Shown here: positions 1-64,000 of the stretch, one piece after another
How the letters are laid out: every line of letters starts with the position of its first letter
Numbering within the stretch: position 1 is the stretch's first letter
Program-made: the position numbers and the translations under genes
Assembly (NCBI RefSeq): GCF_020515625.1
Contig: NZ_JAIWPJ010000001.1
Span: forward strand, 1,364,001 to 1,428,000
DNA length: 64,000 nucleotides
From: Natrinema amylolyticum
Lineage (GTDB): Archaea; Halobacteriota; Halobacteria; Halobacteriales; Natrialbaceae
Direction: 5' to 3'
Notes under the pieces: generated by a model
Databases searched by the model: none
Told to the model about the DNA's origin: nothing
Seen by the model: the letters and a program-made list of their open reading frames with translations, nothing else

Positions 1-735
1 TCCGTACAAGCACAGGTGCTGAACCTGCTCGACGACCTGCAGGCGGAGTTCGATCTCACGTACCTGCTGATCAGCCACGACCTCTCCGTGATCCGGCACG
101 TCTGTGACCGCGTCGCCGTGATGTATCTCGGCGAGATCGTCGAGATCGGACCCGTCGGAGAGCTGTTCGAGGCGCCGAAACACCCCTACACGCGGGCCCT
201 ACTCGAGAGCGTGCCTCGGGCCTCGACCGAGGAGCGCGACCGCGATCGGGAGACGCTCGCCGGCGACGTGCCCTCGCCGCGGGATCCGCCGAGCGGCTGT
301 CGGTTCCGGACCCGGTGTCCGCTGGTGATCCCGCCCGCGGACCTCGAGATCGAGCAGGCGACCTACCGCGAGCTCATGACGCTGCGCGAGCGGATCGAAC
401 GGCGCGACATTTCCCTCGAGTCCGTCGGCGACGGCGATCGGTTCGCGGTCGAGGACGGCGGCGTTCCGGAGGCCGACGTGCCGGCATTCGTCGCGGCGCT
501 GCAGGACCGATTGCTCGACGTCGAACTGCCCGCGCGCCACGACGCGATCGTCGAGGACGCGCTCTCGGAACTGGCCGCTGGGAACTGGGAGGCGGCCGCA
601 GCGCAGTTACGGACGGCCTACGAGAGCGTCTGCGAACGGAATCACCCCGGACTCGGTACCGGGGACCATCCGGTGGCCTGTCACTGCTACGGTGTGGCGA
701 GCGATCGGACGGTCGATCCGGATTCGCTCTCGTGA
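1..735 (+). CDS. Oligopeptide/dipeptide-type ABC transporter ATP-binding protein, C-terminal part
   Basis: The gene enters from before base 1 in an open frame, so its start and its Walker A motif are outside the window. What remains begins just after the Walker B region ([10 protein letters not shown]), then shows the switch histidine in [13 protein letters not shown] and the oligopeptide-family tail GCRFRTRCP. The protein would couple ATP hydrolysis to peptide or other solute import with two permeases and a binding protein that must lie upstream. Oddity: the usual short stretch between RCP and the final ACH motif is replaced by about 110 residues, and the family ending HPVACHCYG comes only at the far C-terminus. 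Function is clear at family level; the substrate is not. Confidence 0.9.
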
Positions 736-913
736 CGGCCACATACAGGATCTCGAAACAGTCCCGAAACGATCCATGAACGGCTTATTCGCCGAAATTA
801 CGGTTTTCCCGGCCCGTAGCGGGATCCTTCGAGATCGAGGTCGAATCGACCGGGTTGGAGACCCAATCTGTGTTGGCAGCAGGGGTAATACCACTGGGGG
901 GCTTGGAAGAGAT

Positions 914-1279
914 ATGAACCAGACGAACGCCAGCCGGATGGAAGCGGCCTGTTCCCTCCTCGCCGAGTCCGAACGGCGGTTTCTGCTCTATCAACTCGCG
1001 GACGATCACACCGCGAACCTCGAGGACCTCGTCACGCAGGTCGCGGTTTGGGAGCTCGACGCCCGTCCGGAAACGATCGACAAGGACGTGAGACAGCGCG
1101 TCTACGTCTCGCTCGTCCACAACCACCTGCCGCGACTCGAGGACTACGATATCATCGAGTACGACCTGCGGAGCGGCGATATCGTGCTAGCGGAGGGATT
1201 CGACGACATCAAACCGCTGCTCGAGCAGTTCCGACAGACCGAGGAGAAACCCGAGATCCGCGAACGACCCCCGCTCTGA
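914..1279 (+). CDS. Haloarchaeal winged-helix-like regulator (DUF7344 type)
   Basis: This 121-residue protein begins with a helical segment (SLLAESERRFLLYQL) followed by a predicted wing and the motif HNHLPRLEDYDIIEYD. That pattern of histidine, leucine, proline and a following aspartate-rich strand is shared with the products at 19975-20337 and 38179-38616 in this window. I recognise it as the haloarchaeal small DNA-binding family often called DUF7344, usually transcription regulators with unknown targets. The ATG at 914 was chosen because the longer in-frame extension upstream is arginine-rich and looks non-coding. It sits alone between the ABC gene and a DMT transporter. Confidence 0.75.
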   Translation: MNQTNASRMEAACSLLAESERRFLLYQLADDHTANLEDLVTQVAVWELDARPETIDKDVRQRVYVSLVHNHLPRLEDYDIIEYDLRSGDIVLAEGFDDIKPLLEQFRQTEEKPEIRERPPL

Positions 1280-1416
1280 GCCGGCCGTCCGATCCGAAAT
1301 CGGCCGCTGAATACTCTCCACATCCCGTCCTCTTCCGACGAGCGAGCCGCTGGCTCGCTCGACGCCGTATTCGGTCGAATCGAAACGCATAGGGGATCTC
1401 TATCGAGAGAGTCACT

Positions 1417-2343
1417 GTGAGCCGCTATCGAAACCTCGCGCTCTTCCTGACGCTCGCAACGCTGTGGGGATCCGCCTTCGTCGCGATCAGCGCCGGACTC
1501 TCCTACATCCCGCCGGTCCTGTTCGCAGCGTTGCGCTACGATATCGCCGGCCTCCTGATGCTCGGCTACGCGGTGTACGCCGTCGATAACTGGCTGCCTC
1601 GCGGCCGGGCGGAGTGGACGCAGGTCGCCGTCGGTGCCGTGCTCTTAATCGCGGCCTACCACGCCTTCCTGTTCATCGGACAGCAGAACACGACGGCCGC
1701 GGCGGCCGCGATCCTGGTGAGCCTCTCGCCCGTCCTGAGCACCGGGTTCGCGCGGCTGCTTGTCCCGTCGGACGCACTCTCGGTGGTCGGCGTCGTCGGC
1801 GTCGTCGTCGGCCTGCTCGGGGTCGGCGTCATCGTCCGCCCCGATCCGGCCAACCTCCTGGCCACCGACGCCGTGGCGAAGGGGCTCGTCTTCTGTGCCG
1901 CGACCGCGTTCGCCCTGGGCAGCGTCCTCACTCGCCGGCTCGACGCCTCGCTCCCGATCGAGACGATGGAGGCCTGGTCGATGCTCGGCGGTGCCGTCGT
2001 CATGCACCTCGTGAGCCTCGCGATCGGCGAGCCGTTCGAGCCGGCCGCGTGGACCCATCCCGAGGCGATCGGCGCGCTCGCGTACCTGTCGCTGGGCGCG
2101 AGTGCGGTCGGGTTCCTCATCTACTTCGACCTGCTCGAGCGGCTGGGCGCCGTCGAGATCAACATGGTCTCCTACGTCGCGCCGATCGTCACCGCGGTCG
2201 TCGGCTGGCTCTATCTCGGCGAAGTCGTCGACACTGCGACGCTCGCCGGGTTCGGCCTCATCGCCGTCGGCTTCCTCCTCGTCAAGCGGCGGGCGATCCG
2301 ACGAGAGGTCGGCCACGTCCGGTCGCGCGGCTCGAGCGAGTGA
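1417..2343 (+). CDS. EamA/DMT superfamily membrane transporter
   Basis: The 308-residue product has about ten hydrophobic segments arranged as two EamA repeats, the first opening with NLALFLTLATLWGSAFVAIS and the second starting near residue 145 (LVFCAATAFALGSVLTRR). That is the usual length and layout of drug/metabolite exporters of the RhaT/YdcZ-like group. The cytoplasmic tail is basic (KRRAIRRE). The start is GTG at 1417; no better in-frame start lies upstream. The substrate cannot be inferred. The small membrane gene on the opposite strand ends only ten bases downstream, so the two genes converge. Confidence 0.88.
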   Translation: MSRYRNLALFLTLATLWGSAFVAISAGLSYIPPVLFAALRYDIAGLLMLGYAVYAVDNWLPRGRAEWTQVAVGAVLLIAAYHAFLFIGQQNTTAAAAAILVSLSPVLSTGFARLLVPSDALSVVGVVGVVVGLLGVGVIVRPDPANLLATDAVAKGLVFCAATAFALGSVLTRRLDASLPIETMEAWSMLGGAVVMHLVSLAIGEPFEPAAWTHPEAIGALAYLSLGASAVGFLIYFDLLERLGAVEINMVSYVAPIVTAVVGWLYLGEVVDTATLAGFGLIAVGFLLVKRRAIRREVGHVRSRGSSE

Positions 2344-2352
2344 GCCGCGCCG

Positions 2353-2628
2353 CTACCGGCGATGCGCGTGGCCGACGTAGAGGGCGACGAGGTTCCCGAC
2401 GAGCAGGCCGATGAACAGACCGCCGTCGAGAGAGGACGAGAGGCCGGTCGCGAGCAGGGGGAGGTACAGAACCGGCATGGCGATCGCCGCCCAGAACCCC
2501 GCGGCACGAATCGGGGACGCGAGCCCCGGTGCCGCGCGCTCGAGCGCGCCGTGGTCGTCGTCGCGGCGGTCGCTCGGCGGGCTCGAATCGGCGGACCGCT
2601 GATCGGGGAGAGAGGGAGGGCTCGCCAT
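2353..2628 (-). CDS. Small haloarchaeal membrane protein, function unknown
   Basis: This is a 91-residue protein with a disordered, charged N-terminus (SLPDQRSADSSPPSDRRDDD) and two hydrophobic segments near residues 45-65 and 68-88, ending in GHAHRR. The ATG at 2628 was chosen over an open extension further upstream because that extension is low-complexity and arginine-rich. I do not recognise a functional family. It converges with the DMT transporter gene, and an untranscribed-looking gap of 250 bases separates it from the decarboxylase gene behind it. Confidence 0.65.
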   Translation of the reverse strand: MASPPSLPDQRSADSSPPSDRRDDDHGALERAAPGLASPIRAAGFWAAIAMPVLYLPLLATGLSSSLDGGLFIGLLVGNLVALYVGHAHRR

Positions 2629-2878
2629 CGAAATCACTGAGAGTACTTCCCTTGCCGGCGACGACGCAAATACCGGCCTCACCGTTTCGACCGATTCGGG
2701 CGAATTCAGCGGAATCGGACGGATTGAACGATCGGTTTCCTCCGAGAAAACGGTCGGTCGGCCCGCGAACCGCGACGGGACGGATCGCCGACGCGTTCGA
2801 ACCGGCGTCCTCGTTCTCACATCTAACACGAAAACCGCCATCACTACCGTCGGACTCGGTGAATCACGCGCTGCTCGA

Positions 2879-3616
2879 CTACTCGTTTCGGTCGTCGGTA
2901 TCGGGTCCGCCGTCGGTTTCGATATCGAATCCGCCGGAGAAGTCGTCGGCCGAAGACTCGAGCACCACGGTCTCTCCGGCGGTCATGGAGTCGCCGATAC
3001 CGACGGCCACGTCCTCGTGGTCGACCGCGGGCGGAAAGAGGAGGTCGACGCGGCTGCCGAAGGCGATGTGACCGATGCGGTCGCCGCGCGCGACCTCGTC
3101 GCCGCGCTCGGTGTAGGGGTGGATGCGGCGGGCGAACGCGCCAGCGATCAGCGTCACCTCGGCGTCCGAGTCGGGTTCGTCGGGGTGGGACGCGTTGACC
3201 GCATCGTCGGTGTCTGCGGTGGACGGAAGGTTCGACGAGTCGGTCTCGAGGCGGAGGTGAACGCGTTCGTTGCGGTCGGACTCCTTCGAGAACGCGGGTC
3301 GGTTCGCACCGGAGACGTGTTCGACGTCGGTGACGCGGCCGGCGAAGGGGGCGCGGACGACGTGGACGTGCCAGACGTTCATGAAGACGCCGAGCCGAAC
3401 TCGGTCGCCCTCCTCGCGGAGGACGGAGACGGTACCGTCGGCCGGCGAGACGACGCCGGTCGGGGGCGGGGTGCGGTCGGGGTCGCGAAAGAAGGCGAGG
3501 GTGCCGGCACCGACCGCGAGGGCGACGAGGCTCGCGGTGACGCTAATGAAGATGGCGAACGGGGCAGCGAGCAGGGGAAGGATGGCGTACTTCCAGGCCC
3601 CCGGCGCGAAGTTCAT
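2879..3616 (-). CDS. asd: Phosphatidylserine/archaetidylserine decarboxylase family protein
   Basis: The 245-residue protein starts with two membrane-embedded hydrophobic stretches (residues about 10-45), followed by the decarboxylase core with FFRDPDRTPP, VVSPADGTV, VFMNVWHVHV and the C-terminal IGHIAFGSRVDLLFPP. In this family the serine of the GSR/GST motif is converted to a pyruvoyl group when the proenzyme cleaves itself, and the mature enzyme removes CO2 from archaetidylserine to give archaetidylethanolamine at the membrane. An acidic, low-complexity insertion (near residues 135-165) separates two core blocks, as is common in haloarchaea. The ATG at 3616 directly precedes the hydrophobic N-terminus. 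CDP-archaeol synthase, an earlier step of the same lipid pathway, is at 40631. Confidence 0.88.
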   Translation of the reverse strand: MNFAPGAWKYAILPLLAAPFAIFISVTASLVALAVGAGTLAFFRDPDRTPPPTGVVSPADGTVSVLREEGDRVRLGVFMNVWHVHVVRAPFAGRVTDVEHVSGANRPAFSKESDRNERVHLRLETDSSNLPSTADTDDAVNASHPDEPDSDAEVTLIAGAFARRIHPYTERGDEVARGDRIGHIAFGSRVDLLFPPAVDHEDVAVGIGDSMTAGETVVLESSADDFSGGFDIETDGGPDTDDRNE

Positions 3617-3910
3617 AGCCGAATTGACGGGATCGAATCGTATGGCCGTTACGGAACGGTCGCTCGGAGCCGCTCGCGTATCGAACGGTCGCGCCGTCAG
3701 CGCGGAGTGCGGTCGGACGTCGACGGCACTCACTGACAATCGATCGTCATCGAGTGCGGTAATCGATCGCTGCACGGCCAGAGGGGGCTAGGCTGGGCGT
3801 ACTGATCCGATAGCGATCGTCTTCCGCCGCCGACAGACATTTTCGCGACCGATCACCGATAGAGAAGGCAATTCAAATTGGGCGAACCGCCGTCCGAGCC
3901 GTCGACTCCG

Positions 3911-5944
3911 TCACTGCGAGGCGTCGGCCGGAATCGCGACGGTAAACGTCGCGCCCTCGCCGGGTTCGGAGTCGACTCGGATGCGACCGCCGTGGCGCTC
4001 GACGATGCGGCGACAGAGTGCGAGCCCGATGCCCGTCCCGTCGTACTCCTCGCGACTGTGGAGCCGCTGGAACACCCGGAAGACCCGATCCTGATCGTCG
4101 GGATCGATGCCGATTCCGTCGTCCGCGACCGATATCTCCCAGTTCCTGCCGTTGTGTCGGGCCTCGACGTGCACTCGCGGCGGCTCGTCCCCGCTGTACT
4201 CGATCGCGTTACTCAGGAGGTTCTGGAACAGCTGTCGGAGCTGTCGCGGGTCGCCCTGAATCTCGGGCAACGGCTCGGCGGTAATCTCGGCGTCGGTTCC
4301 CTCGATCATCACCTGTAGGTCGGTCAGGACGTCCTCGAGGACGGCGTCCAAGTCGACCGGTTCGAAGGGGTCGCCCTGCGAGTCGATCCGGGAGTACTCG
4401 AGCAGGCCGTCGATCATCTCGCGCATGCGTTCCGCGCCGTCGACGGCGTAGTCGATGAACTCCCGGCCGTCCGCGTCGAGGTCGTCGGCGTAGCGGCTCT
4501 CGATCAGTTGCAGGTAACTCGAGACCATCCGCAGGGGCTCTTGCAGGTCGTGGGAGGCGGCGTAGGCGAACTGCTCTAAGCGTTCGTTCGACGCCTCGAG
4601 ATCGGCGACGGTCTCGTTGAGCCGGCGTTCGTACCGCTGGCGTTCGATCGCGGTCGCGAGGATCGTGGCGACGCTCTCGAGAAAGTCGATGTCGTGGTCG
4701 GCGAACTCCCGCCGGTCGGTGTCGTAGACGTCGAGGACGCCCCACGGATCGGTCGCCGGACCGATCGTGACGGTGATCCCGCTCCGGACGTCGCGATCGG
4801 CCGAAAGCGACGGTCCGTCGAACCGGCCGTCGGATTCGAAGTCCTCGATCACCACGGGGCCGTCGTCCGCCAGTGCGGCGGCCGCGATCGAATCCGCAGC
4901 GGACGTCGTCAGGTCGTCGACGTCGAGGCCGGTGTCGGCCCGGAGCCGGAGCACTTCGCCGTCGGGGCCCGCGTCGTGTTCGAAGACGGTCGCGTACGAC
5001 GCGTCGAGCGCGGCCGCGACCAGTTCGGTCGCCTTCGCGAGCAGGTCGTCGGTATCGGCGCTCTCGAGGGCGTGCCGGCCGAGATACGAGACCGACTCGA
5101 GCTGGACGACCTTCTCGGACAGGGTGCGTTCGGCCTCCTTTCGGGGCGAGATGTCCCGGAAGAGGCCGACGAAATAGCGGTCGCCGTTGTACGTGAAGTC
5201 GTTGAGCGAGACGCCGAGGGGCACCTCGTGGCCGTCCGTGTGCTGGCCCGGCAATTCGACGTAGGTCCAGTTGATGTTCCGTTCGCCGGTCTCGAGGTAG
5301 CGCTGCAGCGCCGAGAGGTGGGTCTGGCGCAACCGTGGCGGGATGATCTTGACCTTACTCGAGCCGACGAGTTCGTCGGGATCGTAGCCGAGGATGCGTT
5401 CGACGGCGGGGTTGGCGTACTGGACGTCGCTGTTCGTATCGAGGACGATAATGCCGTCAGGGAGCGCGTCGGCGAGCGCCTCGAAGGTCCGCCCGTACGT
5501 GAGATCAGACTCGGATTTCACCGCTGACTGGGCCGTTCCCGTCCGGCGGCGGACGATACCGGTGAGAGCCGGCTGCTGGTCAGGTTCGGCTCCCCGCGGC
5601 CGTCGCTCGAGGTGGACGGTACAGGGGACGACGTCCGTCTTCGTTCGAATCGAAACCGGCACCGACGTCGGCGACGAATCGCCCTCGTCGAGGTCCGAAA
5701 CGAGCGACTCGATCGTCGGTCCGTCGTCGAAAAGTGCATCGACCGATCGCTCGTCGAGTTCGGCTCGCGTGTAACCGGTCAACCGCGTGAATGCGTCGTT
5801 GACCGCATCGATCGTCCCCGTCGGCGTCGCTCGGAAGCACGCGACGTCCGCCGCCTCGAGCAGCGTCGCCATTCGGGTGGGAATCGAACCGGCGAGGGCT
5901 CCGTCCTCGGTCGCCGGCGGGTCATTTGACGGGCCGGATTCCAT
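3911..5944 (-). CDS. PAS-PAS-GAF sensor histidine kinase
   Basis: A soluble 677-residue kinase. Two PAS domains come first (roughly residues 25-130 and 150-275; the second contains DGIIVLDTNSDVQYANPAVE), then a GAF domain (about 290-430), a HisKA helix with the phospho-acceptor in YAASHDLQEPLRM, and an HATPase domain with DDGIGIDPDDQDRVF and GTGIGLALCRRIVERHGG. No transmembrane segment is visible, so it should sense a cytoplasmic cue such as redox state or a small ligand. No receiver-domain gene is adjacent, which is common for haloarchaeal kinases. The ATG at 5944 is preferred; another in-frame start is at 5992. Confidence 0.9.
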   Translation of the reverse strand: MESGPSNDPPATEDGALAGSIPTRMATLLEAADVACFRATPTGTIDAVNDAFTRLTGYTRAELDERSVDALFDDGPTIESLVSDLDEGDSSPTSVPVSIRTKTDVVPCTVHLERRPRGAEPDQQPALTGIVRRRTGTAQSAVKSESDLTYGRTFEALADALPDGIIVLDTNSDVQYANPAVERILGYDPDELVGSSKVKIIPPRLRQTHLSALQRYLETGERNINWTYVELPGQHTDGHEVPLGVSLNDFTYNGDRYFVGLFRDISPRKEAERTLSEKVVQLESVSYLGRHALESADTDDLLAKATELVAAALDASYATVFEHDAGPDGEVLRLRADTGLDVDDLTTSAADSIAAAALADDGPVVIEDFESDGRFDGPSLSADRDVRSGITVTIGPATDPWGVLDVYDTDRREFADHDIDFLESVATILATAIERQRYERRLNETVADLEASNERLEQFAYAASHDLQEPLRMVSSYLQLIESRYADDLDADGREFIDYAVDGAERMREMIDGLLEYSRIDSQGDPFEPVDLDAVLEDVLTDLQVMIEGTDAEITAEPLPEIQGDPRQLRQLFQNLLSNAIEYSGDEPPRVHVEARHNGRNWEISVADDGIGIDPDDQDRVFRVFQRLHSREEYDGTGIGLALCRRIVERHGGRIRVDSEPGEGATFTVAIPADASQ

Positions 5945-6081
5945 CGTCAGGGTTTGGCCAGTAGCGTAGATAAGGGCTGTGGAAGGAGTCACGTCCGATT
6001 TCTTTCAATTAGCGGCTCGACGGCCGGAATTTCAGGGTCGCCGGAATTCCGCGACCAGTGACGGGTGTGGTATCCGCGTCG

Positions 6082-8922
6082 TCAGTCCCAGAACGACTGG
6101 GTCCGCGCGTACTCTCGTTCTTTCGAGAGGATATCGCGGTAGAACTCGGCCTCGTCCTCGCGGAGCTTGTTGATGATCTGCGCGGCGTTGTGGGGACCGA
6201 CCCCGCGGGCGGCCATGGCGATCACGGCCTGCTTCCCGTGACTCTGGACGAGACTCGCGGCACGGAACGCGCGTTCGGTCATCTGCCGTTGCTCCTCGTC
6301 TTTCTCTTGCGATCGGACCGCCTGCACGACCTCGTCGGCCCACGGATTCAGGGAGGCGATCCGGGTCGAGCCACACTCGGGGCACTCGGGTTGGTCAGGC
6401 ACCCGCTTGACCTTCGTCTTCACCTTCCACTCCTTGCAGTGGGTACACAGCAGGATGACGCGGTCGTCCCGTATCCGCTCCTTGACCGTCTTGATGACGC
6501 TCGCGTCCGCATTTTCGGGCGCGAGCAGTTCCTTGCCGCCGGACGACCGACCGCCCAGTCCGATCGGTGTCCGCCCGCGGTGGGTCACCAGCTCGAGCTC
6601 GCCCGACTGGATCCCCTCGAGCACCCTGCTCGCGCGCTCGATATCGAGATCCTCGTGGAACACCTCTCGGATCGCCTCCTCGTACATCGGCGTGTCCTCG
6701 AGCGCCGAGAGTAACCGATCGTTCGAGATTCGACCGGAGCCCTGGTTCTGCCAGCGCTTGAGCGCGCCGAACTTCGCCGAGACCTGTGCGAGCCGGAACG
6801 CTAAGGCGTCGGAGCGCTTGAGCCCGAGTTCGACGATCGCCTCGACGTGGTCGGGGTCAGTCTCCTCGAGCACCTCGAGCACCTCGCTGGTCGCGATCGA
6901 GTTCGGCACCTCGAGTTCGATCCGGTAGGGATCGGTCTCGAGTCCGACGGACGAGCCCGCGCGCTGGCCCAGCAGCGCGGAGAGGATCCGGCCGAGCGTC
7001 TCATTAGCCGTGTGGCCGAACGGCGCGTTGAGCACGATCGTCCGCCCCTGTCGCTCGAGCACCAGTCGATCCGCCGTCGGCATCGGCGACTCGCTGTCGA
7101 CCTGGGCCTCGAGTTGCTCGCAGGCCTCGGTCAGCGTGTACTCGTCGGCCGGGTAGCGATGGGCGAGTTCCCGACCGACCGCGGCGGCGTCGGCGCCGGC
7201 ACTGAGCTGGGGCTCCGCGACGGCCCGAATCTCGCCGACCTCTCCCGCGACCGCGGCGGGGACGGGAATCTCCTGCCCGATCCAGGAGGGCACCTCGCCG
7301 GCGGGGTCCTCGATCGGGCTGACCTTGACGCGGGCCTCCTCGTCGTCGATCTCGGCGATCCGCCACATCTCGCCGCGCTGGATGAACACTTCGCCCGGCT
7401 GGGCGAAGTTGACGACGAACCGCTCGTCCAGGGTCCCGATCTGGCCCCCCGAGGCGATGTCGTGGACCTCGTAGGTCTCCTCGTCGGGGATCATCGAGAG
7501 GTTGGCGTAGACGTACTGCCAGGTGCCGCCGGTGGTCTCGATGCGGTCTTCGCCCTCGTCGAACCAGAGGATCCGGTTGCGGTCGAGTTCCCCGATGATT
7601 TCCCGGACCGTCGCCTCGGGCACGTTCCGGAACGGATAGGAGCGAGTGACCGTCTCGACGGCCTCGTCGACGTACGTATCACCGCGGCTCTGGACGATCG
7701 CCGGCAACTGGTTCGCGACCACGTCGAGGCTCCCCTCGTGGATCGCCGCCGGTTCGACCTCACCGTCGCGGGCCCGGCGCGCGATCGACAGCGCCTCGAA
7801 GGTGTCATCCGGTCGCGTCGTGACGATCGTCCCGCTCGAGACCTCGTCCTGGCGGTGGCCCGCGCGGCCGATCCGCTGGAGGAGTCGAGTGACCTGTCGC
7901 GGACTCTTGTACTGGATCACGTGGTCGACCTGTCCGACGTCGATCCCGAGCTCCATCGAAGAGGTACAGAGCAGGCCGTCGAGGTCGCCAGCCTTGAACC
8001 GGTCCTCGACGTCGATCCGGGCCTCCTTCGAGAGCGAGCCGTGGTGGACGCCGATCGGCAAGTCGAGTTCCTTGAACCGCGAGCCGAGCGCTTCGGCCGT
8101 CTGGCGCGTGTTGACGAAGATCAGGGTCGACTCGTTCGCCTCGACCAGATCGCGAATCAGTCGGACGTGACTCGCCGTGTCGGCTTCGGTCATGAGTTCG
8201 CCCGCCAACCGCTCGTCTTCCGCCGTGATTTCGGGCTCGCGGACCGTCACGTCGACGTTACTGCCGACGTCGATCTCCCGGATCTCGCAGGGGCGGCCGC
8301 CCGAGAGGAACTGGCCGACCTCCCCCGGGTCGCCGACGGTCGCCGAGAGGCCGATCCGCTGAAACCGTCCCGCGAGGTCGTGGAGCCGCTCGAGGCCGAT
8401 CGCCAACTGCGCGCCCCGCTTCGAGGCCGCGAGCTCGTGGACCTCGTCGATCACGACGTGGGAGACGTCCGCCAGGGCCTCGCGCAGTCGCTCACCGGTG
8501 AGCATCGCCTGCACGGTCTCGGGCGTCGTGATCAACACGTCCGGCGGGTCTTCGGCCTGTTTCCCGCGCTGATACTGCGTTGTGTCGCCGTGGCGCACGT
8601 CGACCTCGAGGTCCAGATAGTCGCCCCACCACTCGAGGCGCTCGCGCATGTCGCGGTTCAAGGCCCGCAGCGGGGTGATATAGAGCGCGCCGAACCCCTC
8701 GGGCGGACCGTCCTCGGCGACCAAGTGGTCGAAGACGGGCAACATCGCCGTCTCGGTCTTGCCGCTCCCGGTGGGCGCGATCACGAGCGTGTTCTCGCCG
8801 GCCGACAGCGGCGGAATCGCCAGTCGCTGCGGTGCCGTCGGCCGCGAGAACCCGCGCTCCGAGAGCGCCCCGCGAACCGTCGCTCCGAGGTGCGTAAACG
8901 CCGCGACGTCCCCGTCAGTCAT
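6082..8922 (-). CDS. lhr: Lhr-like ATP-dependent DEAD/DEAH helicase
   Basis: The 946-residue superfamily 2 helicase has the Q-like start (RPTAPQRLAIP), motif I APTGSGKTE, motif II DEVHEL, motif III LSAT, and motif VI QRIGRAGHR. A long Lhr-type C-terminal region follows the helicase core and carries a four-cysteine zinc site near residues 850-870 (CTHC...CPECGS). Archaeal Lhr proteins are 3'-to-5' translocases linked to DNA repair and replication restart. Length and domain order match the haloarchaeal Lhr-2 group. The start at 8922 places the Q-motif normally. The gene stands alone between the kinase and a small anchored acidic protein. Confidence 0.92.
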   Translation of the reverse strand: MTDGDVAAFTHLGATVRGALSERGFSRPTAPQRLAIPPLSAGENTLVIAPTGSGKTETAMLPVFDHLVAEDGPPEGFGALYITPLRALNRDMRERLEWWGDYLDLEVDVRHGDTTQYQRGKQAEDPPDVLITTPETVQAMLTGERLREALADVSHVVIDEVHELAASKRGAQLAIGLERLHDLAGRFQRIGLSATVGDPGEVGQFLSGGRPCEIREIDVGSNVDVTVREPEITAEDERLAGELMTEADTASHVRLIRDLVEANESTLIFVNTRQTAEALGSRFKELDLPIGVHHGSLSKEARIDVEDRFKAGDLDGLLCTSSMELGIDVGQVDHVIQYKSPRQVTRLLQRIGRAGHRQDEVSSGTIVTTRPDDTFEALSIARRARDGEVEPAAIHEGSLDVVANQLPAIVQSRGDTYVDEAVETVTRSYPFRNVPEATVREIIGELDRNRILWFDEGEDRIETTGGTWQYVYANLSMIPDEETYEVHDIASGGQIGTLDERFVVNFAQPGEVFIQRGEMWRIAEIDDEEARVKVSPIEDPAGEVPSWIGQEIPVPAAVAGEVGEIRAVAEPQLSAGADAAAVGRELAHRYPADEYTLTEACEQLEAQVDSESPMPTADRLVLERQGRTIVLNAPFGHTANETLGRILSALLGQRAGSSVGLETDPYRIELEVPNSIATSEVLEVLEETDPDHVEAIVELGLKRSDALAFRLAQVSAKFGALKRWQNQGSGRISNDRLLSALEDTPMYEEAIREVFHEDLDIERASRVLEGIQSGELELVTHRGRTPIGLGGRSSGGKELLAPENADASVIKTVKERIRDDRVILLCTHCKEWKVKTKVKRVPDQPECPECGSTRIASLNPWADEVVQAVRSQEKDEEQRQMTERAFRAASLVQSHGKQAVIAMAARGVGPHNAAQIINKLREDEAEFYRDILSKEREYARTQSFWD

Positions 8923-9033
8923 CGAAACGCGCTAGGAGCGAACGGCGGATAAGGGCCACGTTTCCGGTGAACTCGAGGGGGATCGCTCGAGTCGGCTCGC
9001 CGCGTTCGACGACCGCCGATTTCGGCGACAACC

Positions 9034-9723
9034 TCACTCCTCGGACTCGGCGTCGCCCTCGGAGTCCGCGTCGGTATCGACGTCGGCGTCGACAAGTTCG
9101 TCCGCGACGTCATCGTCGACCGCCATCTCGCCCGGTTCCGCCGGTTCGTCCTGAACGTCGGGCTCGGCGCGCTCGGCGATCTCCTCGTCCGAGCGATCCT
9201 CGTCGGTGTAGTCGGCGTTCGTCTCCGCCTCGTCGATCACGTCACCGGGGTGGCCCGTGTCGGCTTCGTCGACGTCGGTGTCGCCGTCCTCGTCCAGTCC
9301 CGTCACGTCGGAGTCGCCGCTGCCGCCCTCGTCCGTCTCCGTCGGCGACTCGACACCGGGTTCCTGTTCCGATTCTTCGCTTCGCGGTCCCTCGATAGAT
9401 ATCTGCGTGATATCGTCCGGGACGGTGCTACCGGCTCGATTCCGTATCGTATCGATCGAGCGATCGCCCGGGACGGCGTCGGCGGCTCGGCTCCGGAGTT
9501 CGTCGGGAACGACGCCTTCCATCTCGTCCCGCACCTCGTCGACCGACTGGACGGGTACGTCGTCCCGCGGCCCCAGTACTCGCAAGACGGCGTAGGTAAA
9601 CGCGAGCAGGCCGACCGCGGTGAAGAGGTGTCTGACGAGCCGTCTTCCGCGTGAGGGGGCAGCCGTCGATCCCGATCCGGACGCCGCGTTCGATCGCTCG
9701 CGGGCGGGTGTTCGTAGTCGCAT
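9034..9723 (-). CDS. Membrane-anchored acidic protein of unknown function
   Basis: This 229-residue protein has a basic N-terminus (RGRRLVRHLF), one hydrophobic segment (residues about 35-52, FTAVGLLAFTYAVLRVLG) and then a long hydrophilic domain. The last 100 residues are almost entirely aspartate and glutamate with serine and glycine, and so are low-complexity. The positive-inside rule puts the acidic tail outside or in a periplasm-like space. I recognise the layout as a common haloarchaeal hypothetical but cannot assign a function. The ATG at 9723 was preferred over one at 9777 because it begins the basic segment. Confidence 0.65.
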   Translation of the reverse strand: MRLRTPARERSNAASGSGSTAAPSRGRRLVRHLFTAVGLLAFTYAVLRVLGPRDDVPVQSVDEVRDEMEGVVPDELRSRAADAVPGDRSIDTIRNRAGSTVPDDITQISIEGPRSEESEQEPGVESPTETDEGGSGDSDVTGLDEDGDTDVDEADTGHPGDVIDEAETNADYTDEDRSDEEIAERAEPDVQDEPAEPGEMAVDDDVADELVDADVDTDADSEGDAESEE

Positions 9724-9807
9724 CACGACCCGTACGGGGCCGGTCGGCAAGTGGGTTCGGGGTGCGAAAGCCGGCACTGGTCGCGGCCCCGAGCCGGCGA
9801 CTCGCGG

Positions 9808-11037
9808 TCAGGCCTCGAGGTGTTCGATCCGAGCGTAGCGGCCCGCTCGCCAGCCGGCGACGATCGCGACGACCGTGCCGACGACGAGCGCGAGCGCGAA
9901 GCCGCCGAGATAGACCTCGAGCGGCGTCTGCAGGAGGTTCTCGAAGCCGAGCACCGAGGCCGAGAACCGGTTCAGCCCGAGCACGGCCAGCGGCGTCGCC
10001 GCGAGGCCGGCGATCCCACCGACCAGACCGATGACGAGCCCCTGTGCGCCGATCGTGCCGGCGAGGACGCGCCGGGACAGCCCGATCGCCCGGAGCGCCG
10101 CGAGCTGTTCGCGCTGCTGGTGGGCCACGAGCGCGAACAGGTTCGCCGTCAGGACGACGCCGCCGACGACGGCGAGACCGACCAGCGTCGCGCCGCTCGC
10201 GAGGACGATCGTCCGCTCTTCGATCATCGACTCGACCTGTTCGTCGCTGGTTCGCACGTCGTACTCGGGGTACTCCTCGCTGAGGTCGCTCGCGACGGCG
10301 TCTCGGTCGGCGTCGTCCGCCACGTCCGCGGTGATGAACGTCGCCCGGTCGGTCCCCGACGTGCCGGCGACCGCTTGTAAGTCACCCAGCGGCATCGTCA
10401 CCGTCGGCGAGCTCAGATACTGGGAGTAGTAGTCCGCGGTCCCGACGACGGTGAACTCGTGGGCCTCGGCCGTCTGCCTGCTCGTCCCGACGTAGATCGT
10501 GTCGCCGACGGAGACGTTCAGCGCGTCGGCGACGCGCGGGTCGATCACGATCTCGTTGGTCGTCGGCTCCTCGGGCGGGGGACTCGCGGCGGCCTCCTCG
10601 TCGACCGCGAACCCGCTCCCCGATCGGAAGTCGAACCCCTCGTGGGTCTGCTGGACGCCGACCGCGGGCCGGCGCTCCAGCTCCGAGGCGTTCGTTCCGA
10701 TGTAGATGTCGTACATCGCGATCGGAGAGGCGGTCCGGACGTCGTCACGGGCGGTCATTTCGGCGGCCATCCCGTGGGAACCCACGATCGGGTTCTCGGT
10801 CCCGCTCGCGGCCGGATCGACCGGATCGCTCGTGACCCAGATGTCACGATTGGCTCGGTCCAGCCCCTCCTCTCCCTTCTCGACGACGCCGACGCCGAGG
10901 CTCGCCAGCACCGTCACCGAGAGCACGGCCAGCGCGACCGCGAGGACGGTCAGAACCGTTCGACCGGGCGACCGCCGGAGCTGTGCGACCGCGAGTCCGA
11001 CGACGGCGCGAGTTCTGACGATCGCTCGTCCCAGCAT
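9808..11037 (-). CDS. FtsX-type ABC transporter permease (second of pair)
   Basis: The 409-residue permease has one N-terminal membrane helix (TVLTVLAVALAVLSVTVLASLG), a large external domain (about residues 60-270), then three more helices near the C-terminus, ending in the coupling tail RAGRYARIEHLEA. This is the MacB/LolC/FtsX topology. Its ATG overlaps the TAA stop of the preceding permease gene by one base (TAATG at 11035-11039), indicating translational coupling. With the other permease and the ATPase upstream it should form an exporter or lipoprotein-handling complex of unknown cargo. A longer in-frame reading into the upstream gene was rejected. Confidence 0.88.
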   Translation of the reverse strand: MLGRAIVRTRAVVGLAVAQLRRSPGRTVLTVLAVALAVLSVTVLASLGVGVVEKGEEGLDRANRDIWVTSDPVDPAASGTENPIVGSHGMAAEMTARDDVRTASPIAMYDIYIGTNASELERRPAVGVQQTHEGFDFRSGSGFAVDEEAAASPPPEEPTTNEIVIDPRVADALNVSVGDTIYVGTSRQTAEAHEFTVVGTADYYSQYLSSPTVTMPLGDLQAVAGTSGTDRATFITADVADDADRDAVASDLSEEYPEYDVRTSDEQVESMIEERTIVLASGATLVGLAVVGGVVLTANLFALVAHQQREQLAALRAIGLSRRVLAGTIGAQGLVIGLVGGIAGLAATPLAVLGLNRFSASVLGFENLLQTPLEVYLGGFALALVVGTVVAIVAGWRAGRYARIEHLEA

Positions 11038-12320
11038 TATCGGCCCACCTCCTCGAGGACGGACGTTCGCGCGGCCACGGCAAGCGGGTAGGGAACTGCG
11101 ACCAGCCCCGCGACGAGCGCGACGACGATCGCGTACGGGACGAACGCCGGGTGGAAGTGGGCGACCGCGCCCGGTGCGACCGTCGCACCGGCGACGGCGT
11201 TGACGGCGACGATCCCGGCCATTCCGAGGCCGATACCGACGATCGATCCCACCAGCGTCGTGATCCCCGTCGACACCGCGACGACGGCGAGCCGGCTGTG
11301 TGTCGGGAAGCCGACCGACTCGAGGACGGCGAGAGTGCGACGGTCCTCGTCGACGGTCATCCCCATGGTCGTCGCGACGAACGACGCACAGATGGTCACG
11401 CCGACCAGCAGCGCGATCACGCTCGTCGCGAACGCCAGGCCGTCCTCGAACAGCGTCGACGGATCGGTGCCGCCGGCCACCTCGACCGCCGCGGCGGGGT
11501 AAGCGTCGACGGCGGCCGACTGCGCCGCCTCGGACTCGCCCCATATCAGCAGCCGATCGGCGAGTTCGCCGTTGTCGGCGCCCGAGAACGACTGGAGTTC
11601 GCTCAAGTGAACCAGCGCGATCGGCGCACCGTTACCGCCCGCCCCTCCGTCCGCGACGGCCGCCACCGTCACCGAGGGGGTCGCCTCGCCGGCCCGTTCC
11701 GTGCCGCCCATCGAGACGGAGAGTTCGTCGCCCTCGGTGGCATCGAGTCGCTCCGCGGCGGTCGGCGAGAGGACGAGCTCCCCGTTTCGCGGCCCGTCGT
11801 AGCTCCCGTTCGCGTAGTGTGAGTCGCCAGACTCCAGTTCCGTCGTCGGCAGTCCCGCGACGGTCCGCGACTCCTCGTCCGGCACGACACCGATCAGCCG
11901 GACGGTCCGGGGATCGCCGTCCGTCGACTCGAGTCGCGCCGTCTCGACTAACACCGGCGAGGCGTGCTCGACGCTGTCCCGCGACCGGATCGTCGCGGCC
12001 CGCTCGTTGGTCTCGCCGAGCCGCGGCCCCTCGACGCCGTCGACGGACGACAGCGTCCCGCTCTCCTCGGGCGTGACCCGGACGTCCGCGTCGTCCTCGG
12101 TCGCCGCGCCGCCGTCGGCGAGCGCCAGCGCGACGCCGGTCACGACGACCAGGAGCGCGATCGTCAGCGCGACGGCGGCGACCGTCGACGCGATCCGGCC
12201 CGTCGTCGTTCGCGTCGCGCGTCGCCACCACCTCGAGAGGGTCAGCCCGACGACCCCTCGCCAGCGCGTCCGACGCCGCGAATCGGCGTCCGCGGGCAGG
12301 TCGTCGGCCTCATCGGACAT
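11037..12320 (-). CDS. FtsX-type ABC transporter permease (first of pair)
   Basis: A 427-residue permease with a hydrophobic helix near residues 45-68 (VAAVALTIALLVVVTGVALAL), an extracellular domain of about 200 residues, and three C-terminal helices, the first around ALLVGVTICASFVATTMG. The loop DEDRRTLAVLESVGF is the usual ATPase-contact segment of this family. The start codon lies inside the 3' end of the ATPase gene (11-base overlap), and its stop overlaps the start of the next permease, so three genes form a tight operon transcribed leftwards. Two different permeases imply a LolCE-like heterodimer. Confidence 0.88.
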   Translation of the reverse strand: MSDEADDLPADADSRRRTRWRGVVGLTLSRWWRRATRTTTGRIASTVAAVALTIALLVVVTGVALALADGGAATEDDADVRVTPEESGTLSSVDGVEGPRLGETNERAATIRSRDSVEHASPVLVETARLESTDGDPRTVRLIGVVPDEESRTVAGLPTTELESGDSHYANGSYDGPRNGELVLSPTAAERLDATEGDELSVSMGGTERAGEATPSVTVAAVADGGAGGNGAPIALVHLSELQSFSGADNGELADRLLIWGESEAAQSAAVDAYPAAAVEVAGGTDPSTLFEDGLAFATSVIALLVGVTICASFVATTMGMTVDEDRRTLAVLESVGFPTHSRLAVVAVSTGITTLVGSIVGIGLGMAGIVAVNAVAGATVAPGAVAHFHPAFVPYAIVVALVAGLVAVPYPLAVAARTSVLEEVGR

Positions 12321-13071
12321 CGTCCACCCGTCCGTCACACAGCGTGACGACCCGGTCCGCGACGTCGAGCGTGGCCTCGTCGTGCGAGGCGACGACCACC
12401 GCTCGATCGCGTCCGACGTCGGTCAGTACCTCGAGCACGTCCCGCCCCGTCGCCGTGTCGAGTTCACCCGTCGGCTCGTCGGCGACGATCACGTCCGGGT
12501 CCGTCGACAGCGCCCGCGCAATCGCGACGCGCTGGCGCTCGCCGCCGCTGAGCTCGCCGGGCAGGTGCGTCGCCCGGTCGCCCAGCCCGACCGCCTCGAG
12601 CAACTCTGTCGCGCGGTCTCGGCGGGCGGCCCGCGGAACGCCCGACTGGACGAGCGGCAGCGCAACATTTGCGCGAGCGGAGAGCGACGGGAGGAGGTGG
12701 AAGCGCTGGAAGACGATGCCGATATGGCGTCGCCGCATCCGCGTTCGCTCCGCGTCGGACAGCGCCGCGAGGTCGGTTCCCCGGAGTTCGACGCTGCCCG
12801 CCGTCGGGACCAACAGCCCCGCGACCGCGTGTAATACCGTCGACTTCCCGCTCCCGCTCGGCCCCTCGAGGCCGACGATCGTCCCCGTCGGGACGTCGAT
12901 GGAGACGTCCCGAAGCGCGGTCACCGTCCGCTCGTCCCCCGAGCGGAACCGCCCGCCCGTCGACCCGTACTCGTGGGTGACTCCCTCGAGGCGAACGGCC
13001 GTCGCCGATTCGCGTTCGTCCGCCCGATCCCTCACTGACGATCGCGAACCGTGTACTGATTGGTTGGACAT
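12310..13071 (-). CDS. LolD/MacB-type ABC transporter ATP-binding protein
   Basis: The 253-residue ATPase has Walker A GPSGSGKST, the Q-loop in FQRFHLLPSLS, the signature LSGGERQRVAIARAL, Walker B VIVADEPTGELD and the switch histidine in VVASHDE. It is the energy-coupling subunit for the two FtsX permeases that follow. The ATG at 13071 gives a 24-residue charged leader before the first ATPase strand. A further in-frame ATG exists at 13104 but has no support. It is the first gene of the operon; the promoter should lie in 13072-13150. Confidence 0.9.
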   Translation of the reverse strand: MSNQSVHGSRSSVRDRADERESATAVRLEGVTHEYGSTGGRFRSGDERTVTALRDVSIDVPTGTIVGLEGPSGSGKSTVLHAVAGLLVPTAGSVELRGTDLAALSDAERTRMRRRHIGIVFQRFHLLPSLSARANVALPLVQSGVPRAARRDRATELLEAVGLGDRATHLPGELSGGERQRVAIARALSTDPDVIVADEPTGELDTATGRDVLEVLTDVGRDRAVVVASHDEATLDVADRVVTLCDGRVDDVR

Positions 13072-13579
13072 TCGCAGCGGTCTCACTCCCAGCGGACGGC
13101 CCACCGACTCATTGTTTCGACCCGGTTACCCCTGTCAGACGGGCGTTACACGCCGTTCCGCGGGCCGTACAGGGACGCCGGTGGCACCGCGACGTTCGAC
13201 TCAGTGTCTGTCCCGTCCGTCGGGCGGCGGTCGGCTGTTCGAGGTCCGTTCGACGGAGTAGGGACGGGTTGTCCTCGATCGGGCCCTGAAAGGTGCCCGT
13301 ACAGGTTAGTATTCGGGTACGTTTGCGCGTCCTGTATTCGCGTTGAAAGGCTGTCCTCGCCGTCTCGAGTTCGAATGGTAACGGCCCGACCACTCACAGG
13401 TGATCGGTGACTAGGGGATTCAGGTGGCACCTCGAGTCCGTCGGAGAACAGATTCGCCCGCTCCGATTCGAACGGGACGAGACGTTCCCGTTTCACCGCG
13501 CACGACTTCCGAGTCCTCGTTCGCTCCGAGGACGGAGACGAGTCACTCTCCGATTCCCATCGAACCGGCTGGAAAACGA

Positions 13580-13601
13580 GTCCGCCTGCCACGATTTGAA
13601 C
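13580..13601 (-). repeat. Partial duplicate of tRNA-Tyr 3' end
   Basis: Read on the minus strand this segment matches the T-loop and acceptor end of tRNA-Tyr (13648-13669) at 19 of 22 positions by my alignment, including GTTCAAATCG and the final GGCGGAC. The paired half of the T-arm is missing, so it is not a functional tRNA. Such copies are typical of attachment-site scars left by elements that integrate into tRNA genes. Confidence 0.6.
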
Positions 13602-13642
13602 ACTGTAAGACGTGCTCGCTTCGCTCGCAGTGTTGGTCGTCG

Positions 13643-13648
13643 AAAAAG
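13643..13648 (-). terminator. T-run after tRNA-Tyr
   Basis: Immediately downstream of the tRNA on the minus strand is CTTTTT, a short T-run of the kind that ends archaeal transcription. It is the only obvious stop signal for this gene. Confidence 0.5.
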
Positions 13649-13722
13649 TCCGCCCTCCCCGATTTGAACGGGGGGCAAGTCGATCTACAGTCGACTGCTC
13701 TACCAGTCTGAGCTAAGGGCGG
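13649..13722 (-). tRNA. tRNA-Tyr (anticodon GUA)
   Basis: The 74-base RNA starts CCGCCCUUAGCUCAG and folds as a full cloverleaf. The seven-base acceptor stem pairs 13716-13722 with 13650-13656, and the anticodon stem GUCGA/UCGAC carries loop bases CUGUAGA with anticodon GUA. The T-arm CCCCC-GUUCAAAU-CGGGG precedes the acceptor. The first pair is C1:G72 with discriminator A, the known archaeal identity set for tyrosine. CCA is not encoded and there is no intron. Partial copies of its 3' half lie just downstream. Confidence 0.95.
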
Positions 13723-13849
13723 GCGCACTCAAACGTAGCCGCCGTGGTGCACATAAGGGTTATTATTCGAGGCGAGTCGTACGTGTCAGGAGACACGAAC
13801 GGCAGCATGATTGATATAGCAGGCGTGATAACATAGAGGCAACTCGCTC

Positions 13850-14494
13850 ATGAGCAAGATCACGTTCCGCGCCGACGACGACCTCGTCGAGCAACTCGAG
13901 GACTTGGAGATCTCCAAGAGCGAAGCGATGCGAGAGGCGCTGCGCTCGTATCTCGAGGGCGACGGGACCGCGCGGAGCGGCGGTGATCGGTCGGATCAGG
14001 GCGGCGGCGAGGAGGGTGCCATCGACGAACTGGTTCGGAAACGGGTCGACGAGCGACTCGAAACGCGATTGCGGGAACTCGGCCTCGATCGCGGGAGCTC
14101 GCGCGAACCGGCGGCCGACTCCCAGGACGTCAACGTCTCCATCTCGCTCGAGGGGGCGACGCGGTCCGACGAACGGGTTCGTGACGGACGAGTGCAGCTC
14201 GACGACGGGCGCACGCGTGAGACGACGCCGAGTCGGCCGACCGACGATACTGAGCCGACGCAGGCGCGCGGGCCGTCGGACACGCCGCCCGGCGACGGTG
14301 GCGTCCAGTGCAACCAGTGTGGCGACGAACTCGACGGCGATCACGTCTACTGTCCCAACTGCGGCGAAAAAGCATCGCGGCGGCTGTTCTGTGACTGCGG
14401 CGACGAGGTCCGGTCGGATTGGTCGTTCTGTCCCGGCTGCGGTCGTCGGACACCGGCGGCGGACGTCCTCGAGTCGGACAGTCACCAGTACTGA
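13850..14494 (+). CDS. cdrL: CdrL, long ribbon-helix-helix regulator with zinc ribbons
   Basis: The first 40 residues (SKITFRADDDLVEQLEDLE...SEAMREALRSYL) form a ribbon-helix-helix DNA-binding domain. A disordered acidic linker follows, and then two zinc ribbons near residues 150-200 (CNQCG...YCPNCG and CDCG...FCPGCG). In haloarchaea this gene precedes cdrS and ftsZ2, and CdrL is known as a regulator of the cdrS-ftsZ2 transcription unit. The same order is seen here. A palindrome AGTGT-AAG-ACACT follows shortly after the stop codon and belongs to the control region of the next unit. Confidence 0.88.
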   Translation: MSKITFRADDDLVEQLEDLEISKSEAMREALRSYLEGDGTARSGGDRSDQGGGEEGAIDELVRKRVDERLETRLRELGLDRGSSREPAADSQDVNVSISLEGATRSDERVRDGRVQLDDGRTRETTPSRPTDDTEPTQARGPSDTPPGDGGVQCNQCGDELDGDHVYCPNCGEKASRRLFCDCGDEVRSDWSFCPGCGRRTPAADVLESDSHQY

Positions 14495-14497
14495 TCA

Positions 14498-14671
14498 GTG
14501 TAAGACACTGAAAGTCCTGACCGACGAAAGTTTTATTATTCAGGCCGGACTTCCCATTATTCGCGTAAGACGGACTGTCTTACACTCATCGAAAAGACGG
14601 AAAATCGCCCGATGTCGGGCGGTTCCGTCGTAAGACACGCCGCGTCTGACAGGGGCGCGCCACCGTCTTAC
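14498..14671 (+). promoter_or_regulatory. cdrS-ftsZ2 control region with GTAAGAC operator cluster
   Basis: A TATA-like box (ttttattatt, 14531-14540) lies about 25-30 bases before a perfect dyad GTAAGAC-ggact-GTCTTAC at 14565-14583, which would sit on or just after the transcription start. Further copies of the half-site occur at 14500-14506 (inside the palindrome agtgtaagacact), 14630-14636 and, inverted, 14665-14671, all before the cdrS start at 14691. The arrangement suggests cooperative binding of a ribbon-helix-helix dimer such as CdrL or CdrS. The binding protein is inferred, not shown. Confidence 0.65.
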
Positions 14672-14690
14672 CCAACGGGGAATACAAACC

Positions 14691-14870
14691 ATGGAGCGTG
14701 TGACACTGCGAATCCCGAAACAGCAGATCGAGGAAGTAGAACAATTAGTCGACTCGGGCGAATTCCCGAACCGAAGCGAGGCGATCCGATCGGCCGTCCG
14801 CGAGATGATCAACGAGCAACAGGACGGACCCAGTGAACAGTCCGGCAAGCGCAACTGGGCCAAGGTGTAA
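14691..14870 (+). CDS. cdrS: CdrS, short ribbon-helix-helix cell-division regulator
   Basis: Only 59 residues long, so easily missed. The sequence starts [20 protein letters not shown] and continues with [14 protein letters not shown], the strand-helix-helix of the MetJ/Arc fold, followed by a short polar tail ending NWAKV. CdrS is described in haloarchaea as the transcription factor co-transcribed with ftsZ2 that controls its expression and cell division. The stop codon is two bases before the ftsZ2 start, so the two are one transcription unit. No Shine-Dalgarno match precedes the ATG; the leader is about 120 bases. Confidence 0.93.
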
Positions 14871-14872
14871 CG

Positions 14873-16060
14873 ATGCAGGATATCGTACAGGACGCCCTCG
14901 AGAACGCGGAGGAAGAGGCCCGCGATATGGACGCCTCGATGGACGACGACGAGTTCGGGGAGCCCCGAATCGTGATCGTTGGTGCGGGCGGTGCCGGTAA
15001 CAACACCATCAACCGGCTGTACAACATTGGCGTCGACGGTGCAGACACCGTGGCGATCAACACGGACAAACAGCACCTCAAGATGATCGAGGCCGACACG
15101 AAGATCCTCGTCGGCAAATCGCTGACGAATGGACTCGGTGCCGGTGGCGATCCGTCGATGGGTGAGCGTGCGACCGAGATGGCCCAGGGCACGATCAAGG
15201 AAGTGCTGGGCGACGCGGACCTCGTCTTCGTGACCGCCGGCATGGGCGGTGGCACCGGCACGGGTGCCGCCCCCGTCGTCTCGAAGATCGCCAAAGAGCA
15301 GGGTGCGATCGTCGTCGGGATGGTCTCGACGCCGTTCAACGTCGAGCGCGCCCGCACGGTGAAAGCCGAGGAAGGGCTCGAGAAGTTGCGCGAGCAGGCC
15401 GACTCGATCATCGTACTGGACAACAACCGACTGCTCGATTACGTCCCGAACCTGCCGATCGGCAAGGCGTTCTCGGTGATGGACCAGATCATCGCCGAGA
15501 CTGTCAAGGGCATCTCGGAGACGATCACCCAGCCGTCCCTGATCAATCTGGACTACGCGGACATGTCCACGATTATGAACCAGGGCGGCGTCGCGGTGAT
15601 GCTCGTCGGCGAGACCCAAGACAAGAACAAGACCGACGAGGTCGTCAAGGACGCGATGAACCATCCGCTGCTCGACGTCGACTACCGCGGTGCGTCGGGC
15701 GGACTCGTCCACATCACCGGCGGCCCCGACCTCACGCTGAAAGAGGCCGAGGGGATCGCCGACAACATCACCGAGCGCCTCGAGGCCAGTGCGAACGTCA
15801 TCTGGGGCGCCCGTATTCAGGAGGAGTACAAGGGCAAGGTGCGGGTCATGGCGATCATGACCGGCGTCCAGAGCGCCCAGGTGCTCGGCCCGACGACTCA
15901 GAAGCAGGCCGACAAGTCCCGCCAAAGCATCGAGGGCGTGACCGAGGCCGACTTCGACGCGAGCAAGAACGTCGACACCGGCGGCCCCGAGTTCGGCGCG
16001 CAGAGCGACGGCGGTCGCGACGAGGTCGACCGACAGAACGGCGTCGACGTCATCCGGTAA
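14873..16060 (+). CDS. ftsZ2: Cell division protein FtsZ2
   Basis: The 395-residue tubulin-like GTPase has the nucleotide loop VGAGGAGNN (residues 36-44), the signature [10 protein letters not shown] (125-134) and the T7-type segment with LDYADM. The N-terminus [20 protein letters not shown] and the position directly after cdrS mark it as the FtsZ2 class, which drives constriction of the division ring in haloarchaea, whereas FtsZ1 builds the scaffold. The last 60 residues are polar and disordered, ending NGVDVIR. Spacing to cdrS is two bases. Confidence 0.95.
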
Positions 16061-16070
16061 TCGCGACGGG

Positions 16071-16111
16071 ACCGGCGCGATACACACTTGACACACCACC
16101 GTCGCGCCGGT
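16071..16111 (+). terminator. Inverted repeat after ftsZ2
   Basis: A perfect ten-base dyad, ACCGGCGCGA (16071-16080) and TCGCGCCGGT (16102-16111), with a 21-base loop, begins ten bases after the ftsZ2 stop. It may end the transcript or protect its 3' end. It lacks a following T-run, so the terminator role is uncertain. Confidence 0.45.
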
Positions 16112-16393
16112 CACCGTTCGGTTTCGTCGGTCGCATTTTCTCACGGGCCGAATCGCGAGTGACGACGCTCGTCCCGACACGGTACCGACCGTGTCGGACA
16201 CCTACCACTGGTGAACCGGCGAGTCATTTCACCGGGCTCACTGCTCGGCGGGAGGTCCGTTTACGACCGTATACGGCCGGGAATTCGATCCGGCAGACGG
16301 TCCGACGGCCGAATCCCGAGCGGCTGTAACCGATAGGTCGGTCGCTGGTCGGGATTCGAGCGTCCCCGAATGAAGGAGAGACCGAGAGCGCCG
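16112..16393. other. Convergent intergenic stretch, no gene seen
   Basis: Between the ftsZ2 3' dyad and the end of ncsA I find no credible gene, tRNA or repeat. Open frames here are shadows or extensions of neighbours. An isolated GTATAC-type palindrome (cgtatacgg, near 16268) is the only feature. Confidence 0.5.
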
Positions 16394-17353
16394 TCAGACG
16401 AGCGCCTCGAGCAGCGAGCACTTCCGACACACCTCTCGAGTCGTCGTCGACCCGCATTCGACGCACTCCTGCAGATCGGCGCCGTCGTCGCCGGCGTACT
16501 TCTCGGCGGCGATGTCCGCGAGTTCCTCGTATCCCGAGAGGATCGAGTGGCGAGTCCCGGGATGGTTCTCCTCGAGATCGTAGATAAGCTGCTGGATCTC
16601 GCCGCGGTAGGCCTCGCTGGCGTGGGGACACTCGGTGATGTGTGCTGGGAGGTCGTTGATGTGGGCGTAGAGGGCGACTTCCTTCTCGGGGACGTCCCGC
16701 AACGGCTTCGCCCGCGGGACGAACTCGTCTTGCTCCTCGCGCTCGGAGAGGGGGCCGAGGCTGGCGTCGAAGTGTTTCGCCATCTGTTCGACGTCGCCCT
16801 CGAGGATGTTCATGAGCGCGGTCTGTGCCTCGTCGTCGAGATTGTGGCCGGTCAGGAGGAGATCGGCGTCGTGTTCGTCGGCGTACTCCGAGAGGAGATC
16901 CCGGCGGAAGACGCCGCAGTAGGCGCAGGCGGCCATGTTTTCGGGGTCGTCCTCGACGACGTCGTCCATCCGGACGCCGAACTCCTCTTCGTAGCTGACG
17001 AGTTCGTGGCGGATCTCGAGGTCCTCGCAGAGCTCGACGCAGGCCTCGACCGATTTGTCGCGATAGCCCTCGATGCCCTCGTGAATCGTCAGCCCGACGA
17101 GTTCGATGCGGGGGTCCTCGGCGAACGTCTCGTGGAGGATCTGCGTGAGGACGACGCTGTCCTTGCCGCCCGAGAGGCCGATCACCCAGGTCTGGGGGTT
17201 CTCGGGCGTCACGTCGTGGGGGACGAGATCGTCCCGGCGGACCCGGCGACGCACCCGCTTCTCGACCGATTCGCGGAAGTGATCCGCACAGAGGTGTGCC
17301 CCGGAGTAGGCGGCGTGCATGACCGCCTCCTCGTCACAGCGGTTACAGTCCAT
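16394..17353 (-). CDS. ncsA: NcsA, tRNA wobble-uridine 2-thiolation enzyme
   Basis: The 319-residue protein has an N-terminal zinc site (CNRC...HLCADHF), the ATP PP-loop motif GLSGGKDSVV near residue 60, the active-site cysteine in AACAYCGVFRR, TGHNLDDEAQTALMN, and a second zinc cluster at the C-terminus (CVECG...CRKC). This is the TtcA/Ncs6/TtuA fold that adenylates U34 of lysine, glutamate and glutamine tRNAs and inserts sulphur carried by SAMP2 in haloarchaea. In Haloferax the gene also neighbours ftsZ2. The ATG at 17353 places the first CxxC right after the start; one further upstream (17380) is unsupported. Confidence 0.92.
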   Translation of the reverse strand: MDCNRCDEEAVMHAAYSGAHLCADHFRESVEKRVRRRVRRDDLVPHDVTPENPQTWVIGLSGGKDSVVLTQILHETFAEDPRIELVGLTIHEGIEGYRDKSVEACVELCEDLEIRHELVSYEEEFGVRMDDVVEDDPENMAACAYCGVFRRDLLSEYADEHDADLLLTGHNLDDEAQTALMNILEGDVEQMAKHFDASLGPLSEREEQDEFVPRAKPLRDVPEKEVALYAHINDLPAHITECPHASEAYRGEIQQLIYDLEENHPGTRHSILSGYEELADIAAEKYAGDDGADLQECVECGSTTTREVCRKCSLLEALV

Positions 17354-17568
17354 TAGCGGTCCGTTGTCGGTCGCCGCCAATCACGGTTTCGTCTGGCGAA
17401 GGCGACCAGCAGCGTCTCACGACGATGTCTTACAATCGGTATGATTCGGTCAGACGCGGTCGTCGCCGCCTCGAGACGGCCGTTAGCGGCCGATCCCGAT
17501 CGAGCCGGACCGTCCCCGCCGTCGTGTCATTCGAAACTACTTTCGGCGGTCCCGGAGACGCCGCGTGC

Positions 17569-18267
17569 ATGGTGATCTACGACAGGTCGGCGTCGACGTC
17601 GGTCCGGGTGATCGACGAGTTCGACGGCGGCGTCGGCTGGCTCGCCCATCCCGACGAAGCGGGGATGCGCGCGAGTCACGCCCTGCTGGGCGACGGGGGC
17701 GACGTCTGGCTGTTCGATCCCTTAGCGGCACCCGGCATCGACGAGGAAATCGCGTCCCTGGGCGACGTGGCGGGCGTCGTCGTCTGCTCGGCCTACCACG
17801 CTCGCGACGCCGACCGGTTCGCTCGGCGGTTCGACGTTCCCGTCTTCGTTCCGCAATGGCTCGACCGAGTTTCCGAGCGGATCGACGCCCCGCTCGAGCG
17901 GTTCGACGGGGCGCTCGCGAACTCGGGATTCCGAGCGCGCGAGGCGAGCCCGGTACCGGGATGGTCCGAGGCGATCGTCTACCGGCGGTCCGACCCGACG
18001 CTGTACGTTCCGGACCTCCTCGGAACCGCGCCGCTGTATCTCACCGGTGACGAACGGCTCGCGGTCTACCTGCTCCTCCGGCCGGTCGTCCCGACCGCCG
18101 TCTTCGAGGGGATCGCCCCGGAACGGATCCTCCTCGGGCACGGAACCGGCGTTTTCACGGACGCCGCGAGCGCCCTCGCTGACGCACTCGCGACCGCACG
18201 GCGGCGATTCCCGCGCGCCCTACTTCAGGGCGGGCCGCAACTGCGTGCGCTGCTCGACGCGCTCTGA
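17569..18267 (+). CDS. Conserved haloarchaeal protein, possibly degenerate metallo-beta-lactamase fold
   Basis: The 232-residue soluble protein has alternating strands and helices with VWLFDPLAAPGIDEEI, VVVCSAYHARDADRFA and the late motif ILLGHGTGV. Spacing resembles a metallo-beta-lactamase domain (a CSxxHxRDxDRF segment in place of HxHxDH, and a late LGHG), but most metal ligands appear lost, so a hydrolase role is doubtful. The ATG at 17569 (MVIYDRSAS) was chosen; an in-frame extension to 17425 is arginine- and serine-rich and overlaps the ncsA promoter. A regulatory or structural role is possible. Confidence 0.6.
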   Translation: MVIYDRSASTSVRVIDEFDGGVGWLAHPDEAGMRASHALLGDGGDVWLFDPLAAPGIDEEIASLGDVAGVVVCSAYHARDADRFARRFDVPVFVPQWLDRVSERIDAPLERFDGALANSGFRAREASPVPGWSEAIVYRRSDPTLYVPDLLGTAPLYLTGDERLAVYLLLRPVVPTAVFEGIAPERILLGHGTGVFTDAASALADALATARRRFPRALLQGGPQLRALLDAL

Positions 18268-18279
18268 GCGGGGCGAGGA

Positions 18280-18352
18280 TGGCAGTGGCAACGGTGCAAT
18301 AGCGGTGGCGGCGGTGCGATGACGGCTGGCAGCGGTGGCGGCGGTGCGATGG
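18280..18352 (+). repeat. Short tandem repeat, 30-base period
   Basis: Two identical 21-base units beginning agcggtggcggcggtgcga occur at 18301-18321 and 18331-18351, 30 bases apart. A more diverged third copy (gcagtggcaacggtgcaat) precedes them. The run fills most of the gap between two convergent genes. There are no spacers or neighbouring cas genes, so it is a simple minisatellite rather than a CRISPR array. Confidence 0.7.
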
Positions 18353-18362
18353 TGCGCCGGAT

Positions 18363-19082
18363 TCAGGCGGGGACCCGCTCTCGCTCCTCGACGGCGTCGG
18401 AGCCGTCCTCGAGGGCGTCGAGCAAGAGGTCGACGTACCGGTCGCGGGCGGCCGAGGAGAACAGTTCGTGGCCGCCGTTGTAGAGAACGACGTGTTCGGC
18501 GGGCACCCGCTCGCCGATCGGTCGGAGGCTGACGACGGGATCGCGCAGCGAGCAGAAGACGACCGCGTCGTGGTCGATCGTCAGGAGGTCGGCCTGCGCG
18601 CGGCGGGTCTCCCGGACGAACGCCGGCGAGACCCACGACGGCGTCGTTTCGATCTGGTGATCCGTCGTCCGTTCGCCCAGCGCCGCCGCGTCGAGGTCGC
18701 CGATCGGGAGACAGGGGAACGTCGTCGGGAGCTTCGAGACCGCGTCCAACACCGGTTCCGGGAATCCCTCGCCGTACCCCCACCACGGACTCAGGTAGAC
18801 GTGATTGTCCGCGCCGTCTAAGGCCTGTGCGACGAGCGCGCCCGCGCTGTGGCCCAGTAGTTGGTACTCCTCAAGGTCGCGGACGTACTCGGCGACCGGC
18901 TCGAGCCAGTCGGCTTTGAAGTCCTCGATGTTCGTGGGGAGTTCGAACGCGTGGACCCGGTAGCCGGCCTCGGTCAACTGCCCGATGAGCCAACTGACGT
19001 TCTCGTGGGTCCAGCGGTTGCCCCAGCCCATGACGAAGACGAGTTCCTCGTCGCCGTCCTCGTTGAAGATCCGGTGTCGCAT
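18363..19082 (-). CDS. Alpha/beta hydrolase
   Basis: The 239-residue protein has the nucleophile elbow LLGHSAGALVA (about residue 78), an aspartate in CSLRDPVVS and a late histidine in YNGGHELFS, giving a full Ser-Asp-His triad in the expected order. The start region FVMGWGNRWTHENVSWLI matches the oxyanion segment. It should hydrolyse an ester or thioester; the substrate is unknown. The ATG at 19082 begins directly before the first core strand, and longer in-frame readings cross into a promoter-like gap. Confidence 0.82.
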   Translation of the reverse strand: MRHRIFNEDGDEELVFVMGWGNRWTHENVSWLIGQLTEAGYRVHAFELPTNIEDFKADWLEPVAEYVRDLEEYQLLGHSAGALVAQALDGADNHVYLSPWWGYGEGFPEPVLDAVSKLPTTFPCLPIGDLDAAALGERTTDHQIETTPSWVSPAFVRETRRAQADLLTIDHDAVVFCSLRDPVVSLRPIGERVPAEHVVLYNGGHELFSSAARDRYVDLLLDALEDGSDAVEERERVPA

Positions 19083-19261
19083 AGGTTTCCGTTCGCCGGG
19101 AACCGATAAAAAACCTGATCTCTCGACGCGGTGTTCGAGACGGTCACGCCGTCGTGGCGGTTCGGCTGCGACCGAGTCGGGCGCGAACCCGCGGAACCGC
19201 CGGCGGGCACACGACCGCCCACTGAGAAACGACTTTGCGCGTCGACGCCCAAGGGAGCGCA

Positions 19262-19957
19262 ATGACTGGATTTGACCGCAGTGACGCGGTCGACCGCCTC
19301 GAGGGGATCGTCGATACTGTCGCGAACGAGCGGATGCCGGTGCCGGTCCGCGAGGTGTGGGCCTTCGGCGACGTCGCGCTCGGCCTCGATCCCGTCGAGC
19401 GCCTGGACGTCTACGTCACCAAGGACGTCCTGTTGCGCGACGACAGCGAGTCGACCGGCTCGAGCGCCGGGGGCGACTCGGACGAGCGGGATCCGAGCGC
19501 CCGGTTCCGCGAGTCCCACGGCATCGAGGGCGTCGGCAAGTCCGTTCGCGCGGACTGGGCGGCCGAGTTCCCCGAGTACCTCCGGGCCAACGCGAACGGC
19601 CACGCCGCGCCCGAACAGTGTCTGGCCGCGCACCTCCTCCCGGCGGACGAGCCCGTCCACCTCGAGGTCTGTAACTCGCCGTTCGAGGACAACGTTACCC
19701 AGCGTCTGCGCGGCGCGCAACTGCGCGAGGATTACACCCAGTTGCTCGACCCGCGCGGGGTCTGTCTCTGGGCCGAGGGCACCAGAAGCGACGAGGCGTT
19801 CCGGAAGCTCCGCGAGGGCGAACTGGCCCTGCCGACGCTGTCGGCCGCCCTCGAGATGCTCGGCATGGACGACGACAAGGCCGAGACGGCCGCACGGGAA
19901 CTCCACGCGTGGCGCGAACGACAAGACGGCGTGACGGTTCGCGGCGACGTGGTCTGA
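19262..19957 (+). CDS. Conserved haloarchaeal protein of unknown function (DUF7095-like)
   Basis: This soluble, acidic 231-residue protein starts MTGFDRSDAVDRLEGIVDT. A conserved block VPVREVWAFGDVALGLDPVERLDVYVTKD looks like a small alpha/beta fold, and the C-terminal helices contain KAETAARELHAWRERQD. I know it as a widespread haloarchaeal family of unknown role, but the family number is from memory. It has no membrane segment or metal motif. The final helices converge on a small regulator gene that ends 17 bases away. Confidence 0.6.
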   Translation: MTGFDRSDAVDRLEGIVDTVANERMPVPVREVWAFGDVALGLDPVERLDVYVTKDVLLRDDSESTGSSAGGDSDERDPSARFRESHGIEGVGKSVRADWAAEFPEYLRANANGHAAPEQCLAAHLLPADEPVHLEVCNSPFEDNVTQRLRGAQLREDYTQLLDPRGVCLWAEGTRSDEAFRKLREGELALPTLSAALEMLGMDDDKAETAARELHAWRERQDGVTVRGDVV

Positions 19958-19974
19958 CGCCGCCGGGATCCGTC

Positions 19975-20337
19975 TCACGCGTTCTGTAGGTCCCGAACGA
20001 TCGCGCGAACCCGCTCGAGCCGGTCTGCCACCGTGGCGCGATCGACGCGGACGACGCCGCTTCGGCGATCGTACTCGACCAGACCGGCCTCGTCCAGCTT
20101 CGGGAGGTGAACGTGGCGGAGTTCCGTCGCGACGCAGTGCTCGTCGGTGCTGTCCCCGTCGTCAGCGGCCGTTTCCGGGGCCCGCTCGACGACGTACTCG
20201 ACGAGTTCCTCGTTCGTGACGACCTCCGTCTCCGTCCGCATCACGTACCGGCAGAGCGATCGGCGATGGGGATCGCTCAGTACCTCGAACGACGCGTCGA
20301 TCGACTCCCCGGGCGGCGTTCCGTCCCTGTCATTCAT
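19975..20337 (-). CDS. Winged-helix-like regulator (DUF7344 type)
   Basis: The 120-residue protein has ASFEVLSDPHRRSLCRYVM, then an acidic insertion, and TELRHVHLPKLDEAGLVEYDRRSGVVR, the recognition pattern of the same small regulator family as the products at 914 and 38179. It ends with a helix DRLERVRAIVRDLQ. The ATG at 20337 was chosen over a longer frame because it matches the family start. It is divergent from the HTH-10 regulator at 20477, so the 139 bases between them should hold both promoters. Confidence 0.75.
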   Translation of the reverse strand: MNDRDGTPPGESIDASFEVLSDPHRRSLCRYVMRTETEVVTNEELVEYVVERAPETAADDGDSTDEHCVATELRHVHLPKLDEAGLVEYDRRSGVVRVDRATVADRLERVRAIVRDLQNA

Positions 20338-20476
20338 TGTATACCAATGGACGGTTCCATCGGATAGGGGCGGCGCGGAAGTATTCACGTCCTTTATGAA
20401 GGATGGTGATTTTCCATGCAAATTCGAGCCAAAAGTAAGAAACCGTACTGCGACCTTCCGAGAGACAACCGCTAGT

Positions 20477-21145
20477 ATGCTACTCGCTACGCTCCTGGTC
20501 GACTATCCCATCTTGCGTGACACGCTCTCGCAGGCGCCCGATATCGAACTCACGTGGGAACAATCGGATCTCACCGGAGACGGCGGCCATCAGATGCTCG
20601 TTTGGATCGACGGCGAGGGATTCGAGGCGTTCGACGCCGGCCTCGAAGCCGATCCGACCGTCACCGCGGCACCCCCCGTGGTCGAGTTCGACGGTCGTCG
20701 CCTCTATCAACTCTCGTTGACGTCCGACGGCCAGCGGATGAGCGTCTATCCGACCGTGATCGAAGAAGGCGGCGTCTTACACGAGGTGACCGCGACGCAC
20801 GAGGGCTGGTACTTCCGCGTCGCCTTTCCGAGCGACGAGGCGCTCGAGCGATTTCACGCCTTCTTCGTGGAGCACGGTCTGGCGGTCGAAATTCGGGAAC
20901 TGTACGACAAGAGCGAGTCGTCCGAGCCGGCGGGGTCGCGCTCGCAGTACGGGATAACGGACCGGCAGCGCGAGGCACTCGTCGCCGCCGTCGACACCGG
21001 CTATCTCGACATCCCGCGGTCCTGTTCGCTGGCCGAACTCGGCGAGCGACTGGATATCTCGCCGAACGCGACGTCGGAACGCTTCCGGCGCGGCGTCAAG
21101 CGACTCGTCGAGAACACGGTGTACCCGAGCGACCGATCGCCGTAA
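20477..21145 (+). CDS. Bacterio-opsin-activator-like HTH-10 regulator
   Basis: The 222-residue protein has an N-terminal sensory half (residues 1-150, alpha/beta) and the C-terminal HTH-10 domain, recognised by GITDRQREALVAAVDTGYLDIPRS and LGERLDISPNATSERFRRGVKRL. Proteins of this layout are haloarchaeal transcription factors of the Bat family without PAS or GAF domains. Targets are unknown. The ATG at 20477 was chosen; an in-frame ATG at about 20396 would add a poorly conserved basic leader. The neighbour on the other strand is another small regulator. Confidence 0.8.
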   Translation: MLLATLLVDYPILRDTLSQAPDIELTWEQSDLTGDGGHQMLVWIDGEGFEAFDAGLEADPTVTAAPPVVEFDGRRLYQLSLTSDGQRMSVYPTVIEEGGVLHEVTATHEGWYFRVAFPSDEALERFHAFFVEHGLAVEIRELYDKSESSEPAGSRSQYGITDRQREALVAAVDTGYLDIPRSCSLAELGERLDISPNATSERFRRGVKRLVENTVYPSDRSP

Positions 21146-21153
21146 CTCGCGGG

Positions 21154-22155
21154 TCACTCGTCCGGTTCGATACCGGGAACCGCGATCGCGTCCGGCGCCT
21201 CCGAGACGAGCCACGCCGGCACGACTCGAGTGAGGACGACCATTCCGGTCAGTTCGACGAGCGTCTGGGTGACGACGACCGCCGGGGCCAGCTCGTAGCC
21301 CGCGGGAAGGGCGAGCGCCAGCGGAAGGACGACCAGCGAATTTCGCGTCACGGCGGTAAAGACGAGCGCGCGGCTCTCGCCGGTATCCAATCGGAGGAGC
21401 CCGGCCACCGCTCGACCGAGCAGCGGCATGATGACGAGGAAGGCGACGTACACCGGGACGACTGCGGCGATCTGTTCGATCGAGCCCCGAACCCGGGGGA
21501 GCTGTGAGGCGATCACGACCAGCAGGGTCGCGCCCATCATCGGGACCGGGAACCACCCCATCGCGGCCTGCCACCGGCGGCCGGTTTTCGACCGCATCGC
21601 TCCCAGTTCGGTGAGCCACGCGAGCGCCAGCGGGAGGGCGATGAGCAGGAGAAACGCCTCGAGGAACGGTTCGGGCTCGACGACGGCGGCGATCCGACTT
21701 CCCATGAACAGCCAGAGGTAGACGGGCAAGAGGAGCAACTGCAGGGTCATCAGCGCCGGCGTCGCGGCAGTGATCTGCTCGGCATCTCCGCCGGCGAGGT
21801 CGGTGAACGCGATCACGTAGTCGATACAGGGCGTCAGCAACACCATGAACGCGCCGACGAGGACCACCGGCTCCCGCGGGAGAAATCGGGTGAGCCCGTA
21901 GACGACGACCGGGGCGACGAGGAAGTTCAGCCCGAGCGCGCCGGCCATGAACCGACCGTTCGTAAACGCCGCGCGAAACCGAACGAAGGGGATCTCGAGG
22001 AAGGTCACGTACAGTAACACCGCCAGAACGGGGGTGATGAGCCGCTCGAAGAGCGGCGCAGTCGCTGGTCGTCCCACCCCGATCCCGACGGCGAGCGCGA
22101 CTGCGACCGCGTAGACGGCGATCTGGTGGCGTTGCAACCACTCCGTCGAGTGCAT
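21154..22155 (-). CDS. Acr3/bile-acid-symporter family membrane carrier (arsenite-type)
   Basis: The 333-residue protein has about ten membrane segments and the motif LLTPCIDYVIAFTDLAGGDAEQ near residue 115, which carries the conserved cysteine of the Acr3 arsenite exporters. A second family block is ALVFTAVTRNSLVVLPLALALP. It may export arsenite or another oxyanion. No arsR, arsC or arsA gene is adjacent, so the arsenic role is only inferred from the family. The ATG at 22155 begins the first amphipathic segment. Confidence 0.8.
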   Translation of the reverse strand: MHSTEWLQRHQIAVYAVAVALAVGIGVGRPATAPLFERLITPVLAVLLYVTFLEIPFVRFRAAFTNGRFMAGALGLNFLVAPVVVYGLTRFLPREPVVLVGAFMVLLTPCIDYVIAFTDLAGGDAEQITAATPALMTLQLLLLPVYLWLFMGSRIAAVVEPEPFLEAFLLLIALPLALAWLTELGAMRSKTGRRWQAAMGWFPVPMMGATLLVVIASQLPRVRGSIEQIAAVVPVYVAFLVIMPLLGRAVAGLLRLDTGESRALVFTAVTRNSLVVLPLALALPAGYELAPAVVVTQTLVELTGMVVLTRVVPAWLVSEAPDAIAVPGIEPDE

Positions 22156-22214
22156 TATCGAGGGTAGGCGTGCGAATCGGAATAACGCAACGAAGTGACC
22201 GCCGATTTCGCAGC

Positions 22215-23003
22215 TCAGGGAACGTCGCTCCGTCGGAACCACTCCCCTGCCGCGACGAGGAGGGCGAGCGTCATCGCCGCGAGAATCCCCGCGCCGACGA
22301 GGTCGTAGCTCCCGTCGATCAACACCGCGTTCGGATCGTAGTACCGCATGGGAGCGATCGCGCCGATGACTTCGGCGTCGGTCCCGGTCAGGAGTGATTC
22401 GGACAGGAAGAGCGCGAACGTGACGCCGAGGGCGACTCGCTGTGCGATCGCCGCGCGGTCGAAGGCGACCGACGCGAGCAGGCCGATCCCGGCGCAGGCG
22501 AACAGATAGGGGATCGAGAGCAGGTGGACCGCGAGCACGTCCGCGGCGGCGAGGGGGTGGTCGATCAGTCGCGCGCCGACGTAGACGATGACCGGCGGCA
22601 CGAGGTTCGCGCCGACGATCGGCACCGCCATCGCGGCGAACCGTTCGCCGACCACTCGAGACCGGGAGATCGGCATCGAGAGCAGAACGTCCATCCGACC
22701 GCGATCGACGTCGTCGGCGATCGTTCCCGCCGTGGCGTAGGCCAGATACAGACCCAGCATGATGATCCAGCCGAACGTGTAGAGTTCGAACGAGAGGAAA
22801 CCGCCCAGACTCGCCATCGTCTGGACCCCCATCACCTGCAGGATCGGCTCCGGATAGGCCGCCAGCAGCTGGTCGAGGTCGACTTCGGCCTCGAAGGAGG
22901 GATAGACCCAGATGACCATCGCCGCGAGCAGGGAGAGCCCGATCGAGAGATAGAGACTGCCCCGGATCCGCCGGCGACCGTCGTACCGCGTCAGTTCAAA
23001 CAT
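22215..23003 (-). CDS. ABC-2 type transporter permease
   Basis: The 262-residue protein has six hydrophobic segments in the NosY/ABC-2 pattern. The DDVDRGRMDVLLSMPISRSRVV loop, typical of this family's contact with the ATPase, comes after the second or third helix. The start at 23003 lies inside the end of the ATPase gene (8-base overlap), so translation is coupled. Substrate unknown; such pairs often export drugs or peptides, or insert membrane proteins. Confidence 0.85.
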   Translation of the reverse strand: MFELTRYDGRRRIRGSLYLSIGLSLLAAMVIWVYPSFEAEVDLDQLLAAYPEPILQVMGVQTMASLGGFLSFELYTFGWIIMLGLYLAYATAGTIADDVDRGRMDVLLSMPISRSRVVGERFAAMAVPIVGANLVPPVIVYVGARLIDHPLAAADVLAVHLLSIPYLFACAGIGLLASVAFDRAAIAQRVALGVTFALFLSESLLTGTDAEVIGAIAPMRYYDPNAVLIDGSYDLVGAGILAAMTLALLVAAGEWFRRSDVP

Positions 23004-23991
23004 CGCCATCACCCGTGTCGCCCTCGCTCTCGCCACCGGCAGCGGCCACGCGATCGCCCTGCTCGTCCCGGTCGGTCGTCGCCGAACCGCCGTAGAACCG
23101 CATGAAGACCTCCTCGAGCGGTGCTTCCTCGATCGACAGGTCGAGCAGTCGATACTCTCGGAGCGCCTCGAGCAGGGCGTTGACGTCGCCGGTGAACGTG
23201 AATGTATACTCGCTTCCCGTCCCGGCGTCCGTCGTCTCCGCCGCACCGACTGCGGTCTCGAGGTCGTGGACGCCGTCGATCTCGAGGGCCTCAGTCGGGA
23301 TCGGTGCTGCCGTCCGCAGGCGAACGACTTTGCCGCTCCTGTCGAGCAGCGATTCCACCGGTTCGACGGCGACGAGTCGGCCGTTCCGGATGATACCGAC
23401 GCGATCGCAGAGCCGTCGCACCTCGCTCAGGATGTGCGACGAAAAAAACACCGTCATCCCTTGCTCCCGTTCGGCCCGCAGGAACTCGTTGAATCGCTGT
23501 TGTAACAGCGGATCCAGCCCGCTCGTGGGCTCGTCTAAAATCACCAGATCGGGGTCGTGCATGAACGTCACCACCAGCCCCAGCTTCTGGACGTTCCCCC
23601 GCGAGTACTCCCGGACCTCGCGGTCCAGCGGCGGGTCGAACAGCTCGAGCAACTCGTCGCTGCGCTCGTCGCCCTTGATCGACGCGTGCAGGTCGATGAT
23701 CTCCCGTCCGGTCGCGGTCTCGTCGAACGCCGGGTCGTCTGGAAGGTAGCCGAGCCGACGCTTGGCCTCGAGCAGTTGCTCCTCGTCGGTCACGTCCCGT
23801 CCGAGCAGTCGGGCCGTTCCGGCGGTCGGCGAGAGCAGTCCGAGCAGCGTCCGGATCGTCGTCGTTTTCCCCGCACCGTTCGGTCCGAGGTAGCCGAAGA
23901 TCTCGCCGCGCTCGACGTCGAACGTGACGCCGTCGTTGGCGAGCACCTCGCCGTAGTCTTTCGTGAGGCTCTCGAGTTCGATCGCGGCCAT
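22996..23991 (-). CDS. ABC-2 type transporter ATP-binding protein
   Basis: The 331-residue ATPase has Walker A GPNGAGKTT, a Q-loop glutamine-less variant in LGYLPDDPAFDE, the signature YSRGNVQKLGLV, Walker B LVILDEPTSGLD and the H-loop SSHILSEV. The C-terminal hundred residues contain the usual DUF4162-like alpha/beta extension, and the tail is acidic. It pairs with the permease gene that overlaps its 3' end. The ATG at 23991 directly precedes the first ATPase strand. Confidence 0.88.
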   Translation of the reverse strand: MAAIELESLTKDYGEVLANDGVTFDVERGEIFGYLGPNGAGKTTTIRTLLGLLSPTAGTARLLGRDVTDEEQLLEAKRRLGYLPDDPAFDETATGREIIDLHASIKGDERSDELLELFDPPLDREVREYSRGNVQKLGLVVTFMHDPDLVILDEPTSGLDPLLQQRFNEFLRAEREQGMTVFFSSHILSEVRRLCDRVGIIRNGRLVAVEPVESLLDRSGKVVRLRTAAPIPTEALEIDGVHDLETAVGAAETTDAGTGSEYTFTFTGDVNALLEALREYRLLDLSIEEAPLEEVFMRFYGGSATTDRDEQGDRVAAAGGESEGDTGDGDV

Positions 23992-24160
23992 ACGTCCCCT
24001 TGGCGGGCTGATACCATTGCTGTGGCGGTCCACCGGCCGGTCGCGGATCGACGGACACGCTTATTCGATTTGGCGTGGTATCAATACGCACGGTTCGGCG
24101 ACCGTGCCGACGGTGAATCGAACGGTGACAACGGCTCCGACACGCAACACACCGATCACG

Positions 24161-24556
24161 ATGACAGCCACGACCGACTGGGCGGACCGATACCTCGAGC
24201 GAAAACTGAACGCACCGGTCCACGACGACGACGCGGCCGCGCTCGGCTTCGAACCCGAGGCCAGCGAGTACATGGACGATCTGTCGACGTTCGACCTCGC
24301 GGACCTGTCTCGCGACCGCCGCATCGAGTCCCTCGAGGCGACCGTCCGCGCGCTCGTCGACGCGATGGAGAGCGAAGACGGCGTCGCCGACCGCCGCTGT
24401 GGAATCCGCCGCGCCGTCGCCTACAGCGACGACGAACCGATCGTCGGCCTGATCGACGGCCTCGGCGAAGTGATTAGCCTCGACCGGGAGACGGCCGCAC
24501 TCGTCGCGTTCGCATACCACCTCGAGCCGGACTCGCGGGCGGAAACCGGCGACTGA
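24161..24556 (+). CDS. Small haloarchaeal protein of unknown function
   Basis: A soluble, acidic, mostly helical 131-residue protein. Its central region LADLSRDRRIESLEATVRALVDAME looks like a short coiled coil, followed by a beta-rich half (AYSDDEPIVGLIDGLGEVISL). I do not recognise a domain. The ATG at 24161 fits the family-like beginning MTATTDWADRYLERKL; the open frame further upstream is low-complexity. Divergent from the ABC-2 operon across 169 bases. Confidence 0.6.
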   Translation: MTATTDWADRYLERKLNAPVHDDDAAALGFEPEASEYMDDLSTFDLADLSRDRRIESLEATVRALVDAMESEDGVADRRCGIRRAVAYSDDEPIVGLIDGLGEVISLDRETAALVAFAYHLEPDSRAETGD

Positions 24557-24634
24557 AGAGAACAGAGAACAGAGGCGGGAGTGGGGAGAGGAGGGGCCCG
24601 GCAACGGTCCACCCCCTCCCCCTCGAGCGGCGGG

Positions 24635-25438
24635 CTACGACTTCGGAACGCGGCCGACGGTGACGTAAAACGGCACTCGCTCGGTCCGCCGGTAGTCGCG
24701 GTCGCGCATCTGCTCGATCACGTCCCGCCCCATCTCGCGCCACGACCCGCGGAGGTCGTCGTACTCGCCTTCGGTCAGCGCGCCGGCGAGCAACGTCGCC
24801 CGATCGTCGGCCAGTCCGTCACCGGTCGCCTTGCGGCGGGCGGCCGTCAGCGCGCCGTCGCTGTACGGCGGCTCGACCGTCCGAACGTGGTCGTATCGGC
24901 GGGTTTCGAGCACCTCGAGTCCCGCCGCGTCGAACGCCTCGCGGGCGTCGTCCCCGAGCGCGACGTCCGTATTCACGCCGTCGAGATAGGCTCGCCGCGC
25001 GCGGCGCTCGAGGGCCCCCTCCGCGTCGACGCTCGAGTCGATCTCGACCGCGGCGTTGTCGGGCTCGACGGCCGCGACGAGGTCCGTCGAGACGCGCGCG
25101 AACTCGGTCAGCGCGGCCGCGGGCTCGGGCAGGTTGATCAGTAACGCCTGACAGACGACGAGATCGACGGTATCGTCGGGGAAGGGAAGCTGAAAGGCGT
25201 CGCCGGCGACGACCGGGACGTGCTCGCCCGCGGCCGCGAGCAGGTCCGGATCGGCGTCGCAGCCGATCACCTCGCCCGGCGACTCCGCTGCGAGGACGCG
25301 ACTCAGCTCGCCGGTTCCACAGCCTACGTCCAGAATCCGGTCGCGAGACTCGAGGGCGAGCGGCTCGAGCGCGTCGCGGGAATCGCCCCACATCCCCTCG
25401 CGGGTCCGGCTAAGGTAGGATTCGGAGAACTCGCGCAC
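24635..25438 (-). CDS. SAM-dependent class I methyltransferase
   Basis: The 267-residue enzyme has motif I ILDVGCGTGELSRVLA at about residue 36, motif II VIGCDADPDLL, and LPFPDDTVDLVVCQALLINLPEP as motifs III-IV, in the order of UbiE/COQ5-like methyltransferases. The C-terminal half is helical and substrate-specific. The target is unknown: it could be a small metabolite or a quinone precursor. The gene is single, flanked by the small unknown gene at 24161 and a 237-base gap. Confidence 0.85.
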   Translation of the reverse strand: MREFSESYLSRTREGMWGDSRDALEPLALESRDRILDVGCGTGELSRVLAAESPGEVIGCDADPDLLAAAGEHVPVVAGDAFQLPFPDDTVDLVVCQALLINLPEPAAALTEFARVSTDLVAAVEPDNAAVEIDSSVDAEGALERRARRAYLDGVNTDVALGDDAREAFDAAGLEVLETRRYDHVRTVEPPYSDGALTAARRKATGDGLADDRATLLAGALTEGEYDDLRGSWREMGRDVIEQMRDRDYRRTERVPFYVTVGRVPKS

Positions 25439-25675
25439 GGCCGGTAGTACTGGCGTCTCGAGTAAAAACGGGTCGGTTTCTCGAACGCTCGAGGCGGGGC
25501 GGAGTTACCACCCTTTCCGGCGAACCCGTCCATTCGTTGTATTCTCGTCGCGTCGACGAGGCGGATCCGCTTCGCTCTTCTATCGCAAGCGATCGCCGAG
25601 GACCGTGCTCGGAGCGACGGGTCGCCGGTCACGATACCGGACGTCGCGTGCGCTCGCCGAGCGCGGCTCGCGTCC

Positions 25676-26566
25676 TTACAGTTGTACCGGCTCCGCCTGT
25701 CGGAGCTCTTTGACCTTCTCGATGTTCCACGCGAAGCCGCGGCCGTCCTCCGTCGGCGTCTCGAGCGCGAACGGAAGGTCCCGCAGACCGGGGTGGTTCA
25801 CGATCGCTTTCATGCCGTCCTCGCCGATGTAGCCCTCGCCGATGTGGGCGTGTTCGTCCTTGTGAGTGCCCACGTCGTGTTTCGAGTCGTTGAGGTGGAT
25901 GTACTCGAGGTACTCCAGTCCGACCTCGTCGTCGAAGCGGCCGACGGTCTCGTCGACCGCCTCGGGCGTCGTGAGATCGTTGCCCGCGACGAGCGTGTGA
26001 GCGGTATCGATGCAGATCCCGATGTCCGTCTCGGTGCGGTCGATGATCCCCGCGAGGTGCTCGAACTCGCCGCCGAGTTTCGTGCCGCTGCCCGCGTCGG
26101 ACTCGATGAGAATCGTCACGTCCTCGGGCACCTCGAGTTCGTCGATCAGGCTCGCCGCGTTGTCGAGACCACCCTCGACGCCCGCGCCGGTGTGAGCCCC
26201 GAGGTGGACGTTTACGTACGGAATCCCGAGTCGCGCGGCGGCGTCGAGCTCCGCCTGCATGCTCTCCTTGGACTTCCGTCGGAGGTCGTCCTTGGGTGTA
26301 CAGAGATTGACGAGATAGGCCGAGTGGATGACCCACGGCCCCTCGAGTCGCTCGTCGCTCTCCTCGCGAAAGCCCTCGGCGGCCTCGTCGCTGATCTCGG
26401 GTTGGGCCCAGACCTGCGGCGAGGTCGTGAATATCTGCCCGCAGTTGCCGCCGAAGGCGGTCTGGCGGTGGACCGCGTTGCGCAGATCGTCGTACGGCGG
26501 TGTTTCCTCGTCGGACGAGACGCGCGAACCGGAGATTGAAACGTGTGCGCCGACCTTCATCGTCAT
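25676..26566 (-). CDS. nfo: Endonuclease IV (AP endonuclease)
   Basis: The 296-residue TIM-barrel enzyme begins [13 protein letters not shown] and has [39 protein letters not shown] and [22 protein letters not shown], the segments that carry the zinc-binding histidines, aspartates and glutamates of endonuclease IV. It cuts the DNA backbone 5' to abasic sites in base excision repair. The start at 26566 (MTMKVG) or at 26560 (MKVG) are equally likely. The gene stands alone, next to the palindromic repeat element. Confidence 0.93.
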
Positions 26567-26653
26567 TGAATTCTCGTCAGTACCGGGCCGTGATAGGTAT
26601 AACGGAGCGACTCGAATGTGGACGGCAGCTCCATATCTGGCCGATAGACGTGC

Positions 26654-26965
26654 GGTGGCGCGTGCTGTGCTACGGTTCGCCACTGGCGAACCGTCGCTCG
26701 AAGCCGCGCGAGGGATGAGCGAACGTAGTGAGCGAATCGGCTGGGGAGGACGTGGCGTTCCTAGTTGCCAGAAGCAGGTGTAGCCGTTTCCTCCACTATG
26801 AGTCAACCTGCCGGTTCAAAATCGATTACCAGTTCTTATACTGGAACCTAGGGATTCCCACACCCACCCCAGCCGATTCGCTCGGTCACGCTTCCCTCGC
26901 TCATCCCTCGCGCGGTGTTCTCCTGCGATTCACTGGTCGTTCATCGCAGGACAGCACGCGCCACC
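26654..26965. repeat. Palindromic structured element, copy 1
   Basis: The element is bounded by perfect 15-base inverted ends (GGTGGCGCGTGCTGT at 26654-26668 and its complement at 26951-26965). Inside, from left to right, are a perfect hairpin with nine-base stem (26673-26681 with 26685-26693), a long left arm (26704-26771), a variable centre, a right arm (26841-26915) and a second hairpin with nine-base stem (26921-26929 with 26943-26951). The arms pair perfectly over 26704-26722/26897-26915 and 26730-26746/26867-26883. A second copy is at 48537-48836. No transposase is encoded, so it could be a MITE-like element or a source of a structured RNA. Short open frames inside it are not believable as genes. 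Confidence 0.75.
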
Positions 26966-27010
26966 ACGACAGTCACTCGAGTCACGCGACGAGCGATCGA
27001 TCACTGATTG

Positions 27011-27847
27011 TCACCGTTCACCCGCCTCGAGCGCCTCCCGATCCCGAACCCACGCGTCGCTGCCGAATTTCCGCTCGGCGAGGTCCCGCGCGGCCTCGAG
27101 TTCGCCGTCCCGCCACGTCGATTCCTCGGCGTCACACCAGTCCCGCAGCGACTCGGCGATCGTCCCGACCGCTTCGTCCCGGTCGATCCCCGCCTCGTCG
27201 CGGATGCTCGTCACGCGATCAGTGAAGGTCGACTTCTCGAGATCGGTGTCGAAGACGCCGACGTGTTTCCGGGGCTCGAGAGCGTAGCTGATCGAGCCGT
27301 GCTGGATGACGACGTCGCGCTGGCGGTACTGAGCGTTGCCGCTGATCTTTTTCGCCTCGCTGCCCGCGTCCGCCGGCGCGACGATGTCGTGGGCCGGGTT
27401 GATGTCCCGCAGATAGCACGAGGGCTGGTAGATGGCGTCCTGCTCGGCCGATGCGAAGGCGGCGTCGACGCCCATTCGATCGAACGCCTCGAGGATCGGC
27501 TCGCAGAACAGTTCGTAACAGTCCATCAGGTTCCCCGGGACCTCGTCGGCGGGAGCGACGATCGTATACGAGATGTCGGCATAGCGGTCGTGATAGATCC
27601 CGCCGCCGCCGGTCTGCCGTCGCGTCACGTCGATCCCCTCCCGCTCGCAGAACTCCCAGTCGACCGTGTCGGCGTCCTGTCGATACCCCAGCGAGAGCGT
27701 GCTCGGCTCCCACGAGTACGTGCGGACGGTTCGAACGTCGTCCTCGAGCGCCGTTCGCGCGGCTATTTCCTCGATGGCCATCTGCGTTGCCCCGTCGCGG
27801 GGCTCGTCCCGGATCAGTCGCCAGTCCCGATCGGCCAGTGTCGTCAT
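27011..27847 (-). CDS. lplA: Lipoate-protein ligase A
   Basis: The 278-residue protein has the lipoate-binding motif RRQTGGGGIYHD, the catalytic lysine segment KKISGNAQYRQ and VIQHGSISY, in the biotin/lipoate ligase fold. It activates lipoate with ATP and attaches it to E2 or GcvH proteins. It lies about 4 kb from the fused 2-oxoacid dehydrogenase E1 at 31681, whose complex would need lipoylated E2, though no E2 gene is in the window. The ATG at 27847 was preferred; 27859 is four codons upstream. Confidence 0.9.
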   Translation of the reverse strand: MTTLADRDWRLIRDEPRDGATQMAIEEIAARTALEDDVRTVRTYSWEPSTLSLGYRQDADTVDWEFCEREGIDVTRRQTGGGGIYHDRYADISYTIVAPADEVPGNLMDCYELFCEPILEAFDRMGVDAAFASAEQDAIYQPSCYLRDINPAHDIVAPADAGSEAKKISGNAQYRQRDVVIQHGSISYALEPRKHVGVFDTDLEKSTFTDRVTSIRDEAGIDRDEAVGTIAESLRDWCDAEESTWRDGELEAARDLAERKFGSDAWVRDREALEAGER

Positions 27848-28030
27848 GTGCGAAGCCATGCGGACGAGGTGGAAAGTGATTCCGACGGACTCCCGATTCC
27901 GTATATCATTGGAGAGTTTATAACGGGCGAAACTGAACTCGAGAGACTCGAAGCGACGTCGGACCGCGAGCAGCGGCCGCGATCCGAGAGTGATCGCACC
28001 CGGCGCTACCGGTGGCCGGGCGTCACGCCG

Positions 28031-28040
28031 TTTTTACGTA
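28031..28040 (+). promoter_or_regulatory. TATA-like box of rio2
   Basis: The run tttttacgta ends 20 bases before the rio2 start, so transcription would begin at or within a few bases of the ATG. This implies a leaderless mRNA. Confidence 0.5.
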
Positions 28041-28060
28041 TACGCCGGCTACCCACGCCT

Positions 28061-28972
28061 ATGGTGCGAAACGTCGCCGGGTTGCTCCCGGAACTCGACG
28101 AGGAAGACTTCTATCTCCTCTCGGGGGTCGAACAGGGGATGCGGTTCTCCGAGTGGGTCCAGCGCGAGAAGCTCCCGAAGTTCGCCAATATGACCGAAGA
28201 GGAGGTCGACTACCGGCTCGAGCGCTGTCTCAAGCGCGGGTTAGTCGAGAAGAAGACGATCCAGTACGAGGGCTATACCCTCCAGTTCGAGGGCTACGAC
28301 GTCCTGGCCTTGCGAGCGCTCGTCGAGCAGGACACGATCTCGGAGTTCGGCTCGCCGCTGGGCGTCGGGAAGGAGAGCGACGTCTACGAGGTCAAGTCCT
28401 ACAAGCCCCTCGCGCTGAAGTACCACCGCGAGGGGTATACGAACTTCCGAGAGGTCCACAAGGAACGCGACTACACCTCGGAGAACGACCACGTCTCCTG
28501 GATGTACACCGCCCGGAAGGCCGCCGAGCGCGAACACGACATCCTCGAGGAACTCTACCCCGACGTCGCGGTCCCCCAGCCGATCGGCCAGAACCGCCAC
28601 GCCATCGTCATGGAGAAGATGGACGGCGTCGAGCTCTCGCAGACTCGACTCGAGGACGAGCAGGTGTTGGGCGTCCTCGAGCTGTTGCTCAGCGAAATCG
28701 CTCGCGCGTACGCGAACGGGTACGTCCACGCGGACATGAGCGAGTACAACGTCTTCGTCAACGAGGCGGGCGTGAAAGTATTCGACTGGCCCCAGGCCGT
28801 CCCGACCGATCACGAAAATGCCGGCGAGTTCCTCCGGCGCGACCTGACGAACATCGTGGGCTACTTCCGCCGCAAGTACCCCCAGCACGTCCCCGACGAC
28901 CTCGCGAGCGACGACATCGCCGACTCGATCGAGAGCGAGTCGTTCGAGACGATCACCGAGTTCGTCGCTTGA
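28061..28972 (+). CDS. rio2: RIO2-type atypical serine/threonine kinase
   Basis: The 303-residue protein has an N-terminal winged helix (residues 1-90, starting MVRNVAGLLPELDEEDFYLL), then the RIO kinase domain with the flexible loop LGVGKESDVYEV, a lysine in LALKYHREGY, hinge VMEKMDGVEL, catalytic YVHADMSEYNVFV and metal-binding VKVFDWPQAV. Archaeal Rio2 acts in maturation of the small ribosomal subunit. The start at 28061 gives the canonical winged-helix beginning. The much longer open frame upstream overlaps lplA and is a shadow. Confidence 0.93.
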   Translation: MVRNVAGLLPELDEEDFYLLSGVEQGMRFSEWVQREKLPKFANMTEEEVDYRLERCLKRGLVEKKTIQYEGYTLQFEGYDVLALRALVEQDTISEFGSPLGVGKESDVYEVKSYKPLALKYHREGYTNFREVHKERDYTSENDHVSWMYTARKAAEREHDILEELYPDVAVPQPIGQNRHAIVMEKMDGVELSQTRLEDEQVLGVLELLLSEIARAYANGYVHADMSEYNVFVNEAGVKVFDWPQAVPTDHENAGEFLRRDLTNIVGYFRRKYPQHVPDDLASDDIADSIESESFETITEFVA

Positions 28973-29261
28973 AAGTCTGATCGAGGGCGTACAGCAGTCG
29001 ACTCCTCACGGACGTCCGACCGCGGTCGCCGTCGACCGCGTTCCGTTTCGTTTCTCGAAGGTGTTCCGAGCGACCAGTGCTACTGAACCTCACGAAGGGG
29101 TGCGCTCGCGGACGTCTGACTCCTGCCTCGTCTTTGGCCGTGATCTCTGAGAGACCACGTATCGAGCGACTCGAGCACCGACGGGACGGAGGGACGTCGT
29201 CGGTCTCCATGCCTGGACTCGAGAATACTGCCCCTACTTCCGGTCAATAAACCATATTCCA
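28973..29261. other. Intergenic stretch after rio2, no gene seen
   Basis: Two convergent genes border this 289-base stretch. I see no tRNA, repeat or credible open frame; minus-strand frames are arginine-rich shadows. Confidence 0.5.
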
Positions 29262-30071
29262 CTATATGAAATCGGAGATTGTGCGGTCGACTGCTCTCAC
29301 TTCAGGGTGAGTACACCTGATGACGTCGAAGTCTTTCCCTTGGTCCCCGTTGACCGTCAGGAACACCGTGCCGTCGATGAGGGCGATACCACAGGGGACG
29401 CGCTCGTCGATACGATAGTAAACGGGGGAGTCAGCGATCGATTCGATCGTTTGCCATCTGTTCAGGAGATTCGCGTCAGTGAGCATCGTCTCGGCTACGT
29501 CCAAGTCGAAGACGACGGCGCCGTCGGGTTCATCACCGACCCGCAAAGCCTCTTCGAACGTGTGCAAGGAGAGGGAAAGAAACGTTCCGAGAAGCGCCTT
29601 CCGCGACGACGCGTTCCGAACGGCGTTCGCGACGGCGGCGGACATCGGGTCGGCCTCGTCGCCGGCCACCAGTTCGCCGTCGGCGAGATATCGGAGATCG
29701 AAGTCGAACCACGCCGTCGGAAGCGCGTCGATCACGTCGGGATATCGCTGCTCGACGGCAATCGTCTCGAGCAACCGATCGAAGTGGACGGACACCTCTC
29801 TGCCCGCGTTCGTGATCGCGTACTCGCCATCGGCGTGGTCCCGTTCGATCCACCCCCGATCCGTCAGATCGCTGAGCGTCCGACTGAGCGTTACTCGCGT
29901 CACATCGGTCCCCGCCGTCAACTCTTCACGCGTGCGCGCTCCGTCCGCGAGTAACTCGAGGACGCGGACCCTGTGTTTCGACCGCGCGAGAAACGCTGCC
30001 TCCTCGATGGCTTCGCTCGTCGATTCACTACAGCCCCGTGTCGTCGCTTCCGGAATTCGGTTCTCGCTCAT
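29262..30071 (-). CDS. Helix-turn-helix regulator with ligand-domain C-terminus
   Basis: The 269-residue protein has a winged helix near residues 25-95 (HRVRVLELLADGARTREELTA and LSRTLSDLTDRGWIER), followed by a helical stretch and a C-terminal alpha/beta domain ending VRAVDRTISDFI. This is the layout of the archaeal DUF1724/MarR-like regulators, here of unknown effector. The promoter region (30072-30192) is shared with a divergent membrane protein gene, a likely target. Confidence 0.78.
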   Translation of the reverse strand: MSENRIPEATTRGCSESTSEAIEEAAFLARSKHRVRVLELLADGARTREELTAGTDVTRVTLSRTLSDLTDRGWIERDHADGEYAITNAGREVSVHFDRLLETIAVEQRYPDVIDALPTAWFDFDLRYLADGELVAGDEADPMSAAVANAVRNASSRKALLGTFLSLSLHTFEEALRVGDEPDGAVVFDLDVAETMLTDANLLNRWQTIESIADSPVYYRIDERVPCGIALIDGTVFLTVNGDQGKDFDVIRCTHPEVRAVDRTISDFI

Positions 30072-30192
30072 CGTCTCCCCCGTTATCGACCCCGCCTTTA
30101 GGCCGAGCTAAAGACTGTCGTTCTCCGCTGGGGACTGTCGCGTCGACCGACGGATGGTGGACTTAATCTGACTCGCGTTCGTAGCCCCATAT

Positions 30193-30723
30193 ATGAGTGG
30201 TAATGACACGCACAGTCTCGACGGTGTCGGTATCTGGGGCGGCGGCGTCACCAGCGGACTGGTCGCCGGGATCGCCATGGGACTGGTCCTCCACTTGGGC
30301 GGCAGCCAGATCGAGTTGTTAGGCGGGCTCGCAACGGATCCCGGCACGGCGGTCGGCGTCGGCTGGACGATTCATCTCATGCTGAGCGTCGGGTTCGGGC
30401 TCCTGTTCGCCGCCATCGCCTCGAGGCGGGCAGTCCAGCAGTTGATCGACGACTTCAGCGATTACGTCATCGTGGGGCTCGTCTTCGGTGCGGTCCTCGG
30501 ACTCTTCGCCGGCGGCGTCCTGTTCCCGCTGGCGATGGAGCGAGCCGGCGTGGCGACGTTGCCGCTCCCGTTCCTCCCGATTTCGGGGCCCACGGCGGAG
30601 CTGTTCAGCGCGCTCGTGTTCGGGTTCGGTCACCTCGTCTACGGACTAGTGCTGGGGTCCGTCTTCGCGACGATCAACGGGGTCACGCCGCGCGGCGTGC
30701 GCGATTTCGTCGCGATCCGATGA
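30193..30723 (+). CDS. Haloarchaeal membrane protein of unknown function
   Basis: The 176-residue protein has four hydrophobic segments with glycine-rich packing (GVTSGLVAGIAMGLVLHLGG, LMLSVGFGLLFAAIA, VGLVFGAVLGLFAGGVLFP, SALVFGFGHLVYGLVLGSV). The layout and the histidines in HLGG and HLMLS recur in haloarchaeal proteins often named histidine-kinase-like by error, but no catalytic domain is present. It is divergent from the HTH regulator at 29262 and may be controlled by it. Confidence 0.65.
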   Translation: MSGNDTHSLDGVGIWGGGVTSGLVAGIAMGLVLHLGGSQIELLGGLATDPGTAVGVGWTIHLMLSVGFGLLFAAIASRRAVQQLIDDFSDYVIVGLVFGAVLGLFAGGVLFPLAMERAGVATLPLPFLPISGPTAELFSALVFGFGHLVYGLVLGSVFATINGVTPRGVRDFVAIR

Positions 30724-30791
30724 CCCGTGATCGCGGCGGTCGATCGGCCGCTGCGTGACTCGCTGTCACGGCCGTTCGAGGAGTTCGAAGC

Positions 30792-30944
30792 CCTTATACT
30801 CGAGAGTTGGGAAGTGTGAGTAGACTCGCTGGTTCGCGGGCATCAGTGGGCACCTGTACGACGGCCGGTCACAGGTCGGGATGTGATCCGCGGGGCTCGG
30901 CCCCGGTCGGGATTGAACCAGCAAACGCCCGCGGGTGAATACAA
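30792..30944 (+). promoter_or_regulatory. Promoter and long leader of the L15e gene
   Basis: A TATA-like cttatac at about 30790-30797 would start transcription near 30820, leaving a leader of about 120 bases. The leader contains self-complementary pieces (acctgt...acaggt near 30854-30875, and ccgcggggc/gccccgg near 30889-30905). Just before the ATG is ggtga, a weak ribosome-binding match. Long structured leaders often serve ribosomal-protein autoregulation; the role here is inferred. Confidence 0.35.
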
Positions 30945-31535
30945 ATGGCAGAAAGCTTCTATTCCCACATCAAGGACGCATGGAAAGACCCCGACGACGG
31001 CAAGCTCGGGGAGCTGCAGTGGCAGCGCAAACAGGAATGGCGCGACCAGGGTGCGATCGAGCGAATCGATCGCCCGACGCGTCTCGACAAGGCACGCGAA
31101 CTCGGCTACAAGGCCAAGCAGGGCATCATCGTGGCCCGGGTCTCGGTCCGGAAAGGGACCGCCCGGAAGCAGCGACACAAGGCCGGTCGGCGCTCGAAGC
31201 GCCAGGGTGTCAACCGCATCGGGCGGCGCAAGAACATCCAGCGTATCGGCGAAGAGCGCGTCTCCCGGAAGTACCCCAACATGCGGGTGCTCAACAGTTA
31301 CTGGGTCGGTGAAGACGGCTCGCAGAAGTGGTTCGAGATGATCCTCGTCGATCCGAACCACCCCGCGATCGAGAACGACGACGATCTCAGCTGGATCTGC
31401 GACGACGACCACACGAACCGCGCGTTCCGCGGCCTCACCAACGCCGGCAAGTCCAACCGCGGTCTCAACAACCGCGGCAAGGGCGCGGAGAAGGTTCGTC
31501 CGTCCAACAACGGCGACCAGGGCCGCGCGAAGTAA
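30945..31535 (+). CDS. rpl15e: 50S ribosomal protein L15e
   Basis: The 196-residue basic protein starts MAESFYSHIKDAWKDPDDG and contains the family core GIIVARVSVRKGTARKQRH and VLNSYWVGEDGSQKWFEMILVDP. It ends with a glycine- and arginine-rich tail (RGLNNRGKGAEKV). L15e is an archaeal/eukaryotic large-subunit protein. Its length matches haloarchaeal L15e. It is a single-gene unit. Confidence 0.97.
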   Translation: MAESFYSHIKDAWKDPDDGKLGELQWQRKQEWRDQGAIERIDRPTRLDKARELGYKAKQGIIVARVSVRKGTARKQRHKAGRRSKRQGVNRIGRRKNIQRIGEERVSRKYPNMRVLNSYWVGEDGSQKWFEMILVDPNHPAIENDDDLSWICDDDHTNRAFRGLTNAGKSNRGLNNRGKGAEKVRPSNNGDQGRAK

Positions 31536-31680
31536 CACGCAGTCACCGCAGCCGATTTCACGCCGATTTTTCCGCGACGCGACTCGAGAGCACCGGCGCC
31601 ACCGATCGCTGATACCGAACGACCGCGAGGCGTGCCATCGCCGAGACGGGCACTAAGTGTTCGACTGTGGTACCGTCCGT

Positions 31681-33834
31681 ATGCCACGCTCGCAGGTCGC
31701 CACGTTCTCGATCGATCGCGTCGAGATACTCGACGAGGACGGCCGTGTCGACGAGTCGCTCGAGCCCGACGTCGATGACGACCGACTCCTCGAGTGGTAT
31801 CGGACGATGAAACGGTCGCGACGACTCGACCGGCGGGTGATCGCCCTCCAGCGACGGGGCGAACTGGGGACGTTCGCGCCCGCGACGGGACAGGAGGCCG
31901 CTCAGGTCGGGAGTACCGCGGCCCTGAACGAGACCGACTGGACGGTGCCCGCGTTCCGTGAGCACCCCTCGGCGCTGGCCCGCGGGGGCTCCGCGCAGGC
32001 GATCATCGAGTACGCGATGGGGCTCGAGGAGGGCGGGGAGCCGCCCGAGGACGTGCCGATGATGCCGCCGTCGATCGCCGTGGGAACCCAACCGCTGCAC
32101 GCGGCGGGGATCGGCTGGGCGGCGTCGATGAACGACGCCGATTCGGTCGCGCTCACCTACTTCGGAGACGGCGCCACGAGCGAGGGCGAGGTTTACGAGG
32201 CGATGAACCTGGCCGGCGTCTACGAGGCCCAGACGATCTTCTTCTGCCAGAACAACCAGTACGCGATCTCGACGCCGCTGTCGAAACAGACGCGAGCGGC
32301 GTCGCTCGCTCAGAAGGCCGTCGCCGCGGGCATCGAGCCGATTCAGGTCGACGGCAACGATATTCTGGGCGTCTACGCGGTGACGAAGGCGGCCAGAGAG
32401 CGCGCCCGCCGCGGCGTCCCGACGCTGATCGAGGCGACGACCTACCGGCGGGAGATGCATACGACGGCGGACGATCCGTCCGTCTACCGCACTACCGAGG
32501 AAGAGGAGTCGTGGGAGCCGCTCGACCCCATCCTGCGGTTCGAGCGCTACCTCCGCGATCGGGGGCTCCTCGACGACGAGACGGTCGACTCGATCGAGTC
32601 CGAGATCGAAGCCGATCTCGAGGAATCGCTCGAGGCGGCCCGGGAGACGGAGGCGAACGCCGACCCGGTCGACATGTTCGACAACGCGTACGCGGAGCGG
32701 CCGCCCTACCTCGAACGCCAGCGCGAAGCCTTCGTCGCGGACGATGGGTATACGGTCGCACCCACCGGGAGTCAGCGCAGTGATGGCGGATCGTCGGCGG
32801 CGGACGCGAGTTCCGGTGACGACGGCGGTGCCGACGGGACCACCGAGAGAACCGACGCGGACCTCGCGGACGCCGAGCGGCTGAACATGGTCGAGGCGAT
32901 CCGCGGGACGCTCCGCGCCGAACTCGAGCGGGACGACGACGTGCTCGTCTACGGCCAGGACGTCGGCGTCGACGGCGGCGTCTTCCGCGCGACGCAGGGA
33001 CTGCTCGACGCCTTCCCCGGCCGAGTTCACGACGCGCCGGTGGCCGAGGCGGGCATCGTCGGCCTCGGCGTCGGCCTCGCGGCGGCGGGCTACCGACCGG
33101 TCGCCGAGATCCAGTTCGCCGGGTTCACGTTTCAGGCCTTTTCGCAGATCCACCAGCATCTCTCGCGGATTCGGAGCCGCTCGCGCGGGCGGCTCACCTG
33201 TCCGATGGTGGTTCGCGCACCCTACGGCCTCGGCGTGTCGGCACTCGAGCACCACTCCGAGAGCTACGAGGCGGGCTACGCCCACGTTCCCGGGCTGAAA
33301 GTCGTGATTCCCTCGACGGCCAGGGACGCGGCCGGACTGCTGCGGTCTGCGATCCGCAGTCCCGATCCGGTCCTCTTCTTCGAACCCATGCCCCTGTACC
33401 GCGCGGCCAGGCGGTCGGTCCCCGACGAGACCGTGGTCCCGCTGGGCGAGGCACGGACGGTCGAGGAGGGAACCGACGCCACCGTCGTAGCGTGGGGGGC
33501 GATGGTCCCGGAAGTCGAGGACGCCGTCGCCGATCTCGCGGCCGACGTCGAGGTGATCGACCTGCGGACGATCAGCCCGATGGACACCGAGACCGTCCTC
33601 GAGTCGGTCCGGAAGACCGGTCGCTGCGTCATCGTTCACGAGGCCCCGCGGACGGGCGGGTTCGCCGGTGAGATCGCCGCCCGGATTTCCGACGAGGCCG
33701 TCTGGTACCTCGAGGCACCGATCGAGCGGGTGACGGGCTACGACGTCCCCGTCCCGCTCCCGGCCCGCGAGGACTCCTATCGGCCCGACCCGGACCGGAT
33801 CCGAGCGTCGATCGAACGAGTGCTCGCCGCGTAA
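31681..33834 (+). CDS. Fused 2-oxoacid dehydrogenase E1 alpha-beta
   Basis: One 717-residue protein contains both E1 subunits. Residues 1-345 are E1-alpha, with the thiamine diphosphate motif GDGATSEGEVYEAMN (162-176) closing in QNN (190-192), and TTADDPSVYR. Residues about 400-717 are E1-beta (VYGQDVGVDGGVF, VAEAGIVGLGVGLAAAGYRP, PVLFFEPMPLYR, VIVHEAPRTGG). They are joined by a serine/glycine/aspartate linker (362-395). It would decarboxylate pyruvate or a branched-chain 2-oxoacid and pass the acyl group to lipoyl-E2. No E2 or E3 gene is nearby; lplA is 4 kb upstream. The ATG at 31681 was chosen over one eight codons upstream. Confidence 0.9.
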   Translation: MPRSQVATFSIDRVEILDEDGRVDESLEPDVDDDRLLEWYRTMKRSRRLDRRVIALQRRGELGTFAPATGQEAAQVGSTAALNETDWTVPAFREHPSALARGGSAQAIIEYAMGLEEGGEPPEDVPMMPPSIAVGTQPLHAAGIGWAASMNDADSVALTYFGDGATSEGEVYEAMNLAGVYEAQTIFFCQNNQYAISTPLSKQTRAASLAQKAVAAGIEPIQVDGNDILGVYAVTKAARERARRGVPTLIEATTYRREMHTTADDPSVYRTTEEEESWEPLDPILRFERYLRDRGLLDDETVDSIESEIEADLEESLEAARETEANADPVDMFDNAYAERPPYLERQREAFVADDGYTVAPTGSQRSDGGSSAADASSGDDGGADGTTERTDADLADAERLNMVEAIRGTLRAELERDDDVLVYGQDVGVDGGVFRATQGLLDAFPGRVHDAPVAEAGIVGLGVGLAAAGYRPVAEIQFAGFTFQAFSQIHQHLSRIRSRSRGRLTCPMVVRAPYGLGVSALEHHSESYEAGYAHVPGLKVVIPSTARDAAGLLRSAIRSPDPVLFFEPMPLYRAARRSVPDETVVPLGEARTVEEGTDATVVAWGAMVPEVEDAVADLAADVEVIDLRTISPMDTETVLESVRKTGRCVIVHEAPRTGGFAGEIAARISDEAVWYLEAPIERVTGYDVPVPLPAREDSYRPDPDRIRASIERVLAA

Positions 33835-33892
33835 GGCCCGGTCCGCGGGGCTCAGAGGTGGACTTATTCCGGGGGCCGACGTACTGCCAGGC

Positions 33893-34327
33893 ATGGCAAA
33901 ACACGTTCTCGTGGCGGTCGACGATTCGACGCAGTCGACTGAAGCGCTCGAGTTCGCCTGTACGGAGTATCCGGAGGCGACGATCACCGCGCTCTACGTC
34001 CTCGATCCGGGCGACTTCTACGCGGTCAGCGGCGTCGAGGGGACCGCGATGGCGAATTACGACGAGATACAGGGCCACCACGAGGAGCGAGCCGAGGGAA
34101 TCCTCGAGACGGCACGCGAGCAGGCGGCCGAGCACGGCGTCGAGATCGAAACGGAGCACGTCGTCGGCAGCGTCTCGCGGTCGATCGTCGACTACGCAGC
34201 CGAACACGGCGTCGATCACATCGTCGTCGGGAGTCACGGTCGGACGGGTGCGAGTCGAATTCTCCTGGGGAGCGTCGCGGAAACGGTCGCCCGCCGGTCG
34301 CCGGTGCCCGTGACGATCGTTCGATAG
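33893..34327 (+). CDS. Universal stress protein (UspA family)
   Basis: The 144-residue protein has a single Usp domain with the ATP-binding motif GSHGRTGASRILLGSVAETV near the C-terminus and the opening strand HVLVAVDDS. ATP-binding Usps act in stress and energy sensing. A TATA-like gacttattc about 30 bases before the ATG suggests a leaderless transcript. It converges with mamA. Confidence 0.92.
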   Translation: MAKHVLVAVDDSTQSTEALEFACTEYPEATITALYVLDPGDFYAVSGVEGTAMANYDEIQGHHEERAEGILETAREQAAEHGVEIETEHVVGSVSRSIVDYAAEHGVDHIVVGSHGRTGASRILLGSVAETVARRSPVPVTIVR

Positions 34328-34434
34328 TCGGCTCGCTACCGGTGAGCGATCGCGGACCGGACGCGGCGCGATGAACGCGGCGACCGCTGTCCGTCTCGAG
34401 TCGGCTCGGGAAAAGACGTGACGCGTCGGTCAGA

Positions 34435-34881
34435 TCAGGCCGAGACGGTCTGGCCTTCCCGCTCGCTTTCGGTCGAGCGCATGTCCAGATCGGCCATCAG
34501 GGCGTCGATGGCCTCCTCGGGATCGGTCTCGGAGTCGAAGACCCGATCGAATCCCATCTCGCGGAAGAACGTTCGTGTCTCCTCGAAGTCGTCCTGCCCG
34601 ACGGCGAGGTTGCCACCGATGTAGGTCGTGACGTCAAGGCCGGACTCGGCGATTCGCCGGTGGAAGCCCTCACAGTCCTGCTTGGCGTGTCCGTAGAGCG
34701 AGGAGACGAGTACAGCCTCGGCGTCGTTGGCGGATGCGGCTTCGACGAACTCGTCCTGAGAGCTCTGGACTCCCAGGTTGACGACGTCGAATCCGGCTGC
34801 CTCCAGCGCCTGTTCCAGGATGGTGATCCCGACGACGTGAGCGTCGGATCCGATCACGCCGAGGATGACTGTCTTCGTCAT
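34435..34881 (-). CDS. mamA: Glutamate mutase small (B12-binding) subunit
   Basis: The 148-residue protein shows the cobalamin-binding signature GSDAHVVGITILEQAL (DxHxxG), then SSLYGHAKQD and GGNLAVGQDD, the S..L and GG elements of the Rossmann-like B12 domain. It matches the sigma subunit of methylaspartate (glutamate) mutase, used in the haloarchaeal methylaspartate cycle for acetyl-CoA assimilation. The catalytic subunit MamB, methylaspartase and the cycle's CoA enzymes are not adjacent, which is unusual. The C-terminal 25 residues are polar. The ATG at 34881 begins the first strand. Confidence 0.9.
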   Translation of the reverse strand: MTKTVILGVIGSDAHVVGITILEQALEAAGFDVVNLGVQSSQDEFVEAASANDAEAVLVSSLYGHAKQDCEGFHRRIAESGLDVTTYIGGNLAVGQDDFEETRTFFREMGFDRVFDSETDPEEAIDALMADLDMRSTESEREGQTVSA

Positions 34882-35073
34882 GTGCGTACCACCACAAACT
34901 GGGGGGACCACCATAAACCTAATGATTAATAATGTGGCAATGGTTCGCACGGTCGCCGTCCCGCGATTACTCGACGTTTTTCGGTGGACGAGATCGCCGG
35001 TAAACCGTTCGTCTATCCGCGAGGGAAATCGTTGTCCGATCGTCACGGTACCGTGCGGAATGCGAGTCGGTCG

Positions 35074-35784
35074 TCAAACGGTCGTCAGCGCGCCGACCGA
35101 CGCGTCGGTGCGCTCGCGGGCGCGCCGGATGCCGTCCTCGCCGGCCGCGATGAGCGCGAAGACGCCGGCGACATCGGCCTCGGCCGTGTTGGTGATGTCC
35201 AACAGGAGTTCCTGGGTCTCGCCCGACCGGATGAGATCGTCGACGACGAGCACCGACTCCCCTGGGGCGATGGCCGAGGCGGGCAGGTAGTAGGTGAGTT
35301 CGATGCCGGACTGCAGGCGCTGGCGAGCCTCGATGAACTCCTCGACGGCGGTCTCCTTGCTCTTCTTCGCGTAGGCACAGCGAACGCCGTAGTAGCTGGC
35401 GAGCGCGGCCGCGAGCGTGATCCCGTCGGTCGCGGCGGTGAGGACGACGTCCGGGCGATCGAAGTCGAACCCGTTGGCCACGACCGGCGCGGCCAGATCA
35501 AGGAACGGCTGGTCGAAGACGGTCGCGGAGTTGTCGACGTACCCCTCGTCGTCGACGCGGATGCGGGCGTCGAGTTCCTCGGCGAGCGCCTCGCGGCCGA
35601 GGTCCTCGACGACCTCACGTGCGCGGTCAGTGCCGGGGAGAACGTGCCCGTTGACGTATCGGTTGAGATCGCCCGCCGGGAGCCCCGTCGTCTCAGCGAG
35701 GTCGTCGTAGGTCCGCGTCTCCTTCAACATCCGCAACACGTCGACGGCCCGCAACTGGAGGGCCGCCTTCTCGGCTCTGTTCAT
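35074..35784 (-). CDS. gfcR: GfcR, PRTase-domain regulator of sugar metabolism
   Basis: The 236-residue protein has an N-terminal helix-turn-helix (LQLRAVDVLRMLKETRTYDDLA...LNRYVNGHVLPG) and a C-terminal type I phosphoribosyltransferase domain with the PRPP loop VLVVDDLIRSGET. This combination is GfcR, the haloarchaeal transcription factor that activates glycolytic-type sugar catabolism genes. True orotate phosphoribosyltransferase (pyrE) is at 38794. The ATG at 35784 begins MNRAEKAALQLR; the frame upstream is unsupported. Confidence 0.9.
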   Translation of the reverse strand: MNRAEKAALQLRAVDVLRMLKETRTYDDLAETTGLPAGDLNRYVNGHVLPGTDRAREVVEDLGREALAEELDARIRVDDEGYVDNSATVFDQPFLDLAAPVVANGFDFDRPDVVLTAATDGITLAAALASYYGVRCAYAKKSKETAVEEFIEARQRLQSGIELTYYLPASAIAPGESVLVVDDLIRSGETQELLLDITNTAEADVAGVFALIAAGEDGIRRARERTDASVGALTTV

Positions 35785-35943
35785 ACAGATATGCACGATT
35801 CCGCAACTATGGGTATTACGATCGGATTCACGCGATGGGATCCGCACGAACGTGGCTCGTTCGAGCGACACGCGACTCGAGCGGACAGTCTCGGACAGGA
35901 GAGCCGACGACCGAAAGTAGCGAGAACGGCGATGGCGAGGCCG

Positions 35944-37890
35944 TTACTGCAGGAAGTCGGGTTCGGTCCGCTGGTCCTCGATTTCGTCCTCGAGGTGTGC
36001 GCGGAACGCCTCGATCTCGACGTCGTACTCCTGGTCCTCGAAGCGGTCGCGGACCGAGATGTTGCCGTCCTCCTCCTCGTTGTCGCCGACGATGATCTGG
36101 TAGGGGACCCGGTCATCGTGGGCCGCGCGGATCTTCCGCTCGAGGGTCGAGTCGCGGCCGTCGACCTCGACGCGGAAGTCGTCGAACTCGTTTGCGACCC
36201 GATGGGCGTAGCCGAGGTTGTCGTCAGAGATGGGCAGCACGCGGACCTGCTCGGGCGCGAGCCAGAGCGGGAACCGGCCCTCGTAGTGCTCGATGAGCAT
36301 CATGAAGAAGCGCTCGTAGCTGCCGTAGAGCGCGCGGTGGATCATCACGGGCTGGTGCTCTTCGTTGTCCTCACCGACGTAGTTCAGGTCGAACCGGTCG
36401 GGCATGTTGAAGTCCAGTTGGACCGTCGGTCCGTCCCACGAGCGGCCGATGGCGTCCTCGAACGCGAAGTCGATCTTCGGCCCGTAGAAGGCACCGTCGC
36501 CCTCCTCGATCTCGTACTCGTGGCCGTGGGAGTCGAGGACGCTCTCGAGTTGCTCCTCGGCGCGTTCCCAGATCTCGTCGCTGCCGACCGACTTCTCGGG
36601 GCGCGTGGCCAGGGCCATCTCGTACTCGAGGTCGAACGTGTCGAGCACCTCGGTGATCATGTCCATGATCTGCTCGACCTCCGACTTGATCTGCTCGGGG
36701 CGGACGAACAGGTGGCCGTCGTCGATGGTGAACGCCCAGACCCGCGAGAGACCCGATAACTCCCCGCGCTGCTCCTTGCGGTAGACCTTCCCGTTTTCCG
36801 CATAGCGAATGGGGAGGTCGCGGTAGCTCCAGGACTGATCCTGGAAGATGGCCGCGTGGCCGGGACAGTTCATCGGCTTCAGGCCAAACTCGTCGTCGCC
36901 CACGTCGAAGATGAACATGTCGTCCTGATAGTTCTCGTAGTGACCCGACCGATGCCAGAGGTCCGTCTTGAAGACGTGGGGCGTCTCGACGTAGTCGTAG
37001 CCCGCGTCAGTATTGAGGTTCTCGACGAAGTCCTCGAGTTCCTTGAGGACGGTCTTCCCGGCGGGGTGATAGAGCGGCAGGCCCGGCCCCGTCACGTCCT
37101 GGATCGAGAAGAGGTCCATCTCGTTGCCGATCCGGCGGTGATCGCGCTTCTTGGCCTCCTGCTTGCGCTCGAGGAAGTCCTCGAGATCGCCCTCGTCTTC
37201 GAAGGCGGTGCCGTAGATGCGCGTCTGCATCGTGTTGTCCTCGTCGCCGCGCCAGTAGGCGCCGGCGATTTCCAACAGCTCGACGACGCCGATCTCGCCC
37301 GTCGAGTCGACGTGGGGGCCGGCACAGAGGTCCTCCCACTCGCCCTGCGTGTAGAAGGAGACGGTATCGTTCTCGTCGGCGAACTCCTCGAGCAACTCGA
37401 GCTTGTAGGGTTCGTCGGCCAGTCGCTCTCGCGCCGCCTCGATCGAGACGTCCTCTCGCTCGATCTCGTAGTCCTCGGCGATGATCTCCTCGATCTCGTC
37501 CTCGAGCTCGGCGAGGTCCTCCTCGTCGATCTCGAGGTTGTCGAAGTCGTAGTAGAAGCCCTCGTCCGTCGGCGGGCCGATCGCGAGGTCGACGTCGTCG
37601 TAGTGGCGCTCGACGGCCTGGGCGAGACAGTGGGCCGCGGAGTGGCGCATGACGTCGAGGTACTCTTCGGACTGGTCCGTGACGATCTCGAGTTCGGCGC
37701 CGTCGTAGACCGGCTCCTCCTTGGCGACGAGTTCGCCGTCGAGTTTGCCGGCGACCGTATCGCTCCCGAGACCGGGGCCGATCTCGTACGCGCAGTCCTC
37801 GACGGTCGCGTCGGCGTCGACTTCGAGTTCGGATCCGTCGGGCAGTACGACAGTTAACTGCTCCTGTGACTGGGAATCTGGTTCTGACAT
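35944..37890 (-). CDS. thrS: Threonyl-tRNA synthetase, bacterial-type architecture
   Basis: The 648-residue enzyme has an N-terminal TGS domain (residues about 12-75), the editing domain with [12 protein letters not shown] and a later HVDSTGEIG, then the class II core with [18 protein letters not shown] (motif 2) and [19 protein letters not shown] (motif 3). A C-terminal anticodon-binding domain ([17 protein letters not shown]) completes it. Presence of TGS and the long N2 editing domain is the bacterial-style architecture, which occurs in haloarchaea, rather than the archaeal DTD-like editing form. The ATG at 37890 starts the disordered leader. A dyad lies 80-135 bases upstream. Confidence 0.95.
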
Positions 37891-37971
37891 GGGTGTGACT
37901 GTGGTGAAAATCCCGGTGGCGTGTCCGCGCCGCGTCCCGCACACTGGCCGACTCGTGTCGACACAATACGC

Positions 37972-38023
37972 GGTAGGTGGGAATTAGAAACGGGCAAACG
38001 GCCCTGTAAAGCGGACACCTACC
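37972..38023 (-). promoter_or_regulatory. Dyad upstream of thrS
   Basis: GGTAGGTG (37972-37979) and its exact complement CACCTACC (38016-38023) flank a 36-base, AT-richer stretch about 85-130 bases before thrS. It may be an operator pair or a stem in the leader. No other feature is seen in the rest of the 288-base gap. Confidence 0.35.
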
Positions 38024-38178
38024 ATCGTAGCTACGGGTACTTTCGAGTGGGATAAAAGCATTGTGATGGGGGCCGGCGAGGGAGGACGGCGTCGCTCGAG
38101 CGGACGACCGGAGACGGACCGCTGCGACGAGTCCAGACGCTCATTGCGCGGTCGACCCGAGGACGGTGAGCGCTCCCG

Positions 38179-38616
38179 TCAGTCGTGGGGGAACGCTGAC
38201 TGCGAGAGGCTATTCGGCTCCTCACCGACGATCAGGTAATCGAACTCCGCTGGCGCTCGTTCCCGCTGCCCGTCTACCAGTTCGAGAAGGGGTCGCACGT
38301 CATCGAATCGCGGCCCCTTCGTGACGACGTGATCCTCTCGATCCCACTCGATGAAGCCGTACTCGGCCAGTTTCGGGAGGTGAACGTGGTGTTTCTCGAG
38401 CAATTTCTCGTCCGCTCCCGAAATCGAGCGCGAGTTCGAGAGGGTCTTCCGGAGGAGTTCGCCGTCGGCGTCCGCGACCGCTCGAGAAATGCCGGTCAGT
38501 TTTTCGATGTCCCGCCGATCGCGGGTCAGTAACTCGACCAGTAACCGTCGGCGATACCGAGCCGCTAACGCGTCGAATATCTCGTCGTCGTCGATGATCT
38601 CACCCGTATCGACCAT
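38179..38616 (-). CDS. Winged-helix-like regulator (DUF7344 type)
   Basis: This 145-residue protein contains EIFDALAARYRRRLLVELLTR and EKHHVHLPKLAEYGFIEWDRED, the third member of this regulator family in the window. A helical insertion (RKTLSNSRSISGADEKLLE) separates the two conserved blocks. Targets are unknown; its upstream gap faces pyrE in the same orientation. Confidence 0.75.
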   Translation of the reverse strand: MVDTGEIIDDDEIFDALAARYRRRLLVELLTRDRRDIEKLTGISRAVADADGELLRKTLSNSRSISGADEKLLEKHHVHLPKLAEYGFIEWDREDHVVTKGPRFDDVRPLLELVDGQRERAPAEFDYLIVGEEPNSLSQSAFPHD

Positions 38617-38793
38617 GAACTGTTCCTCTCGGTTCCCACGTACGGGCTACTGTCTGTTAAAGCGCGAATATTTTCACACGGCGCTGCTGTTTTGATTAAC
38701 TGAGAGACAGTCGGGCTATCGGTACCGATACCGCCGACGGACTCTCGAAACGGTTCGGCGACTCCGTCGATGGCGGTCGCTCGAGACCGGTCG

Positions 38794-39318
38794 TTACCGG
38801 TTCTCGAGCAGTTCGCTCGCGGTCACCAGCGATTCCATCTCGACGCCGGCGTCTTCGACGGTCTCGCGACCGCCCTCCTCGCGGTCGACGACGACCAGGG
38901 CCCGCTCGACGGTCGCGCCCGCCTCCCGGAGCGCCTCGACGGCCTCGACGAGGCTCGTTCCCGTGGTCACGATGTCCTCGACGACGACGACCTCCTCGCC
39001 GTCCTCGAGTCGGCCCTCGATCAGGTTCCCGGTGCCGTACTCCTTGCGTTGCTTGCGCGCGATGACGTAGGGGACGCCGGCCGCGACGCTGGTCGCGGCA
39101 GCGAGCGGTACGCCACCCAACGCGACGCCGCCGAGTTTGTCGTCGGGCGCGAGTCGCTCGGCGAAGGCCTCGGCGATGGACTCGAGGCAGTCGGGGTCGG
39201 TCTCGAAGAGGTACTTGTCGACGTAGTACTCGCTGGTGCCGCCGTGGGAGAGTTCGAACTCGCCGAACTTCACGGCCTCCGCGTCGCGGAGGGCGTCGAT
39301 GAGGTCCTGATTCGTCAT
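38794..39318 (-). CDS. pyrE: Orotate phosphoribosyltransferase
   Basis: The 174-residue enzyme has [21 protein letters not shown], the mobile loop [16 protein letters not shown] and the PRPP motif [13 protein letters not shown]. It adds ribose-5-phosphate from PRPP to orotate to give OMP in pyrimidine synthesis. Length and motifs match archaeal PyrE. The start at 39318 is preceded by only 172 bases shared with a divergent hydrolase gene. Confidence 0.95.
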
Positions 39319-39490
39319 TGCTCGACAAGGCGCGCCGGACCGAAATAAGCGGTGTGGAACGGGACGCCGACGCGAGCGGAACGGGAGAACGCGCTCGCTC
39401 CGCGAGCGGTCGCCGGATCGGCGTTTGGGCCGTCGCGCGCCACTTCCGCTGCAGGTAGCTTTTTGGCTCCGCCGGTAAGTGTGTCGTATA

Positions 39491-40450
39491 ATGACACTGT
39501 CCAGTGCGGACGAGCCCCATCCGGACGTGCAGGCGTTTCTCGAACTCTACGAATCGCTCGACACCCCGTCGTTCGACGAGGTCTCGGCCCAAGAGGCCCG
39601 CGAGATGTTCGACGAGATGCGGGTCACCGAGGAGCCCGACATCGAACTCGAGTCCGTCGAGGATCGAACGATCGACGGCCCCCGCGGCGACCTGCCGATC
39701 CGGATCTACGACCCCGGCACCGAGGGGGAGGACCGGCCGCTGCTCCTGTACTTCCACGGCGGCGGCTGGGTCATCGGCAATATCGACACCCACGACGGGG
39801 CCTGCCGCAAGCTCGCCGCCGACTCCGGCTATCCCGTCGTCAGCGTCGATTACGGACTCGCGCCCGAACACCCCTTCCCCGAGGGACTGCAGGACTGTTA
39901 CGCCGCGCTCGAGTGGGCAGCCGACGCGGCCGACGAACTGAACGCCGATCCGGAGAGGCTCGTCGTGGCGGGCGACAGCGCCGGCGGCAACCTCGCGGCG
40001 GGCCTGTCGCTGCTCGTCCGGGACACGGGCGGGCCAGAGATCGCCTATCAACTGCTGATCTACCCCAGCACGGGGAAGGTGACCGAGACTGAGGCCTACG
40101 AGGAGAACGGCGAGGACTACTTCCTCACGAAAGACGATATGGCGTGGTTCCGCGGCCACCTCTTCGAGAGCGAGATCGATCAGGGGAACATCTACGCCAT
40201 GCCTCAGCTCGCACACGACCTCTCGGAGCTGCCGCCGGCGACGGTCATCACCGCCGGCTTCGACCCGCTCCGAGACGACGGGGCGAACCTCGTCGAGCGA
40301 CTCGAGGACGAGGGCGTCCCCGTCGCACACCACCACTACGACGACGTGATCCACGGGTTCTTCAACATGATCTCCGAGCCGGTGAATCTGGATCGGGCCC
40401 ACGAGGCTTACGACGACGCCGTCGCCGATCTGCACGCGGCGTTCGAATAG
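39491..40450 (+). CDS. Hormone-sensitive-lipase-type alpha/beta hydrolase
   Basis: The 319-residue protein has the oxyanion motif [10 protein letters not shown], the nucleophile GDSAGGNLA, an acid residue in [10 protein letters not shown] and the late histidine VIHGFFNM, a complete triad of the HSL/acetyl-esterase family. It should cleave short-chain esters or N-acyl groups. The ATG at 39491 lies four codons inside the open frame, just after a TATA-like gtataatg. No pathway partner is adjacent. Confidence 0.88.
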
Positions 40451-40630
40451 TAGCCACTGACAGTCATTGCACATCTGATCGCACGACAGCGTTGCAATCA
40501 GTATGTAAATCGTTTCAGCGGCTACTCGAGGCGTCGCGGTCCGTCGAATCGCTCTCGTTCGGTCCGTCTCGAGAACGGATAAATCAGTCGGATTGCCGAC
40601 TCGATTCGGAGAAACGCGACCGAGCGACGG

Positions 40631-41176
40631 TTACCACGGCTCGTTCTTCAGCCCGAGTTTGTACGCGATCACGTTCGTCGTCACGTGGAGGATCGGCGTC
40701 AGCACGACGACGACGAAGAGGACCTCGAGCGTGAACCACTCGCGGAACCACTCGAAATCCAGCAGGGCGACCAGCGGCAGCGAGACGACGACGAAGTCCA
40801 GTTGGTCGAGGCCGGGGAACATCGCCCCGCGCTGGCGGCCGCTTCGGCGTTTGAGAAACGACGCGAGGATGTCGCCGAGCATCGCGCCGCCGGCGAGGCC
40901 GAGTGCGGCCCGCGGCGTGAACGCGGGGATGGCGAAGCCGAGCGCGTCGCTGACGGTCGGCTCGAGGAGAGTGAGGACGGCCGCGAGCGCGAGGCCCGCC
41001 GCGATGCCCATCGCTGTGCCGCGCCAGGTCTTCCCGTCGCCCAGCACGCGCTTGTCTCCCCACGTCCGGCCGCCGTCGATGGGACGGCCGCCGCCGGCCA
41101 GCACCGCGGCGTTGTTAGGGACGTAGGCGGGCAACATCGCCCAGAACGCGATCACGATAGTCTCGAGGATTGCCAT
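40631..41176 (-). CDS. carS: CDP-archaeol synthase
   Basis: The 181-residue integral membrane enzyme has about five helices and the family signatures LPAYVPNNAAVLAGGGRPIDGG, DGKTWRG and GDILASFLKRRSGRQRG. It transfers CMP from CTP to digeranylgeranylglyceryl phosphate, giving the activated lipid used by archaetidylserine and archaetidylinositol synthases. The decarboxylase at 2879 acts later in the same route. The ATG at 41176 directly precedes the first helix; the longer frame is arginine-rich. Confidence 0.95.
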   Translation of the reverse strand: MAILETIVIAFWAMLPAYVPNNAAVLAGGGRPIDGGRTWGDKRVLGDGKTWRGTAMGIAAGLALAAVLTLLEPTVSDALGFAIPAFTPRAALGLAGGAMLGDILASFLKRRSGRQRGAMFPGLDQLDFVVVSLPLVALLDFEWFREWFTLEVLFVVVVLTPILHVTTNVIAYKLGLKNEPW

Positions 41177-41386
41177 ATCGGCCGGGACGAACCGGCGTGT
41201 CTTAACGGGCGGTGGTTCGCCGGAGGCGACTCGCGGGCGCTCGAGGCGTCCGCGTTCGGCCCTGCGCTGGGGCTGCCTCGCTCGTCGTCGACTCGACCTG
41301 CGCATTCATAAACAGTATCTGTAGACAATATACACGAAAAACTTTTAGCACTCCTGATCGATGCTCATCGTAGGACTCCTGTTATC

Positions 41387-42568
41387 ATGCCACGAGAGCA
41401 GATCTTCGACGAGGCCGAGTACGAGCGGCGGGTCGCTCGGACGAAAGCGCGACTGCGCGAGGATGACCTCGACGCCATCGTCGTCGCCGATCCGGCGAAC
41501 ATGAACTACCTGACGGGGTACGACGGCTGGTCGTTTTACGTCCATCAGGCCGTCGTGGTCACCTCCGACCGGGACGAACCCGTCTGGATCGGTCGCGACA
41601 TGGACGGCGGCGGTGCGCGGGCGACGACCCATCTCTCCGACGACAGCATCCGCGCCTACAGCGACGACCACGTCCACTCCCCCCACGACCTCCACCCGAT
41701 GGACTACGTGGCGGGCGTCCTCGAGGAACTCGAGGTCGCGGACGGCCGGATCGGCCTCGAGATGGACGCCGCCTACTTCACCGCGAAATCGTACACGCGC
41801 CTCCAGCAAAACCTTCCAGAGGCCGAGTTCGAGGACGCGACGCTGCTGGTGGGCTGGGTCCGGATCAAGAAGTCCAAGCAGGAACTCGAGTACATGCGCG
41901 AGGCCGCGCGCATCTCCGAGAACGCGATGCGGGCCGGACTGGACACCATCGAGGAGGGGGTTCCGGAGTACGAGGCTGCGGCCGCGATCTACGAACAACT
42001 GATCACCGGGACCGAGGAGTACGGCGGTGACTACCCCTCGATCGTCCCGCTGATGCCGTCCGGCGACCACACCGGCACCCCGCACCTGACGTGGACCGAC
42101 CGCGAGTTCGAAGACGGCGATCCGGTCATCATCGAACTCTCGGGCTGTCGCCACCGATATCACTCTCCACTGGCCCGGACGACGTTCGTCGGCGACCCGC
42201 CCGCGGAACTCCGGGAGACCGCCGAGATCGTCGTCGAGGGGCTCGAGGCGGCGCTCGACGCCGCCGAACCCGGCGTCACCTGCGAATCCGTCGAGAAGGC
42301 GTGGCGCGATACGATCGCGCAGTACGGCCTCGAGAAGGAGGACCGCATCGGCTACTCGATGGGGCTGGGCTACCCGCCGGACTGGGGCGAGCACACCGCG
42401 AGCATCCGTCCCGGCGACGAGACGGTGCTCGAGGAAGACATGACGTTCCACATGATCCCGGGCATCTGGACCGACGAGATCGGCATGGAGATCAGCGAGA
42501 CGTTCCGCGTCACGAGCGACGGCGCGGAGACGCTGGCCGACTTCCCGCGGGAACTGTTCACGACGTAG
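41387..42568 (+). CDS. doeA: Ectoine hydrolase (DoeA/EutD, M24 family)
   Basis: The 393-residue protein has the creatinase-like N-domain ([20 protein letters not shown]) and the pita-bread C-domain, but the usual metal ligands are lost: IIELSG replaces the first Asp, HSPLART the second, [12 protein letters not shown] the His region and FHMIPGIW the first Glu. That pattern is known from ectoine hydrolases, where a glutamate (here Glu250 by position) acts as nucleophile without metal. The enzyme opens the ectoine ring to N-acetyl-diaminobutyrate. Length matches DoeA. A DoeB-like gene and a diaminobutyrate-type aminotransferase lie in the same 22 kb. An M24 dipeptidase is the alternative. Confidence 0.82.
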
Positions 42569-42627
42569 TTCGGACCGACCCGTCCATAGCACGGCCGCCA
42601 TACTACTGCCGCCGACACCACCACCAT

Positions 42628-43917
42628 ATGATGACCACACCACCATCCACAACGGAGAGCGAACCGGCGGACGAACCCGACTCCGCGCTGGTCACCGCCC
42701 GCCGCCAGTTAGAACGAGCCGCGACCCACGTCGACGTCGATCCCGGCGTGATCGAACGGCTGAAACATCCGACGCGGGTCCAGCAGGTATCGGTCCCCCT
42801 CGAGCGCGAGGACGGCTCAGTCGAGGTCTTTACGGGATACCGGGCCCAGCACGACGACGTTCGGGGCCCCTACAAGGGCGGTCTGCGCTACCACCCTGAA
42901 GTCAGCGCCGAGGAGTGTACCGGCCTCTCGATGTGGATGACGTGGAAGTGTGCGGTGATGGACCTCCCCTTCGGCGGCGGCAAGGGCGGGATCGCCGTCG
43001 ATCCGAAGTCACTGACCGAGGACGAGACCGAGCGGCTCACCCGCCGGTTCGCCGAGGAACTGCGCGACGCGGTCGGCCCGACGAAGGACGTTCCCGCGCC
43101 CGACATGGGCACCGACGCCCAGACGATGGCCTGGTTCATGGACGCCTTCTCGATGCAACAGGGCGAGACGATCCCCGGTGTCGTCACCGGCAAGCCGCCG
43201 GTCATCGGCGGCTCCTACGGCCGCGAGGAGGCCCCCGGACGCTCGACCGCGATCGCCGCGCGCGAGGCCATCCAGTACGACGGCCGCGAGGTCTCGGAGA
43301 CAACCGTCGCCGTCCAGGGCTTCGGCAGCGTCGGTGCGAACGCCGCCCGCCTGCTCGAGGACTGGGGCGCGACCGTCGTCGCCGTCTCGGACGTCAACGG
43401 CGCGATCTACGATCCCGACGGCCTCGACACGCACGCGATTCCGACCCACGAGGAAGAGCCCGAAGCGGTGCTCGAACACCAGGCCCCGGAGACGCTGTCC
43501 AACGAGGCGATCCTCGAACTCGACGTCGACGTGGTGATCCCCGCGGCCGTCGGCAACGTCATCACCGCGGACAACGCCGACGCGATCGACGCCGACATCG
43601 TCGTCGAAGGCGCGAACGGCCCGACGACGTTCGCCGCCGACACCATCTTGGAGGAGCGGGGCGTGACGGTGATTCCCGACATCCTCGCGAACGCCGGCGG
43701 CGTCACCGTCTCCTACTTCGAGTGGCTTCAGGACATCAACCGCCGCCAGTGGTCCCTCGAGCGCGTCAACGAGGAACTCGAGGAACAGATGCTCGAGGCG
43801 TGGGACGACGTCCGCGCGGAGGTCGACGCCGAGGGACTGACGTGGCGCGACGCCGCCTACGTGGTCGCGCTGTCTCGGATCGCGGAGGCGAAGGAGACGC
43901 GCGGGCTCTGGCCGTAG
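42628..43917 (+). CDS. gdhA: Glutamate dehydrogenase (Glu/Leu/Phe/Val family)
   Basis: The 429-residue enzyme has [12 protein letters not shown], the catalytic lysine region [28 protein letters not shown] and the Rossmann motif [15 protein letters not shown]. It interconverts glutamate with 2-oxoglutarate and ammonia. In this setting it can regenerate 2-oxoglutarate consumed by the two aminotransferases further along. Two adjacent ATGs (42628, 42631) could serve. It begins 59 bases after doeA on the same strand, so co-transcription is possible. Confidence 0.92.
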
Positions 43918-43987
43918 CCGGTTCCGGCCAACGCGAGACGATCCGACCGATTTCTCGACGGATGCGAGCGGGCGAAGGAAAGGGCTC

Positions 43988-44683
43988 ATGATCCAGCAGT
44001 CGTATGATCCGATAATGGCGCCGTGGAAGCGGATCTTCGCGAGCGGGCTGATTCTCATCGGGCCGATACTCGTCACGCTGTACGTCATCTACCGCGCCTA
44101 CGCGATCGTGACCGGCGTCACGCCGGCGGTCGTGCTCGAGCCCGAGATGCTGACCGGCTACATCGGTCACGAGCCGACTCGCGTTCTCATCGTCCGCGCC
44201 CTCCAGATCGCCGTCTCACTGAGCACCTTTCTGCTGGTGACGATCGCGATCGGGGTCCTGACCCGAACGACGATCGGCGAACTCTTCGCGCGAAGTATCG
44301 ACGGTATCGCGAACCGCGTTCCGGGGCTTCGCGTCGTCTACAACGCGTCGAAGATCGCCGCCGAAACGACGATCGGCGAGGACCAGGCGCTGCAGGAATC
44401 GGTCAGCGTCGAGAGCTGGGACGGCACGCAGATGCCGGCCTTCAAGACCGGACACACGACCAACGACGGCCGCGTGGTGCTCTTCATTCCGACGGCACCG
44501 AACGTCTCCTCGGGGTTCGTCGTCGAAGCCGAGGCGGACCGGATCACCGAAACGGACGAGAGCGTCGAAGAGACGCTCGCTCGAGTCCTGAGCGGCGGGT
44601 TCGGTGAGTCGAAACATCCCCAGAAGACGGGTCCGACTGACCCGATCGACGCATCCGGCGATCGTTCGACCGACGACGAGTGA
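43988..44683 (+). CDS. DUF502 family membrane protein
   Basis: The 231-residue protein has two membrane helices (IFASGLILIGPILVTLYVIYRAY and LQIAVSLSTFLLVTIAIGVL) and the DUF502 core with RVPGLRVVYNASKI and VVLFIPTAPNVSSGFV. Function of the family is unknown. An alternative start nine codons downstream (MAPWKRIF) is equally plausible. It follows glutamate dehydrogenase by 70 bases. Confidence 0.85.
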   Translation: MIQQSYDPIMAPWKRIFASGLILIGPILVTLYVIYRAYAIVTGVTPAVVLEPEMLTGYIGHEPTRVLIVRALQIAVSLSTFLLVTIAIGVLTRTTIGELFARSIDGIANRVPGLRVVYNASKIAAETTIGEDQALQESVSVESWDGTQMPAFKTGHTTNDGRVVLFIPTAPNVSSGFVVEAEADRITETDESVEETLARVLSGGFGESKHPQKTGPTDPIDASGDRSTDDE

Positions 44684-44831
44684 TGGGGTCGCAGACTATC
44701 GCGAGGGTGCAGCGGTCCGACGGGCGTTACTCGTCGGCGCTCGCGTCGGTCGCGTAGAGTCGCCGGTCGTCGTACTCGGCGCGCGGGTCCACGGCGGGAC
44801 GGTCGTCGAACGCGAGTCGTCCGTCGCCAGC

Positions 44832-45827
44832 TCAGGTGTGGCTCGAGTCGGATCCGGGCCGGTAGACGGCGTTTTCGATCTCGTCACCCGACTCGAGCGC
44901 CGCGACGTTGCGCGCGACGATGTCGGCCAGTCGTTCCCAGTGTTTCGGCGTGTGACCGCCGGTGTGGGGCGTGAGCAGACAGTTCTCGAGGTCCCAGAGT
45001 TCGTGATCGCTCGGCAGCGGTTCGGGGTCGGTGACGTCGAGTGCGGCCCCGCGGATGCCCTCGAACTGCAGCGCCGAGACGAGCGCATCGGTGTCGACGA
45101 TACCGCCGCGGGCCACGTTGACGACGACCGCGTTCGGTGGGAGCGTCGCCAGTTCGTCCTCGCCCACGAGCCCGCGCGTCAGGTCGTTGAGCGGGCACGC
45201 GAGGACGACGTAGTCGCTCCGCGAAAAGGCCTCGTGGATATCGTCCTCGTCGAAGCCGAGCACCTCGTCGGTCGGGCCGCCCTTCTCCGGCGTATAGCGG
45301 ACCCCGATCGTCTCGACCTCGAACCCCTCGAGGCGCTTTACGACCGCCTGGCCGATCGAGCCGAGGCCGACGACCGTGACGGTGCTGTCGGTGAACTCGT
45401 GCGACTGGAAGTGTCGCCACTCGCCGTTCTCCTTGCGCCGCCAGCCCTCGTGAAGCCGGCGCGCGAAGACGAGCATGTTGCCGATCGTCTGTTCGGCGAT
45501 GCCGGGAGCGTGGATGCCGCCCGCGTTCGTCACCGTGACGCCGTGCTCCGCGAGGGCGTCCATCGGCACGTGGTCGGTGCCGGCGAAGGTACACGCGAAC
45601 AGCTCGAGTCGGTCGGCGCGCTCGAGGAGGTCCGCATCGATCGTGATACCGGTGGCGACCCGCGCTTTCGGCACGAGTTCGCGCTCTGCGCTCGGCGTCC
45701 GCGCGAGCGCGACGGTGTGATCGGGCAGCCGCTCGCGCAGCGTTTCGGCGTACGACTCCATCGACAGCCCTTCCGTCCCCTCTCGGAGGACGACGACGTC
45801 CGGATCCGTCTCTGAATGTGCACTCAT
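44832..45827 (-). CDS. D-2-hydroxyacid dehydrogenase
   Basis: The 331-residue NAD(P)-dependent enzyme has the dinucleotide motif VVGLGSIGQAVVKRL, catalytic arginine in VNVARGGIVD, glutamate in DVTDPEPLP and histidine in LTPHTGGH. It reduces a 2-oxoacid or oxidises a D-hydroxyacid; the substrate is unknown. It is divergent from the M20 amidohydrolase and shares its 127-base promoter region, so the two may be co-regulated. It could act on an oxoacid formed by the dehydratase downstream of that hydrolase. Confidence 0.88.
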   Translation of the reverse strand: MSAHSETDPDVVVLREGTEGLSMESYAETLRERLPDHTVALARTPSAERELVPKARVATGITIDADLLERADRLELFACTFAGTDHVPMDALAEHGVTVTNAGGIHAPGIAEQTIGNMLVFARRLHEGWRRKENGEWRHFQSHEFTDSTVTVVGLGSIGQAVVKRLEGFEVETIGVRYTPEKGGPTDEVLGFDEDDIHEAFSRSDYVVLACPLNDLTRGLVGEDELATLPPNAVVVNVARGGIVDTDALVSALQFEGIRGAALDVTDPEPLPSDHELWDLENCLLTPHTGGHTPKHWERLADIVARNVAALESGDEIENAVYRPGSDSSHT

Positions 45828-45897
45828 GGGAGAGTCTCTGCGTCGGAGTGACGCGTTGCCCTACGATTGTCACCGGCCTCCTTATCCTTTTTGTGTA

Positions 45898-45927
45898 ACC
45901 GGTGTAAACACTGGTTGTGTATAATTA
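45898..45927 (+). promoter_or_regulatory. Operator-like dyad and TATA box of the amidohydrolase unit
   Basis: ACCGGTGT-aa-ACACTGGT (45898-45915) is a near-perfect dyad with one mismatch. It directly precedes a TATA-like gtataatta (45919-45927) that lies about 30 bases before the ATG at 45955, so the mRNA is probably leaderless. The site lies in a divergent promoter region and could be bound by a regulator not in the window. Confidence 0.5.
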
Positions 45928-45954
45928 AGTCGCTGGGGCGCGTCAGTGACTCGC

Positions 45955-47283
45955 ATGACCGAACCGATACGGGACCGACTCGTCAGCCTCCGGCGCAGCT
46001 TCCACCGTCACCCCGAGCCCGCGTGGCGCGAGTTCCTCACGACGGCCCGCCTCGTCGAGGAGATCAGGGCCATCGGCGTCGACGAACTGGCCGTCGGCCC
46101 CGACGCCTACGACCCCGCCGATCGGATGGCCGTCACCGACGACGACCTCGAACCGTGGGTCGAACGCGCCCGCGAGCGCGGCGCGGACGAGGCCCTGCTC
46201 GAGCGGATGACCGGCGGGAACACAGGTGCGGTCGCCGTGCTCGAGCGCGGCGAGGGGCCGGCGATCGGGCTGCGCGTCGACATCGACGGGCTGTTCATCG
46301 AGGAATCGACCGCCGCGGACCACGATCCCGCGACCGAGGGCTTTCGCTCCGAGATCGACGGGACGATGCACGCCTGCGGCCACGACGTCCACATGACCTG
46401 GGGGCTCGCCGTCCTCGAGGCGATCGCCGAGAGCGATTTCTCGGGACGGCTGGTTGTCTTCTTCCAGCCCGCCGAGGAGACCGGCGGCGGGGGTTGTCCG
46501 ATGGCGAGAAGCGAGTTCGCGGACGGGCTGGACTACCTACTGGCGGTCCACGTCGGCCTCGACCACCCGACCGGCGAGGTGGTGGCCGGGATCGAGAAAC
46601 CGCTGGCGATGTGCCACGTCGACGTGACGATAGAAGGAACCTCCGCGCACGCGGGCAAGGCCCCGAACGAGGGGGCAAACGCGATGCACGCTATGGGGAC
46701 CGGAATCGTGAACGCCTACGGCATCCCCCGCCACAGCGACGGGATGACGCGGGTGAACGTCGGGAAGGCCGAGGCCGGGACGGCGAGCAACGTCATCGCC
46801 GAACGCGCCGCCATGGAGGCCGAAGCGCGGGGCGAGACGACCGAACTGATGGAGTACATGAAGCGCCGCCTCGAGCGCACGATGAAATCGGCCGCGACGA
46901 TGCACGGCTGCCGAGCCGAGGTCGACGTGGTCAGCGAGTCGCCCCGAGCCGACAGCGACGCCGAACTGCAGGCGCTGGTGAGCGAGGTCGCCGACGGCGT
47001 CGCGGGCATCGAACGCGTGCTGCCGGCCGCCGACTTCGGCGCGAGCGAGGACGCGACCTTCCTGATGGAACGCGTCCAGGAGGAGGGCGGGCTGGCGACG
47101 TACACGATCATCGGCACCGACCACCCGACCAGCCATCACACGCCGACGTTCGACGTCGACGAGCGCAGTCTCCGGCACGGCGTCGACGTTCTGGTCGGGA
47201 CGATCCGAGAGCTCGAGGCCCGGCATCCGGTTCCACAGGTCGACGAGAGAGCGGGCGTCGAACGCGCGGAGACCGGGGAATGA
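45955..47283 (+). CDS. M20-family amidohydrolase (AbgA/DoeB2-like), paralogue 1
   Basis: The 442-residue metallohydrolase has SFHRHPEPAWREF, the zinc segments HACGHDVHM and FQPAEETGGG, the dimerisation segment THAGKAPNEGANAM-like (SAHAGKAPNEGANAM) and the final GTDHPTSHHTPTF. An insertion of about 50 residues after the first helix matches the AbgA-type p-aminobenzoyl-glutamate hydrolases. It removes an acyl group from an amino acid; in the ectoine setting this could be N-acetyl-diaminobutyrate (DoeB2 role). Its stop overlaps the start of the next gene (ATGA). A paralogue is at 53275. ATG 45955 preferred over GTG 45946. Confidence 0.88.
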   Translation: MTEPIRDRLVSLRRSFHRHPEPAWREFLTTARLVEEIRAIGVDELAVGPDAYDPADRMAVTDDDLEPWVERARERGADEALLERMTGGNTGAVAVLERGEGPAIGLRVDIDGLFIEESTAADHDPATEGFRSEIDGTMHACGHDVHMTWGLAVLEAIAESDFSGRLVVFFQPAEETGGGGCPMARSEFADGLDYLLAVHVGLDHPTGEVVAGIEKPLAMCHVDVTIEGTSAHAGKAPNEGANAMHAMGTGIVNAYGIPRHSDGMTRVNVGKAEAGTASNVIAERAAMEAEARGETTELMEYMKRRLERTMKSAATMHGCRAEVDVVSESPRADSDAELQALVSEVADGVAGIERVLPAADFGASEDATFLMERVQEEGGLATYTIIGTDHPTSHHTPTFDVDERSLRHGVDVLVGTIRELEARHPVPQVDERAGVERAETGE

Positions 47284-48518
47284 GCAGGCCCCGCGTCACT
47301 CTCGAGGACATCGAGGCGGCCCGAGAGCGCATCGCGGACGTCGTCCACCGGACGCCGCTGGACACCTCGCGGACGTTCGCCGAGATGAGCGGTGCGGCCT
47401 CGGTCGGGCTCAAACTCGAGAACGTCCAGCGGACGGGCTCGTTCAAGATACGCGGGGCGTACAACAGGATGGCGCAGCTCTCGGACGCGGAGCGCGAGGC
47501 CGGCGTCATCTCCTCGAGCGCCGGTAACCACGCCCAGGGCGTGGCGCTGGCCGGCGACCTGCTCGATATCGACACGACGATCGTCGTCCCCGAGGTGACG
47601 CCGGCGGCGAAGATCGAAGCGACGCGGGGGTACGGTGCTGCCGTGGTCGTCGAGGGCGACATCTACGAGCGCTCCTACGAGTACGCCATAGAGCGCGCCG
47701 ACGAGACCGGTGAGACGTTTGTCCACCCCTTCGACGACGAGGCCGTCGTCGCCGGACAGGGAACGATCGGTCTGGAGTTGCTCGAGCAATACCCCGAGAT
47801 CGACACCGTGCTGGTCGCGATCGGCGGCGGCGGGCTCATCTCTGGGATCGGAACGGTCCTCAAAGCCGCCGAACGCGATATTCGGGTCATCGGCGTCCAG
47901 CCCGAAGGTGCCGCTCACGCAAAGCCCTCGCTCGAGGCCGGCGAGATCCGCGAACTCCCGGACGTCGACACCGTCGCGGAGGGGATCGCGGACACCCGAA
48001 TGCTCGAGACGACCTTCGAAATCGCTCGCGAGGTGGTCGACGACGTCGTCAGCGTGAGCGATCGGGAGATCGCCGCCGCCGTGACGCTGCTGGCCGAGCG
48101 CGCGAAGACCGTCGCCGAGAGCGCCGGGGCCGCGCCGCTGGCCGCTGCGCTTTCGGACGATTCGGGGCTGGATCTCGAGGGGGACCACGTCGGCGTCGTC
48201 GTCTCGGGCGGAAACGTGAACCTCACCGAGCACGCCGAACTGACGCGAACCGGCCTGCACGAACTCGAGCGCTATACCGACGCGAGACTCGCGCTCGAGG
48301 GCTGGCCGACGGCAGTGGGCGAGGTGGTCGATACCGTCGAAGCGGAAGGTGCCGAACTGGACGTCCTCGAGCGGGCCCGTCGAACGGCAGCCGACGAGCC
48401 GAATCGGGTTCCGGTGATGATCGGCCTCGAGGGGAGCGGCCCCGAGCATCTCGTGGGCGTTCTCGAGGCGCTGGACGCGCTCGAGGGGGTGTCGGTCCTC
48501 GAGCGCTCGTTCGACTGA
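47280..48518 (+). CDS. Threonine dehydratase-like PLP enzyme (IlvA/EutB type) with ACT-like tail
   Basis: The 412-residue enzyme has the PLP lysine in GSFKIRGAYNRM, SSSAGNHAQGVA, the glycine loop IGGGGLISGIG and a C-terminal ACT-like domain (residues about 325-412). It eliminates water and ammonia from threonine or serine. In hydroxyectoine degradation an enzyme of this family, EutB, acts on hydroxylated diaminobutyrate derivatives, and the four-base overlap with an amidohydrolase gene fits such a role. Plain threonine ammonia-lyase is the main alternative. The RidA protein at 56793 would clear its reactive enamine product. Confidence 0.85.
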   Translation: MSRPRVTLEDIEAARERIADVVHRTPLDTSRTFAEMSGAASVGLKLENVQRTGSFKIRGAYNRMAQLSDAEREAGVISSSAGNHAQGVALAGDLLDIDTTIVVPEVTPAAKIEATRGYGAAVVVEGDIYERSYEYAIERADETGETFVHPFDDEAVVAGQGTIGLELLEQYPEIDTVLVAIGGGGLISGIGTVLKAAERDIRVIGVQPEGAAHAKPSLEAGEIRELPDVDTVAEGIADTRMLETTFEIAREVVDDVVSVSDREIAAAVTLLAERAKTVAESAGAAPLAAALSDDSGLDLEGDHVGVVVSGGNVNLTEHAELTRTGLHELERYTDARLALEGWPTAVGEVVDTVEAEGAELDVLERARRTAADEPNRVPVMIGLEGSGPEHLVGVLEALDALEGVSVLERSFD

Positions 48519-48536
48519 TCGTCTCGAGCATACAGT

Positions 48537-48836
48537 CGGCGCGCTGAACCGCGACGGAGTCGCGGTTCGACTACCGCGAGGGATGAGTGAGCGACCAGAG
48601 GGAGCGAACGAATCGGCTGGGGAGGGCGTGGAATTCACAGTTGCCACGATGAGAGAGTACCGACAGTCAGGGCTCGGATTATGCGATAATAGACGGGAAC
48701 ACTGCTCGCACTGGCGGCTAGGAATTCCACACCCTCCCCAACCGATTTGCTCAGTCACTTCGTTCCCTCGCTCATCCCTCGCACGACTTTGGACCGGGGT
48801 TCGCTGTCGGCTCACCACGGTCCAGCGCGCGCCACC
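48537..48836. repeat. Palindromic structured element, copy 2
   Basis: This has the same plan as copy 1 at 26654-26965. The ends are complementary (GGCGCGCTG at 48538-48546 and, with a two-base indel, 48823-48833). A nine-base left hairpin (48546-48554 with 48560-48568) follows, then a left arm (48574-48646), a variable centre, a right arm (48711-48785) and a right hairpin with seven-base stem (48790-48796 with 48818-48824). The arms are close to those of copy 1 (gcgagggatgag, aatcggctgggga). Both hairpins differ in sequence from copy 1 while keeping pairing. No protein is encoded. It lies between the dehydratase and an aminotransferase. Confidence 0.73.
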
Positions 48837-48949
48837 GCACATGGTTTCGCCGGAATGGTAGACGATACAGTACTGAAACGATATCCGTTTACAGACTCGA
48901 GCGAACGCGGAAGCGAAACTCGAGAACCCGGAAGCGAAATGAGACGGAC

Positions 48950-50314
48950 TCAGTCCGCGACTTTCGCGCTCGGGCTGACGGCCTCGATCGCCTCGAGGAA
49001 GATGTTGATCCCCAGTTCGATCTCGCGCTCGGTCGAGTCCAGCGGCGGGAGCAGTCGGATGGTCTTCTTGCCACAGCCGAGGGTGAGTAGGCCGCGCTCG
49101 AGGGCAGCCTCGACCACGGCGCTCCGCCGTTCGGGGGTGTCGAACTCGACGGCGAGCATCAGGCCCTTGCCACGGACGTCCGCGACGGAGTCGGGGGCGT
49201 CGTCGCGCAGGAGTTCCTTCGCCTGCTCGCCCCGCCGGGTGGCGTTCTCGAGCAGATCGTACTCGTCGATGGCCTCGAGCGTGAACGCGCCCATCATCGA
49301 GCCGAGCATGTCGCCGCCGCCGAAGGTCGATCCCAGCCGGTTCTTCTCGCTGGGGAAGACCTCCGAGCGGGAGATCGTCGCGCCGACGCGCAGCGCCTTC
49401 GCGCTGGCGATGACGTCGGGTTCGATGGGGTAATGATCGGAGGCCCAGATCTCGCCGGTCCGGCCGACGCCGGACTGGATCTCGTCGACGACCAGCGGGA
49501 TGTCGTACTCGTCGGTGACGTCGGCGACTTCCCGCATGAACGCCTCGCTGGGGAACCGGTAGCCGCCGACGCCCTGGATCGGCTCGAGCGCGAGGAAGGC
49601 GATCTCGTCGGGGTTGACGTGGCCGCCCTCGGGCGCGAGCATGTTCCGGAGCTGCGAGCCGCCGCCCGCGAAGAAGCCGCAGTCGCAGCTGTCTGCGTCA
49701 CAGCCCCGATCCGCGCAGAAGGGGACCGTCTCGATCCCGCTGATCTCGGGGTAGTGGCGCGTGTAGACCTCCTTGGACTTCGTCAGCGACAGGGTCCCGA
49801 GGGTGCGGCCGTGGAAGCTGCCCGCGAAGGCGACGCCGTACTTCGACGGCGCACGGTGGTCGTGGGTGATCTTCATCGCGTTCTCCATCGCCTCCGCGCC
49901 GGAGTTCGAGAGGAAGACGGTGTCCATCCCGTACTGACTCGAGACCTCGGTGAGTTTCTTCATGAGGTGACTCGAGCCGGGAACGTCGGCCTCGTCGGGA
50001 TTCGGACCGGAGCCGAAGTACATGTCCTGACCCGCGATCTTCATCGGTTCGACGAGGTCGAACTCGCGGACCTTGTCGAGGACTTTCGGGTTGTTGTAAC
50101 CCAGCGGTGCCGCGCCGATGTGGCAGGTGAAGTCGAGGAGAACGTTTCCGTCGACGTCCGTCACGAACGGCCCGTCGGCCGCCCGCGTCACGTCCCAGAC
50201 GAAGTCGTGAGAGTACTCGCTGGGTGCGGAGTACTCCTGGTGGAAGTCGACCCACTGCTGCGCGTTCGGACCCGGAAGCGCGTCCGCGTCGGGTTCCGCC
50301 GTGTCCCTATCCAT
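48950..50314 (-). CDS. Class III aminotransferase
   Basis: The 454-residue PLP enzyme has TVFLSNSGAEAMENAMKI, FAGSFHGRTLGTLSLT, the phosphate-binding LVVDEIQSGVGRTGEIWA and the Schiff-base lysine in IASAKALRVG. A cysteine-rich insertion (CADRGCDADSCDCGFF) sits before the cofactor domain, as in haloarchaeal lysine/4-aminobutyrate-type aminotransferases. It moves an omega-amino group to 2-oxoglutarate. Candidate substrates are 4-aminobutyrate, lysine or ornithine; diaminobutyrate is less likely than for the enzyme at 57201. It follows a strong promoter-like region and is probably leaderless. Confidence 0.88.
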   Translation of the reverse strand: MDRDTAEPDADALPGPNAQQWVDFHQEYSAPSEYSHDFVWDVTRAADGPFVTDVDGNVLLDFTCHIGAAPLGYNNPKVLDKVREFDLVEPMKIAGQDMYFGSGPNPDEADVPGSSHLMKKLTEVSSQYGMDTVFLSNSGAEAMENAMKITHDHRAPSKYGVAFAGSFHGRTLGTLSLTKSKEVYTRHYPEISGIETVPFCADRGCDADSCDCGFFAGGGSQLRNMLAPEGGHVNPDEIAFLALEPIQGVGGYRFPSEAFMREVADVTDEYDIPLVVDEIQSGVGRTGEIWASDHYPIEPDVIASAKALRVGATISRSEVFPSEKNRLGSTFGGGDMLGSMMGAFTLEAIDEYDLLENATRRGEQAKELLRDDAPDSVADVRGKGLMLAVEFDTPERRSAVVEAALERGLLTLGCGKKTIRLLPPLDSTEREIELGINIFLEAIEAVSPSAKVAD

Positions 50315-50345
50315 ACACAGTTTATGTATACCTCGTACATTAAAA
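50313..50345 (-). promoter_or_regulatory. Promoter with dyad at the aminotransferase start
   Basis: On the minus strand a TATA-like gttttaat (about 50338-50345) precedes the ATG at 50314 by about 27 bases, so the transcript is leaderless. Between them is a dyad TATACA-taaac-TGTGTA overlapping the start site, a possible repressor site. Confidence 0.4.
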
Positions 50346-50508
50346 CTTGTTATAGATTGTGTCAGCGAAACCGAGTGCGGGCGATCTGAACGCGATCGGA
50401 CTCGAGCGAACCGCGAGAAAAGCAGGACAGCATGACGATCGAGGAAGAATATCGTGCCTCGATCAGTGTCGGACGGTCCGCGACGGATCGCGGACGCAGT
50501 CGTCCGAT

Positions 50509-52146
50509 TCAGTCGTCGTCGGATTCGACGGTGCCGGGAGGCCCGGACGGTGATTCGGGCTCCGTTTTCTGACTCGAGCCCCAGATCTTGGTCTCGTCTT
50601 GGAGCAACACCCGGCCGTGCGTCGCACTGAAGTGTTTGATCAGTCCGAGCATGGCCAAGAGGCAGACGAAAGCGAACGGACCGCCGGTGATGATCGCCGC
50701 CGACTGCAGGGCGTCGACGCCGCCGAGGATCATCAGGATCGCGGCGGTCATCCCGAGCACGACGCCCCAGAAGATCCGGTTGATGTTCGACGGGCTCGCC
50801 TTTCCGCCAGTGGTCATCATCGAGACGGCGAGCGTCGAGGAGTCCGCCGACGTGATGAAGAACGTCGTGACGAGGAGCATGAACGCGACCATGAACACCG
50901 TCCCGAGCGGGAACGCGTCGAACATGATGAAGCCGGTCGTTTCGGCGCCGAGTTCGAACGCCATCACCTCACTGAAGTCGGCGATCCCGTTGTGCTGCAT
51001 CCAGATGGCCGTTCCGCCGAGCGAGATGAACCACGGAATCGTCGCGGCCGAGGTCGCGACGATACCGGTGAACGCGACCTCGCGGACGCTTCGGCCGCGG
51101 GAAATGCGCGCGATGAACAGTCCCGCGAACGGAGACCACGAGAGCGCCCACGCCCAGTAGAAGACGGTCCACGTGTTCGCCCACTCGGTACCGCCTTCGA
51201 CGCCGGCACCGGTAAAGAGACTCATCGAGACGAAGTCGGTGATCATCCCGCCGATCGCCTGCGTCCCGAGCAGGACCAGGAAGATCGACGGCCCGACGAC
51301 AAAGGTCGCGACCAGCAGGATGACGAAGAGGATCATGTTGAAGTTCGAGAGCCGACGGATCCCCTTGTCGACCCCGAGCACCATCGAGAGGGTGAACAGG
51401 AGCGTCATCGTCGTCACCACGGCGATGATCCCGGCGTTCCCCAGGTCGATTCCCCACTGGTAGTTGAGACCGCTGACGAACTGGCTTCCGATGAAGCCCA
51501 GCGACGTCGCGACGCCGCCGATGGTCGCGAAGACGGCGAGGATGTCGACGATCTTCGCGACCGGACCGTCTAGATTCTCTTTCCCGAGGATCGGCGTGAG
51601 CGCCGAGGACACTCGGAGGGGGACGCCGTCGTAGTTGTACGCGAAGTAGCCGATCGCGATCCCCATGATCGTGAACACAGCCAGCTGGGGCAGCGCCCAG
51701 TGGAAGAGCGTCTGTTGTACGGCGACGCTCATCGCCGGACCGGACTGACTGCCGACGTCGAACAGCGGCGACGGGTTGTCGTAGTAGAACAGCGCCTCGG
51801 TCGGCCCCCAGAACACGACGCCCGCCGCGAAGCCCGCGGAGTACAACATCGCGAAGAACGAGAGGAAGCTGTACTCCGGCGGATCGTCACCGAACCTGAT
51901 CTTCCCCCACGGACCGACGATCAGGAACAGCAGGAAGAGGACGATCGCAAACACGATCGCCAGCAACGCCCAGTTCAGGTACTCGAGCATCGCCGTATTG
52001 AGCGTCGAAATAGTGTTCTCGACGAGACTCTGGTTGATGAAGAACGTCGCGATCACGCCGACGGTCAACAGCGCCCCGAACGCGAAGACGATCGGGTCGA
52101 TCTCCTCGAGGAACACGTCGACCGCTCCCTTCTCGGCGTCGCTCAT
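50509..52146 (-). CDS. BCCT family osmolyte transporter
   Basis: The 545-residue protein has twelve membrane helices and the family signature WTVFYWAWALSWSPFAGLFIARISRGR around residue 330. Other blocks are GVVFWGPTEALFYY and FITSADSSTL. BCCT carriers take up glycine betaine, carnitine, choline or ectoine, driven by sodium or protons. In this catabolic region ectoine or betaine is a reasonable substrate. The C-terminal 45 residues are hydrophilic. Unlike most genes here, it has a strong Shine-Dalgarno and a leader of about 100 bases. Confidence 0.93.
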   Translation of the reverse strand: MSDAEKGAVDVFLEEIDPIVFAFGALLTVGVIATFFINQSLVENTISTLNTAMLEYLNWALLAIVFAIVLFLLFLIVGPWGKIRFGDDPPEYSFLSFFAMLYSAGFAAGVVFWGPTEALFYYDNPSPLFDVGSQSGPAMSVAVQQTLFHWALPQLAVFTIMGIAIGYFAYNYDGVPLRVSSALTPILGKENLDGPVAKIVDILAVFATIGGVATSLGFIGSQFVSGLNYQWGIDLGNAGIIAVVTTMTLLFTLSMVLGVDKGIRRLSNFNMILFVILLVATFVVGPSIFLVLLGTQAIGGMITDFVSMSLFTGAGVEGGTEWANTWTVFYWAWALSWSPFAGLFIARISRGRSVREVAFTGIVATSAATIPWFISLGGTAIWMQHNGIADFSEVMAFELGAETTGFIMFDAFPLGTVFMVAFMLLVTTFFITSADSSTLAVSMMTTGGKASPSNINRIFWGVVLGMTAAILMILGGVDALQSAAIITGGPFAFVCLLAMLGLIKHFSATHGRVLLQDETKIWGSSQKTEPESPSGPPGTVESDDD

Positions 52147-52538
52147 CCCGTCTCACCTCCCGAAACTGGGCGACAGTTCCCTGATTCCCCGCCTCTCCAC
52201 CGACCGTTCGCCATGCTGCATGATGGCATACCCCTACCATTGACGGCGTATACAATAAGTGTTTCTCACCTTCCGAAAATATCCACAAATTCCGTGTATT
52301 GTACATTTCCTCATCACGGTGAAGTATGCACTCGATTTCTTCCCAAATGTATTTTGATATGCCTATAAATTATACATTCAGACAATAGACTGACGATTGG
52401 AGAGATTTCTGTAGATAGTACGACGGACAGCAACTGGGTACGTAGCGGTCAAACAGCGGATGGCGCGGACGGCGGGACCCGTAATCGACATCGATGCCCG
52501 ACGGCTGAAAACGGAATTCGAGGGCGGTCGTCCTCGCG
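52147..52538 (-). promoter_or_regulatory. AT-rich control region of the BCCT gene
   Basis: No gene is present. About 52246-52430 is clearly more AT-rich than the rest of the window and contains several TGTATT/TATACA pieces (gtatacaata at 52248, gtgtattgtaca at 52294, attatacatt at 52369). A minus-strand TATA-like attgtatac near 52248-52256 would give a leader of roughly 75-80 bases for the transporter. It could be an operator array. Confidence 0.4.
52153..52160 (-). promoter_or_regulatory. Strong Shine-Dalgarno of the BCCT gene
   Basis: On the minus strand GGAGGTGA lies seven bases before the ATG at 52146. It is a full match to the archaeal 16S 3' end and sets this gene apart from its mostly leaderless neighbours. 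Confidence 0.7.
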
Positions 52539-53186
52539 TCAGTTCGTCAGTTCCTCGAGCGTCTGCTCGCGGGATTCGGTGCTCTCGGTCACCCGCTCGG
52601 CGAACTCGTCGACCCGATCCTTGATCTCCTCGCGAGTATCGTCGGGTGAGAAGCCGTCGGACATCGTCAGCAGCCGCACGAACGCCCGGAGTTCCTCGTC
52701 AGTGAGTTCAGCGAACTCCTCGTTCTCGAGTTTGTCGACGACCTCGTCGACGTCGATCTGGCCGACCGGCTCGACGTTGAACTCGACGTTGACCATCCGG
52801 TAGTTCGAGCCGGCGAGTCGCTGTTCGGCCTTGCCGACGCCCTCGGAGAGCATGTCCTTGAACGGGGTGTGATACCCCATCGTCCCGAGGTGGAGGAAGG
52901 CGAGCATATCGGTGATTCCCTGGGTGTAGGCGTCGCGGTCCTCGTCGTCGGGATCGAAGACCGTCTCCCGGTCGCGCTCTTCCATGTACTCGAAGAGGAT
53001 ACTGAAATCCAGAATCGCGTTTCGGACGCGCCGCCGGATCCGATTTCGCTTCTGTTTCTTGGAGTGATCCGTGTAGTCCGTCTTTCGACCGAGCAGGAAG
53101 TCGCGGTCGGAGGGCGTGAGAATTCCGCGCGGGCGATCCGAGTCCGCCGCCATCCGCAACGACTCCGGCACGTCGTCCTGGCTCAT
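52539..53186 (-). CDS. Conserved haloarchaeal protein of unknown function
   Basis: The 215-residue soluble protein has a conserved block RGILTPSDRDFLLGRKTDYTD followed by a basic, helical segment KKQKRNRIRRRVRNAILDFS, and an acidic C-terminus with ELTDEELRAFVRLLTMSDG. I know this arrangement from many haloarchaeal genomes, often beside transport or catabolic genes, but no function is established. The basic helix could bind DNA or RNA, so a regulatory role is conceivable. A TGTACA palindrome (gtgtacac, 53190-53197) sits just before the start. Confidence 0.65.
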   Translation of the reverse strand: MSQDDVPESLRMAADSDRPRGILTPSDRDFLLGRKTDYTDHSKKQKRNRIRRRVRNAILDFSILFEYMEERDRETVFDPDDEDRDAYTQGITDMLAFLHLGTMGYHTPFKDMLSEGVGKAEQRLAGSNYRMVNVEFNVEPVGQIDVDEVVDKLENEEFAELTDEELRAFVRLLTMSDGFSPDDTREEIKDRVDEFAERVTESTESREQTLEELTN

Positions 53187-53274
53187 ACAGTGTACACGGA
53201 GAGCGCGCGAATTAACGTTTCTGATCCGGCGAACGTGATATTCGACGAACAGTTACCCGGACCGGACCGCCGTC

Positions 53275-54555
53275 TCACGGCCGTCGACGGGAGATTTCCG
53301 TCGCCGTCTCGGATAGCAGCGCTACCCCGATCTCGAGGCTCTCCTCGTCGATGTCGAACGTCGGCGTGTGGTGGCTGGTCGGATGGTCGGTGCCGACGAG
53401 GACGTAAGAGGCGAGGCCGCCGTCGTCTTGGACGCGTTCCATCAGATAGGTCACGTCCTCGCTCACGCCGAACTCCTCGCTCGAAATCACTCGCTCGATG
53501 CCCTCGACCTCCCACGCGACGTTTCCGACGAGGTCCCGCAGGGCGGGGTGGCTGTCGACGCGGGGCGACTCGCTGATCACTCGCGGCGCGACGTCGCAGT
53601 CGTGCATCTCCGCGGCGGCGTACAGCACCCGTTCGAGTTCCGTGCGCGTGTACTCCATCAGTGAGGTGGTCTCGCCGCGGACCTCGGCCTCGATCGCGAC
53701 CTCCTCGGCGATGACGTTGCTGGCGGTACCGCCCTCGATACGGCCGACGTTCACCCGCGTCATCCCCTCGCTGTGGCGGGGGATGGCGTACGCGTTCTGG
53801 ATCGCGGTCGCCGCGGCCTGCATCGCGTTCGCCCCCTCGTTCGGGGCCTTCCCCGCGTGGGCGCTCGCGCCCTCGAAGGTCGCGGTCAGGTGCGCCATCG
53901 CCAGCGGTTTCTCGATCCCCGCGACGATCTCGCCCGTGGGATGGTCCAGCCCGACGTGGATCGCGAGCAGGTAGTCGACATCGCTCAGGTAGCCGCTCTC
54001 GGCCATCGCCTTCCCACCCCCCGAGATCTCCTCGGCGGGCTGGAAGAACACCTTCAGCGTCCCCGAAAAGTCGCTCTCCTTCACCGCCTCGAGCGTGCCG
54101 AGCGCTATCGCGAGGTGGGCGTCGTGGCCGCAGGCGTGCATGTAGCCCTCGTGTTCGGAGCGAAAGCCCTCCGCTGCCGGCCGGTGATCGCTCTCGTCGG
54201 ACTCCCGCATCGAGATCGCATCGAGATCGACGCGCAGCCCGATGCAGGGACCACTCCCCTGCTCGAGGGTCGCGATGACCCCTGTGTGCCCGCCAGCGGT
54301 GCGCTCGAGGACGTCGGATCGAACGCCGGCCTCGCGCGCCCGCTCGAGCCAGGGCTCGAGGTCGGCGTCGGACGGAACGGCCATCCGCGCGTCGGTCGCC
54401 AGGGCCTCGCGGCCGACGGCGATCTCGTCGACGCCGATCCGCTCGAGTTCCTCGACGACGCGGCCGGTCGTCCGAAACTCGCGCCAGCCGGGTTCGGGGT
54501 GGCGGTGAAACGCCCGCCGGAGATCGCTCAGTCTGGTTCGCACGTCGTAGGACAT
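53275..54555 (-). CDS. M20-family amidohydrolase (AbgA/DoeB2-like), paralogue 2
   Basis: The 426-residue protein closely resembles the product of 45955: AFHRHPEPGWREF, MHACGHDAHLAIALG, FFQPAEEISGGG, SAHAGKAPNEGANAM and TDHPTSHHTPTFDID. All zinc ligands are kept. The two probably arose by duplication and may differ in acyl substrate, for example alpha- versus gamma-acetyl-diaminobutyrate. The ATG at 54555 matches the paralogue's start; the longer frame is unsupported. It is transcribed towards the unknown gene at 52539, 88 bases away. Confidence 0.88.
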   Translation of the reverse strand: MSYDVRTRLSDLRRAFHRHPEPGWREFRTTGRVVEELERIGVDEIAVGREALATDARMAVPSDADLEPWLERAREAGVRSDVLERTAGGHTGVIATLEQGSGPCIGLRVDLDAISMRESDESDHRPAAEGFRSEHEGYMHACGHDAHLAIALGTLEAVKESDFSGTLKVFFQPAEEISGGGKAMAESGYLSDVDYLLAIHVGLDHPTGEIVAGIEKPLAMAHLTATFEGASAHAGKAPNEGANAMQAAATAIQNAYAIPRHSEGMTRVNVGRIEGGTASNVIAEEVAIEAEVRGETTSLMEYTRTELERVLYAAAEMHDCDVAPRVISESPRVDSHPALRDLVGNVAWEVEGIERVISSEEFGVSEDVTYLMERVQDDGGLASYVLVGTDHPTSHHTPTFDIDEESLEIGVALLSETATEISRRRP

Positions 54556-54948
54556 TATTGCCGGTTCTACGCGCGCGAGACACTTAACCATAGTCAATAA
54601 TCGTATACCGATTACGCACGATCGATGGATGGCATCGGGGATCGAATGCGGTCGATTCGGGCTCGAGTCACCGAAACCGAGGACCGATCGATCGACCGGC
54701 ACTCACGGAGGGCCGAAGGGGCGGGCGCTCAGGAGCAAGCGGTATCGCTCCGTCAGCGTATAGTCCGATTACCGACCGTAAACCCGGGCGTGATTTCGGT
54801 GGCCACCGAACCTCGAACGGCGTCCGCGAACCGACCGCCGGCAGTCGGTTCGCGGCTCGAACTCAGCCACCGTCGCTCGAGCGACGGTCGGCGTCCGCCA
54901 AATTCGAGCGGGAATTTATGCGGTACCGAGTCGAGAGCGCTCGTACAC
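54556..54948. other. Divergent intergenic stretch, no gene seen
   Basis: The 393 bases separate an amidohydrolase and the broken winged-helix gene. A minus-strand promoter is likely in 54580-54610 (an AT-rich ataatcgtatac). A plus-strand TATA-like aatttatg is at 54913-54920. No credible open frame, RNA or repeat was found in between. Confidence 0.45.
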
Positions 54949-55519
54949 ATGTCGACGCTTCCACCGTGGATCGAGGATCGGATCGATCCGGAGCCGAGCC
55001 GCGCGCTCACACAGCGCCGCGTCGTCGAGGCGATGCTGACAGCGGACCGCCCATTTTTTCTCGGCAGTCCGGCTCCGCGCGCGAATCGGGCCGGACGTCA
55101 GCGAGGAACAGGTCCGGAATCGACTCGCGGAACTCCGCGAACGCGACGTCGTCGCCGCCGAGACGGTTCCGGCGGCGACGACTCTCTACTATATCGACCG
55201 TCCGAGAGGGGCCGAACCGCGCCACCCGGACGAACCGCGGGCTCGGTCGCCGGCGAACCCACTCGATCGACTCTCGGCGAGGGACTTCCTGTTGCTCCGA
55301 GAGCCGGACGCGATCGGGACGCTCGTCCTCGCGGGCTATCAGCTCAGTCTGGTGTTGTTCACGCTCGGGACCGTCCTGGCCGCCGCCGGTCTCGAGGCAC
55401 CGATTCACAGCGACCACGCCCTCTGGACCGCCGCGCTGAATCTGCTCTTGCTCTGTGTCGCGATTCGGCTCGCCGAACGAACCGCGCGCCGACTCCGCTC
55501 GCGGCGCGACGGTTCCTGA
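54949..55519 (+). pseudogene. Frameshifted winged-helix membrane protein, paralogue of 55685
   Basis: From the ATG at 54949 the reading frame matches the intact neighbour (STLPPWIEDRIDPEPSRALT against ATLPTWIDERIDPTLDKKLT) up to RPFF. At a run of six T (55054-55059) the match moves to another frame, which continues SAVRLRARIGPDVSEEQVRNRL and RDVVAAETV, then two membrane helices (GTLVLAGYQLSLVLFTLGTV and ALNLLLLCVAIRL), to the stop at 55519. Removing one T restores a full-length protein. It may be a true pseudogene, a phase-variable gene or a sequencing error at a homopolymer. Its promoter TATA looks intact. Confidence 0.82.
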
Positions 55520-55645
55520 CTCGAGTCCACGCAGCGGACGCGTCGAACGCGTGCCCGCTCCGAGAAGGGAGTCAGTCGCTCGTTCAATCAGTGACTACCC
55601 GTTTCGCGGGCGCAAAGCCGCGTTTGGCGCCCGCAAAATCCATCT

Positions 55646-55665
55646 GGGGGTTTAATTTATCCCCC
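55646..55665 (+). promoter_or_regulatory. TATA box inside a GGGGG/CCCCC dyad
   Basis: GGGGG-tttaatttat-CCCCC places the TATA-like sequence of the next gene in the loop of a perfect five-base dyad, with the ATG 20 bases further on. A protein binding the dyad would block the promoter directly. The frameshifted paralogue has a similar TATA without the dyad. Confidence 0.5.
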
Positions 55666-55684
55666 GTCGATTGCTCTTTCAACG

Positions 55685-56287
55685 ATGGCGACCCTCCCGA
55701 CGTGGATCGATGAACGGATCGATCCGACGCTCGACAAGAAACTCACCCAACGACATGTCGTCGAGGTCATGATCGAGTCCGATCGCCCGTTCTTTTCGAT
55801 CCAGCAGCTCCGGTCCCGCGTCAGCCCGACCGTCAGCAAGGAGACCGTGCGGAATCGGCTCGACGAACTCCGTGAGATCGACGTCGTCGCCGCGGAGACG
55901 TATCCCGAGACGATCACGCTGTACTACGTCAACCGCCCGGAATCGGCGTGGCCGCTCTCGCCGGAGGGCAAACGCGCGCTCGATCACGACTCGCCCCTCG
56001 AGACCCTGTCGCTGGCGGACTTCGTTCGACTCCGGAACCCGGCCGGCATCAGGACGCTGGTGCTGGCGGGCTTCCAGCTCAGCCTGGTGCTGTTCTGCGT
56101 CGGCGTCGGGATGATCGTCCTGTCGATGGACGCCCCTGTCGAGGCGAGTCACGGACTGCTGGCGGCCGCCGGCAACCTCTTCGTCGCCTGTCTGGTCCTC
56201 CTCGGTGCCGAGCGCCTCGCTCGAACGATCCGCGACGACGGCGTCAGCGGCGCCGTTCCGACGTCCGACCGGTCCGATCCGAAGTAA
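55685..56287 (+). CDS. Winged-helix protein with two membrane helices
   Basis: The 200-residue protein has an N-terminal winged-helix domain (KLTQRHVVEVMIESDRPFF...TVSKETVRNRLDELREIDVV, residues 18-75), a short linker, and two C-terminal membrane helices (LVLAGFQLSLVLFCVGVGMIV and GNLFVACLVLLGAERL). It looks like a membrane-tethered DNA-binding regulator; this layout recurs in haloarchaea without known function. It is the intact copy of a tandem pair. The DUF4870 gene follows by 39 bases. Confidence 0.72.
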   Translation: MATLPTWIDERIDPTLDKKLTQRHVVEVMIESDRPFFSIQQLRSRVSPTVSKETVRNRLDELREIDVVAAETYPETITLYYVNRPESAWPLSPEGKRALDHDSPLETLSLADFVRLRNPAGIRTLVLAGFQLSLVLFCVGVGMIVLSMDAPVEASHGLLAAAGNLFVACLVLLGAERLARTIRDDGVSGAVPTSDRSDPK

Positions 56288-56326
56288 CGCGCTCCGACCC
56301 GACAACAGCCGACCACATTCGAAACC

Positions 56327-56764
56327 ATGTCAACGAACCCGTCACCGACCGACTCGTCCACGACCGAGCCCGGCCCGTCGATCCTCGCGGAGCGGACGCT
56401 CCTGGGGATCTTCGTCCATTTCATCGCGATACTGCCGCTCGTCGGACTGATCGCTACCGTCGTCATTTACGCGGTCTCGAATCACGAGTTCACGCGAGCC
56501 AACGCTCGGAACGCGCTCGACTGGCACCTGTTCGTCAGTGGCTCGTTCCTCGCGACGTTCGTCCTCGTGTTCGGACTGGACGCACTGTTCGAGTACGTCT
56601 CACTCCCGGGGATAGTCGAAACTGTCGTCTTCCTCCCAGTCTTCGCACTGGCGTTCGTCGCGATCTTCCTCGGATTCCTCAGCGTCTTCGTCTGGATCGT
56701 CGCGATGGCGAAAGCTATCTTCGGCGAGGCATGGCGCTACCCGTTCGTCCCCGAACTGGTGTGA
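56327..56764 (+). CDS. DUF4870-type membrane protein
   Basis: The 145-residue protein has a disordered N-terminus, then three or four hydrophobic segments with the family pattern LLGIFVHFIAILPLVGLIATVVIY and FTRANARNALDWHLFV. DUF4870/Tic20-like proteins are small membrane proteins of unknown role. It lies directly after the winged-helix membrane protein and probably shares its transcript. Confidence 0.8.
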   Translation: MSTNPSPTDSSTTEPGPSILAERTLLGIFVHFIAILPLVGLIATVVIYAVSNHEFTRANARNALDWHLFVSGSFLATFVLVFGLDALFEYVSLPGIVETVVFLPVFALAFVAIFLGFLSVFVWIVAMAKAIFGEAWRYPFVPELV

Positions 56765-56792
56765 TCGAGCCGGCCTCTCTCAACCGTCGTAC

Positions 56793-57182
56793 CTAGCCGA
56801 GGTACGCGATGGCGTCGAGTTCGACGCGGACGTCCTCGGGGAGCCGCGAGACCTCGACACAGACTCGAGCCGGCGGCTCCTCGCCGAACCGTGCGCCGTA
56901 GGCCGCGTTGACCCGCTCGTAGTCCGCGAGGTCGGTCAGGTAGACGGTCACTTTGACCACGTCGGCGAGGCCGTCACCGCCGGCGTCCGCGACGACGGCG
57001 GCGATGTTATCGAGCACCCGATCCGTCTGTGCTTCGATGTCGCCCGCGACGACCTCGCCCGTGTCGGGATCGACCGGGCCGTAGCCGGAGACGTAACACG
57101 TGTCGCCGGCGCGAACCCCCTGCGAATAGGGGTTGTCGGTACTCGGTGCGCCGTCGGTCTCGATGGAATCGATATCGGACAT
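56793..57182 (-). CDS. RidA family enamine/imine deaminase
   Basis: The 129-residue protein has NPYSQGVRAGDTCYVSG, the VKVTVYLTDLADYERVN block and the catalytic arginine region PARVCVEVSRLPEDVRVELDA. RidA hydrolyses reactive enamines and imines released by PLP dehydratases such as the enzyme at 47280. It follows the diaminobutyrate-type aminotransferase by 18 bases on the same strand and is likely its operon partner. Confidence 0.92.
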   Translation of the reverse strand: MSDIDSIETDGAPSTDNPYSQGVRAGDTCYVSGYGPVDPDTGEVVAGDIEAQTDRVLDNIAAVVADAGGDGLADVVKVTVYLTDLADYERVNAAYGARFGEEPPARVCVEVSRLPEDVRVELDAIAYLG

Positions 57183-57200
57183 AGACGTTCGGCTCGAGTA

Positions 57201-58583
57201 TCAGGCCGCTCGTTTCGCTTCCTCGGTCACGTCTTCGATCGCCTCGACGACGACGTCGAGCGCCGTCTCGGCCAGCTCGCGGGTGAGCACCAGCGGCGGC
57301 AGGAACCGGAGCACGTTGCCGTGGCGGCCGGCGGTCCAGATCAGGACGCCGCGCTCGAAGCAGTACTGCTGGATCGCGTCGACGAGGTCGCCGTCGGGGG
57401 TGCCGTCGGCGTCGACGAACTCCGCGCCGATGAACAGGCCCTTGCCGCGGATGTCGGCGAGCCGGTCGTTGCCCTCGCCGGCTTCGCGGAGCCGACCCTG
57501 GATGTACTCCCCGAGATCGCGAGCGTGCGCGAGCAGGTCGTGATCCTGAATGTACTCGATGGCGCGGGTGCCGGCGCGCATGCCGACGACGTGCCCGCGG
57601 TAGGTGCCGGCGTGGTCGCCCGGCCCCCACGTATCCAGGTCCTCGTGGTACATCGTCGCCGACAGCGGGAAGCCGACGCCGCCCAGCGCCTTCGCGCTCG
57701 TCATCGCGTCGGGGGCGACGCCGTCCCAGTCGCTGGCCCACCACTGCCCGGTGCGGCCGAGGCCGCTCTGGATCTCGTCGAAGACGAGCGTCACGTCGTT
57801 GTCGTCGGCGATATCGCGCAGTCCCTGCAGGAAGCCCGCCGGCGGCGTGACGATTCCGCCCTCGCCCTGAATGGGTTCGACGATGATACCCGCGGGGTTC
57901 GCGAGCCCGCCGTAGGGGTCCTCGACGATGGCCTGCACCTCCTCGAGCGCGTGGTCGACGGCGTCCTCAGGAGTCTTGTCCTGCCGGAAGGGATGGGGGT
58001 ACGGCGCGTGGACGACGTCCGAGAGCAGCGGCGTGTAGTGCTCTTTGAACTTCTTGTTCGACGTGACGCTCATCGCGCCGGTCGTCGCGCCGTGGTAGGC
58101 ACCGCGGAACGCGATCAGGCCGTCGCCGCCGGTGTTATACTTGGACAGTTTGATCGACGCCTCGATGGCGTCGCTGCCGGTCGGACCGCCGAAGACGACC
58201 TTGTTCTGGCCCCGCAGACCGTCGGGTGCGATCTCGTCTAACTTCTCGATGAGTTCGAGCCGCGCCTCGGTCGGGAAGTCGACCGTGTGGACGAACTTGT
58301 CGGCCTGCTCGTGGACCGCCTCGAGCACGTAGGGGTTCGAGTGACCGACGTTCAACACGCCGATCCCCGCGAAGAGGTCGATGTAGGTGTTGCCGTCCGC
58401 GTCGCGGACCGTCGCACCCTTCCCTTCCTCGAAGGCGATCGGGATATCGTCCGGATACGCGACCGCGCTACTGTCGATTTCCCGCTGTTTCTCGAGCAAG
58501 GCCCGCGTGTTCGGCCCGGGAACGGCGTCGACGGTCGGTGCGTCCTCGAAGTGGAGTTCGTCTATCGGCGGTCCTGCGGTCAT
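57201..58583 (-). CDS. Class III aminotransferase, diaminobutyrate type (DoeD/EctB-like)
   Basis: The 460-residue enzyme has [57 protein letters not shown], lysine in [11 protein letters not shown] and [17 protein letters not shown]. The GGPTGSDA and PGDHAGT(Y/F)RG motifs are characteristic of 2,4-diaminobutyrate:2-oxoglutarate aminotransferases. The reaction links diaminobutyrate with aspartate semialdehyde and glutamate, and in degradation this is the DoeD step. ectA and ectC are absent nearby, so a catabolic role is favoured. ridA follows directly. The promoter is leaderless with an AT-rich TATA at 58601-58617. Confidence 0.85.
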
Positions 58584-59044
58584 ACGTATGGGCAGGTGAA
58601 ACAATTATAAATAATTTGTCCACGATATTCATACAGACCGTATACAGTTACTGAACACAGTCGAAGTCTCGATCGCTCGAGACGAGAGAGCGAGCCGAGA
58701 CGAGACGGCGGTCTCGTCGGCGTCGCGCGTCGTTCAGTAGTCCGTCGCGGCTCCGGTTCCGACCAATGGAATCCACTCGTTCTCAGCGATCGTCAATACA
58801 GTGCCAGAAAACTATGGATTCGACAGTGTAATCAGGGAGTTTATCACCGTCTCCGACTCAAATCCGAGTCAATGAACGCCCGATGTCGCGCGAGCGGTCC
58901 GCCGAGAGGGTCGGTATCGAACGCGACCAGCCGACGGAAGCAGCGGCCGAAACGGCGCTGCGAGGGCCCGCTTTCCGGCGAGATCGACGAAACGACGACG
59001 GTTCTCGAGACCGACGGAACCGGGGACAGCGGTGGTGTCCCCGT
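58584..59044. other. Divergent intergenic stretch with two promoters
   Basis: The minus-strand promoter is obvious: TATA in 58601-58617, and a GTATAC element at 58640-58645. On the plus strand the open frame from 58883 could extend the transporter, but that extension is rich in arginine and glutamate and lacks a membrane-protein start, so I treat 58700-59044 as non-coding. Nothing else is seen. Confidence 0.45.
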
Positions 59045-61342
59045 ATGAGCGCCGACGAGGAACTCGCGAAGGACCTCGGTCTGCTCTCGGCGATCGCGAT
59101 CGGTATCGGCACGATGATCGGAGCCGGAATCTTCGTGCTACCGGGCACCGCTGTCGCTCGAGCGGGACCGCTGGCGGCGCTCACCTTCGTCATCGGCGGC
59201 GTCACCGCGCTGTTTACGGCGCTGTCGGCCTCCGAACTGGGAACGGCGATGCCCAAATCCGGTGGGGCTTACTTCTACATCAATCGCGCGCTCGGCCCGC
59301 TTTTCGGGTCGATCAGTGGCTGGGCTAACTGGCTCGGGCTCGCCTTCGCGTCCGCGTTCTACATGTACGGGTTCGGCGAGTACGTCAACCAGCTCGTGGG
59401 CGCGCCGGCCCTCGCGCTCGGCCCGATGACGATCTCGGCGGCCCAGACGATCGGGCTCGTCGGCGCGGCGCTGTTCATCGCCATCAACTACATGGGTGCC
59501 AAAGAGACCGGCGGCCTCCAGATCGGGATCGTACTCACGCTGCTCGCCATTCTCGGCGTCTTCACGATCGTCGGGCTCCTGAACGCGGACCTCGAGTCGT
59601 TGCGGCCGCTCGCACCCGAAGGGACGCCCGGCGAGGTGCTCCCGGTGACCGCCATCGTCTTCGTCTCCTATCTCGGCTTCGTCCAGATCACCTCCGTCGC
59701 CGAGGAAATCAAGGACCCCGGCCGGAACCTCCCGCTCGCGGTCATCGGCTCGGTCGTCATCGTCACCGTCGTCTACGCCCTGTTCCTCCTCGTATTGCTC
59801 GCGGCGGTTCCGAACGAACTCGTGGCGAACAACGAGACGGCCGTCGTCGAGGCCGCCGAACTGCTCTTCGGCCAGTACAGCGTCTTCGGATTCAGCCTGG
59901 GCGCGCTCGGCTGGGGACTGTTGCTGCTCGGCGGCCTCCTGGCGACGGCCTCGAGCGCGAACGCGTCCATCCTCTCGTCGTCGCGGATCAACTTCGCGAT
60001 GGGACGGGAAAAGATCCTCTCGCCGTCGGTCAACGAGATCCATCCGCGCTTCGGGACGCCGTACAAGTCGATTCTGATCACCGGCGCGCTCATCATCGCC
60101 TTCCTCCTGTTCGGGAACCTCGAGATCCTGTCGACGGCCGGCTCGGTGCTGCACCTGATCGTCTACGGGCTGTTGAACATCGCACTGATCGTCATGCGGG
60201 AGGCCGAGCCTGCGGACTACGATCCCGACTTCGAGGTGCCGCTGTATCCGTTCGTCCCGATTATCGGAACGATCTCCTCGTTCGCGCTGATCGTGTACAT
60301 CGAACCGTTCGTCATCTACCTCTCGGCGGGGCTCGTCGTCTTCGCGGCCATCTGGTACCTGCTGTACGCCCGCCAGCGCGTCGAGAGTGCCGGCGTCTTC
60401 GCCGGCTGGATCCTCGACCGGTCCGAGAAAATGCCCGACGCCGCAGTGGCCGCGGCCGATTCGGTCCGCCCCGACGCCGCCAAGACGCCCGCCGCGGGCA
60501 CGAACGGCGGCGACTTCCGCGTGATGGTCCCCCTCTCGAACCCCCGCACCGAGAAGGATCTCATCACGCTCGCCGGCGCGATTGCGACCCAGCGCGGCGG
60601 CACGGTCCACGCGGTCCACATCGTCCAGGTCCCGGACCAGACGCCGCTCGGACGCGCCGAGGAGACCGACCGGATCGACGCCGAGTCACGGAAGCTCCTC
60701 GAGCAGGCCCGCGCCGACGTCGAGACGTTCGGCGTCCCCGTCGAAACGCACACGGTGCTCTCCCATCGCTCGTTCGAGGAGGTGTTCGACGCCGCGCGCA
60801 CCTTCGAGGCCGATCAGGTCGTCATGGGCTGGGGGCCGACCTCCCACGGCCGCGCCGAGTCGCGCATCGACGAGCTGACCCACGACCTCCCCTGTGACTT
60901 CCTGATGCTGAAAGGGCGGGAGTTCGATCCCAGCCGGATCCTGTTGCCGACGGCCGGCGGCCCGGACTCGGTGCTGGGCGCGGACGTCGTCCGACTGCTC
61001 CGCGACGAATTCGACTCCCGCGTGACACTCCTGCACGCCCTCTCCGCGGACGAGTCTCGGGCGGACGGCGAGCGGTTCCTCGAGGAGTGGGCCGCCGAGA
61101 ACGGGCTGGCCGACGCCGAACTGATCGTCGACGACCGAGACGTCGAAACCGCCATCGACGACGCCGCGACGGACGCGACGCTGGTCGTGATCGGCGCGAC
61201 CGAGCGCGGCCTGCTGTCGCGGGTCGTCCGAGGCTCGCTAGTCCTCGACGTCCTCGATGACGTCGACTGTTCGGTGTTGCTCGCCGAGACCGCCCGCGAA
61301 CGGACCATGCGCGAACGGCTGCTGGGGATCGAGGAAGAGTAA
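59045..61342 (+). CDS. APC-family amino-acid permease fused to two universal stress domains
   Basis: The 765-residue protein starts with a permease of about twelve helices (residues 1-450; GIGTMIGAGIFVLPGTAVARAG marks the APC substrate loop). Two Usp domains follow, near residues 495-635 and 640-750 (FRVMVPLSNPRTEKD and SRILLPTAGGPDSV). The Usp part is cytoplasmic and may gate transport by ATP or AMP binding. Such fusions are known in haloarchaea (Cat-type). The substrate is probably a cationic or other amino acid. The ATG at 59045 directly precedes the family start. Confidence 0.9.
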   Translation: MSADEELAKDLGLLSAIAIGIGTMIGAGIFVLPGTAVARAGPLAALTFVIGGVTALFTALSASELGTAMPKSGGAYFYINRALGPLFGSISGWANWLGLAFASAFYMYGFGEYVNQLVGAPALALGPMTISAAQTIGLVGAALFIAINYMGAKETGGLQIGIVLTLLAILGVFTIVGLLNADLESLRPLAPEGTPGEVLPVTAIVFVSYLGFVQITSVAEEIKDPGRNLPLAVIGSVVIVTVVYALFLLVLLAAVPNELVANNETAVVEAAELLFGQYSVFGFSLGALGWGLLLLGGLLATASSANASILSSSRINFAMGREKILSPSVNEIHPRFGTPYKSILITGALIIAFLLFGNLEILSTAGSVLHLIVYGLLNIALIVMREAEPADYDPDFEVPLYPFVPIIGTISSFALIVYIEPFVIYLSAGLVVFAAIWYLLYARQRVESAGVFAGWILDRSEKMPDAAVAAADSVRPDAAKTPAAGTNGGDFRVMVPLSNPRTEKDLITLAGAIATQRGGTVHAVHIVQVPDQTPLGRAEETDRIDAESRKLLEQARADVETFGVPVETHTVLSHRSFEEVFDAARTFEADQVVMGWGPTSHGRAESRIDELTHDLPCDFLMLKGREFDPSRILLPTAGGPDSVLGADVVRLLRDEFDSRVTLLHALSADESRADGERFLEEWAAENGLADAELIVDDRDVETAIDDAATDATLVVIGATERGLLSRVVRGSLVLDVLDDVDCSVLLAETARERTMRERLLGIEEE

Positions 61343-61425
61343 CCGCCCCGCCGTTCTCGCAGGCCGTCCGAACCCGCTCGAGAAACGGAGGAACAGCCTT
61401 ACGCGTGGCGACCAGTATATCTGAT

Positions 61426-62262
61426 ATGATCCCGCCCATCGCGAACCGGTTCGTCGCGGGGGAATCTCCTGCGAAAGCGCTCGAGCACGTCCGTCGGTTG
61501 AACGAGCGCGACGTGAAGGCGATCGTCAATCTCCTCGGCGAACACTACGACGACCGCGACCCCGTCGAAGCCGACGCCGCCGAGTATCGGCGGCTCGTCG
61601 CCGATATCGCGGGCTCGGGGCTCGAGGCCTGCATCTCCGTCAAGCCCTCGCAACTGGGCCTGGATCTCGGCGAGGACGTCTTCCGGACGGAACTGGCGGC
61701 GATCGTCGACGCGGCGGCCGATCACGACGTCTTCGTCTGGGTCGATATGGAGGACCACACGACGACCGACGCGACGCTGGACGCGTTCGAGGCGCTCGCC
61801 CGCGACCACGGGGGCGGCGTCGGGATCTGCGTCCAGGCCAACCTCCGACGGACGCGAGCGGACGTCAGACGCCTCGCCGACGTCCCCGGCAAGGTCCGCT
61901 TCGTAAAGGGCGCCTACGATCCCCCGGCCGACGTGGCCTACACGGATTCCGCGCGGATCGACCGGGAGTATCGAGACCTACTCGAGTACGCGTTCGAACA
62001 CTATGACGGCGGGATCGGGGTGGGGAGCCACGATCCGGCGATGATCGAGCGCGCGAAAGCGCTCCACGAGCGCCACGGCACCGCGTTCGAGATCCAGATG
62101 CTCATGGGCGTCCGCGAGGACGCCCAGTACGAACTGGCCGACGAGTACGAGGTCTGGCAGTACGTCCCCTACGGCGACCGCTGGAAGTCCTACTTCTACC
62201 GGCGGGTCATGGAGCGACGAGAGAACCTCCGGTTCGCACTCCGCGCCGTTCTCAGCGGCTGA
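61426..62262 (+). CDS. Proline dehydrogenase
   Basis: The 278-residue TIM-barrel flavoenzyme has FVAGESPAKALEHVRRLNER, ISVKPSQLG, VWVDMEDHTTTDATL, VRFVKGAYDPP, the FAD- and substrate-binding IGVGSHDP and the C-terminal YGDRWKSYFYRRVMERREN. It oxidises proline to pyrroline-5-carboxylate. The next enzyme of the pathway is not in the window. The ATG at 61426 matches the family start MIPPIANRFVAG. Proline is also a compatible solute, which fits the theme of the region. Confidence 0.92.
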   Translation: MIPPIANRFVAGESPAKALEHVRRLNERDVKAIVNLLGEHYDDRDPVEADAAEYRRLVADIAGSGLEACISVKPSQLGLDLGEDVFRTELAAIVDAAADHDVFVWVDMEDHTTTDATLDAFEALARDHGGGVGICVQANLRRTRADVRRLADVPGKVRFVKGAYDPPADVAYTDSARIDREYRDLLEYAFEHYDGGIGVGSHDPAMIERAKALHERHGTAFEIQMLMGVREDAQYELADEYEVWQYVPYGDRWKSYFYRRVMERRENLRFALRAVLSG

Positions 62263-62391
62263 ACGGACCGCTCTCGAGTCTCGATTTCGAGCGACGAACG
62301 CGGGCTGATCGAGCCGGCACGCTCGCGTCCGTGCCCGCTGGTCGGGATCAAAGGATAGTATAAAGGCAAACGGATCCATCGTGGTGGACAT

Positions 62392-63351
62392 ATGACGACG
62401 ACGCTCGGAACCGCGAGCGCGGGGCCCGGCGAGATCGATACGGGCCGTCTCGAGATCGGGGAGACGCGAGACGGGAGCCCGTTCGGGCTGCCGGTCGCCG
62501 TGGTGAACGGCGCGGCTGCGGGGAAGACCCTCTATATGCAGGCGGCCAGTGACGGCGACGAACTCAACGGCGTCGGCGTCGTCCAGCGCGTCGTGCCGCG
62601 ACTCGATCCCGCCGAGCTCTCGGGGACGATCCTCATCGTCGGAATCGTCAACTATCACGCGTTCCAGGTCGCCGAACACCGCAACCCGATCGACGACACG
62701 AAGATGAATCGCGCCTACCCCGGCAACGCGAGCGGCACCTCGAGCGAGCGGATCGCGGCCGCGACGTTCGACGCCGCGACCAGGGCGGACCTGATCCTCG
62801 ACCTCCATCAGGGATCGACTAGTCGGATGCTAGACGAGGTCCGCGTCCGCTGTGGCAAGCGCCACCGGCTCCACGACCAGTGTCTCGAACTCGCGAAGGC
62901 CTTCGGCTGCGGCTACGTGCTCGACCAGAAGGGCCCGGACGGTCAACTGGCCCGCGCGGCTCCTGACGACGGTATCCCGACCGTCGACCCGGAACTCGGC
63001 GGGGCCGTCGGCTGGGACGAGGAGAGCATCCGAAAGGGCGTCGCGGGCGTGTTTAACGTCCTCCGGTACTACAACTTCCTCGAGGGAGACCAGCCGCTCG
63101 AGTCCCAGACCCGCGCCAGAGGGTTCGAGCAGTACGGCGCACCGGCGGGTGGGCTCGTGACCATGCACAAGGACCTCGGCGACCGAGTCCGGCCCGGCGA
63201 GACGGTGTTCGAAGTGACGACTCCCTTTGGGGACCCGAAAGCCGAGGTGACGGCCGACGGCGAGGGGATCCTCTGGCGGGCGCGGCGACTCCCGCAGGTC
63301 GCGACCGGCGAGTACGTCTGCTCGGTCGGGACCGACGTCGGTGAGTACTGA
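62392..63351 (+). CDS. doeB: DoeB-like succinylglutamate desuccinylase/aspartoacylase family protein
   Basis: The 319-residue protein has the AstE/AspA fold with the metal site region QAASDGDELNG (residues 50-60), the substrate arginine in MNRAYPG and the second zinc histidine in LDLHQGS. The family HGDE motif reads DGDE here, so Asp54 takes the place of the first histidine. DoeB removes acetate from N-alpha-acetyl-diaminobutyrate after ectoine ring opening, and doeA lies 20 kb away. The C-terminal domain (APAGGLVTMHKDLGDRVRPGETV) looks like a lipoyl-like barrel, usual in this group. An aspartoacylase with another substrate is possible. Confidence 0.72.
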   Translation: MTTTLGTASAGPGEIDTGRLEIGETRDGSPFGLPVAVVNGAAAGKTLYMQAASDGDELNGVGVVQRVVPRLDPAELSGTILIVGIVNYHAFQVAEHRNPIDDTKMNRAYPGNASGTSSERIAAATFDAATRADLILDLHQGSTSRMLDEVRVRCGKRHRLHDQCLELAKAFGCGYVLDQKGPDGQLARAAPDDGIPTVDPELGGAVGWDEESIRKGVAGVFNVLRYYNFLEGDQPLESQTRARGFEQYGAPAGGLVTMHKDLGDRVRPGETVFEVTTPFGDPKAEVTADGEGILWRARRLPQVATGEYVCSVGTDVGEY

Positions 63352-63352
63352 G

Positions 63353-64000
63353 ATGGCCTCGGATCTGAGCTGTCCCGACTGCGGGACCGTCTACGAGGCC
63401 GGGCCGGACGAACCGTGGCGCTGTGGCTGCGGCCGCGCACTGGAGTTCACCGAGCGCCCGCACCCGCAAGGCGATCCGCTCCCGCTGCACAGCCTCGATA
63501 CCAGCGAGGGGCTGTGGACGTTCTTCGAGTTCCTCCCGATCGAACAGCACGTCACCTTCTACGAGGGCTTCACGCCGACGGTCGAGGCCCCCGACTGGAA
63601 CGCGCAGTTCAAACTCGAGTACGTCTTCCCGACGGGCTCGTTCAAGGACCGGGGCGCGACGACGACCCTCTCGCGGGCCGTCGAACTCGGCGTCGAGAAG
63701 GTCATCGAGGACTCCTCGGGCAACGCGGGCGCGTCGATCGCGACCTACGCGGCCCGTGCCGGCCTCGACGCGGACATCTACGTTCCGGCGGACGTCAAGC
63801 AGTCCAAGCTGATGGCGATCCAGCGGGCCGACGCCCGCCCGGTTCGAATCGAGGGGACCCGAGAGGACGTGACCGCGGCCTGTGTCAAGGCCGTCGAAGG
63901 CGACGCGAGCGGTGACGAGACGACCGACGAAGACGGTGTTCCGTATCAGACGGGCGAAGGCTGGTACGCCAGCCACGCCTGGAATCCGGCCTTCTACGCC
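63353..64000 (+). CDS. thrC: Threonine synthase (partial, 3' end outside window)
   Basis: The gene runs to the window edge without a stop (216 codons seen). It starts one base after the doeB-like gene. The N-terminus has a zinc-ribbon-like CPDCG...CGCG, then the PLP lysine region PTGSFKDRGATTT and SSGNAGASIATYAARAG, typical of threonine synthase and related PLP lyases. It would make threonine from phosphohomoserine, a pathway reached from aspartate semialdehyde, the product of diaminobutyrate transamination. The missing C-terminus prevents ruling out a cysteate- or diaminopropionate-type enzyme. Confidence 0.82.
   Translation, partial: MASDLSCPDCGTVYEAGPDEPWRCGCGRALEFTERPHPQGDPLPLHSLDTSEGLWTFFEFLPIEQHVTFYEGFTPTVEAPDWNAQFKLEYVFPTGSFKDRGATTTLSRAVELGVEKVIEDSSGNAGASIATYAARAGLDADIYVPADVKQSKLMAIQRADARPVRIEGTREDVTAACVKAVEGDASGDETTDEDGVPYQTGEGWYASHAWNPAFYA

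Follow-up and report, generated by a model that had tools for sequence, protein, structure and literature searches.

The stretch of DNA analysed here (64,000 nucleotides of Natrinema amylolyticum, hereafter the window) carries, in this order, tRNA-Tyr, cdrL, cdrS and ftsZ2. The gap between cdrL and cdrS holds five exact copies of the word GTAAGAC or its complement GTCTTAC within 172 bp, which we named O1 to O5. This bears out the array over the cdrS-ftsZ2 promoter that a preliminary description of the sequence had put forward. The genes and features are:

13850-14494, plus strand: cdrL, with an N-terminal RHH, a CdrL middle region and a double zinc ribbon (PF01402, PF24252 CdrL_M and PF12773)
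14500-14506, plus strand: O1, exact GTAAGAC, upstream of the TATA box and 65 bp before O2
14533-14538, plus strand: TATA-like box, at -32 to -27 relative to the dyad
14563, plus strand: predicted transcription start, a purine 2 bp before O2, placed by its distance from the TATA box
14565-14571, plus strand: O2, exact GTAAGAC, left arm of the dyad
14577-14583, minus strand: O3, exact GTCTTAC, right arm of the dyad, with a start-to-start pitch to O2 of 12
14596-14629, plus strand: predicted hairpin of the leader, lying between O3 and O4, a secondary feature
14630-14636, plus strand: O4, exact GTAAGAC, in the leader
14665-14671, minus strand: O5, exact GTCTTAC, a leader word 26 bp ahead of the ATG of cdrS
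14691-14870, plus strand: cdrS, encoding a 59-aa RHH protein (PF01402, E 5.6e-8)
14873-16060, plus strand: ftsZ2 (PF00091, PF12327)

O2 and O3 together make up a perfect 7-5-7 dyad (14565-14583), which is the sole exact copy in the 4.71-Mb genome. The dyad starts some 30 bp below the TATA centre, at the place expected of a start site; its earlier placement at the transcription start therefore agrees with the TATA distance, the start itself being a predicted one. Counting either strand, GTAAGAC occurs eight times in the window against 3.3 expected, a number reached by 3 of 100 shuffles. These shuffles and the 70-fold enrichment before cdrS described below led us to reject a chance origin of the array.

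The three copies outside the array are lone sites at 13605-13611 (upstream of cdrL), 17427-17433 (on the ncsA side) and 20774-20780. The preliminary description had the second of these right, placed the first at 13604-13610 and lacked the third; it also suggested a small regulon that included ncsA. That suggestion did not hold, because the site on the ncsA side is kept in just 1 of 12 relatives, and we rejected ncsA as a member. The site upstream of cdrL fared no better as part of the array or of a regulon: counting the window itself, 7 of 121 loci have a word within 400 nt upstream of cdrL; three congeners share the position -17, and the remaining words are dispersed. We take both words for ordinary background.

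Some further features of the region were observed in passing. GGGGAAT, at 14677-14683 between O5 and the start codon of cdrS, is seen again in several of 27 leaders and is perhaps a ribosome-binding element. The tRNA-Tyr gene spans 13648-13722, and the adjoining 13577-13640 is, by eye, a partial repeat of its 3' part. An Rfam scan of 13500-15000 returned the tRNA and one sub-threshold match only. Divergent from ncsA, an ORF of 280 aa (17425-18267) gave no Pfam match at E 0.01.

Conservation and copy number in haloarchaea

A search for cdrS in 195 genomes gave a match in 191, and upstream regions were compared for the 130 with the best CdrS scores, a choice that under-samples poorly matching families; these genomes supplied 138 cdrS loci, eight of them being entered twice. 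All 130 haloarchaeal upstream regions contain at least three exact words per 260 nt, where 0.07 would be expected: three in 15 promoters, four in 48, five in 66 and six in one. Conservation in orthologous promoters, which had been named earlier as a check on the motif, holds for the related promoters examined. The flanks of the 138 loci, from which the background rate was taken, hold 86 words in 312,308 nt, and the 230 nt before cdrS hold 608 words in 31,740 nt, which amounts to the 70-fold enrichment. Another 17 haloarchaeal loci, some of them in genomes already counted, carry three to five words each. One genome, G010, has two exact words only, namely those of the dyad, plus near-matches.

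The exact dyad is present in 129 of the 130 promoters, the exception (L034, from genome G060) having a degenerate right arm. In an alignment on the dyad, the TATA box keeps one position, -32 to -27, with a T at -32 in 126/129, and every promoter has a purine 2 bp before the dyad (G in 99, A in 30). The TATA distance and this invariant purine place the predicted start site at the dyad. The dyad spacer is 2, 4 or 5 nt long, and the start-to-start pitch of O2 and O3 is 11 in 101 promoters, 12 in 24 and 9 in 4 (n = 129). An exact O1, in either orientation, is missing in 38/129 promoters; where present, it stands at 52 bp from O2 in 32 of 40 cases if reversed, and at 61-65 bp in 51 of 54 if forward. 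Exact O4 is found in 97/129 promoters and absent in 32, and exact O5 is found in 119/129, 19-32 bp before the ATG.

We also scanned 56 whole genomes, picked for spread, for the exact dyad with a spacer of 2-6 bp. It occurs as a single copy in 54 of them and is missing in G060, the source of L034, and in G064, whose dyad differs from the exact form by one base. Of these 54 copies, 53 lie at cdrS, 86-135 bp before the gene (50 placed by coordinates; G005, G014 and G010 by sequence); the copy in G019, the only one away from cdrS, was rejected as a cdrS site. A reversed control pattern matched in 1/56 genomes. The dyad with a spacer of 5 is found in 25 of the 195 genomes, with one copy in each. 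The dyad marks one promoter per genome.

This single copy agrees with published chromatin data. In Halobacterium salinarum, CdrL ChIP-seq yielded one reproducible site, upstream of cdrS-ftsZ2, in both log and stationary phase (PMC7439475). The comparison is made through relatives, H. salinarum itself not having been identified among the scanned genomes: an exact dyad is present in G072 (a match to Halobacterium sp. TGN-42-S1) and in G027, and a dyad with one mismatch in G064, all three being of one genus. As would be expected of a CdrL operator, the dyad is thus found at the CdrL ChIP region and, G019 apart, nowhere else. The published region and the array share the promoter, the status of lone genomic target and the neighbouring genes; the term "motif" does not appear in the main text of PMC7439475, and the words, their layout and their spread are added here. 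Of the earlier proposal of a binding motif for CdrL or CdrS with a small regulon, the motif is supported by conservation, position, single copy and CdrL ChIP-seq, and the regulon with ncsA is not.

Related words beyond the haloarchaeal cdrS promoter

A further search gave a match in 87 genomes, and the best-scoring non-haloarchaeal ones among these were examined as 8 loci and 20 regions; two regions were dropped (no CdrS match; no ftsZ), leaving 26 cdrS-ftsZ loci from the same phylum. There is no GTAAGAC array in these 26 loci, a lone GTCTTAC in L253 being the only such word. What they do have is GTCAGAC/GTCTGAC words (GTCWGAC), in a region that starts below the TATA box and takes in the leader. 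Exact GTCWGAC occurs 48 times in the 120 nt upstream of the 26 genes, compared with three times in 62,240 nt of flank; each locus holds two to six words with at most one mismatch (two loci hold only two), and an exact word is present in 25 of 26, L238 having none. The distance between neighbouring words of this type is 11, 22 or 33 bp in 66 of 74 cases.

GTCWGAC is a 7-bp palindrome by itself, and each word can therefore take one symmetric RHH dimer, while steps of 11 bp would put the dimers on one face of the helix. Seen in this light, the haloarchaeal words that had been labelled half-sites resemble whole sites for single dimers. Repeated short palindromic words at a fixed pitch are what an RHH operator should contain, and both the 66 of 74 distances and the O2-O3 pitch show this arrangement. 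Similarly, an autoregulatory CdrS operator should be found wherever there is a cdrS-ftsZ locus; an array is present in the haloarchaeal promoters examined, with G010 holding just its two exact words, and, in its GTCWGAC-type form, in 26/26 non-haloarchaeal loci. In seven non-haloarchaeal genomes, the CdrL profile gave only partial matches, which cover the zinc-ribbon side, the best being that of G213 (E 2.6e-9); this agrees with the reported restriction of CdrL to Halobacteria (PMC7439475). The simplest reading of these sequences is that the array predates CdrL, as it seems to do.

The same paper states that all sequenced Halobacteria encode cdrL. Contrary to this, cdrL is missing at the locus in 6 of the 130 genomes, and G012 and G039 bring the number without detectable cdrL to eight genomes in six genera (loci L080, L120, L129, L132, L139, L142, L232 and L233). 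Searches for cdrL elsewhere in these genomes, with a protein (seven of the eight) and with a profile (all eight; G039 was covered by the profile only), returned weak partial matches at E 1e-4 or worse, and five positive controls scored below 1e-66. In several of these loci a tRNA-like translated sequence lies upstream with no cdrL in between. A broken cdrL that we considered in G155 was rejected, the gene being intact. As a side observation, L129 and L132 have several tRNA-fragment repeats upstream of the tRNA, seen as translated repeats, which are perhaps integration scars.

If the array were an operator for CdrL only, it should be absent where CdrL is absent; all eight haloarchaeal genomes without cdrL have the exact dyad and O5. 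In two pairs of congeners in which one member has lost cdrL, identity is about 70% outside the words and 100% inside (21/21 and 28/28), and part of this divergence may predate the loss. Between the congeners L139 and L142, the one informative pair in which both members lack cdrL, identity is 91% outside the words and 21/21 inside; L232 and L233 are 99% identical. Although the losses of cdrL may be young, CdrL is unlikely to be the sole reader, and the arrays in these genomes and outside the haloarchaea mean that CdrS must be considered besides CdrL.

Both proteins qualify as RHH proteins, with 32.9 bits for CdrS and 20.9 bits for CdrL against a Pfam cut-off of 20.5; RHH chains of known structure are distant relatives only (best E 0.0016). 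The recognition strand of CdrS, MERVTLRIP, is present in 138/138 loci, and that of CdrL, K[IV]TFRA, in 129/132, three being missed by the pattern; a set of 20 CdrL proteins was picked by sequence pattern. In Haloferax volcanii, CdrS ChIP-seq listed 18 sites, and cdrS itself (HVO_0582) is not among them (PMC8406309, Table 1). The published list speaks against occupancy of the cdrS promoter by CdrS in vivo. To go by the name of the plasmid, the tag in that experiment was apparently N-terminal (PMC8406309), the same end as the DNA-reading strand of CdrS.

A published CdrS target is ftsZ1, with a site at -50 from the start (PMC8406309). In 30 haloarchaeal genomes chosen for spread (loci L271-L300), all 30 ftsZ1 promoters have a pair of GTCWGAC words at a pitch of exactly 11 bp, 61-68 bp before the ATG. 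Out of 14 positions, mismatches number zero in 5 promoters, one in 16, two in 5 and three in 4, so that 26/30 have at most two; among 1,800 control windows, 0.3% reach three mismatches and none has a lower number. At any other pitch between 8 and 23, two or fewer mismatches are seen in at most 2/30. In five presumed Haloferax genomes, assigned by the length of CdrS (62 aa; 61 in the paper) and a gap of 3 nt to ftsZ2, the pair lies, by hand count, some 50-53 bp upstream of the start that a TATA-like element predicts. The pair is a candidate CdrS box. The same genomes keep different words at two promoters, GTAAGAC at cdrS and GTCWGAC at ftsZ1.

The pair and the CdrS ChIP motif of PMC8406309 are both symmetric and have similar positions at ftsZ1. 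They differ at dacZ and psmB, for the pair was not found at dacZ of the five presumed Haloferax genomes or in any of 30 psmB promoters (paralogues included, none from presumed Haloferax); the published site list, moreover, lacks cdrS. Over all dacZ promoters, the pair occurs with at most two mismatches in 4/35, compared with 6/1,400 control windows. A single CdrS motif for ftsZ1, dacZ and psmB together was thus not found, dacZ having the pair in a minority only, and the identity of the pair with the published motif is not established by this comparison, which is one of position, the logo being given only as a figure.

A Cdr operator and its alternatives

In our view, it is somewhat probable that the array is the operator of cdrS-ftsZ2, read by RHH dimers of the Cdr family, mainly CdrL and probably also CdrS, and serving dosage control. 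The position, conservation, single copy, wider spread and spacing of the words are established here, and the occupancy of this promoter by CdrL in Halobacterium was shown by others (PMC7439475). From these we infer the assignment of proteins to words, the cooperativity and the repression set out below.

Each 7-bp word would take one RHH dimer. The ancestral form may have been an autoregulatory CdrS operator of the kind still present in the phylum outside the haloarchaea, in which GTCWGAC-type words follow each other in 11-bp steps, first at the start site and then in the leader; in haloarchaea, the words would have changed to GTAAGAC, cdrL would have appeared next door, and CdrL would have become the main reader. 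CdrS can probably still read the haloarchaeal words, since genomes without cdrL retain the array. At the start site, dimers bound to O2-O3 would block the loading or escape of RNA polymerase; it is this position of the dyad that predicts repression. O1, some five or six helical turns upstream and beyond the TATA box, would join O4-O5 in the leader in a cooperative complex, and the O1-O2 spacings of 52 or 61-65 bp, together with the 11-bp pitch of most dyads, predict such cooperative binding on one face. The outcome would be control of the dosage of CdrS and FtsZ2. The RHH operators of Arc, MetJ and NikR likewise consist of repeated short palindromic sites, each bound by one dimer and about one helical turn apart, and autoregulation is common among these proteins. 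The array resembles them in its short palindromic words about one turn apart; unlike them, it has up to six words, which begin upstream of the TATA box of an archaeal promoter, pass the start and continue in the leader.

The sign of the control is a matter of inference. Deletion of cdrS lowered ftsZ2 1.3- to 2.2-fold (PMC7439475), overproduction of CdrS brought FtsZ2 to about 0.7-fold (PMC8406309), and the cdrL deletion carried second-site mutations (PMC7439475). The deletion and overproduction data give no sign of strong autorepression and do not fit a simple repressor.

It could be argued that CdrL alone reads GTAAGAC and that CdrS reads only GTCWGAC, the cdrS promoter having been taken over through a C-to-A change at position 3. 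The published experiments point this way, CdrL ChIP having found the cdrS promoter only and the CdrS list lacking it, and so do the two different words kept at cdrS and ftsZ1 in the same genomes; a single-copy dyad also suits a regulator with one target. However, the six genera in which genomes without detectable cdrL keep the exact dyad and O5 are difficult to explain on this basis, as are the GTCWGAC-type cdrS arrays outside the haloarchaea, where the seven genomes searched have partial CdrL matches only, and we regard this explanation as unlikely. Pure autoregulation would be the converse: CdrS alone would read the array, and CdrL would be recruited through CdrS or bind other nearby bases. 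CdrS is indeed the sole Cdr protein present wherever the array is found, within and outside the haloarchaea, and GTCWGAC arrays adjoin cdrS in archaea that lack CdrL. That its own promoter is missing from the CdrS ChIP list, that CdrL ChIP does find this promoter, and that FtsZ2 falls just to about 0.7-fold upon CdrS overproduction make such a role for CdrS alone improbable. Retention of the array without detectable cdrL, combined with the absent CdrS ChIP signal, would also suit a third haloarchaeal DNA-binding protein, which we consider very improbable, as it requires an extra factor beside two local RHH proteins, one of which binds the promoter in vivo.

The words in the leader might, on the other hand, act in the RNA. 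O2 can pair with O5, and O3 with O4, in the mRNA, enclosing a hairpin; such pairing would control translation or stability, and the DNA motif would be incidental. The leader in the window folds better than shuffles (z -4.25), and the O3-O4 interval (14584-14629 in the window) has a mean z of -2.18 in 97 promoters, 81% being below -1, compared with -0.15 and 22% in 65 control stretches. An earlier paper suggested that the operon is controlled post-transcriptionally (PMC8303175). The interval itself is hairpin-forming in most haloarchaea tested, in spite of its variable sequence. Two flanking pairs change on both sides in an alignment of 58 sequences, which were picked for exact words and hence provide no test of word pairing; the same changes would also be expected if a protein had a common preference in the flanks. 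Against the RNA as the main level, O1 lies upstream of the TATA box and is thus not transcribed, 32/129 promoters have O3 but no exact O4, with O5 retained in 119, the dyad spacer can be 2, 4 or 5 nt, and the words outside the haloarchaea follow 11-bp DNA steps. DNA is favoured as the main level by the position of O1, the loss of O4 and the 11-bp steps, and an array acting in the RNA with an incidental DNA motif is, in our opinion, highly improbable.

To return to the Cdr operator, a bolder version of it is possible, which we put forward tentatively. A single letter may have been the switch: upon the gain of CdrL, a CdrS array of GTCAGAC words would have become GTAAGAC, moving control of the operon to CdrL, with ftsZ1 staying with CdrS through GTCWGAC, and the array may act both as a DNA operator and as mRNA structure.

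In the open-access literature text, figures and most subscription papers and preprints lying outside it, we did not find GTAAGAC or GTCAGAC described as a Cdr site; the text consulted of a 2024 review mentions CdrS without CdrL (PMC7617429). Two regulators of the dosage of FtsZ ring proteins in archaea are known, and the parts consulted of the two papers on them gave no DNA words for the key promoter. An array of words that is kept nearly unchanged in more than 130 haloarchaea, with a one-letter variant in relatives outside, supplies exact bases for mutation in Haloferax or Halobacterium. It predicts one CdrL target per genome; a single base would set the control of cdrS apart from that of ftsZ1, and Cdr control would reach relatives beyond the haloarchaea. 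The haloarchaea without cdrL are ready-made test organisms.

Follow-up and report, generated by a model that had tools for sequence, protein, structure and literature searches.

The window, a 64,000-nt stretch of the Natrinema amylolyticum genome (contig NZ_JAIWPJ010000001.1, positions 1,364,001 to 1,428,000), contains two copies of a repeat, and both copies are doublets in which two units lie in inverted orientation. Inverted paralogous amidohydrolase-like genes with ~73% identity (window positions 46198-47202 and 53305-54309) lie on either side of the copy 2 region. At 5566-5663, ARAGORN identified a tRNA-Asp of 98 nt that Rfam did not report at gathering score; it may contain an intron or may be a false prediction.

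The unit is oriented and ~250 nt long, and it consists of an end motif T (TGCGGTGGCGCGCGCTG), a first hairpin (hp1), arm A, a second hairpin (hp2), a G-rich arm B, a weaker third hairpin (hp3), and a tail. Its detailed order is an outer stretch of ~49 nt that is partly conserved, T, hp1, GCGAGG, hp2 (GAT...ATC), arm B (GGCTGGGGAGGGCGTGG), hp3, GCAGGAC, and a pyrimidine-rich tail; the conserved blocks are TGCGGTGGCGCGCGCTG and GCGAGGGATGAG. The features of the two copies are as follows (window coordinates).

about 26651-26965: copy 1, a doublet of two inverted halves
26651-26667, plus strand: copy 1 left end motif T (TGCGGTGGCGCGTGCTG); model R1 match 26652-26719, E 5.7e-7
26672-26694, plus strand: copy 1 left hp1, perfect stem ACGGTTCGCC/GGCGAACCGT (CGGTTCGCC/GGCGAACCG at 26673-26693)
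26708-26719, plus strand: copy 1 left arm A
26714-26738, plus strand: copy 1 left hp2, GAT-GA-GC-GA-AC-GTA-GT-GA-GC-GA-ATC, a clear GA zipper
26739-26755, plus strand: copy 1 left arm B (GGCTGGGGAGGACGTGG)
26858-26874, minus strand: copy 1 right arm B
26875-26905, minus strand: copy 1 right hp2
26900-26911, minus strand: copy 1 right arm A
26921-26951, minus strand: copy 1 right hp1, TCCTGCGAT-GA-AC-GACCA-GT-GA-ATCGCAGGA on the minus strand
26952-26965, minus strand: copy 1 right end motif T; model R1 match 26900-26967, E 1.9e-8
about 48533-48839: copy 2, a doublet of two inverted halves
48533-48546, plus strand: copy 2 left end motif T, degraded (CAGTCGGCGCGCTG); model R1 match 48532-48587, E 0.009
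48546-48568, plus strand: copy 2 left hp1, perfect stem GAACCGCGA/TCGCGGTTC, the minority type that has no GA/GA loop
48576-48587, plus strand: copy 2 left arm A (GCGAGGGATGAG)
48582-48614, plus strand: copy 2 left hp2 position (GAT...ATC, GA-zipper hairpin), placed by family pattern and sequence
48615-48631, plus strand: copy 2 left arm B, G-rich (GGCTGGGGAGGGCGTGG)
48627-48648, plus strand: copy 2 left hp3, CGTGG...CCACG, placed by sequence and the hp3-like family pattern
48649-48711, strand not applicable: copy 2 center between the inverted units, variable and AT-richer
48712-48729, minus strand: copy 2 right hp3
48727-48743, minus strand: copy 2 right arm B
48744-48776, minus strand: copy 2 right hp2
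48771-48782, minus strand: copy 2 right arm A
48791-48823, minus strand: copy 2 right hp1, GGACCGTGGT-GA-GC-CGACA-GC-GA-ACCCCGGTCC on the minus strand, GA/GA loop present (TGGACCG/CGGTCCA at 48790-48824)
48823-48839, minus strand: copy 2 right end motif T (TGCGGTGGCGCGCGCTG on the minus strand); model R1 match 48771-48838, E 3.4e-8

The arms GCGAGGGATGAG and AATCGGCTGGGG are common to both copies. An earlier note on this DNA had claimed that the hairpins differ between the copies yet stay paired, and all four stems were found where it had placed them; both left hairpins are perfect stems, which are the minority type, and both right hairpins contain a 2x2 GA/GA internal loop. Folded as single-stranded DNA, copy 2 reaches -87.3 kcal/mol (z = -7.9), a value that none of 100 shuffled sequences matched, and its predicted fold is four-armed, with an end stem, the left hp1, a long arm stem, and the right hp1. 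At copy 1, ACTCGAGT looks like an 8-bp duplication, but we discarded it, as it may be part of the unit's own end. Because two copies cannot by themselves prove covariation, the claim rests on the wider family.

Distribution and architecture of the family

Using a covariance model built from units of the window's own genome, we identified the repeat in 103 of 292 haloarchaeal genomes, about one third of those sampled, and in 37 of 77 genera; in this sample at most 17 matches per genome were counted. The window's own genome contains 81 similarity matches in ~40 places. Based on model R1, copy number within Natrinema ranges from 2 to 37 per genome; the model search found no unit in two Natrinema species. 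A motif scan of GTDB genomes identified at least 80 loci, and all loci listed are haloarchaeal, from Natrinema, Natronococcus, Natronorubrum, Haloterrigena, Halopiger, Natronolimnohabitans, Halosimplex, Haladaptatus, Halovenus, and other Halobacteriales. The unit is present in two records of a plasmid collection, and we found none in IMG/VR viral contigs and phage records. Rfam has no match to the repeat above gathering score, and our search of open-access papers yielded haloarchaeal MITEs, PATEs, and SMRs, with nothing that matches the unit. The repeat family is real and widespread, and it appears to be undescribed.

Among the distinct units in the DNA collected, 147 are singlets and 70 have an inverted partner, such that approximately two thirds have a single T. 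In clear cases, doublets measure ~300-465 bp from T to T', with inverted ends and no transposase gene. The end motif is near-invariant (pairwise identity of 0.98 in class I), whereas the two strands of the hp1 stem are only 74% and 71% identical from copy to copy in that class. An hp3-like pattern occurs in 131 of 196 units, some units have extra palindromes inserted inside hp1 or hp2, and arm B could form a two-tier G-quadruplex, judging only by sequence resemblance. The exact outer end of the unit is uncertain because part of the ~49-nt stretch at one locus (L038) occurs without the unit in another species.

Pairing of the hairpins and the strand that folds

We assembled a set of 111 hp1 sequences by their flanking T and A motifs alone, so pairing was not a selection criterion. 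Although 109 of these sequences are distinct, nearly all pair and adopt the same hairpin (mean folding z of -3.3); 86 have a stem, a 2x2 GA/GA loop, 2-3 bp, and a small loop. The earlier note had called for a covariation test across many copies. We performed it on unaltered sequences, using a G-statistic corrected by average product and a null from simulation on a tree, and the best-scoring hp1 column pairs fell on the predicted stem, several with E<0.05. In class II (22 sequences), the top 9 column pairs are all on the stem, 6 of them with E<0.05; in class I (34 sequences), the top 4 are all on the stem, 3 of them with E<0.05. The second hairpin is a covarying "GA zipper," in which 2-bp Watson-Crick steps alternate with tandem G·A, and it contains 423 standard pairs, compared to 350 ± 6.5 when partners were shuffled among copies of equal length. 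Between two close species with ~96% identical flanks, the hp1 stem TCGACTG/CAGTCGA corresponds to TCAACTG/CAGTTGA, a compensatory double change from G-C to A-T.

Non-Watson-Crick pairs in the outer hp1 stem are strongly biased by strand: G·T outnumbers A·C (43 vs. 4; p 3e-9), and G·A outnumbers T·C (26 vs. 3; p 2e-5). In the 29 doublets with both hp1, G·T exceeds A·C to a similar degree when each end is counted alone (11:1 and 10:1). One strand therefore folds at each doublet end, and the two ends fold on opposite strands. By DNA folding energies, 101 of the 111 hp1 sequences are more stable on the unit strand and 4 on the complement. Because hairpin sequence varies from copy to copy while pairing is kept on one strand, the conclusion that selection acts on the folded shape of that strand, rather than on its sequence, is well supported; the covariation of hp1 and hp2 and the preference for G·T over A·C support the earlier proposal of a structure selected in RNA or single-stranded DNA.

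Pairing of G with U is also expected of structured RNA. The class-I tetraloops, however, are mostly GNNA, and their third base is a pyrimidine in 27 cases vs. 7, whereas the RNA tetraloop rule is GNRA; d(cGNNAg) loops and 5'-PyGAPu tandem G·A are stable DNA motifs. To judge from their sequences, the class-I loops fit DNA cGNNAg better than RNA GNRA, and the evidence tilts toward DNA.

The earlier note had also suggested a variable specificity module on a constant scaffold, and this idea found no support in hp1. Its stem 8-mers are no commoner in their own flanks than in the flanks of other copies (151 vs. 142 ± 14); the stems do not match their flanks, so we rejected a guide-like module.

Possible traces of movement and the search for a mover

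Two loci at unrelated places (L038 and L040) share 90% identity over ~236 nt, tail included, and the unit is present in some species and absent from others at orthologous sites. At one locus common to many Natrinema species, T and A are unchanged, yet hp1 belongs to class I in some species and to class II in the rest of those that retain it; this switch looks like the exchange of a whole module. At the same locus, other species retain just fused end motifs, which are remnants of internal deletion. Doublet interiors are inverted relative to their flanks in two genome comparisons (G009 vs. G010 and G014 vs. G025). Empty and filled orthologous sites are too diverged to place junctions, and no clean junction or target duplication was seen among them. 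At most of the loci compared between close species, the unit is present in both, so the comparison revealed no recent jump.

Coding capacity is absent from the typical repeat. A doublet of G009 and G010 (L319 and L331) is ~894 bp long, and its AT-rich interior of 550 bp, which is inverted between the two species, contains a hydrophobic, membrane-like frame of 61 codons. We rejected this doublet as an autonomous parent because it holds only that frame. Several other insertions were observed at compared sites. In G014 (C1, ~466942-467092; 26941-27093 of the joined stretch; L347), a 151-bp insertion that is absent from G025 at the same site has the ends TAGCGTGTCATAGAAT.../...ATTCTATGACACGCTC and is flanked on either side by the 8-bp direct repeat CATGTTGT; it is a clean, ordinary MITE insertion. 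Conversely, G025 (C4, L349-L350) contains a palindromic insert of 79 nt (TAGTAGTCGCTGAAAC...TTTCAGCGGCTACT) that is absent from G014 at one site; a second copy of this insert adjoins a hairpin unit. An ~80-nt insert (a palindrome, CAGACGGACTCCTGTCAGTCAG...) that resembles a small mobile repeat is present in some Natrinema species and absent from close relatives (L303 vs. L298, also L311 and L312). Lastly, L290 and L289 share a promoter-like stretch, which gives way to a hairpin unit in the window's species and to a different, AT-rich stretch that codes for protein in G022.

Apart from common paralogues, the neighborhoods of the units have no gene family in common, and we saw no transposase gene within a unit. 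We found no transposon with T ends in the window's own genome or beside units in the other species scanned; own-genome T motifs without arm A, considered as possible signs of an autonomous parent, were chance matches in genes or more degraded units. In archaea, only IS200-type Y1 proteins have been reported (PMC6006769). The window's own genome has two Y1 transposase genes, but no unit lies near either, and model R1 has no match within either locus, so these loci provide no IS200/IS605 link to the unit. Among 54 unit-bearing genomes of the window's family, 13 have no Y1 (PF01797) match, complete one-contig genomes included, and several high-copy genomes lack a Y1 transposase. Given the lack of linkage and the carriers without Y1, a RAYT-type mover is unlikely, and on this feature the unit does not belong to the REP/RAYT group, although it behaves similarly.

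Interpretation and comparison with known systems

Compensatory change maintains the hairpins on the unit strand, whichever way neighboring transcription runs in tandem gene pairs. The explanation that we prefer, and to which we give about an even chance, is a dispersed, non-coding, oriented repeat, similar to REP/REPIN, whose ends are recognized as folded single strands and which is mobilized. Much as the hairpin ends of REP/REPIN and IS200/IS605 are read, an enzyme encoded elsewhere would recognize T together with the unit strand, folded as single-stranded DNA, and would copy or move the unit. The signal would lie in the shape of hp1 rather than in its sequence, so that the stem could drift freely while paired and could be swapped whole between copies. 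Doublets fold into a four-armed foldback, with inversion and internal deletion taking place between its arms. More tentatively, this may be an archaeal REP-like system without Y1/RAYT, in which an enzyme reads single-strand shape, perhaps the tandem G·A loops and the GA-zipper hairpin, leaves the stem sequence nearly free, and spreads the unit through haloarchaeal genomes.

Gene context, obtained with a home-made gene finder, bears on several alternatives. None of 105 placed units lies inside a gene, and the genes neighboring 92 non-redundant units are convergent in 39 cases, tandem in 38, and divergent in 15, which fits tolerance of insertions away from promoters. The excess of convergent over divergent genes, where positive supercoils gather, and the conservation of the G-rich arm B would also suit a host chromosome-architecture site for gyrase, SMC, or a nucleoid protein, like the gyrase-binding BIMEs of E. 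coli; however, the same excess is also expected if insertions near promoters are selected against, and copy number varies strongly among related species (from none found to 37 in Natrinema), and we consider such a site very unlikely. That the unit is transcribed into a structured RNA, as a multicopy small RNA or as a 3'-UTR element by which messages of the upstream gene are ended or protected, seems somewhat unlikely to us. In favor of RNA, G·T is tolerated on one strand, 60 of the 92 units are in sense orientation downstream of a gene, usually 20-100 nt past the stop codon, and the sequence right after hp3 is slightly rich in pyrimidines. Yet orientation in tandem gene pairs is about random (21 sense, 17 antisense; p 0.63), which argues against a pure read-through RNA role and led us to reject a read-through 3'-UTR element as the sole role. 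Moreover, some units lie between divergent genes, no common TATA-like AT peak is present upstream, the folding strand is opposite at the two doublet ends, and Rfam offers no match. An intrinsic terminator was likewise rejected, since a run of T4+ follows only 28 of 147 singlets.

Two further alternatives treat the hairpins as by-products. In a classical MITE, a DDE transposase would read the terminal inverted repeat as double-stranded DNA, and the hairpins would be passengers; the inverted ends with near-invariant T, the typical MITE length, and the lack of coding capacity agree with this. Passenger hairpins, however, are expected to lack the covariation and strand bias that we observed, approximately two thirds of the counted units are singlets with one T, no target duplication was found, and the window's own genome has no transposon with T ends, all of which make a MITE of this kind distinctly improbable. 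Pairing could also be a mutational artifact in which template switching or arm conversion perfects palindromes without selection. Long inverted repeats are prone to such repair, and doublet interiors do invert; nonetheless, such repair gives perfect stems without strand preference, whereas G·T and G·A greatly exceed A·C and T·C and the GA/GA loop is retained in 86 of 111 sequences, and we regard an artifact as highly improbable.

These results make the repeat a clear example from nature of selection that acts on the shape into which one strand folds and not on its sequence, and the >100 natural hairpin variants could be used to define the needs of a structure-reading enzyme or RNA-binding protein. 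The mover is probably not a Y1 transposase, which defines a specific, testable gap.

Like the unit, ERIC, NEMIS, and BOX are long foldback intergenic repeats with modular inserts; they differ in sequence and in host domain (bacteria), and they are not known to have strand-specific GA-loop hairpins or a GA zipper. The doublets share with MITEs their terminal inverted repeats, a length of <~600 bp (in clear cases), and the absence of a transposase gene. The SMRs of Haloquadratum walsbyi are likewise short and non-coding, with inverted terminal repeats and no relation to known transposons; however, SMR-A is ~110 bp long and targets other mobile elements, whereas the repeat described here is longer, lies in ordinary intergenic DNA, and has variable internal hairpins (PMC3119063). 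The PATEs of the same species resemble the unit in being haloarchaeal and transposase-free, with near-terminal palindromes and no target duplication seen, but they lack terminal inverted repeats and have ends in common with IS605-type transposons, whereas the doublets have inverted ends (PMC3119063). Relative to REP, a palindrome of 20-40 bp, the unit is far longer and has three hairpins; relative to REP/BIME/REPIN as a group, it is archaeal, has no RAYT, occurs in several carriers without Y1, and is found mainly as singlets. It nevertheless shares with that group its many intergenic copies with a conserved end block, its occurrence as singlets and inverted doublets, an imperfect hairpin with compensatory changes, and a strand-specific signal; in REP/REPIN, too, a conserved end block is combined with a spacer that commonly shows compensatory changes (PMC3116915).
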